IMG/VR virus record: IMGVR_UViG_3300042555_000374
Coordinates: 1 to 28,265 of that record
Source: a virus
Reading direction: 5' to 3' (one strand)
DNA length: 28,265 nt
Position numbers and translations under genes: made by a program. The notes under the pieces were generated by a model that worked only from the letters and a program-made list of their open reading frames with translations, was not told the origin of the DNA and did no database searches. Below are positions 1-28,265 of this stretch, one piece after another; within the stretch, counting starts at the first letter, position 1, and every line of letters begins with the position of its first letter.

Positions 1-1784
1 CCTTCGATCGTAATAACACCATTGCGATCGATAACCGTATAACCGTCACCAATAATTTTATTTACCTGCGAACCATCTGGTCGCATTTCTTGGAACGTGC
101 CTGATTTATGATTTAGAGAAACACGTTCTGCATTCGGCGTATCATCAAATTCCATAGTGTGACCAGATTCACTCTGGTAGGTATGGTTGTATGGATACTC
201 AGCAGCAAAGGCAGACTTCGGTTGAGAAACAGACTCGCCTGTTCGACCAGCAATAGGTTTCGAAGTTGTCCTTTGTGCATCATGTTGACCGTGGATCGTT
301 TGATCCTGTGGTAGTGCTTTAGTTTCTCCTGGATTTTTCCCAACCGCGAGTGCATTGACATCACCGTTACCTGCTTCGAGATATTCTTTCTTGGGATAGA
401 CATTATTTGGATCTTTATATCCCTTTGTCGGATCAGTATCTCGAAGTCCCTCGTTTGTGGGTTGATTTGCCACAGTTGGTTTTGCCTGAACAAGTTCTGC
501 TGGGTTGGGTGCAGAGATTGTTGGTGATCCAGGTTTTGTTTGTAGAAGATCGTCTAATAATTTGTTTGCCGAAAACCCAACCCCAAAGAAATCCATGGAA
601 GTTTTTCCACTAGAACTGGTTTTAATCAATCCATTTGCGAACTTAATCGCTGTGTCGATTCCCTGACCATTAGCAACAGACAGCATTCCCATGATAACAT
701 CTTTGGGTGAATCCGCTGTAATTGCCTTTGCAGAAAGAAGAGATTTGATATTTCTATCGAGCAAAGAAACCATAGCATTGTTTTGGGAAGATGGATCGTT
801 TAAAAATCCACCACCACCGCCGCCAAGATTAGTAATCTGCTCGATGTGAGCATCATCGATAATTTCTGTGACTTCTTTTTCATGTGTATCAACCAAAGAA
901 GTAACTACAGAGACTGCATTCGTTAAATTTTCAACAGAAGGTGCTATTCTGAATGGATCAAAAGAAACATCAATTGCTTCATTTACTGCAGATGTTTTTC
1001 TATCAATTTGGTTGGAAACTAATTCAAATGCAACCTTAGTTGCAGATGGAAGTTTGACTGAATTAGTAATTAATGCAGTAGCAGATTTTACCGCAGAAGA
1101 AGTAAGTGTCTTTGTTATGGTGTTAACCATTTTATTTGTAGTGCTTAATACTTCATTCGATCCTGAGGCAGATGTTGTCAATGCAATCTTTGTAGTAAGA
1201 CCAGACCCCTCCTTAGAAAGAGTGTTTTTAACAGAAGAAACTGCGGATCCTACCGAACCGTTTGCTTGGTTGACAACTGTATTTGCAATCGCTGCTGCAC
1301 TGCCAATTTTCGCAGTCCAGATTTTAGGATCAGCGAGAGCAGCAAAGTTTAGATTATTACCAACATTACCAATGTTCGTTGGAATCGGAAGTCCCAATTT
1401 ATTAAGAGCATCAAGCGCAAAGTTTTTACCGAGGTTTTTACCAATCAATCCACCAAGACCAAACTTCGCGAGAGAATCAGATGACTGTTCTCTAATCCAA
1501 GTTTTCTTTGTCAGTATTGAAATGTCAGGAATATTCTTTTTAATATTCTCTAATGTTTTTTCGATAGCATTAGGCGCGACTGCACCAACAGTCTGTAGGG
1601 CCTCGAGATTGAAACCATATGCCCCGACTTTACCACTATCTGAAATTGTAGAATGTGAACCGCCGCCAACATCATGCGCGATGGATCCCATCAATTGCTT
1701 AATTTCTGTCGCAGAAAGAACCTTGCTTATTTTAGTATTATCTAAAATTTTAGATAAATCTTGGTTGAGCAGAACATCCAACAT
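1..1784 (-). CDS. Baseplate hub protein with gp5 C-terminal-like needle segment (partial, runs off left edge)
   Basis: A minus-strand frame stays open from the ATG at 1784 to the window edge (594 codons, no stop). The start overlaps the stop of the upstream OB-fold/lysozyme gene as TGATG, so the two are translationally coupled. The N-terminal two thirds is Ala/Ser/Thr/Asn-rich and I do not recognise it. The last visible ~70 codons (about 1-210) read ESGHTMEFDDTP, then HKSGTFQEM, PDGS and VNKIIGDGYTV. This is the pattern seen in T4 gp5 and VgrG proteins just before and within the triple beta-helix needle. In T4 this segment is the C-terminal part of gp5 itself; here it is in a separate cistron. 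I infer a tail-spike needle or needle carrier. Confidence is good for the gp5C-like motif and low for the rest. Confidence 0.7.
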   Translation of the reverse strand, partial: MLDVLLNQDLSKILDNTKISKVLSATEIKQLMGSIAHDVGGGSHSTISDSGKVGAYGFNLEALQTVGAVAPNAIEKTLENIKKNIPDISILTKKTWIREQSSDSLAKFGLGGLIGKNLGKNFALDALNKLGLPIPTNIGNVGNNLNFAALADPKIWTAKIGSAAAIANTVVNQANGSVGSAVSSVKNTLSKEGSGLTTKIALTTSASGSNEVLSTTNKMVNTITKTLTSSAVKSATALITNSVKLPSATKVAFELVSNQIDRKTSAVNEAIDVSFDPFRIAPSVENLTNAVSVVTSLVDTHEKEVTEIIDDAHIEQITNLGGGGGGFLNDPSSQNNAMVSLLDRNIKSLLSAKAITADSPKDVIMGMLSVANGQGIDTAIKFANGLIKTSSSGKTSMDFFGVGFSANKLLDDLLQTKPGSPTISAPNPAELVQAKPTVANQPTNEGLRDTDPTKGYKDPNNVYPKKEYLEAGNGDVNALAVGKNPGETKALPQDQTIHGQHDAQRTTSKPIAGRTGESVSQPKSAFAAEYPYNHTYQSESGHTMEFDDTPNAERVSLNHKSGTFQEMRPDGSQVNKIIGDGYTVIDRNGVITIE

Positions 1785-2887
1785 CAGATAAAGTTCCCGT
1801 TCTTAGTAAAGTTTTCCATAAAGCACTTATATAATTCTCGTTTGTGTTGGTGATTCTTATTAATATCAAGACCAGTTTGTTTAATCAAAATTTCAATGGC
1901 ATTATCACCAACAAGAGAAGAAGTCTTTACTCCTTTATACTGATAAAATGCAAGGCAGCACTTGGCACTAAATTCGACGCTGGAGTTTACTTTTTGTGGA
2001 TTGGACACTAGATCCTCTCCAATTATCTTACCAATCTTCGCAAATGCATCTTTACCAGTTATTTGCACAAAAGAATGTCCACGGAATTTATAACCATCCA
2101 GTGGAGAGGTGGTAATAGTATTGCAATTGGCATTACCAAGACCCTTACTGGTATCACCATAGATAAAGTTTGCCATGGCAATTGGACCTGCTGACTTTAA
2201 CTGACGAGCAAATGCTTCACCTCTATTACGAACTTTCCTGAAATTCTTCAGCATGGTCTTGACTGACCAATTGGTGTTTTCGGCAATAGGACTAAACGCA
2301 GATTCTACACCAGCGATTGCCAGAAATGCAGCAACTGCATTGTTGCTATATCCTGCTGCTCGACATGCTTTAATGATTTGATTAATATTTGATTTATTAC
2401 CACGCGCCATAATGTTTTTAGCAAAACTGCTGCAGTTGCAATTCTTTAACTTTTCTAGAGCAGCAGGATCGACTTTATTAGAACTACCACTACCACTACC
2501 ACTACCATCACTGCCTCCCGAGGTAGGAGAGTTACCTGATCCGTCACCCCCACCGCCGCTACCATTGCTCGCAGGAACAGCATTAATTGTCCCAACAAAA
2601 GCAGGTTGCTGACCTTCTGCGCCATCCATGAAGAATCCCCACACCCAAGTACCTTCTACTGGACCAGTTGGGGACCAACCAATACCAGAAGTGCTGGCAC
2701 TATTTGCGGGCATAATTGGCATCGCCCAAGGAAGATCGTCGGTTGGTAACTGTTCTTTATCATCTGTGTGATAACCAAGAATTCGCAATCTTACGCGACC
2801 AATACGCATAGGATCTCCACGATCTTCAACACATCCGAAGAACCAATAAAAGTTTGAATCATTATTTGAAAAGAAATTATCTGCCAT
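1784..2887 (-). CDS. 5: Baseplate hub OB-fold protein with GH19-like tail lysozyme domain (gp5 N-terminal equivalent)
   Basis: This 367-aa protein opens with a gp5-type OB-fold (about residues 1-110: FYWFFGCVEDRGDP, RIGRVRLRILGYHT, LPWAMPIMPA, GWSPTGPVEGTWVWGFF). A Gly/Ser-rich linker follows (about 110-145), then a domain of roughly 210 residues resembling glycoside hydrolase family 19 (GVESAF, AENTNWS, YKFRGHSFVQITGKDAF). In T4, gp5 carries a different lysozyme fold in this position. Here the peptidoglycan-cleaving unit looks GH19/chitinase-like, with E in GVESAF and E in AENTNW as candidate catalytic acids. The protein should sit on the hub under gp27 and locally digest the cell wall during infection. 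It lacks the C-terminal beta-helix, which lies in the next cistron. The gene lies 7 nt downstream of the gp27-like gene. Confidence 0.85.
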   Translation of the reverse strand: MADNFFSNNDSNFYWFFGCVEDRGDPMRIGRVRLRILGYHTDDKEQLPTDDLPWAMPIMPANSASTSGIGWSPTGPVEGTWVWGFFMDGAEGQQPAFVGTINAVPASNGSGGGGDGSGNSPTSGGSDGSGSGSGSSNKVDPAALEKLKNCNCSSFAKNIMARGNKSNINQIIKACRAAGYSNNAVAAFLAIAGVESAFSPIAENTNWSVKTMLKNFRKVRNRGEAFARQLKSAGPIAMANFIYGDTSKGLGNANCNTITTSPLDGYKFRGHSFVQITGKDAFAKIGKIIGEDLVSNPQKVNSSVEFSAKCCLAFYQYKGVKTSSLVGDNAIEILIKQTGLDINKNHQHKRELYKCFMENFTKNGNFI

Positions 2888-2894
2888 TTTTATC

Positions 2895-4841
2895 TCACGA
2901 AATGTAAGGTCCAGGATCTTGGAACTTACCGTTTAAATTAATCTCGAAGTGTAGGTGATGTCCTGTAGAATTTCCAGTATTGTTGACCTGCATAATTTGC
3001 TGTCCTGCCTTTACCTTATCTCCCACTTTTACCTTGAGAGACCCCTCGTTTGCATGGGCATATACAGATGTATAACCTCCACCATGATCAATGGTAATAC
3101 GTAAACCATATCCAGAACCTTCACCATAGTGTTTACCTGCATTTTGCCAACCTGCTTTAATAACTGTACCATCTTTGACTGCGAAAACTGGAGTACCCTT
3201 TGGTGCTCCAATATCATACCCTTTATGTCCTGTAGATGCACCAGAGGTAGGTGCTTGCCTTGGTCCAGTTTTACTTGTAATTCTACCCTTACCACCAGTT
3301 GGGTGAGTCCAACCTGCTTTATTGATCGGTCCAGGAGATGACGGAGATACACCATTTTGCTGATCTGCCTGCACTTCAGGATCATCTGCTGCTGGTGGGG
3401 TTGGTGCGGGTGCACGTGTGATTGCTTGGAATGCCGTATGGAAAGAATCCTTAGCAATTTCCAAAATCATATTATGTGCTACTGGAGTCATCTTGTGGTG
3501 AATCGCGGTAATCATCCATACACCAGAAAGAAAGGGATCCCAATGGTTTTTTGGATCTGATTTATCTGCACTGTCTCCGACCTTGGGATATTTAAAGTTG
3601 ATAATCTTACCAACTTCAGCGTCAGTTCTTCCAGGAACTGTAATATGCATACGCAATCCAGAAATATCTTCAAGAACGCTTTGTCTCATACCCAACCATT
3701 TATCTGGTGCATAGTCTAGTAATTCATCGTCACTAGTAGTAAGAACTTTTCTATGCACAGGACGGAAGAAACGTTTAGACAATGCTGAACGAGTTACGTT
3801 GGCAGGATATGTCATATTATCTTTTGATTTCTCATCAAATGTTGCTTTACCATTTTCAATACGGTAATTTTCCATATGAATAATATCAGGATATGAATAT
3901 GAATAATCGTGTGGTGCGTTTGTCGCTTCTTTAATCATAATATCGAAAATTGTTGTAGTGCTGGCGAATCTTCCTTGATCCTGCGACTTTAGAATATCTA
4001 CTTGTTCATTAAAACGAATATCAGATACAGTGTTGAAACCTTTGTCCAATCCTGGTTTGGAAGTATCAAAAGTTATTCCCCCAGTCAAATTTGTTTCAGG
4101 GTTGACAGGTTTTTGTAAATATACATACTCAGCAAATACAGAACTATCGTCTAATTGACTCTTAATCAAATTGTCAATAGAAGTAAAATAGAATTGTCTA
4201 GTAGTTTCATAGAACAAGAAACTCGGCGATTTTTGTTTAGCACCGATAGATCTTTGCGCTACATAATTGAGGCAACGGAATGGTGACCACATATTTGCAA
4301 CGAATGCAATTTTACCCTCGTGTGGAGTATCTGCGATGACCATCGGAGTTTCATCTTTATTATCGATTCCACCGAAGCAACGTTTTTGCTTTAGATAATC
4401 AGTATAAAGTTTATCTGCGATTTCATCGGTAGTACCCTCGTACTTTTTACTTACTTGAGTAATATTATCACTGACTGCTTCCATGGAACAGAAGTATAAT
4501 GCATACATTTGTTCACGGTCAGCATTCAACATTCTATTCTTAATCGAATAAATTGAAAATGTCTTTTTGATACTTTCACCATATTCATCACCAAAAGATG
4601 GAGTTTGGACCCAAAGATTTAAAAGTTCGTCTCCAACGAGAGGTAATCCAGAAAGAAGTTCTTTCGAGTCTACAACAATCAGAACACCCTGTAGTGCATT
4701 GGAAAATATATCCTCATAGATGTTAAGTTCGACAATAAAATTTTTGATGTCAAGAACCTCGCCGTTGACACTTTGAATCTCAACAGTCTTAAAAGAAACG
4801 TCACCTGGATTTGATAACTGTTTTGATTTTGGATCCGACAT
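2895..4841 (-). CDS. 27: Baseplate hub protein gp27-like fused to M23 (LytM) peptidase
   Basis: This is a 648-aa protein. Residues about 1-490 look like an extended T4 gp27-type hub (T4 gp27 is about 390 aa), including the region LKSQDQGRFASTTTIFDIM. A Pro/Ala linker and a basic segment follow. From about residue 535 to the end there is an M23/LytM metallopeptidase domain: HxxxD (H539, D543), a mid-domain His in YAHAN (H596) and HLH (H629, H631). These are the zinc ligands and catalytic His expected of the family. Together with the GH19 domain in the neighbouring gene, the hub carries both a glycan-strand cutter and a peptide cross-bridge cutter. The gene lies 1 nt downstream of the gp53 gene. 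The M23 call is very firm; the hub call rests on position and partial similarity. Confidence 0.85.
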   Translation of the reverse strand: MSDPKSKQLSNPGDVSFKTVEIQSVNGEVLDIKNFIVELNIYEDIFSNALQGVLIVVDSKELLSGLPLVGDELLNLWVQTPSFGDEYGESIKKTFSIYSIKNRMLNADREQMYALYFCSMEAVSDNITQVSKKYEGTTDEIADKLYTDYLKQKRCFGGIDNKDETPMVIADTPHEGKIAFVANMWSPFRCLNYVAQRSIGAKQKSPSFLFYETTRQFYFTSIDNLIKSQLDDSSVFAEYVYLQKPVNPETNLTGGITFDTSKPGLDKGFNTVSDIRFNEQVDILKSQDQGRFASTTTIFDIMIKEATNAPHDYSYSYPDIIHMENYRIENGKATFDEKSKDNMTYPANVTRSALSKRFFRPVHRKVLTTSDDELLDYAPDKWLGMRQSVLEDISGLRMHITVPGRTDAEVGKIINFKYPKVGDSADKSDPKNHWDPFLSGVWMITAIHHKMTPVAHNMILEIAKDSFHTAFQAITRAPAPTPPAADDPEVQADQQNGVSPSSPGPINKAGWTHPTGGKGRITSKTGPRQAPTSGASTGHKGYDIGAPKGTPVFAVKDGTVIKAGWQNAGKHYGEGSGYGLRITIDHGGGYTSVYAHANEGSLKVKVGDKVKAGQQIMQVNNTGNSTGHHLHFEINLNGKFQDPGPYIS

Positions 4842-4842
4842 A

Positions 4843-5373
4843 TTATACTCTAATTAATCTTTGGAATTCCGAAACAAACTTACCAATTAAATTCTTTGGA
4901 ATATACTTTATTTGTCGCTTCTGCTCATTTAACTCGACTTCATAGTCCCAGTTCGAAACTGGTTCATGTTCACCCGATAGAACTTTTGCCGAATTATAAT
5001 CAACAATAATTCCTTGTGGGACACCTTGTGATGCAAGCATATCTGTAGTCCTGTAATGATGCACTGCTTGGTATATATTATTCTCACCGTATTTTTCTAC
5101 GCAATACGAATAAAGATCTTTATCTTTTCTTGGCCATTCTTCGCGAACATCAACGATATTGTTTGTCAGTAGTAGAACCCAATGATAATCTTCTCTTCCA
5201 TACATTTTATATGCGAGCAATTCTGGAGTTTCTCCATTTTCAATGTAAGTTGTTTCTAAAAAGTCCACATTTTTAATAGGAGTTTTTGGTGCTACACGAA
5301 GAAAAATATCTGTGATGCCCTTATAGGTGCCATCGAACTTTCCTCTTAATACTGGAAATTGTCTAAAATACAT
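4843..5373 (-). CDS. 53: Baseplate wedge subunit gp53
   Basis: The 176-aa product has the hallmark opening of T4 gp53 (196 aa in T4). A short YFRQFP start precedes a LysM-like segment with LETTYIENGETPELLAYKMYG and the conserved EDYHWVLLLTNNIVD. gp53 belongs to the baseplate wedge and links neighbouring wedges to the hub. The gene lies between gp48-like and gp27-like genes in one minus-strand operon, spaced by 1 nt on each side. This matches the 4-53-5 neighbourhood of T4, except that gp4 is on the other strand here. Nothing in the sequence suggests truncation beyond the slightly shorter C terminus. Confidence 0.88.
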   Translation of the reverse strand: MYFRQFPVLRGKFDGTYKGITDIFLRVAPKTPIKNVDFLETTYIENGETPELLAYKMYGREDYHWVLLLTNNIVDVREEWPRKDKDLYSYCVEKYGENNIYQAVHHYRTTDMLASQGVPQGIIVDYNSAKVLSGEHEPVSNWDYEVELNEQKRQIKYIPKNLIGKFVSEFQRLIRV

Positions 5374-5374
5374 C

Positions 5375-6487
5375 TTAATATCCTTGATTGACTCTTTGTG
5401 CAGTCATTAGTTCTAGTTCTAAGAATTCTAGACGCATAGTCGCATGGGTTGGCATACCATTATCGAATGTAGTAAATCCAGTATCACTTCCATAATCTAT
5501 TGTCATATTAGTAAGAACGCAAGTGGAAATTTTGCGAACAAATTGGTTTTCTTTTCCTGCATGATAATATACAATGGTAAATTCTGAAGGATAGTTGAAG
5601 AAGTATCCAGAGTCTTTGAGTTCTGGATGCATATGATATGCAAACTTTTGAATGATTCCCATACTATCCCCCTTTCCGCCAGTTGTGCGATTAAAAATCG
5701 CCTTTGCTTCTGCTTCACTTCTTGGGGCAAAATTATATTCGAATATAAAAGATCTATTACTCATCGATTTGAAGAATTGTTCTTTGTATGGGTTGGTCAC
5801 AGTTTTAGTTGTGGATTCTAGCACTTTATTAACATCAAGCGCATTGTCGCTTAAAACTTTAGAAATTTTACCGCCTGAACGTAATGCCAGTTTCATGTTA
5901 TCTGTACTTAGTGGATTCATTGCACCCAAGAGAGACTGGTTACCAGCACCGATCGCACCGAGCAATGTGCCCATTTCACCTTCTTTCCAAGTTGCTCGAT
6001 ATCCTGCAGACATTTTATTTTCAGGCATCTGTAGAGCAATGGCACCAGCACCTGTATATAGTTCCTGATTACCTGACAATGCTCCGATGGCACCACCAAC
6101 AAGTCCACCACCTAAAGTTTTTGCTGCAACGCTACCAAGGCGACCCAAAAGACTAACGCCACCAGCATTTTTACCGCCACCATTAGTCAACTGTTCTGCG
6201 ATGCCAAGACCAGCACCAATACCTGCACCTAGAGCAGCAGTTTGAGCAGTGGCATTTTTTGGTTGTTGTGTATTTTGCTGACTTTTATCAAAGACCTGTC
6301 CACCATTGTTCTTGAACGATTCACCAAGACGAGAACCTTCTCTTACCAATGGATAAAAGACAACATAATGCGGGGATTGCGTTTCTACATCAAGTGGATA
6401 CCGAAGCGCACTGCCACTATCGATTCCATATTTTTGAATGTGCGCTTCTCTCGCATCATCTTTTGGCGTAAATTTGATTTGCGACAC
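5375..6487 (-). CDS. 48: Baseplate tail-tube cap gp48-like
   Basis: The 370-aa protein (T4 gp48 is 364 aa) begins at a GTG codon (6487-6485). AAGGGA lies about 10 nt upstream, supporting this start. The N-terminal half has a Gly/Ala-rich stretch (ALGAGIGAGLG, LGGGLVGGAIGAL). The C-terminal half has the tail-tube-like beta domain: NRSFIFEYNFAPRS, FAYHMHPEL, YFFNYPSEFTIVYY, CVLTNMTIDYGSD, then LEFLELELMTAQRVNQGY. Such C-terminal ends are typical of gp48 in T4-like cyanophages and pelagiphages. It should cap the baseplate and nucleate the tail tube. It is first in the left minus-strand operon, 33 nt downstream of an exact TATAAATA late promoter. gp54-like is the alternative name. Confidence 0.75.
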   Translation of the reverse strand: MSQIKFTPKDDAREAHIQKYGIDSGSALRYPLDVETQSPHYVVFYPLVREGSRLGESFKNNGGQVFDKSQQNTQQPKNATAQTAALGAGIGAGLGIAEQLTNGGGKNAGGVSLLGRLGSVAAKTLGGGLVGGAIGALSGNQELYTGAGAIALQMPENKMSAGYRATWKEGEMGTLLGAIGAGNQSLLGAMNPLSTDNMKLALRSGGKISKVLSDNALDVNKVLESTTKTVTNPYKEQFFKSMSNRSFIFEYNFAPRSEAEAKAIFNRTTGGKGDSMGIIQKFAYHMHPELKDSGYFFNYPSEFTIVYYHAGKENQFVRKISTCVLTNMTIDYGSDTGFTTFDNGMPTHATMRLEFLELELMTAQRVNQGY

Positions 6488-6488
6488 G

Positions 6489-6496
6489 AATAAATA
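6489..6496 (+). promoter_or_regulatory. Probable late promoter for the gp4-to-tape-measure operon
   Basis: Plus-strand AATAAATA is a 7/8 match to the T4 late box. It lies 31-38 nt before the gp4 ATG at 6527 and is placed symmetrically to the minus-strand late box. The single mismatch at the first base makes this less certain. Confidence 0.45.
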
Positions 6497-6519
6497 TCCC
6501 TTAGATTGGTATTTTCTTA

Positions 6520-6527
6520 TATTTATA
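6520..6527 (-). promoter_or_regulatory. T4-type late promoter for the gp48-53-27-5 operon
   Basis: Minus-strand TATAAATA (plus-strand TATTTATA) is an exact match to the T4 late -10 box. It sits 33 nt before the GTG of the gp48-like gene, leaving a short leader with an AAGGGA ribosome site. Late use is supported by the phage's own gp33 coactivator gene. The box abuts the gp4 ATG on the other strand. Confidence 0.75.
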
Positions 6528-6970
6528 TGGTTTATTCAAAAGATTCACTCAAAGGCAGATATAATATACAGAAACCCAATAAGTATATCGGGGATCCGAG
6601 CAACATCATCTTCCGTTCTAGTTACGAACTAAAGTTTATGAAATGGTGTGATGCGAATGATAATGTTTCGGAGTGGGGTTCAGAAGAACTTGCAATACCA
6701 TATAGATCTCCTGTTGATGGAAGAGTCCATAGATACTTCGTCGACTTCTATATTAAAGTCAATGATCAACGTTACTTGATAGAAATTAAACCTGCTAAGT
6801 TTACGCAGGAACCCAAAATCCCAAAACGAAGAACAAAACAGTTTCTCCAAGAAGTAATGAATTGGGGTGTGAATCAAGCAAAGTGGAAAGCAGCAACTGA
6901 ATTCTGTTTAGATAGAAAATGGAAATTCCTGATATTAACTGAAAAAGAATTGGGAATAACGAATAAATAG
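6527..6970 (+). CDS. 4: Head completion protein gp4
   Basis: From the ATG at 6527 the product is 147 aa (T4 gp4 is about 150 aa). It begins VYSKDSLKGRY and has the family-typical PNKYIGDPSNIIFRSSYELKFMKWCD. Conserved features follow: WGSEELAIPYRSPVDG, RYFVDFYI and YLIEIKPAKFTQ. The D...EIK arrangement resembles the PD-(D/E)XK-like fold of the gp4 head-completion nuclease family. This protein is needed to finish DNA-filled heads before tail joining. A TTG at 6506 would add 7 residues, but it overlaps the promoter region and matches no family N terminus. There is no obvious Shine-Dalgarno sequence before 6527. The gene is first of the plus-strand late operon. Confidence 0.85.
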   Translation: MVYSKDSLKGRYNIQKPNKYIGDPSNIIFRSSYELKFMKWCDANDNVSEWGSEELAIPYRSPVDGRVHRYFVDFYIKVNDQRYLIEIKPAKFTQEPKIPKRRTKQFLQEVMNWGVNQAKWKAATEFCLDRKWKFLILTEKELGITNK

Positions 6971-6975
6971 TTATT

Positions 6976-7548
6976 ATGGCAAATCCTTTCGAAAACCTTC
7001 GTGCTAAAGCTGGGGATGGACAAAAGTCTATCTGGTGGTATATGCGCAATGCTCAAAAATTAGTCGGCGCGAGTTTATCGCCGAATACAGCAATGCAATC
7101 TGATATTGGAGAACTAAAGTCAAACATCGAAATCGGTTCGATGTATATGTACTATTACGATCCAAAATGGAAAAACGAATTACCATTCTATGATGCCTTC
7201 CCGTTAGTGCTGCCATTCGGTCCAGCACCTGGAGGGTTTTATGGTATCAATCTGCACTACGCACCATATCTGGTAAGAGGAAAGATTCTAGGCGAGTTGC
7301 TTGATTACACAAATTCAAAAACATTTAGTCCCACTACCAAAATTCAAATGTCGTATCAAATGTTACAGAGCATTAGCACTGCAAATGAGGTTAAACCTTG
7401 CATCAAGCATTATTTGACAACTCATGTGCAATCAAGATTTATGAAGATAAATCCCATCGACTGGAAAAGTGCCATATTTTTACCCCTTGAAGCATTCCAG
7501 AAAAAAACAAAAGAAGAAGTATTCAGAGACTCGAGGAGTAAATACTAA
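6976..7548 (+). CDS. 2: DNA end protector protein gp2-like
   Basis: The 190-aa protein carries the block typical of proteins annotated as T4-like DNA end protector: MYMYYYDPKWKNELPFYD, FPLVLPFGPAPGGFYGINLHY, then YLVRGKILGELLDY and a C-terminal basic segment ending in DSRSKY. In T4, gp2 binds DNA ends in the filled head and shields injected DNA from RecBCD. T4 gp2 is longer (about 270 aa). The adjacent gp4 gene mirrors the T4 2-4 pair. The gene starts 5 nt after gp4 with no strong ribosome site and ends with TAATG overlap into the next gene. The family is clear; the exact gp2 name is moderately sure. Confidence 0.65.
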   Translation: MANPFENLRAKAGDGQKSIWWYMRNAQKLVGASLSPNTAMQSDIGELKSNIEIGSMYMYYYDPKWKNELPFYDAFPLVLPFGPAPGGFYGINLHYAPYLVRGKILGELLDYTNSKTFSPTTKIQMSYQMLQSISTANEVKPCIKHYLTTHVQSRFMKINPIDWKSAIFLPLEAFQKKTKEEVFRDSRSKY

Positions 7549-8252
7549 TGGCAGCGGCAGGCAACGGGATACAAGAATTTCTCGCAGAAGTGGGTGCAAA
7601 GGACTTAGCACGTTCACACAGATTCGAAGTAATTCTCGGCACACCGAAATGTATGAATGGTTTGGAAAATAGCATTACCAATGCACTTCTAAATATTCCT
7701 GGAGTTCCAGAAGCATCAGAATTTCTTCTGGGACAGAAAAACACTCCCGAAAATAATAACACTGCTTATACATCACTAATGTGCGAAGAAGCAATCTTTC
7801 CTGGATTAGTGATGGGTTCAAAACCATTCAAGTATAATAACCGTGTCGAGAATCGAGCAACTTTTCTAGACTATACTGGCGAATCTGCAACATTTACTTT
7901 CCTTTGTGATAAAGACTGGAAAGTAAAGAAATACTTCGACACATGGATGCGCAAGATCGTAAATCCTGAGAAACGATATGTTGGATATTATGAGGATTAT
8001 ACGTGTCAAATCGTTTTAAATTCACTGGATCAAAACGACCAAGTAACACAAACATGGATCATGGAAGAAGCATGGCCTAGAGCAATGGCACCTGTTTCAT
8101 TAGCATGGTCCAATACACAATTCGTTAGACTGCCAATAACCTTTACATTTAGAAATTGGAGACTGCAGCAAAATGTCGGATCAAGAATGGAAAATGTGCT
8201 TGGTGGACTGGCTGGCGATACATATGCGGACAGAGGGCAACCCCTCGGATAA
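7548..8252 (+). CDS. Tail-tube-fold protein (gp54 tube initiator / gp19-like)
   Basis: The 234-aa protein has the tail-tube pattern: an N-terminal helix (IQEFLAEVGAKDLARSHRFEV), a P-rich bend (PGVPEASE), then beta-rich segments YNNRVENRATFLDYTGESATFTFLCD, a helix with KKYFDTWMRKIVNPEKR, VGYYEDYTCQIVLNSLD, EEAWPRAMAP and a closing strand RLPITFTFRNW. Both T4 gp19 (tube) and gp54 (tube initiator) share this fold. I favour the gp54 role, because the gene is single and sits with baseplate, chaperone and tape-measure genes rather than next to a sheath gene. The start codon overlaps the gp2 stop (TAATG), and GAGGAG lies just upstream. Confidence 0.6.
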   Translation: MAAAGNGIQEFLAEVGAKDLARSHRFEVILGTPKCMNGLENSITNALLNIPGVPEASEFLLGQKNTPENNNTAYTSLMCEEAIFPGLVMGSKPFKYNNRVENRATFLDYTGESATFTFLCDKDWKVKKYFDTWMRKIVNPEKRYVGYYEDYTCQIVLNSLDQNDQVTQTWIMEEAWPRAMAPVSLAWSNTQFVRLPITFTFRNWRLQQNVGSRMENVLGGLAGDTYADRGQPLG

Positions 8253-8269
8253 ATTATTAGGAGAATATT

Positions 8270-8950
8270 ATGTTACCTGTTATGGAAACACCAACGTTTT
8301 ACGTTGAAATGATTGGAAGTAAAGAGCGAGTTAAATTCAGACCATTCTTAGTTAGAGAAGAAAAGTTGCTGATCATGGCATCAGAATCTGAAGATCAATC
8401 TGAAATGTTAAACGTGATGCAAGAAATTGTCGACGTTTGTAGTTTCGGTAAATTGGTAGGCAAAGATCTCCCGTTCTTTGAACTCCAAAATATCTTCATT
8501 AAACTTCGCTCTGAATCTATTGGTCAGATTACCGAGTTTAATTTGGTATGTGGTGAGTGCGGTCATAAGACTGCAGCGGAACTTGACTTGACAACAATTA
8601 AACCCACCATTACCGAGGGTCATACAAATAAAATCGATTTCGGAAACGGTCTTGGGGTTATTATGCGGTATCCAACTTCGATCGATATGGGAGGCGATTC
8701 CGTAACATATGATTTAGTAGTTTCTTGCATCGATAGTGTCTACACTACAGATGAAGTCTTCACAACTAAAGATATTCAACGAAAAGACGTAGAGCAATTT
8801 GTTGACAATCTAACCTCTTCACAGTTTAAGAAGATTACAGAATTCTTTCTTTCTATGCCCAGAGTCGAACATAAGATTGAGTACGATTGCTCGAACTGTT
8901 CAACAAATAATGTAATTTTCCTCGACGGTGTAGAAAGTTTTTTCGAATAA
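8270..8950 (+). CDS. 26: Baseplate hub assembly / tape-measure chaperone gp26-like (0-frame product)
   Basis: The 226-aa product (T4 gp26 is 208 aa) has the family features KFRPFLVREEKLLIMA near the N terminus and a treble-clef-like four-cysteine set (CGECGH near residue 100 and CSNCS near residue 213) that could bind one zinc. T4 gp26 acts in hub assembly with gp51 and the tape measure. The gene follows AGGAG with good spacing and lies directly upstream of the tape measure. This is where tail assembly chaperones of long-tailed phages sit. The last codons, AGT TTT TTC GAA TAA, contain a slippery heptamer (see the frameshift entry), so a longer product is likely made as well. Confidence 0.8.
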   Translation: MLPVMETPTFYVEMIGSKERVKFRPFLVREEKLLIMASESEDQSEMLNVMQEIVDVCSFGKLVGKDLPFFELQNIFIKLRSESIGQITEFNLVCGECGHKTAAELDLTTIKPTITEGHTNKIDFGNGLGVIMRYPTSIDMGGDSVTYDLVVSCIDSVYTTDEVFTTKDIQRKDVEQFVDNLTSSQFKKITEFFLSMPRVEHKIEYDCSNCSTNNVIFLDGVESFFE

Positions 8951-8975
8951 CCCTTTCTCATGACAACATGAGGAA
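8938..8975 (+). promoter_or_regulatory. Programmed -1 frameshift signal at the end of gene 26
   Basis: Slippery heptamer T TTT TTC (8938-8944) lies in the correct phase with the gene 26 reading frame, two codons before its TAA stop. A 9-nt spacer (8945-8953) is followed by a hairpin of 9 base pairs including one G-U: arms 8954-8962 and 8967-8975, loop ACAA. This is the classical layout of bacterial and phage -1 frameshift sites. After slipping, translation continues into the 60-codon frame that ends at 9126. Confidence 0.7.
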
Positions 8976-9126
8976 TCATTATAAGACCAACTTTATTTTA
9001 ATGCACGAACATAAATATTCGTTAAGTGAACTTGAAAATATGATTCCTTGGGAAAGGGAAGTTTATGTTGGTTTATTGGCAATGCACTTAAAAGAAAAAG
9101 CAGATAAGCAAAGGCAGCAACAATAA
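8944..9126 (+). CDS. Frameshift extension of gp26 (T-like domain); 60 codons
   Basis: The -1 frame is open from the slippery site to the TAA at 9124-9126. It encodes a short basic link, then HKYSLSELENMIPWEREVYVGLL and a charged tail ending in QRQQQ. A fusion with gp26 would be 285 aa. Internal ATGs at 8968 and 9001 exist, but neither has a Shine-Dalgarno sequence, which favours frameshifting over independent initiation. The stop overlaps the tape-measure ATG (TAATG). In lambda, P2 and many other phages a chaperone and its -1 extension precede the tape measure and coat it during tail assembly. The same role is inferred here. The alternative is a separate 41- or 52-aa protein. Confidence 0.65.
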   Translation, partial: RITLSHDNMRNHYKTNFILMHEHKYSLSELENMIPWEREVYVGLLAMHLKEKADKQRQQQ

Positions 9127-11792
9127 TGGAAACCAAGTCCGCATCAGAAAGATTTGCGAGGGTAATAGAAACCGCCAAGAACACTTCGAGTTCTGGTGAA
9201 AAACCAATGCAATCTGAAGAAAAGGACAAATTGTTCTCTGAAGTTCGCAAGGTTCTAGATCTTAATAAGAATAGACCTGCTGATAAGGAAGCATCTGCAA
9301 GATTGGTAAATAGTTTTATTCAATCTATCGAAAGGAATACATCTGATGTAATCCGCACAATGGAATCCCAAGACAAGAAACTCATGGAGGATACGTTGGA
9401 TGCAATTACAAAATTGCAATTCAAGACGGTCGACGAGTTTAAGAAATCACTCAAAGACATCAATGACCTTGCATCAAAAATGATTGCTAGAAGCGAAAGT
9501 GGTGGTCCAGGACAACTTGGTGAAATTGGTAAAGAGTTACAACAGCAAGCTCTAGGCGAACGCTTCAAGGCAGAAGGATTAACACTAGAAGGTAAAGACG
9601 ACACATTCGTCAATCGTCTGAAACAAGAATTGTTTGGAAACTCAAAAGAACCTGGAAGAGAAGGCACGCCAACTAAAGGATTCAGAGAAGGTTTCAAAAA
9701 CGCTGGCAGCGAATTCATGGGCGGATTCAAGAAAGGATTGACGCCGCAGAGCGGAGTTCTTGGGAGCATATTCAAATCTCAAGAATCCCGTCGCGAAGAA
9801 ATTCGTAATGAAACCAATCAATCGAATGAAAGACTTTCAGAAGTAGAACGTTTAAAGAAAATGTTTTCTGAGGCAATCGGTAGCAAAACAGAAACCAATA
9901 AGTCTACCAATAATAATTCAACGACGACCAGTCAGTCAACCAATGACGTTAATAAGTCAACGACGACCAATCAGTCTGCCAATGACGTTAATAAGTCAAC
10001 GACGACCAGTCAGTCTTCGTCAAATGACACCGCAACAGAAACGAATCAGTCTGCAAGTCAATCTGTTGCAGAATTTACATCTGTAGATAAAATGGTAAAT
10101 CTTACTGAAGAACAAAAGAAGATTTTAGAGCAGCAAGGCATCAAACCATCTTCCGAGAAAGATTTCTCGTATAGAAAAGATGGTAAACCTGTTTCAATGG
10201 AAGAGATTAATAAAACTCTGGAAGCAAAACACAAAGAATCTATACAACCAAAGGTAAAGATTCAATCTGCAAAAGGTGGAGTTGTAGTAGGAGATAAGAA
10301 TGATGTTGCATCTATCTTAACTGAAATCAAACAACTCATCACAGAGATTAAAGATAAGTTATTCAAACGTGCTGGTGTTGCACCTTCTGGCAAAAAACAG
10401 TTAGACCCAAGTTCCAGCGTAAAAGATGTAATGACTCGCAACAAAATAGCACAGGCAGAAGCAGAACAAGCATCTGCAGACGCCCAAAAACGTGCTGAAA
10501 ATATTGATAAACAAAACGCCGAAAAGGCATCTGCAACAGTAGAAGCGAAAGAACAATCTACCCCGAAAGTAGTTATCGGCGGAACAGAATCTGCAAACAC
10601 TAGAGTCACACCAGAAACTCCTACAACTGGTAACGGTGAGCAAGATGAAGGTGGAGGATCTCTGTTTGGCGGGATCGCTGCTGGGTATGCTGGGTTCAAA
10701 GCTGGCGGTCAGGGTCTATTTAAAAAACTAGAAAATCAAAGATACTCTAGTCGTCTCTCCAACTTTGGTGCAAAAGCAGGTGGTGTATTCGAGAGAGGCA
10801 CCAATGCAGTAGATGGTGCTGTTGATCGAGTAAGGGGAACTGCAAATACTCTGAGAACAAAGGCGACTGACCTTGTTAAAAACAGAGGTTTACGAGCAGA
10901 ACAATTATTAGACAAGAATGGTAGACCTCTTGCTGGTGCTGCTAAGCAGTCTCGAATTGGTAAAGTGATGCGAGATCGTATTGCGGGAGTTAGTGAAAGC
11001 GGTAAAGGGATGTTTAATAAAGCATCTCAATTTATCGGCAAAAACACCGCAAAGGGTGCCACCGCTGGTAAAATTGCTGAGAGTGGTATGGGCATGCTCA
11101 GTAAAGCAAAAGGTGCTATCAGCAAGGTCGCAGAAAAGGGAATGTCTAAAGTTGGTGGCAAGATTGCTACAAAGGGTGCTGCTAAAATAGGCGCAAAGGC
11201 AGTTGGTAAATCTCTACTGAAAAAGATTCCAATTATTGGTGCAATTGCTGGTCTTGGGTTTGGTGCCATGCGTGCACTACAAGGAGACTTCGTTGGCGCT
11301 GCAGGTGAAGTAGCGTCGGGTGTCGCCTCTACTGTTCCTGGAGCGGGAACTGCTGCGTCATTTGCAATTGACGCTGGTCTTGCAGCAAGAGATATTTCCA
11401 GAGCAGGTAATGAAGACTCAACAGAGGGTTCAACTGAATCCGTCGACGGAGCGAGAGCAGAAGGTGGTCCAGTATCTGCCAAGGGTTCATATCTGGTTGG
11501 TGAAAATGGACCAGAATTATTCACACCTAATACAGCAGGTTCAATTAAAACTAATCAAATTACCAAGAGCAATTTGGAAACTGGGAATAATACTGCTGCG
11601 GCGAATTTAAAAGAAATGACAGATAGTGCTAGAGAAGATACTGCGCCAGTTATTAATGTTCCACCACCAACTGTAATTCAACAACCTGCTGCACCGCAAC
11701 AAAATAATGGTAGCGGATCTCTACCGATGGATACGGTCAGAACTGAAGACAGTAGTTGGCAAAGGTTCCAGAATAAAAGATCTTTCGGATAA
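9126..11792 (+). CDS. Tail tape measure protein (gp29 equivalent)
   Basis: The 888-aa protein is the longest in the window and sits right after the gp26 chaperone. The N-terminal half is helical and highly charged. A Ser/Thr/Asn/Gln-rich linker with 13-residue repeats spans residues 263-301 and beyond. The middle holds Gly/Ala/Lys-rich segments (GGIAAGYAGFKAGG, GMLSKAKGAISKVAEKGM) and a hydrophobic stretch around IPIIGAIAGLGFGAM, typical of the membrane-active part of tape measures. Near the C terminus is the motif GGPVSAKGSYLVGENGPELF, very common in tape-measure and related tail proteins. It should set tail length and may help DNA cross the inner membrane. It is longer than T4 gp29 (590 aa), so identity with gp29 rests on position and composition. 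Confidence 0.75.
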   Translation: METKSASERFARVIETAKNTSSSGEKPMQSEEKDKLFSEVRKVLDLNKNRPADKEASARLVNSFIQSIERNTSDVIRTMESQDKKLMEDTLDAITKLQFKTVDEFKKSLKDINDLASKMIARSESGGPGQLGEIGKELQQQALGERFKAEGLTLEGKDDTFVNRLKQELFGNSKEPGREGTPTKGFREGFKNAGSEFMGGFKKGLTPQSGVLGSIFKSQESRREEIRNETNQSNERLSEVERLKKMFSEAIGSKTETNKSTNNNSTTTSQSTNDVNKSTTTNQSANDVNKSTTTSQSSSNDTATETNQSASQSVAEFTSVDKMVNLTEEQKKILEQQGIKPSSEKDFSYRKDGKPVSMEEINKTLEAKHKESIQPKVKIQSAKGGVVVGDKNDVASILTEIKQLITEIKDKLFKRAGVAPSGKKQLDPSSSVKDVMTRNKIAQAEAEQASADAQKRAENIDKQNAEKASATVEAKEQSTPKVVIGGTESANTRVTPETPTTGNGEQDEGGGSLFGGIAAGYAGFKAGGQGLFKKLENQRYSSRLSNFGAKAGGVFERGTNAVDGAVDRVRGTANTLRTKATDLVKNRGLRAEQLLDKNGRPLAGAAKQSRIGKVMRDRIAGVSESGKGMFNKASQFIGKNTAKGATAGKIAESGMGMLSKAKGAISKVAEKGMSKVGGKIATKGAAKIGAKAVGKSLLKKIPIIGAIAGLGFGAMRALQGDFVGAAGEVASGVASTVPGAGTAASFAIDAGLAARDISRAGNEDSTEGSTESVDGARAEGGPVSAKGSYLVGENGPELFTPNTAGSIKTNQITKSNLETGNNTAAANLKEMTDSAREDTAPVINVPPPTVIQQPAAPQQNNGSGSLPMDTVRTEDSSWQRFQNKRSFG
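9912..10028 (+). repeat. 39-bp in-frame tandem repeat within the tape measure gene
   Basis: Three consecutive units (9912-9950, 9951-9989, 9990-10028) each encode a 13-residue block of the type NKSTTTNQSANDV. The units are in frame and the third is partly diverged (SSSND at its end). Copy-number change would alter tape length in 13-residue steps. Confidence 0.85.
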
Positions 11793-11823
11793 AAAAAGGG
11801 GGACAATTAAGTCCCCCTTTTCA
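11791..11823. terminator. Bidirectional terminator between tape measure and gene 32
   Basis: An A-run, GGGGGAC, a 6-nt loop (AATTAA), GTCCCCC and a T-run form a perfect 7-bp GC-rich stem, extendable by A-T pairs. The stem ends in U-runs on both strands. It separates the plus-strand late operon from the convergent gp32 gene. Confidence 0.9.
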
Positions 11824-11825
11824 TT

Positions 11826-12746
11826 TTAGTCGTCAGCGAGACTCGAGAAGTAACTCATCGTGTCATCGTCACTGTCTTCCTTCCATGGCGGCGAATCATC
11901 GGTCACCGTAGAAGTTGCAGACTTCATCTTAGTTTCAACGAACAGTTCGTCTTCAGCATCCAGCGGATTAACCTTCTCGGCAGTTGCTACGCGAGCACCA
12001 CCCGAAAGGACTGCATTCAACTTCGCCTTCAGTTCGTCATATGACTTGAAGTTTGAAGGATCGAGGAACGCTGCGAGAGAATGGGTCTTACCCCAGATCT
12101 GCTCCAACTTATCTTCGTCATCAGACAAAGGAGTTGGTCCATCAAATTCCGATTTATCGTAGTTACGATAACCTTCAACCTGACGAATGCGCAACTTGAA
12201 GTTAGCACCTTCCCATAGATCGAACGGATTGACTGGTTGTTCATCTTCGAACGTAGGTTGCATCACGTCCTTAATCTTATCGAAGATCTTCTTACCGTAC
12301 TTATACAGGAAGACCTTACCTTCGTTCTCTGGATTCGCGGGATCGCGAATAACAAGGACGTTCGAGATGTAAGTGAGGCGACGCTTCTGCTTGCGAGCAA
12401 TTTCCTTGTTCGCTTCGACGCCTGAGTTCCACAGTTCGGAATTCAGTTCGCCAACAGGATCTGGTTTGTTGAGAGTAGTAAGCGAGTTTTCGATATACCA
12501 CTTACCAGTTGGACCTTGGAAACCATGGTCCCATACGCGAACCCACGGAAGTTCTTCACCTGCAGGAGCAGGGAGGAAGCGAAGCACTGCTTGACCGTTA
12601 CCTGCCTTATCGACAGTCGGTTTCCAGAAACGATCATCGTCTCCACGCTTTTCTGTAGTGGGGTTTGCGATTGACTCGACTGCCTTCATGAGCGAGTCAA
12701 AATTTCCGCGTTGCTTGCGGAGTTCGGATAGAGAATTACTTGACAT
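11826..12746 (-). CDS. 32: Single-stranded DNA-binding protein gp32
   Basis: The 306-aa protein (T4 gp32 is 301 aa) has an N-terminal basic self-assembly segment (SNSLSELRKQRGNFD). The core OB-fold has WKPTVDKAGNGQAVLRFLP, WVRVWDHGFQGPTGKWYIENSL and a highly conserved DPANPENEGKVFLYKYGKKIFDKI. The acidic C-terminal tail (KEDSDDDTMSYFSSLADD) would recruit partner proteins. The zinc-binding Cys/His cluster of T4 gp32 is missing: the region after YIEN has no cysteine and reads SLTTLNKPDPVGELNSELWN. The protein coats ssDNA in replication, recombination and repair. A ribosome site AAGGACA precedes the ATG. The gene ends at the bidirectional terminator and follows gp59 and gp33 in one operon, as in T4. 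Confidence 0.95.
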   Translation of the reverse strand: MSSNSLSELRKQRGNFDSLMKAVESIANPTTEKRGDDDRFWKPTVDKAGNGQAVLRFLPAPAGEELPWVRVWDHGFQGPTGKWYIENSLTTLNKPDPVGELNSELWNSGVEANKEIARKQKRRLTYISNVLVIRDPANPENEGKVFLYKYGKKIFDKIKDVMQPTFEDEQPVNPFDLWEGANFKLRIRQVEGYRNYDKSEFDGPTPLSDDEDKLEQIWGKTHSLAAFLDPSNFKSYDELKAKLNAVLSGGARVATAEKVNPLDAEDELFVETKMKSATSTVTDDSPPWKEDSDDDTMSYFSSLADD

Positions 12747-12781
12747 ATGTATTGTCCTTATGTTTGCGTTGTATGTTTGGT

Positions 12782-12946
12782 TTATTTTGTATCATAATAT
12801 AAATCTTCATCAGGATCTTCATCCCGATTAGTATAGTATTTATACAAATTATTTTTGCTTTTACGTATTTTATTTACGTCTTTTTCATTATGTCTAATGC
12901 GGTCGGAACCACGGTCGTCATAATCGCTTCTACGAGACTTACCCAT
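12782..12946 (-). CDS. Small charged protein of unknown function (54 aa)
   Basis: An open frame begins at the ATG at 12946, two nt after the gp59 stop, and ends with TAA at 12782. It fills the gap between gp59 and gp32. The product is very hydrophilic: MGKSRRSDYDDRGSDR at the N terminus, a Lys/Asn-rich middle, and an acidic/Tyr-rich end (NRDEDPDEDLYYDTK). No domain is recognised. Its position suggests it is cotranscribed with gp33-gp59-gp32. There is no clear ribosome site, so coupling to gp59 translation is likely. An exact late promoter box lies inside it. Confidence 0.6.
   Translation of the reverse strand: MGKSRRSDYDDRGSDRIRHNEKDVNKIRKSKNNLYKYYTNRDEDPDEDLYYDTK
12837..12844 (-). promoter_or_regulatory. 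T4-type late promoter upstream of gene 32
   Basis: Minus-strand TATAAATA is an exact late box, 91 nt before the gp32 ATG and inside the 54-aa gene. It would give gp32 a late transcript separate from the operon promoter. The match is 8 bases in an AT-rich genome, so chance is possible. Confidence 0.5.
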
Positions 12947-12948
12947 AG

Positions 12949-13533
12949 TTATTTTACCACCGTCCCAATCTCCTGTTCTAGTTGGCGGATGTAGTGATCT
13001 TTGTCTATTTTGACAAAGGGTTTATATTTCTTTACCAAATGCGCGAAGTCATTCCAAATAAAATCATTCGATAAAGAACTATAGTCGGTATTATCTATTA
13101 TACCTATTTTTGCCAAAATAGCAATAGATTCTAGAGAAATCTTTTTACCAAGATACATTTTTAATACTTTAGGATGTTGCCCATTAATTACTTCGAATGG
13201 GTCTCCGTCTGCATAAAGAGTTTGGATATCCTGTTTAAAAGTATATCCCAATTTCTGCATGCGTGTTTGCCATTCTGCATAGACATCATTCGCCTCTGTA
13301 TCAAACACACCACCCCACTGATTCCCAGAAACAAAATTAGCAACTAGAAAATCAATGATTTCAGTTTTTGTTTTTGTTTCTGCCAACTTTCGCAACGCAA
13401 ATAAGTCTTTACGTTTCAGAAATGCTTCTCTGGAAACCTTTACCCCTTTACGGGATTTGGTGATATCAAAATCAGGTCGAGTGAAATGTAATCTCAACGA
13501 GAGATACAATTGATAAACTTTATAAGAGTCCAT
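12949..13533 (-). CDS. 59: gp59 helicase loader
   Basis: The 194-aa protein (T4 gp59 is 217 aa) shows the T4 gp59 pattern: VYQLYLSLRLHF near the start, KGVKVSREAFLKRKDLFALRKL, then LVANFVSGNQWGGVF, YAEWQTRMQKLGYTFKQDI and a C-terminal half containing PKVLKMYLGKKISLESIAIL and NDFIWNDF. gp59 binds fork DNA and gp32 and loads the gp41 helicase. Its start overlaps the gp33 stop by one base (TGATG), and it lies directly upstream of the small gene and gp32. The T4 order 33-59-32 is therefore conserved. Confidence 0.88.
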   Translation of the reverse strand: MDSYKVYQLYLSLRLHFTRPDFDITKSRKGVKVSREAFLKRKDLFALRKLAETKTKTEIIDFLVANFVSGNQWGGVFDTEANDVYAEWQTRMQKLGYTFKQDIQTLYADGDPFEVINGQHPKVLKMYLGKKISLESIAILAKIGIIDNTDYSSLSNDFIWNDFAHLVKKYKPFVKIDKDHYIRQLEQEIGTVVK

Positions 13534-13796
13534 CAGAGAGGCAGAATCCCATCATCGTTTTTCAACATGTTGAGTTGTTGTGCCTCGACTCGAATTTTTT
13601 CTTTTAGTGATGAACTAATAAGACCAGCAACAGAACTAACCTCAATATTTCGTTTCTCACAATAGTCAATGAGAATATCCATACAGGGTGATCTAGAGTC
13701 TCTTGCAAGTTTTTCAATAAAGATGGAAAACTCTGCTGCTGTCTTAAATTGCTTTGTAATCAAAAATTCATCAGTTACTGGAATTTCTTCCGTCAT
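13533..13796 (-). CDS. 33: Late transcription coactivator gp33
   Basis: The 87-aa product (T4 gp33 is 112 aa) matches the compact gp33 type of cyanophages and pelagiphages. It has an N-terminal TDEFLITKQFKTAAEFS helix, then CMDILIDYCEKRNIEVSSVAGLISSSLKEKIRVEA, and ends with QLNMLKNDDGILPL. gp33 bridges host RNA polymerase and the sliding clamp to activate TATAAATA late promoters. Three exact copies of that box occur in this window. The start is 3 nt after the hydrolase stop. Length and order support the call. Confidence 0.82.
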   Translation of the reverse strand: MTEEIPVTDEFLITKQFKTAAEFSIFIEKLARDSRSPCMDILIDYCEKRNIEVSSVAGLISSSLKEKIRVEAQQLNMLKNDDGILPL

Positions 13797-13799
13797 AAT

Positions 13800-14420
13800 C
13801 TATCCTGCGTAAAAAATATGTCTACCGATTTTAGTAACTCTCTGTAACTTCCAACCTGGACTAACATAGTCAGCATGGTAGAATAGAACGTTACTATTAA
13901 CTACTATACGCGTATTGATCTCAGAAGTCAATACTTTTTTCGCAATATCTTTTGCTTCAGCATATAATACTGGGTCTTTGGCAGGTCGACGCATACACGT
14001 CCAACTGAACTGACAGACCCTACTTGTTCTCTGATAAACGACAGAGCAAACGTTTGATGGATATTTTGGATTGCGAACTCTATTTAAAGTTACACCTGCA
14101 ACCGCGATTTTACCCTTTCTGGGTTCATTACCTGCCTCGTAGTAGATGTTATCTGCTAGACAAGTTATTGCTGCAGAATTTTGTGACAGGTATTTTTGTT
14201 TTTCTTTTTTAACGTTTTTTTGTATGATTTCTTCTTGTTTTTGTAAAATTTCTTGGTTTTGTCGTTTTACGCTTTCGACTTTCTCATATCCACCGACAGT
14301 GTATTCCATTGCGGTGTCTTCGATTCTTTCTTTTGCATAACTCAATGATACACAATATATTACAATTACCACTAAAATTGAAGAAAGAATTTTCAATGTC
14401 TTCTTATTAAAGGAAGGCAT
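13800..14420 (-). CDS. Membrane-anchored SleB-like cell wall hydrolase (probable endolysin)
   Basis: I place the start at the ATG at 14420, because AAGGAA lies 8 nt upstream. The frame can be extended to 14492, but that part runs into the tmRNA region. The 206-aa protein has a basic N terminus and a hydrophobic segment (about residues 10-27, ILSSILVVIVIYCVSLSYA) that can act as signal peptide or signal anchor. A charged helical spacer (about 30-80) and a Hydrolase_2/SleB-type catalytic domain follow: CLADNIYYEAGNEPRKGKIAV, GVTLNRV, CQFSWTC and FYHADYVSPGW. The Glu of YYEAGNE is the expected catalytic acid. An exported hydrolase in a phage most likely serves lysis. It lies just downstream of the tmRNA gene, and its transcript may read through from there. 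Confidence 0.8.
   Translation of the reverse strand: MPSFNKKTLKILSSILVVIVIYCVSLSYAKERIEDTAMEYTVGGYEKVESVKRQNQEILQKQEEIIQKNVKKEKQKYLSQNSAAITCLADNIYYEAGNEPRKGKIAVAGVTLNRVRNPKYPSNVCSVVYQRTSRVCQFSWTCMRRPAKDPVLYAEAKDIAKKVLTSEINTRIVVNSNVLFYHADYVSPGWKLQRVTKIGRHIFYAG
13903..13931 (-). promoter_or_regulatory. Sigma70-type early promoter upstream of gp33-gp59-gp32
   Basis: Minus-strand TTGACT (13931-13926), 17-nt spacer, TATAGT (13908-13903) lies inside the hydrolase gene. It points at gp33, whose ATG is 107 nt downstream of the -10 box. It starts TTGACTTCTG like the tmRNA promoter. Confidence 0.65.
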
Positions 14421-14499
14421 CTCTATTCCTTGGATTGTTGAACTGGAGAGAGGATTAACCAGTGACTCCCTACACTGGGCACTTTTTTTCAAAGGTGCA

Positions 14500-14851
14500 T
14501 TATATTTAGGGTTTAAAGACTCCCAATAGTCTCTGTTTACCGTTGATTTAGAACGGTTGGCGGTTTATTCTGTTTCGAGGGAAACCGCCGAAAACCCAAT
14601 GCTAGCTTATGCAGCTAGAGCAAAGGCAACGTTATCGTTTGCATTTACAGTTTGTGGCGCTTTGCCAGTCAATCAGTCTCGGTATTCCTATTACACGAAA
14701 ATCGAATTCCAAGGTCACCCCCATCATAGATACACCATCATCCCTCACTTTAGTAGGCACCCCTTTCGGGTCGGACCTTGATGTATCTATGGTGGAGGTG
14801 GAGGGAGTCGAACCCTCGTCTTTCCGCTTTTATTGTCAACTGTCAACAACT
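14500..14851 (-). ncRNA. ssrA: Circularly permuted (two-piece) tmRNA, phage-encoded
   Basis: On the minus strand the 3' acceptor part comes first and the 5' coding part second. Acceptor piece: P2 strand GCGGAAA (14827-14821), T-arm GAGGG-TTCGACT-CCCTC (14817-14801), acceptor strand CACCTCC (14800-14794), A, encoded CCA ending at 14790. Coding piece: acceptor strand GGGGGTG (14722-14716), which forms 7 pairs with the above including the G3-U70 pair needed for alanylation. Next come a D-arm-like segment with GGAATTCGA and the P2 strand TTTTCGT (14701-14695). The tag frame GCA..TAA (14642-14607) encodes ANDNVAFALAA. A hairpin CTAGC/GCTAG lies around the stop. Further helices are 14559-14566/14582-14589 and 14539-14544/14552-14557, enclosed by 14509-14514/14592-14597. 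The coding-piece 3' end near 14500 is estimated. tmRNA with SmpB rescues stalled ribosomes and tags proteins for ClpXP via the LAA end. Confidence 0.93.
14723..14789 (-). other. Intervening segment joining the acceptor and coding pieces of the permuted tmRNA
   Basis: These 67 nt run from just after the encoded CCA to the first G of the coding piece. The ends pair as a long stem, ATAGATACATC (14789-14779) with GGTGTATCTAT near 14729-14739. This brings the two mature ends together. Permuted tmRNA precursors are cut in such a segment to leave two RNA pieces held together by base pairing. Removal by host tRNA-type nucleases is inferred. Confidence 0.85.
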
Positions 14852-14858
14852 GATATAT

Positions 14859-14889
14859 TATTTATACTATAGTTTTGGTCAGAAGTCAA
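14859..14889 (-). promoter_or_regulatory. Promoter of the tmRNA gene: sigma70-type and late box superimposed
   Basis: Minus-strand TTGACT (14889-14884), 17-nt spacer, TATAAA (14866-14861) forms a strong host-type promoter. The same -10 region reads TATAAATA (14866-14859), an exact T4 late box. The RNA could therefore be made both early and late. The -35 box contains the TGA stop of the upstream nuclease gene. Confidence 0.8.
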
Positions 14890-15563
14890 GCCAAATAATA
14901 ACCATTTTCATAATAATCACGAGTTCGAAGCAATTCTTTCACCCAGTTGTCTCGCTTCTCGATAAACACCTGAGGTTCATCACCCTCGACTGCAATAAGA
15001 ACTACCAACCACGGAACAGGAATCCCAGTTCGTTCCTCATACATGATTGCATATGCTGCAGTCTGCATAAAGTAAGAACTGATATGTTCTTTCTTTTTGG
15101 GTTTGCTAGATGTCTTGAAGTCGATGACTGCTCGGAGACGGTTATAATCGGCGATACAGTCGACACGACCTGCCATACGGAGGTGGTCGCTGTAGAGCGC
15201 AAGTTCTTGGCAGTGAATGTCGCCAATCGGATCGAGAACAGGTTTGAACTTCTTGAACATCTCAACGTCAAGTAGAGATGCTTTCGTAGTTGTATACGCT
15301 TCTTCTAAATCTTCGTTCTTAAGATATGATTCAGTTAATGAGTGAATCTTAGTTCCACGAGTTGATGCTTTGTTCGAGATCTTATTCGCTTCTTCTTCAC
15401 CAACACGTTTTCGCCAAGCAGCGATTCCATCTCTGGATAGAACCCCGAGAACAGTGGTAGCAGAAGGATACGCTACACCAGAGGCATTAACGTAAACTCT
15501 GCTACCATCTTCGTTCGTAGTTGATTGTGCGAAATCTTCATAGTCATATATCGTCTTAAACAT
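14886..15563 (-). CDS. PD-(D/E)XK (RecB/Cas4/MGME1-like) exonuclease
   Basis: The 225-aa protein has the RecB-family nuclease order: TRGTKIH (residues 68-74), E120, GRVDCIAD with D135, the IDFKTS motif with D148 and K150, and QTAAY (Q167-xxx-Y171). These are the acidic metal ligands, the catalytic Lys and the QxxxY motif. Such single-domain nucleases are common in T4-like marine phages. They are thought to process DNA ends in recombination or degrade host DNA, but the role here is not shown by the sequence. It has its own TTGACT/TATAAT promoter 6 nt upstream of the ATG. Its stop codon is embedded in the -35 box of the tmRNA promoter. Confidence 0.85.
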   Translation of the reverse strand: MFKTIYDYEDFAQSTTNEDGSRVYVNASGVAYPSATTVLGVLSRDGIAAWRKRVGEEEANKISNKASTRGTKIHSLTESYLKNEDLEEAYTTTKASLLDVEMFKKFKPVLDPIGDIHCQELALYSDHLRMAGRVDCIADYNRLRAVIDFKTSSKPKKKEHISSYFMQTAAYAIMYEERTGIPVPWLVVLIAVEGDEPQVFIEKRDNWVKELLRTRDYYENGYYLA

Positions 15564-15568
15564 AATTC

Positions 15569-15597
15569 ATTATACTATAATTTTATAGAAAAGTCAA
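15569..15597 (-). promoter_or_regulatory. Early promoter of the PD-(D/E)XK nuclease gene
   Basis: Minus-strand TTGACT (15597-15592), 17-nt spacer, consensus TATAAT (15574-15569). The -35 contains the TGA stop of the 96-aa gene. The -10 lies only 5 nt from the ATG at 15563, so the leader would be nearly absent unless a later start is used. Confidence 0.7.
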
Positions 15598-15884
15598 GCC
15601 ATTTCTTCAATAAATTCTTTTAATTTTAAATTATAAAAACCATAATATGCCATCTGATCTTCAACCTCGGTATAATTTTCTGCTGCAATCACCGCATTTG
15701 CATCGTCAATTTCTCTGGTTAGATGAGCAATAAAATCTGCATTAGCAGGATCTTCTGCATCTAATGCATCTAATTGATTTTGTAACTGAGATGGGCGCTG
15801 TAGTGCAAGACTTTTTGGTTGGATTGGCAGACCCGTAAATGCATCACCGAGTGATGCATGAAAATCTTCTAGTAGTGTTGACAT
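15594..15884 (-). CDS. Conserved-looking small protein of unknown function (96 aa)
   Basis: The product is acidic and predicted helical, with SQLQNQLDALDAEDPANADFI in the middle and a C-terminal YYGFYNLKLKEFIEEMA. No domain is recognised. AGGAG lies 7 nt before the ATG. It starts 9 nt after the PhoH-like gene and is probably in the same transcript. The stop codon TGA forms part of the next gene's -35 box. Confidence 0.7.
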   Translation of the reverse strand: MSTLLEDFHASLGDAFTGLPIQPKSLALQRPSQLQNQLDALDAEDPANADFIAHLTREIDDANAVIAAENYTEVEDQMAYYGFYNLKLKEFIEEMA

Positions 15885-15893
15885 TTTTATCTC

Positions 15894-16652
15894 CTATGCT
15901 GCGTAACGACTTTCATATTCTAGTCGAGCAATTATATATTCTTTTACAAGTTTTGATCGAACGATATCGTCTACAGTAAACTCAACAGTTTTAAATGAAG
16001 GCATCATGTCTGCAATTGCAATAAATTTCTGCAACCCAGACATATCGTTCTTCTTATATAGGTCAGTTTGGCGGAAGTCTCCGCAGAAAATGACCTTTGA
16101 GTTCTTACCGATACGAGTCATGATAGAATTGAGTTCCATATCTGTCATATTCTGACATTCATCGACAACTACGATGGAGTTGTCTAGAGTGATACCACGA
16201 ACGAATGATGTGATAAGGAAGTGAACCATTTTTTGTTCTTGTAGACGAGCAAATGGTTGAATATGATTGAAAAGATCTTCACAGATTTCAACATATGGCA
16301 TAGTGTAAACTTCTGTCTTTTCTTTTTCGTCTCCAGGAAGATGCCCGATCTCGCGCGAAGGAACTGCTGAGCGCACAATAACGAGACGTTCGAAATTGCT
16401 GGAACTATCTAATACTTCTTCTAATGCTTTATATAGAGCGATGAATGTTTTACCAGTGCCAGCGACACCATGTAGTAGGACTGCGGATGCTTGCTTATCA
16501 TAAATTTCAAAGAAGGATCTTTGATTGAAATTTAGAGGGGAAATTTGTTTCAAATCATTGTATGAAACTTTACACTTAGAACTTCTCTCTTGTTGAATGA
16601 TAGTTTCGGATGGGGCGACGAGTTGTAGATTATTTTGTTTTCTTCTCGACAT
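15894..16652 (-). CDS. phoH: PhoH-like P-loop ATPase
   Basis: The 252-aa protein shows Walker A GVAGTGKT (residues 62-69), RSAVPSREIGHLPGDEKEK (about 94-112, the PhoH signature), Walker B VVVDECQN (161-168), then FCGDFRQTD and a C-terminal DIVRS-VKEYI motif. These mark the PhoH/PhoL family, which is very widespread in marine phages. The family is an ATPase, possibly with RNA or helicase activity; its role in phages is not established. The N-terminal basic segment (SRRKQNN) is typical. The gene starts shortly after a terminator on the same strand. I see no clear promoter in the short gap, so its expression may depend on read-through. Confidence 0.9.
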   Translation of the reverse strand: MSRRKQNNLQLVAPSETIIQQERSSKCKVSYNDLKQISPLNFNQRSFFEIYDKQASAVLLHGVAGTGKTFIALYKALEEVLDSSSNFERLVIVRSAVPSREIGHLPGDEKEKTEVYTMPYVEICEDLFNHIQPFARLQEQKMVHFLITSFVRGITLDNSIVVVDECQNMTDMELNSIMTRIGKNSKVIFCGDFRQTDLYKKNDMSGLQKFIAIADMMPSFKTVEFTVDDIVRSKLVKEYIIARLEYESRYAA

Positions 16653-16685
16653 TTGCAGTCCTTATTTTAACTAGAGGGTTGATAC

Positions 16686-16717
16686 GAAAAAGGCGACTCC
16701 ACTACGGAGTCGCCTTT
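16686..16717 (-). terminator. Rho-independent terminator upstream of phoH
   Basis: Minus strand: GGCGACTCC, 5-nt loop, GGAGTCGCC (9-bp perfect stem, 16714-16692) followed by TTTTT. It ends the transcript of the 179-aa gene at 16784-17323. The intervening 16718-16783 holds only AT-rich sequence and a weak CCGAGGACATCGG hairpin. Confidence 0.88.
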
Positions 16718-16783
16718 ATTTTCCGAGGACATCGGAATCTGAAATTGGGATGGGAGTTCTTTTTTGTTCCATACAAGTATTTA

Positions 16784-17323
16784 TTAAACTGCGACACTCC
16801 ACCACTCTGGAATCGGGCGATTTTTCCACTTTGCCATAGTTTTTTTTGCGCCGACATAATAGTTACGATACGACTGAATAGAGTCAGGAACTTTGTATTC
16901 ATCTGGCATCGCAGGAGTAGGTTGCGTTTTATAACCGATAGGAATATTAATAGGAGGTTTACGTAACCAATATACTAGACGGTCACAAGAATGGATCTTG
17001 CCATATCGGTGAGTGTATTCAGATAAGAGGGATTGGAATAGGCATACAAGCCAGTTATAATTGTTGTTAGACTGGCGAACCCAAACAGCACTCGGATGAT
17101 TGATGTGTGTCGCCTTGTATAGTTGCCCCTCAAGAGAAGTATCTTCTAACCGCCATCGTTTGATCTTTCGTCCAGAGGAAGCATCGATATATTCTTTGCC
17201 GTCGAGAACACGGTGCGCAGTTGATAGTAACTGGGCATACTCGAGGATCATCTTTACGACATGTTTGTCGTTATGGTATTCTGCGCACTTGGTGACATCG
17301 CTGTCAAGATAAAAAATATTCAT
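16784..17323 (-). CDS. Conserved phage protein of unknown function (179 aa)
   Basis: It begins MNIFYLDSDVTKCAEYHNDK and continues HVVKMILEYAQLLSTAHRVLDG, then LYKATHINHPSAVWVRQSNNNYNW, EYTHRYGK and a C-terminal SYRNYYVGAKKTMAKWKNRP-PEWW. I recognise this as a protein type common in T4-like marine phages but know no function. Its His-rich conserved blocks (EYHNDKHVVK, HINHPS) suggest metal binding or an enzymatic fold. It has a TTGACT/TATAAT promoter inside the upstream 92-aa gene and ends before a strong terminator, so it can be a separate early unit. Confidence 0.75.
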   Translation of the reverse strand: MNIFYLDSDVTKCAEYHNDKHVVKMILEYAQLLSTAHRVLDGKEYIDASSGRKIKRWRLEDTSLEGQLYKATHINHPSAVWVRQSNNNYNWLVCLFQSLLSEYTHRYGKIHSCDRLVYWLRKPPINIPIGYKTQPTPAMPDEYKVPDSIQSYRNYYVGAKKTMAKWKNRPIPEWWSVAV

Positions 17324-17329
17324 AATGTA

Positions 17330-17608
17330 TTACTCGTCAAATGGAATCTCTTCCATGTTATTAATTATGTTTTGTATCGCAACTTTAGCGACATCACTTA
17401 TTATACTGTTTCCTATCGAAAAGTCAAGTGCTTTTCTGACAAAAATTGGATCTAAGGTAGTTAATATATCTGCATTGTATTTCTTTTCACATTCTGGATA
17501 AGTATTCAATGCAGCAAGAACAAGTTCTACCTCAAAGTCCGTATATAAAGATATACGATACCTTCTATGCGATAGAAATCTATCTGGAAAATTAACTACT
17601 CTACCCAT
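17330..17608 (-). CDS. Small protein of unknown function (92 aa)
   Basis: The product is MGRVVNFPDRFLSHRRYR followed by a mostly helical sequence (FEVELVLAALNTYPECE, FVRKALDFSIG) and an acidic end (NNMEEIPFDE). No family is recognised. It lies 14 nt downstream of the carbamoyltransferase gene and 6 nt upstream of the next one. An early promoter for the following gene is embedded in its sequence. It may be served by the promoter-like site within the carbamoyltransferase gene. Confidence 0.65.
   Translation of the reverse strand: MGRVVNFPDRFLSHRRYRISLYTDFEVELVLAALNTYPECEKKYNADILTTLDPIFVRKALDFSIGNSIISDVAKVAIQNIINNMEEIPFDE
17400..17427 (-). promoter_or_regulatory. Early promoter of the 179-aa gene
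   Basis: Minus-strand TTGACT (17427-17422), 16-nt spacer, TATAAT (17405-17400) lies within the 92-aa gene, about 77 nt before the ATG at 17323. It shares the TTGACTTTTC start with the other early promoters. Confidence 0.65.
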
Positions 17609-17622
17609 AACAATATTTATTC

Positions 17623-19050
17623 TTAAAAGACCTTCACATTATAGATATTTTGGAACATGGCAGCATCCTTTTCATCATTTACCATTGGAAATCCTTTAAT
17701 GTTCAGACTAGTATTAAGTAACATCGGACAACCTGTTTCTTCATACCATCTTGTCAGCAATTCAAACAATCCTGGATGCTGTTGCTTGTTTACAGTTTGG
17801 ACGCGAGATGTGCCATCAACGTGAACGATAGCAGGGAACTTTGTAGGAAATTTACATCTTGCAGTAAACTGCATGTAAGGGGATACTTCAACTGGCATGT
17901 CAAAATACTCCGCTGCATGTTGCTCAAGGATGACTGGTGCGAATGGTCTAAACTTTTGTCTGCGTTTGATTGCATTTACTCTGTCCTTAATGTCAATTCT
18001 GGTTGGATCTGCCAACAAACTCCGATTACCCAAAGCACGTGGACCAAATTCTGCTCGCCCATTTGCAACACCCACTATACCGTCTTTTTTAAGAAAAGTC
18101 AATAGATTTTCTACAGGATATTCCCCCTCGATATTCTCGCCGAGATATGGACCTTGCCAGTTTAATTTTCTGCGATTGTTTGCAGCAATAGCACCAAGAC
18201 TGCTCCCTGAATCTCCAGGATTTGGCATGACCCATACATTCTTGAAATACTTTAACGCGATATGATTTGCACTACAGTTTAGCGCACAACCACCCATAAG
18301 AACAAGATTTCCTTGTAAGGTGTCTTTCATCTTTGCACGAATCAGTAATTTTTCAAATTCTTCTTCGTATACTTTTTGCGTTGCTGCGGCAACACTATAA
18401 TGGTCCAAATCAAAGTCATCATTACGCCACCAACGACATCCGCGATGAAGGTTTTCAGATTCCCAAAGATTTCTAACTTCGTCATAATATTTTTCGGCAT
18501 CACCATATGCTACCATCCCCATTAAGATATATTCATCTTCGTTTGCTTTAAGACCAACTCGGTCTGTCATAGCAGAATAGAACAACCCCAGTGACTTGGG
18601 ATAATCCATTGACCATTTCTTTGTAAGGTTACTACCAGAACATTTCCAGATTGATGCTGTATCAAATTCACCGATAGCATCGATTACAAGAGCAGTCGCA
18701 GATTCGAACCGAGAAGTATAGAAACCTGCAGCGGCATGCGACTCATGGTGCGAGGCAAACTCGACAGGGACATCAAGTCCAAATTCTTTTAGATACTGCC
18801 TTACGCTAAATCGAACTAATCCCTGCCCAGAAAGAAATCTACGCATCGCTCTCAATTTGGGTTTCTCATACCAATGTATCTTTTCTGGTTTACCGAACTT
18901 CAGCGCTGCGTTGATCAGATCGACATTTAGATGTTTGTCATTTTTAACGCCACTATATCGTTCGACGTGTGATGCGAATAGAATCTCGTCCCCGCTAACA
19001 ACAGTCAACGCCGCATCATGTGCGGCGGCAGATATACCCCATTCAATCAT
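17623..19050 (-). CDS. NodU/CmcH/TobZ-family carbamoyltransferase
   Basis: The 475-aa protein has the two-domain layout of O-carbamoyltransferases. The N-terminal Kae1-like domain has HDAA at 11-14, the metal-binding HHESHA at 101-106 and GGCALNC at 253-259 with PNPGDSGSSLGA. The C-terminal domain has FGPRALGNRS at 335-344, FRPFAPVIL and LLNTSLNIKGFPMV. Known members use carbamoyl phosphate and ATP to carbamoylate hydroxyl groups on sugars, antibiotics or nucleosides. Key motifs look intact. It is slightly shorter than typical NodU (about 560 aa). It follows the radical SAM/SGNH genes after a 68-nt gap. No good ribosome site precedes the ATG at 19050. The substrate cannot be read from the sequence; a modified nucleotide, glycan or peptide are all possible. 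Confidence 0.9.
   Translation of the reverse strand: MIEWGISAAAHDAALTVVSGDEILFASHVERYSGVKNDKHLNVDLINAALKFGKPEKIHWYEKPKLRAMRRFLSGQGLVRFSVRQYLKEFGLDVPVEFASHHESHAAAGFYTSRFESATALVIDAIGEFDTASIWKCSGSNLTKKWSMDYPKSLGLFYSAMTDRVGLKANEDEYILMGMVAYGDAEKYYDEVRNLWESENLHRGCRWWRNDDFDLDHYSVAAATQKVYEEEFEKLLIRAKMKDTLQGNLVLMGGCALNCSANHIALKYFKNVWVMPNPGDSGSSLGAIAANNRRKLNWQGPYLGENIEGEYPVENLLTFLKKDGIVGVANGRAEFGPRALGNRSLLADPTRIDIKDRVNAIKRRQKFRPFAPVILEQHAAEYFDMPVEVSPYMQFTARCKFPTKFPAIVHVDGTSRVQTVNKQQHPGLFELLTRWYEETGCPMLLNTSLNIKGFPMVNDEKDAAMFQNIYNVKVF
18074..18102 (-). promoter_or_regulatory. Promoter-like site inside the carbamoyltransferase gene
   Basis: Minus-strand TTGACT (18102-18097), 17-nt spacer, TATAGT (18079-18074). 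It shares TTGACTTTTC and a G just before the -10 box with the intergenic promoters, so it is probably real. It would transcribe the last part of this gene and the 92-aa gene. Confidence 0.45.
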
Positions 19051-19098
19051 AGATAAAGGGATCTTGTTTTCTTATTTTTTTTATTCGGCGAATGTGCG

Positions 19099-19113
19099 AT
19101 CTCTTTAAGAGAT
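19099..19113. other. Small perfect hairpin in the SGNH-carbamoyltransferase gap
   Basis: ATCTCT-TTA-AGAGAT lies in the 68-nt gap between the two genes. There is no U-run after it on the minus strand, so I do not call it a terminator. It may be an RNA processing or stability element. Confidence 0.35.
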
Positions 19114-19118
19114 AACTT

Positions 19119-19970
19119 TTAATTTTTTGTATTAATGATTTTATCATACAATTCCTCTGCAAATAATACATGCGCTATCTCGGGTGGGTGCTTAAACCCA
19201 CACGGAGGCGGCACCGTTCCACGCATCTGGTTGTTATACCAAGTAAACAACGATGTGGTTGGATCAATGCTATAATCTAGTATCTCTTGAAATATTTTCT
19301 CGAACGTCGGTAAATATTGCCAATCAAAATAAATGTCTGCAAAAATATTGCCATGCTTTGATTCCGGAGCATTATAAAAAAGAAGTTCTTTTGGAAAAAC
19401 TGGTTGCATGTAAAAATCGAAATTATTTACAACGCAAAAATTCTTAAAATTTTGTAATGAAAACAGATAAGTTTGCATGACTTTATAGTCGTTATAATGC
19501 ATGTCACTATCTTGAACCGAACGGTCGCTCATGACTCTTGATACAGGTACGCCTGTGTTTTCTGGCGAAAAGGACAAGTATCTATGCGGGGTTGTCACCC
19601 CCAAAAAGATCAGATCTGTTTTCGGATTTAACTTTCTAGTATAGTGACCGCGAAATAAATCTAGAGTCATATGATCCACTGCAGATCCAGGTATAGCATA
19701 ATTAACATGCTCCAAACCAAGTTTATCTGCCAATTTAGCAGCATAACTTCGTTTCGAAGAAACATTAATGTATTCCCTAGAAGTCATCTTGCCTGCACGA
19801 GAAACATAGTCTTCAAATTTATGCATGGGTTTTCTATCAGCAATCCACTGATGTTTCATTTTATTGCACTCGTCAAAACTAATCCCAAGCACTTCATGGT
19901 CCATTAATTCTGACCCCGCAGTAAATGAACATCCGAATGAAATTAGTCGTGTTTTCCCTTCAAGTTTCAT
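19119..19970 (-). CDS. SGNH/GDSL-type hydrolase
   Basis: I place the start at the ATG at 19970, which overlaps the stop of the radical SAM gene upstream as ATGA. A longer frame to 20057 would lie entirely within that gene. The 283-aa product starts MKLEGKTRLISFGCSFTAGSE, with block I GCSFTAG and nucleophile Ser15. It then has a Gly/Asn-containing block (NYAIPGSAVDH), a strand LIFLGVTTPHRY in the place of block III, and near the C terminus HPPEIAHVLFAEEL, the block V His-containing segment. SGNH enzymes are esterases or acetyl/acyl transferases acting on glycans and lipids. The ATGA coupling makes it part of the radical SAM cassette. Substrate unknown. Confidence 0.75.
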   Translation of the reverse strand: MKLEGKTRLISFGCSFTAGSELMDHEVLGISFDECNKMKHQWIADRKPMHKFEDYVSRAGKMTSREYINVSSKRSYAAKLADKLGLEHVNYAIPGSAVDHMTLDLFRGHYTRKLNPKTDLIFLGVTTPHRYLSFSPENTGVPVSRVMSDRSVQDSDMHYNDYKVMQTYLFSLQNFKNFCVVNNFDFYMQPVFPKELLFYNAPESKHGNIFADIYFDWQYLPTFEKIFQEILDYSIDPTTSLFTWYNNQMRGTVPPPCGFKHPPEIAHVLFAEELYDKIINTKN

Positions 19971-21112
19971 TTTCTGTGATCTTTTGTCATTGGTCTTGGA
20001 TTTTCTACTTCTTTTCCATCCAAAAAGGTGGATAGACTGTTTCGTAAATCTACGCACTGTTTTCGCATTTTACCATCTTGGGGTAAAGAAGGTATCTCAG
20101 CGTCATACAATGCAATCACTTCTTCGAGTTCTTTCCGTGACATATTATGACACGCCATGTGGTCGGGATAATACAAGTAGTTGAAATTTAATGGGTTTGA
20201 ATTAGTAAAACGTACATATTGATTTACTATCTTGTAAAGAGCAATTGTGTCTCTGACGTTCATTTTACTTATTGTCATAACGATAGAAACATTTGATGTG
20301 TGTAAATCGAATTCCTTTGCTATAATTTCTTCTTGGCAGTATTTTAAATTATCCAAAACTTGATCCCACTTAGCACCAACTCTAAGTTTCTCAAACTTAT
20401 CACCATAAGAATCTATACTGAAAGACAAAACAATACCTCTGAATTTTTTCCAGATATCAATCTCTTTTCTAGTTGGTCTTTGTGTTCCATTCGTATTGTA
20501 TTGCAATATTGTTTTTTCTGGATTAGATAATTGATCCAACCACTCAAAGTGTGTTTTATTTAGTAGAGGTTCTCCACCTGCAATATCAATTCTAAAATAT
20601 CCATTTTCTCCAGGATTTAATTTCTTATACTGTTCTAAATCATAAGACCAAGCAATCTCTTCGTTTAAACGATCGTATGTATACCTGTCCAATTTTCCTT
20701 CGCGTAAGAGTTCGGTTGCAATTGCAGTCGAGCATGCAGGAGTGCATATGGTGCAGCGAAGATTACATAATCTCCCAGTTTTTAACTGTAGATATTCTAG
20801 AGAAACTTCTTCAGGTGGTGTTTGCATTGTTCCATTATGCAACATCCACATATCTTGTTGACGTTTACTGTCTCGCCCTTCTTCTTCTGCAAATTTACAT
20901 TGATTACAACCACTCGGCCAAACACCTTGCGATAGTTGGTCACGATATTCTTGGAATTCTTCTTTTAAAATAGTCTCTGCATTTTCTATATCTACAAGTT
21001 TACTTTTTTTATCTACTTTATGAATGAAAAGACAACATGGTGTTAAGTAACCATCAGTGTCAACGTGCACGGATTTCCACATAGACGGACAATAAATTTT
21101 AGGTTCGCTCAT
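19967..21112 (-). CDS. Radical SAM protein A with N-terminal auxiliary-cluster (twitch/SPASM-like) cysteines
   Basis: I start it at the ATG at 21112, which overlaps the preceding stop as ATGA (381 aa). The frame could extend 5 codons. The N-terminal module has C8, C26-C27 and C69-x2-C72, spaced like half-SPASM/twitch auxiliary [4Fe-4S] binding sites (WKSVHVDTDGYLTPCC is typical). The radical SAM motif CNLRCTIC (C116, C120, C123) follows, with the SAM-binding IAGGEPLL, the YNTNGT strand and SIDSYGDKFEKLR. Enzymes of this type cleave SAM to a 5'-deoxyadenosyl radical and often act on peptides or sugars. It is last of five tandem paralogs and is coupled to the SGNH gene. Confidence 0.88.
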   Translation of the reverse strand: MSEPKIYCPSMWKSVHVDTDGYLTPCCLFIHKVDKKSKLVDIENAETILKEEFQEYRDQLSQGVWPSGCNQCKFAEEEGRDSKRQQDMWMLHNGTMQTPPEEVSLEYLQLKTGRLCNLRCTICTPACSTAIATELLREGKLDRYTYDRLNEEIAWSYDLEQYKKLNPGENGYFRIDIAGGEPLLNKTHFEWLDQLSNPEKTILQYNTNGTQRPTRKEIDIWKKFRGIVLSFSIDSYGDKFEKLRVGAKWDQVLDNLKYCQEEIIAKEFDLHTSNVSIVMTISKMNVRDTIALYKIVNQYVRFTNSNPLNFNYLYYPDHMACHNMSRKELEEVIALYDAEIPSLPQDGKMRKQCVDLRNSLSTFLDGKEVENPRPMTKDHRK

Positions 21113-22398
21113 ATTGATAGATACCAATCTCTTACCTCTGGGTCAATAATTGCAGTTAGACTCTCAAAGGTGTGTTTTCCAAGAAGAAACTTTTCTCTGT
21201 GTTGCCAGTTTTTCTTCATCAGTTTTAACATTTCCGGATCCGAATAAATCGGGTTATTGCTTTTGTCCAATTTATACGATTTTAATATTGCAATCGTTCT
21301 TTCTTTTCCTCTCAAGGAACACTCTTCAAACCGTTTAATGGCATGATCAAGTATTCGGTCAAAAATATGTTGTGGGTATAACCGAATATCTAGGAATCCT
21401 TGTTGAGTCTGTTTGTTAATATGATTGAATAATTTATGTGAGTGAAGTTCTGGATCATACGGTTCATAAAATTCAAACCACCTATCGATATCCATAAGAA
21501 CTGGAGCAGACATAACACTAGAAAGACCGAATTGGTTTCTTTCGTTTAGTCTAGAATGGTATTCTTTCCAGTTGGCAGAAACAGTATCCCATGATGCGCC
21601 ATCTCTACAAAATTCAAAAGTTTCATGCGTGCCATCTAGGCTTGCCTGTATACTTGGTTGGTAAAATTTTAGAAGTTCGGGTATTAGTTTCCCCTTCCAG
21701 TGAAGGCGAGTCAGATTGCTGTTATAATGAATAAAGATATTATATAAAAATGCAGGATCTTCGGATTGAATTTCTAATAATTTTTCAACCACTTTCCAAT
21801 GCACATGCGACATCATTGGTTCGCCGCCAGCCCAATAAATCTTCGTCAATCTTCGCTGGTCTAGACACTCAATAATTTCTTGTGCCATAGAATCTTCAAA
21901 ATCATAATCTATGACGAATTCTTTACCAGTCGCCCACATTTTAGGTCGCTGTCCCCACATATCAGCGAACAGTGAAGCATGCGTCGAACTGTATATTGGT
22001 CCACAACTCAAACACTGCAGATTACAATGTATTGTTCGATAGTCAAAATATGTAGGAAGCACTGAAGCAGAACCATCATCATTCGTTTTGCTTATGGTTT
22101 CGGCAATTGTTTCTTCTTCACTCTGCTGACCCCTCCAACTCTGTTGGCGTAAAGATTCAATGTTCTGTTCTTCATTTTTATAACAGACTGAACAGGCATC
22201 AATCTTTTCTCCTGCTATCATCTTTTTTCGAACATCTTTCATTACAGAAGAATTCCAGAAGTCCTTGGTTTCCGTCTTTTCTTCCGAAACAATGTCATCT
22301 GATATACAGCAAAGTTTTCGCTCGTATTGCGATCCGATGTAACTATGATCCCATGGATATTTACAAATACTTTTATTATTTTCAGTATTGATAGTCAT
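21109..22398 (-). CDS. Radical SAM protein B with N-terminal auxiliary-cluster cysteines
   Basis: This is a 429-aa protein. N-terminal cysteines C12, C30-C31 and C69-x2-C72 (ICKYPWDH, KLCCIS, CSVCYKNEE) match the auxiliary-cluster pattern of its neighbours. The radical SAM core starts with CNLQCLSC (C125, C129, C132) and has YWAGGEPMM, HYNSNLT and ASLDGTHETFEFCRDGASW. The start at 22398 overlaps the end of the next upstream radical SAM gene by 17 nt; the stop overlaps gene A as ATGA. The C-terminal 150 residues are not shared obviously with A and carry no SPASM motif. The substrate is unknown. Confidence 0.88.
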   Translation of the reverse strand: MTINTENNKSICKYPWDHSYIGSQYERKLCCISDDIVSEEKTETKDFWNSSVMKDVRKKMIAGEKIDACSVCYKNEEQNIESLRQQSWRGQQSEEETIAETISKTNDDGSASVLPTYFDYRTIHCNLQCLSCGPIYSSTHASLFADMWGQRPKMWATGKEFVIDYDFEDSMAQEIIECLDQRRLTKIYWAGGEPMMSHVHWKVVEKLLEIQSEDPAFLYNIFIHYNSNLTRLHWKGKLIPELLKFYQPSIQASLDGTHETFEFCRDGASWDTVSANWKEYHSRLNERNQFGLSSVMSAPVLMDIDRWFEFYEPYDPELHSHKLFNHINKQTQQGFLDIRLYPQHIFDRILDHAIKRFEECSLRGKERTIAILKSYKLDKSNNPIYSDPEMLKLMKKNWQHREKFLLGKHTFESLTAIIDPEVRDWYLSI

Positions 22399-23575
22399 AA
22401 TTGAATATATCTTTCCACGGACCCATTTTTCTACTTAGTTGAACAACGTCTAAGTATTTATTGCCTTGTTGCCAATGCAAATCGTTTTGCGATTCAACAC
22501 GAAGATAAGATTTCATCGTTTCCGTTAGAATCCAATTTGAGTATGGCGACTCTTCATAGAGTTGCGTTAGATCTTTCTTGAATTGTTTAGAGGCACAATT
22601 TAATGAAAGGTAATCGGGAAAGACAATAAAGTTTTGGTTTATTGTTGTGTGGGGTTTTAATTTGGTCAAAGGGACTGCCCACTCATAGAACTCTGGAAGA
22701 AATGGTGCATTCAACCATTGTATACTACATGTAATATTTAATGCCGCAATATGTGGATTCTCTAACAATTTTCTAATATTTTCATTCGACCTATCCCAAT
22801 CATTCGGATAACGAATAAACTTGTTCTTATCTCCGACTGCATCCATGCTACAACCAAGAGTTACTACCTTAAAGTGTTTCCAGTAATCGCTAAACGATTC
22901 ATCATATGTGGTGCAGTTTGTATTATAACTTATGTGAATATTTTTAGCGACATCCCACTCAATCAATCTTTCGAGCAATTTCCAATGCATTGGCATAATG
23001 AACGGTTCGCCGCCATTAATATACAAGTATTTTAGCGAATCTTTGTGTTCGTATAACTGATCGATAATATCCTCATTGAACCATTGGAAATTATCAAAGT
23101 CAGATACATTTTTTGTCATGAATGGTAGTTGATCAGACCATTCTTTATAGTCAGTAACAAGAGAAGAACTAGAATCTGGGTAACACATCAAACACTTTAA
23201 GTTACAAAGATTACTCAAGCGAATATCCAGAAACTCTAATTGAGGTTTCTCAATATTTTCCCAACGATTATTCTCCGTTATTCGACGAGACTTCCCACCA
23301 TGTTGTTCAATTTTATAACACCCCTCGCATGCGGTGGGATATTTGTGATCGAGCATTTCTTCTCGAACTTTATTAACAGAATAACTATTAAAAATATCAT
23401 TTATAGTGTGCGTTTTAAGATTGAGCATTCTTCCATGTTCATCTTTTGCAAACCCACTATCTGGTCCATTCATCTTAGAAACGCAACAAATAGAAACGTT
23501 TCCGTTTGGATGGAGGTTCATGTGGTTAAACGGTAGGGCACAATACCCATCGTTTCTTAAAGAGTGTTGAACCAC
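22382..23575 (-). CDS. Radical SAM protein C with N-terminal auxiliary-cluster cysteines
   Basis: This is a 397-aa protein. The auxiliary set is C12, C30-C31 and C83-x2-C86, in the context CALPFNHMNLHPNGNVSICC and CEGCYKIE. This is nearest to a standard SPASM/twitch half-motif. The radical SAM motif is CNLKCLMC (C124, C128, C131), followed by YINGGEPFIM, SYNTNCTTYD and GCSMDAVGDKNKFIRYP. It overlaps radical SAM D by 19 nt at its start and B by 17 nt at its end. It is one of three members with a CC pair (A, B, C), as opposed to CH in D and E. Confidence 0.88.
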   Translation of the reverse strand: MVQHSLRNDGYCALPFNHMNLHPNGNVSICCVSKMNGPDSGFAKDEHGRMLNLKTHTINDIFNSYSVNKVREEMLDHKYPTACEGCYKIEQHGGKSRRITENNRWENIEKPQLEFLDIRLSNLCNLKCLMCYPDSSSSLVTDYKEWSDQLPFMTKNVSDFDNFQWFNEDIIDQLYEHKDSLKYLYINGGEPFIMPMHWKLLERLIEWDVAKNIHISYNTNCTTYDESFSDYWKHFKVVTLGCSMDAVGDKNKFIRYPNDWDRSNENIRKLLENPHIAALNITCSIQWLNAPFLPEFYEWAVPLTKLKPHTTINQNFIVFPDYLSLNCASKQFKKDLTQLYEESPYSNWILTETMKSYLRVESQNDLHWQQGNKYLDVVQLSRKMGPWKDIFNYDYQY

Positions 23576-24894
23576 TGTATAAACTCCTCTGGGAATACAT
23601 CTATTGGTTTATTTCTACGAGCACTATATTGAGAATAGAACTTTTTAAAATCTTTGCGATTCTTCTCAAGATCAGTATCGTAAGAATGCGGTGTTTCAAT
23701 AATATTCACATAAGAAATCAATCGTTTAACATCGCTTCTCTCTGTGAATGTAAGATTTGGATTGTTGCAATTATCTTCATACCAATCAGAAAGTTGTTGA
23801 TACGATTTTTGTCTCAGAGCATCAGGCAAAACTGTTAAACTTTGAAATGCGGGAAACCGCAGGAAATTAATACTCATACTAATACGATTTCGATATTTCT
23901 GTTTCCATATCATAACTTGATTCATGAAATCAGTAATATTGAACAAACACAATGCATTAATCGTCATCATAACAACAATGCGCTTGACGTTAGATTCTCC
24001 AAGAATCCGCTCAACATTATCACACCAGGATTCATAATCCAACCCATCGCGAATATACTCTGCTTGCGCACCCGTAGTTTCCATACTTGTGAATATAGTA
24101 AGATTATTAATATCGTGCGACCTCTCTATCAGTCTATCGATAATAGATTTCTTTGCACCAAGGTTACTGTTGATTCCCAATTCGAATTTGTATTTTTCTT
24201 CTGCAAACAGATCGATGAGTTTCCAAACATCTGTACTCATCAGCGGTTCGCCGCCAGTAACTCTTAGCGTACGAAGTTCCTTGCTTAGTTCTGGCCACCA
24301 TTCCCAAAATGCCTTGATGTATGGATTTTCTGATTTCTCGTGACAATTATTTGTAGTGCCATCATGCTTGAATGCTCCACCACCCGAAGTTTCTAGATCA
24401 TAATGCCCATGCTTCTTTATATCTCGTTCCCAAGTTGTGCTAAAGTTTGCATTGCAATAACTGCATGCGAAGTTACATGTTCTATCAAACATAACTTCTA
24501 ACGTCGGCGGAATAATACGAGCATCTGCTGGTGTATCGAACCAAGATTGCATTTCTTCTGGTGTAAACTGCAATGACTTAAAAACACGATCTGAAATATA
24601 ATCAGAACCCATGCTCTCAATTTTCCAACAGTAATCGCACTCAGAAGGTTTATGTCCCTCTTTCATGAGTTGGCGCATTTTTATTTTATGGTCAGTATTA
24701 TGCAGTTTTGCAGGATCTGATAAAATCTGCTCCGGATCTATCTTATGAACAGGAGGAAGATGGCAACTGCTAGTTTCTCCGCTGTTTAACCACAGAGTAC
24801 TATTTCCCCATTTCGCACCGCAAAACGATGCAGATTTAGAATTTAGTATACTGTTTCTGAATTGAAGTAATCCGTCATCCATAATAGTCATCAT
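23557..24894 (-). CDS. Radical SAM protein D (close paralog of E)
   Basis: This is a 445-aa protein. N-terminal C25, C44-H45 and C86-x2-C89 take the place of the auxiliary cysteines of its neighbours. The core has CNFACSYC (C140, C144, C147), TLRVTGGEPLMS and INSNLGAKKS. It shares long stretches with E: FCxAKWxxST, SGETxSCH, CDYCWKIE, NPYIxAFWEWWPxL and TGGEPLxS. The two probably arose by tandem duplication. Three start codons are possible (24894, 24891, 24882). All overlap the end of E, which ends at 24875 within the sequence ATGGATGA. A specific extra segment with HEKSENPYIKAFWEWW lies between the cluster motif and GGEP. Confidence 0.87.
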   Translation of the reverse strand: MMTIMDDGLLQFRNSILNSKSASFCGAKWGNSTLWLNSGETSSCHLPPVHKIDPEQILSDPAKLHNTDHKIKMRQLMKEGHKPSECDYCWKIESMGSDYISDRVFKSLQFTPEEMQSWFDTPADARIIPPTLEVMFDRTCNFACSYCNANFSTTWERDIKKHGHYDLETSGGGAFKHDGTTNNCHEKSENPYIKAFWEWWPELSKELRTLRVTGGEPLMSTDVWKLIDLFAEEKYKFELGINSNLGAKKSIIDRLIERSHDINNLTIFTSMETTGAQAEYIRDGLDYESWCDNVERILGESNVKRIVVMMTINALCLFNITDFMNQVMIWKQKYRNRISMSINFLRFPAFQSLTVLPDALRQKSYQQLSDWYEDNCNNPNLTFTERSDVKRLISYVNIIETPHSYDTDLEKNRKDFKKFYSQYSARRNKPIDVFPEEFIQWFNTL

Positions 24895-26299
24895 CCATCA
24901 AATATGCAAGTTCTGGGAAAGTATCAACGAATGATGTTTTCCTGCGTTTATCTAAACTGCGAGTGTAGTTCCTGAAGTCTTTATACAAAGACTGTGATTC
25001 TTTTGTCGATCTCATGTAGTCGACCAATCGTTTTACTTGGTCAACTTCTTCTAAATAAAATGTTTCTTGAACAGACTTCTTCGACGTCAATTTATGTTTG
25101 TCGATATAATCTATCCACAAATCGCCATACTTCTGCTTATCTTCATCTGACAATAATGTTAAGCACAGCATTCGAGGCCAGCGAAGATATGACAGGTGAG
25201 TTCTTACTCTAAATTCGTGTATCTTACTGTAATATTTCAATCGCATTTCTCTGATATATTCCAAATATTCCAGAAGAGTTGGTGCGCTTGTCAAGTTTAT
25301 TGTTGTCATGTAATGCAACCGTGTTGTATTCGGCGTATTATCCAGAACATATTTACAGTTCTTTTTGAACTCATCAAATTGCATACCAAATCTAGAATAC
25401 TCGGCATGTTTACCCGTGCTCTCTAGTGATGTATATACGTCGAACAATTTAATGTTACAAGAGATTCTATTGATGTATTCCACCAATTTCTCGACTAATT
25501 TATCAGGAACATTGAGATTAGTATTAATCGCGAGTGTTAAATTAGGATTTGGGTTCTCCGCGATATAATCAAGAACTCGCCAAGTATGTTTACTGAGCAA
25601 GGGTTCGCCGCCAGTTATTCTAAACGTATGAAGATTGGGATAGAGGTCAGGCCACCATTCCCAGAAAGCATCAATATATGGATTTTGTTCTTTGCGATGA
25701 ATTGGAAGTTTTCCAACTTCCTTCAACCATCCAAGATCGTGCAATTTGAAATCTTCCAATTCAATTGGACCGTGCGTTTCAATTTCTTCCTGCCACCTCG
25801 AGGAACTTTCTGGACTGCAGTATACACATTTAAAATTGCATGTAGATTCGAATGCAACTTCCAGATATGACGGATCGATATTCGCGCCATCGCCAGATTT
25901 GACAATTTCATCAATGTGCGGGAGCGCCCACGAATACGTAGATTTGTATATCCGATCACTCATCCAATCTTTGTTTAGATTCTCAATCTTCCAACAATAA
26001 TCACATTCTTTAGTTTGCACGCCATTAAGCATGTCAATACGTGCTGCCTTTTTAACAGCAGTATTGTGAATACCCCGTGGGTTATCTTTAATATCTTCTA
26101 GTGTAATCTTGTGCCGTGAAGGGTGGTGACAACTATGTGTCTCGCCACTATACAAAAGAATGGTTGACTGTTTCCATTTTGCTGCACAAAAAGATGGACT
26201 AACCGAGTTGATTACTTCTCGTTTTTCTTTGAGAAAATTCCAGTATGAATCTACTGAATGGACGTCTAGATTATGCTCTTCGTGTGCACCATCACTCAT
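24875..26299 (-). CDS. Radical SAM protein E (close paralog of D)
   Basis: This is a 474-aa protein. Auxiliary ligands are C38, C57-H58 and C99-x2-C102 (FCAAKWKQST, THSCHH, CDYCWKIE). The radical SAM motif is CNFKCVYC (C154, C158, C161), then FRITGGEPLLSKHTW, INTNLNVPDKL and a C-terminal region with a long helical tail ending in FVDTFPELAYLMDDDYYG. The ATG at 26299 overlaps the stop of the methyltransferase-like gene as ATGA. It is the first radical SAM gene of the series in transcription order. Whether the H next to C57 is a cluster ligand cannot be decided from sequence. Confidence 0.87.
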   Translation of the reverse strand: MSDGAHEEHNLDVHSVDSYWNFLKEKREVINSVSPSFCAAKWKQSTILLYSGETHSCHHPSRHKITLEDIKDNPRGIHNTAVKKAARIDMLNGVQTKECDYCWKIENLNKDWMSDRIYKSTYSWALPHIDEIVKSGDGANIDPSYLEVAFESTCNFKCVYCSPESSSRWQEEIETHGPIELEDFKLHDLGWLKEVGKLPIHRKEQNPYIDAFWEWWPDLYPNLHTFRITGGEPLLSKHTWRVLDYIAENPNPNLTLAINTNLNVPDKLVEKLVEYINRISCNIKLFDVYTSLESTGKHAEYSRFGMQFDEFKKNCKYVLDNTPNTTRLHYMTTINLTSAPTLLEYLEYIREMRLKYYSKIHEFRVRTHLSYLRWPRMLCLTLLSDEDKQKYGDLWIDYIDKHKLTSKKSVQETFYLEEVDQVKRLVDYMRSTKESQSLYKDFRNYTRSLDKRRKTSFVDTFPELAYLMDDDYYG

Positions 26300-26880
26300 T
26301 TTTTATAACCCACTGCCATGTATCTATAGAAATGTCCACACTTCAACATACCTGCATATTGTGGATCTTTAATGTTGTTGATTTTTAAGAATTCCTCTAG
26401 ACTATTAGCAAGACGAACATGCTCAGGATTTTCTAGATTATTTCCTTGGACGATATATTTAGTCGTGCTAGGAATAGAGTCCCACCAAGCATCGTAAACT
26501 TCTTGCGTAACATGCTCGCTGCTGGTATTGATCACCAGATCGGGATGTATGTTGATTGGCATACCATTTTTCATGTCATGTTGACGAAAGACAATATCGT
26601 GATAACACTCGTCGATAGCAGCGAATACATGCCTACAACTAGAATCTAAATCTGTGGTTAGAATTCGGGCATCTGGAAATTTATGTGCAATAAACTGTGC
26701 AAGAACTCCATACCATCCACCGAAAATTACGATAGATCGATCCATTGGAGTTACGTGTTCAAGCAACCATTTCTTACTTTCGATCTGACTCGGCCAAAAG
26801 TTTTCCGAGAAACGATATGCATTATCTGGATTATTACGGATATATTGCATCCATAACATTACAACATCAAAATTAACCAC
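26296..26880 (-). CDS. Rossmann-fold SAM-dependent methyltransferase-like protein
   Basis: The 194-aa product has a class-I methyltransferase motif I (SIVIFGGWYGVLAQFIA, residues 49-63). It also has a post-motif acidic strand ILTTDLDSSC with D77/D79 for the ribose of SAM, a motif IV-like segment PDLVINTSSEHV and a C-terminal CGHFYRYMAVGYK strand. The GGWYG loop is atypical for motif I, so the methyl-transfer function is probable but not certain. Its start overlaps the upstream 133-aa gene by 8 nt, and its end overlaps radical SAM E as ATGA. This places it firmly in the cassette. Confidence 0.7.
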   Translation of the reverse strand: MVNFDVVMLWMQYIRNNPDNAYRFSENFWPSQIESKKWLLEHVTPMDRSIVIFGGWYGVLAQFIAHKFPDARILTTDLDSSCRHVFAAIDECYHDIVFRQHDMKNGMPINIHPDLVINTSSEHVTQEVYDAWWDSIPSTTKYIVQGNNLENPEHVRLANSLEEFLKINNIKDPQYAGMLKCGHFYRYMAVGYKK

Positions 26881-27274
26881 GGCGCATCCTCGCTACTTCA
26901 ATTGCTTGTTCGTCATTCATAATAGGGACCGCATTGGACTTATGCATAGTCGCGATACCTTTAATCAATGTTCCAGTATATGTATTCTCTTTGCGAGCGA
27001 AGGTTACGCCAATACCATCACCAGAAGGATAAAGTTCGCGATGATTGGAAACATAACGCTCTGGCATCGGAGTGCCACGAAGTTTAGGTTTAAAGTTACC
27101 TTGACGATACTGAACATATTCGTCAAATGTTTTGGTCGCCGTGCCAAGACGCTTCATCTGCTTATTGTGATCGACCCAATCCTGGGCATACTTAGCAGTC
27201 ACACCCTTGTTTGAAGTTTTGCGCTTGCGAGTGCTAGTGGTAGTGAAGGCATGTGACATAAGTTGCATAGACAT
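26873..27274 (-). CDS. Conserved T4-like phage protein of unknown function (133 aa)
   Basis: The first gene of the long minus-strand cassette. It starts at the ATG at 27274, with AAGGAT 9 nt upstream. N-terminal basic region (TTTSTRKRKTSN), then DNHKQ-type charged helices, and a conserved C-terminal part YTGTLIKGIATMHKSNAVPIMNDEQA-EVARMRR. I recognise that C-terminal block from hypothetical proteins of many T4-like marine phages, with no known function. It follows a strong early promoter at 27305-27333, so the whole cassette down to 17623 may be transcribed early. Confidence 0.75.
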   Translation of the reverse strand: MSMQLMSHAFTTTSTRKRKTSNKGVTAKYAQDWVDHNKQMKRLGTATKTFDEYVQYRQGNFKPKLRGTPMPERYVSNHRELYPSGDGIGVTFARKENTYTGTLIKGIATMHKSNAVPIMNDEQAIEVARMRRG

Positions 27275-27304
27275 AATATAATCCTTTTCATAGACGACAT
27301 AGTC

Positions 27305-27333
27305 AGTATACCCGTATTCGAGGCAAAAGTCAA
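27305..27333 (-). promoter_or_regulatory. Early promoter of the radical SAM cassette
   Basis: Minus-strand TTGACT (27333-27328), 17-nt spacer ending CGGG, TATACT (27310-27305), 31 nt before the ATG at 27274. It is the only promoter I find for the ~9-kb run of overlapping genes down to 19119. Confidence 0.8.
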
Positions 27334-27367
27334 GGGAAAAAAAGATTTTATTTTAGCAAATGAGGTG

Positions 27368-27396
27368 TTGACTTTTATCTCAGTTTGGGGTATACT
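27368..27396 (+). promoter_or_regulatory. Early promoter of the right-hand small-gene block
   Basis: Plus-strand TTGACT (27368-27373), 17-nt spacer ending GGGG, TATACT (27391-27396), followed by GGTAATACTAAG. It diverges from the minus-strand cassette promoter, with about 35 nt between the -35 boxes. Confidence 0.8.
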
Positions 27397-27423
27397 GGTA
27401 ATACTAAGAAAAGGAAACGTAAA

Positions 27424-27606
27424 ATGAAAACAGCAATCATAAATCAGATTTTAGAACTCAAGACCGCAGCAATCAACGCAAATTTCGATTTTCCAACCGA
27501 AGACATAGAAAATAGTAACGGAACTTTAGAAGAATTCAAAGCATTTTTACAAGAACTCAAAGATTATTTAGAAGAAGATAGACAATTTTACGAAAACCTA
27601 AAATAA
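27424..27606 (+). CDS. Small acidic protein of unknown function (60 aa)
   Basis: The start at 27424 is chosen because AAAGGAA lies 8 nt upstream. The longer frame from 27385 overlaps the promoter -10 box. The product MKTAIINQILELKTAAI is followed by an acidic helical sequence rich in Glu, ending QFYENLK. No family recognised. It has its own promoter and is followed by a near-identical promoter for the next gene. Small acidic early proteins like this are typical host-takeover candidates in T4-like phages, but no specific role can be claimed. Confidence 0.7.
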   Translation: MKTAIINQILELKTAAINANFDFPTEDIENSNGTLEEFKAFLQELKDYLEEDRQFYENLK

Positions 27607-27610
27607 AGGC

Positions 27611-27639
27611 TTGACTTTTCCCTAGAAATAGGGTATATT
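27611..27639 (+). promoter_or_regulatory. Early promoter with inverted repeat in the spacer
   Basis: Plus-strand TTGACT (27611-27616), 17-nt spacer, TATATT (27634-27639), then GGTAATAATAAGGAG. The spacer contains CCCTA-GAAA-TAGGG (27620-27633), a perfect 5-bp inverted repeat directly before the -10 box. Confidence 0.78.
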
Positions 27640-27660
27640 GGTAATAATAAGGAGATTGTT

Positions 27661-27885
27661 ATGAATGATTTTGAAATTTCTACTGAAGCAGAAACTCTGT
27701 TGACTACGCTCGGTTATGAGTGGAATGGTTGGGGATATATCGCCGAAGATTTCCTCGAAGTCAACTTTGAATTGGAAGCGAATGGTATTCCGCAGTATCA
27801 GTCGTTCGAAGAGTTTCTTCGTCGTAAATTGGAATGGAAACAGTCGCTGAAGAGCGACATGATTGATGAAAAGGTTGTAGCATAA
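27661..27885 (+). CDS. Small protein of unknown function (74 aa)
   Basis: It begins MNDFEISTEAETLLTTLGYEWNGWGYIAEDFLE, is acidic, and ends with a Lys/Glu helix (RRKLEWKQSLKSDMIDEKVVA). AAGGAG precedes the ATG with 6 nt spacing. The stop overlaps the next start (TAATG). No family recognised. It is the first gene after its own early promoter, and the next two genes follow by 1-nt overlaps, so all three form an operon. Confidence 0.7.
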   Translation: MNDFEISTEAETLLTTLGYEWNGWGYIAEDFLEVNFELEANGIPQYQSFEEFLRRKLEWKQSLKSDMIDEKVVA

Positions 27886-28103
27886 TGGTTAGTATTACTA
27901 CTGAGGTCGATGTTTATCTTGAAGATTTTGATGATGAAGATCTGATCAAAGAACTTGAATCGAGAAATTACTACGTGAGTAAAGGAACCGAGGATTGTAG
28001 AACTCCACTCGAACTTCTATATGAAGCATGGGTCTATAAAACTGGTGATTATGAAGATCTATTTCGGAAATTTTGCCAAGAAAACATTGGGAGGAGTTTT
28101 TAA
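27885..28103 (+). CDS. Small acidic protein of unknown function (72 aa)
   Basis: The product starts MVSITTEVDVYLEDFDDEDLIKELESRNYYVSKG, then a conserved-looking LELLYEAWVYKTGDYEDLFRKFCQEN. Sequences of the type DDEDLIEELESRGY occur in many phage hypothetical proteins, with no known function. The start is coupled to the stop of the 74-aa gene (TAATG), and its own stop is coupled to the next ATG at 28103. Confidence 0.7.
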   Translation: MVSITTEVDVYLEDFDDEDLIKELESRNYYVSKGTEDCRTPLELLYEAWVYKTGDYEDLFRKFCQENIGRSF

Positions 28104-28265
28104 TGAGTACATCTATCCACGATCAGGAACTCGACCAACATTTCGAGAAAGTCGAAAGCGAGATGACCAAACAAGAAGTAACAGAAACTCCTGTTGTGTT
28201 TTTCCGATTCAACGAGGAAAAGGACAACCCACTACTTACTTGGACGTGGCACGGTAAACCCCATC
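28103..28265 (+). CDS. Partial gene at right edge, unknown function
   Basis: An ATG at 28103 overlaps the previous stop (TAATG), with GGGAGGAG 9 nt upstream. The frame is open to the window end (54 codons). The visible N terminus is charged (STSIHDQELDQHFEKVESEM), followed by VVFFRFNEEKDNPLLTWTWHGKPH. No family recognised. The gene is cut by the window end. Confidence 0.65.
   Translation, partial: MSTSIHDQELDQHFEKVESEMTKQEVTETPVVFFRFNEEKDNPLLTWTWHGKPH

Follow-up and report, generated by a model that had tools for sequence, protein, structure and literature searches.

The window, by which we mean the whole stretch of DNA analysed, is a linear IMG/VR record of 28,265 bases with the gene content of a T4-like phage: an exonuclease, gp32, gp33, gp59, PhoH, and baseplate and tail proteins are all matched by PHROG profiles. 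At its centre of interest the gene order is exonuclease–tmRNA–endolysin–gp33–gp59–gp32, all on the minus strand. A PD-(D/E)XK exonuclease (14886–15563; phrog_298, 1.1e-69; PF12705) lies upstream of the tmRNA, and a cell-wall hydrolase/endolysin with a hydrophobic N-terminus (13800–14420; PF07486, 6.1e-23) lies downstream, followed by a gp33-like late promoter transcription regulator (13533–13796; phrog_254, 8.1e-17), a gp59-like helicase loader (12949–13533; phrog_269, 8.6e-48) and a gp32-like single-strand DNA-binding protein (11826–12746; phrog_224, 3.1e-117). By reading, the hydrolase between the tmRNA and gp33 has the look of a signal-anchored endolysin. The window gp32 is closest to that of phage Melnitz (60% identical), and is 55% identical to that of HTVC008M. 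Elsewhere in the window, positions 19967–26299 hold five genes in a row with radical SAM matches, two with SPASM and two of the five below the Pfam curated cut-off; 17623–19050 encodes a Nol-like carbamoyltransferase (phrog_1601), which HTVC008M also has; and 16784–17323 matches a pyrimidine dimer DNA glycosylase family (PF03013).

ARAGORN calls one permuted tmRNA in the window, at 14516–14884 on the minus strand, with the tag ANDNVAFALAA. Two Rfam models match the same strand above their gathering scores, RF04321 (tmRNA_permuted) at 14607–14851 with 89.3 bits (E 3.4e-16, cut-off 47) and RF01849 (alpha_tmRNA) at 14559–14893 with 61.4 bits (E 8.2e-15, cut-off 50). Both the sequence and ARAGORN place the acceptor 3′ half before the coding half on the same strand. 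The acceptor piece (14790–14852, minus strand; from sequence, Rfam and fold) contains the P2 5′ strand CGGAAA (14821–14826; from reading and the cis versus trans helix test described below), the T-arm GAGGG-TTCGACT-CCCTC (14801–14817, as read in the sequence) and a terminal stretch at 14790–14800 made up of the acceptor 3′ strand CACCTCC (14794–14800), A73 (14793) and an encoded CCA (14790–14792); its 5′ end at 14852 would be the expected transcription start. An intervening segment of 67 nt (14723–14789), recognized from sequence and fold, contains a long stem and is expected to be removed. In the minimum-energy fold this stem has 13 bp, 11 of which use intervening bases, with a z-score of −4.9 and 0/200 shuffles folding as well. 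Beyond it follow the acceptor 5′ strand GGGGGTG (14716–14722, G1 at 14722), the P2 3′ strand TTTTCG (14696–14701, from sequence reading), the tag frame with its TAA stop (14607–14642; ARAGORN and relatives), and the 3′ part of the coding piece with post-tag stems and pseudoknot region (14516–14606), the end of which is approximate and set by the ARAGORN limit and the alignment of relatives.

The acceptor stem is of the alanine type, with 7/7 pairs including G3-U70, together with A73 and CCA, and CGGAAA pairs with TTTTCG across the two pieces through six pairs. The predicted mature ends, 14790 and 14722, fit this geometry. A preliminary description of the DNA had proposed a phage-encoded permuted tmRNA with this tag, the acceptor half in front, a TTCGACT T-loop and encoded CCA, seven acceptor pairs with G3-U70, P2 pairing across the pieces, an 11-bp stem in a 67-nt segment and a frame ending in ALAA-stop. 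All of this agrees with the ARAGORN call, the covariance-model search that it had proposed, and the T4-like setting.

The gene is preceded by a composite promoter, TTGACT-N17-TATAAATA (14859–14889, minus strand), in which sigma70-like −35 and −10 elements overlap a T4-late-like TATAAATA. The composite motif TTGACW-N17-TATAAATA is found once in the window against 0.00 times in shuffles, in line with the earlier claim of a promoter of its own with early-like and late-like elements. Of 33 distinct tag-clade relatives, 31 carry its exact form and two lack it, and of 57 other phage tmRNAs, 5 carry it and 52 lack it; shuffled upstream regions yield 0.005 matches per set of 90. On its own, TATAAATA is not above chance in the window (three matches versus 2.0 expected), and all three lie on the minus strand before the starts of the tail-tube cap, gp32 and the tmRNA. 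The sigma70-like elements suggest early expression of the tmRNA, and the putative T4-late element is, as a motif, both present and conserved in relatives.

An exonuclease scan of IMG/VR, of which the best 80 of 594 relatives were kept, gives 30 sequences that are 82–100% identical to the window exonuclease. One of them (L125) was left out as its contig ends 99 nt beyond the gene; in 29/29 testable close relatives among these best 80 of 594, a permuted tmRNA lies downstream of the exonuclease on the same strand. Their tags are ANDNVAFALAA (23), ANDNVAFAGYALAA (4), AANDNVAFEMRLAA (1) and ANDNFASEMRLAA (1), and the identical tag of the 23 is written in four different codings. For the 50 more distant relatives in the same best 80 (exonuclease 50–63% identical), ARAGORN calls a tmRNA in 31 within the stretch examined, L163 gains one by an Rfam match, eight further ones checked have no Rfam tmRNA match, and ten were outside the Rfam check. 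Since the tmRNA is found in only part of these 50, it is either dispensable there or beyond the stretch examined. One 150-kb relative carries eight phage tRNAs.

The acceptor stem was compared across 155 phage tmRNA loci, reduced to 90 distinct ones, and pairs in 90/90. G1-C72, G2-C71, G3-U70, G7-C66, A73 and CCA are invariant, and the remaining positions vary together with their partners: position 4 is G-C in 80 and C-G in 10, position 5 is G-C in 74, C-G in 14 and A-U in two, and position 6 is U-A in 66, C-G in 23 and U-G in one. Among the phage relatives, the P2 helix has a mean of 6.1 bp in cis versus 4.7 bp between unrelated halves.

The preliminary description had also taken the gene as a pointer to the host lineage, a suggestion with weak grounds: within the clan the highest score is that of the alpha model, but the T-loop is not GGCRGTA, and the TLD (tRNA-like domain) moves between phage lineages, as described below. 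For comparison with bacteria, 30 loci and 79 further places were taken from 145 bacterial matches, with one other record in addition, and ARAGORN called 103/113 bacterial loci examined; the tag ANDNVAFALAA occurs in 0/103 of these permuted tmRNAs. Several routes to a host were tried and rejected. A degenerate tag pattern (TAA stop only) has 0 matches in genome_contigs (bacterial species genomes) and 55 in viral_contigs. The alpha T-loop pattern retrieves three MAG contigs, none of them plausible, two with the tag ANDNEMALAA. By blastn against 385 genomes of one class, that of an uncultured alphaproteobacterial MAG, the best match is 33 nt at 91%, and most of the matches listed cover the T-arm region alone and may be tRNAs. 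These searches found no close relative in bacteria. Separately, Rfam finds a permuted tmRNA in a contig (L304, 1466–1495) of a MAG titled Euryarchaeota (G014); this contig may come from a phage or a bacterium and have been misbinned.

Gene anatomy, T4-like placement, conservation, base-pair covariation, promoter conservation and TLD exchange are what the sequences show. The reading of the locus that we prefer, with a probability of roughly 0.83, is a functional phage-encoded two-piece tmRNA, which would be made as a precursor from a phage promoter, would act with host factors in rescue, and would consist of two modules: the tRNA-like part, a contiguous cassette, recombines between lineages, and the tag module is bound to its lineage. 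One precursor would be transcribed early from the sigma70 elements, and perhaps late from TATAAATA. The subsequent steps (processing, charging, delivery and tagging) are modelled on established tmRNA biology: RNase P would cut at G1 and trimming of the 3′ end would stop at the encoded CCA, the acceptor stem and P2 would hold the two pieces together, host AlaRS would charge the RNA via G3-U70, host SmpB and EF-Tu would deliver the RNA to ribosomes that have stalled, and the tag, with its ALAA end, would mark the nascent chain for ClpXP or other host proteases. In this way, the phage could keep ribosomes free when its messages break or the host tmRNA runs short. A search of 14 related phage records, most of them fragments, found no gene for SmpB, so the tmRNA presumably relies on the SmpB, AlaRS and proteases of the host, and its function would depend on the host. 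Of the two roles suggested in the preliminary description, supplementing host rescue is compatible with the conservation of the functional parts, and is itself a role that we infer; retuning of tagging finds little support, as the tag keeps its ALAA end, although the exact tag is not found in the bacterial sequences searched.

The lack of SmpB in these records is consistent with a decoy, or a diversion of host translation, as are the sigma70-like elements that suggest early expression and the absence of the exact tag from the bacterial species genomes searched; tagging of host proteins in early infection is proposed in PMC9004378. A decoy would need neither a kept tag frame, stop codon nor G3-U70, yet all three are conserved, and the usual ALAA end of the tag is kept. 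We consider diversion unlikely, and ribosome rescue during infection would be the simplest role.

The case for two modules comes from exchange of the TLD. In the clade of the window, 92 loci were reduced to 37 distinct genes, five of which were left out of the trees. With the tag in common, three main TLD types can be distinguished by T-loop, TTCGACT (as in the window), GGCAGTA and TGCAACT; the GGCAGTA type scores 116–123 bits with RF01849 in six records. The flanks fall into group I, with gp33 approximately 90% identical to that of the window or more, and group II, with approximately 60%. Among the 37 genes, TTCGACT is found five times in group I and 12 times in group II, TGCAACT three and six times, and GGCAGTA seven and zero times, while the flanks of three more TTCGACT genes could not be assigned and the T-loop of one gene is TTCGATC. 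Between genes of the same TLD type in different flank groups, the TLD halves are 97.5 and 95.6% identical, compared with 77% for the exonuclease, 66% for the endolysin, 64% for gp33 and 60% for gp59. Different TLD types within the same group show the reverse, with TLD halves at 65.6 and 63.7% and flanks at 84–89%. In the pair L015 (window type, group I) and L150 (group II), the TLD halves are identical, with the exonuclease at 78% and gp33 at 63%. The types are named from the T-loop, which is in the 5′ half, and the 3′ half belongs to a different mature RNA; that the 3′ half tracks the type is hence the non-circular part of this evidence.

In a tree of endolysin and gp33, four changes are required for TTCGACT and four for TGCAACT, and the AU test rejects a single clade for each of the two (p 4e-65 and 4e-5, respectively), p-values that are optimistic since types and groups were chosen after seeing the alignment. 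The reverse test, on a TLD tree of 103 columns that carries a long-branch warning, rejects group I. Phages L021, L075 and L103 combine the TLD type of the window with different tags (ANDNNAYEGLALAA, ANDNNAYGAFALAA), and gp59 of L075 and L103 is just 33% identical to that of the window. The TLD thus behaves as a cassette, both halves of which, judged from these alignments, move together between phage lineages while tag and flanks stay.

Such a pattern could also arise in assembly, if short reads of co-occurring phages were joined at conserved blocks; all contigs are metagenomic, and the blocks are short (approximately 100 nt plus the intervening segment). Against this, TTCGACT recurs in group I in five metagenomes and TGCAACT in group I in three, as counted by IMG numbers, which makes an artefact very unlikely. 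Hardly credible is a passenger or remnant, i.e., a host ssrA fragment acquired by recombination or left by integration at ssrA and with no phage role: tmRNA genes are indeed common integration sites with fragments in prophages (PMC9004378), but the gene here is complete, adjoins the exonuclease in every testable close relative, keeps its acceptor stem and tag, is served by its own conserved promoter, and is accompanied by no integrase among the window proteins searched by profile (part of the ORFs).

The intervening segment varies in length. Its size is 3, 5, 53, 65, 67, 70 or 134 nt where the TLD type is the same, 3–149 nt across phage relatives, and 5–75 nt in 103 bacterial genes. Segments of 3–13 nt occur in 14/98 distinct phage tmRNAs, a set in which L119 and L086 are misregistered in the T-stem and from which a second ARAGORN hit in L190 was dropped. 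We rejected very short segments as a phage novelty, since 7/103 bacterial segments do not exceed 13 nt either, and short segments are therefore not special to phages. In L140 (3822–4126), L141 (7741–8045), L249 and L256, the segment is 3–5 nt, and a tiny loop closes the acceptor stem of the precursor. At seven loci with longer segments, Rfam finds no ribozyme or riboswitch, and the tmRNA alone.

In 18 related contigs (e.g., L450, 3001–3174) a small Cys-rich ORF with a CxC...CxxC pattern and a ribosome-binding site is nested in the intervening segment, lying between CCA and the 5′ acceptor strand in 18/18. It accompanies the 134-nt segment type and one close variant, is absent from the window itself, and, if its frame is followed into the coding half, comprises 57–58 residues. 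AGAGGA stands ahead of its ATG in 16/18 contigs, variable sites number 2, 4 and 14 by codon position (p 0.0009), and pairwise dN/dS is 0.05–0.18 in the ten pairs that differ sufficiently. L467 has a free-standing relative (3001–3168) directly ahead of a tmRNA, with 58% identity across 38 residues. There is no match worth keeping in Pfam, PHROG, PDB or isolate phages; the cysteine spacing is reminiscent of Bfd-like [2Fe-2S] proteins. The open-licence literature searched contains no report of a protein gene inside a tmRNA intervening segment.

For the functional two-piece tmRNA, a joint reading of these observations can be offered, towards which we incline somewhat. The permuted gene would be a modular platform: the permutation sets both TLD halves side by side, so that one exchange, a double crossover, could move the whole domain (P2, T-arm, acceptor and D-loop) and leave tag and promoter untouched. 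Such swaps may refit the RNA to different hosts or evade host nucleases. The intervening segment would serve as an insertion site, and with the ribosome-binding site of the Cys-rich ORF folded into the processing stem, a transcript might be either translated or matured. As the TLD is swapped while the tag is kept, the two functions appear to be under separate selection. Two-piece phage tmRNAs were known before, but the selecting force was not; cassette exchange suggests what phages may gain from having the gene in permuted form, and the TLD variants are natural material for testing the driver, whether SmpB, AlaRS, processing enzymes or nucleases.

With respect to known classes, the alpha model scores best among the clan models for the window tmRNA, but its T-loop TTCGACT differs from the GGCRGTA of the alpha type (GGCGGTA or GGCAGTA in 85/103 bacterial permuted tmRNAs), and for this reason we do not class the gene as alphaproteobacterial. 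With RF04321, the 28 window-type bacterial top matches listed score at least 148 bits, compared with 89.3 for the window. The beta_tmRNA model (RF01850, cut-off 84) reaches 45.7 bits, scored on L124, which stands in for the window with an identical exonuclease and an equal alpha score; cyano_tmRNA (RF01851) is not reported for the window in an Rfam output that gives the top-scoring model where clan members overlap. The alpha and beta models were both run on 40 phage records: 16 of the 18 in the window clade score higher as alpha than beta, and 20 of the 22 more distant ones higher as beta, which indicates that the exonuclease–gp33 locus has held different tmRNA types across lineages.

The closest described counterparts are in Methylophilales phage Melnitz and Pelagibacter phage Mosig. 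No tmRNA was found in the 12–13 kb examined of HTVC008M and S-CREM1. PMC9004378 reports a two-piece ssrA in Melnitz, and 53 two-piece tmRNAs among 18,146 phage genomes, 50 of them from marine or aquatic samples. As in the window, the Melnitz tmRNA (MZ577097; PMC9004378) belongs to a T4-like aquatic phage and lies between a PDDEXK nuclease and gp33/gp59. Unlike the window tmRNA, it has the tag ANDNYVPVDYALAA, scores 106.7 bits with RF01849 (window, 61.4), and is followed by a glutamine riboswitch (RF01739; L271, 3643–3691), which Rfam does not find beside the window tmRNA. Mosig (MT647606) has the similar order PD-(D/E)XK–hypothetical–SsrA–late promoter accessory protein, but the tag called by ARAGORN is GEDNFALAA, and only 48 nt of the tmRNA gene match the window (87.5%, blastn). 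A manA RNA (RF01745) follows the Mosig tmRNA (L002, 11370–11577). Since a two-piece tmRNA beside gp33 is published for Melnitz and annotated in Mosig, the kind of gene is already known; what is added here is its conservation beside the exonuclease, the composite promoter, the three TLD cassettes and the nested Cys-rich ORF.
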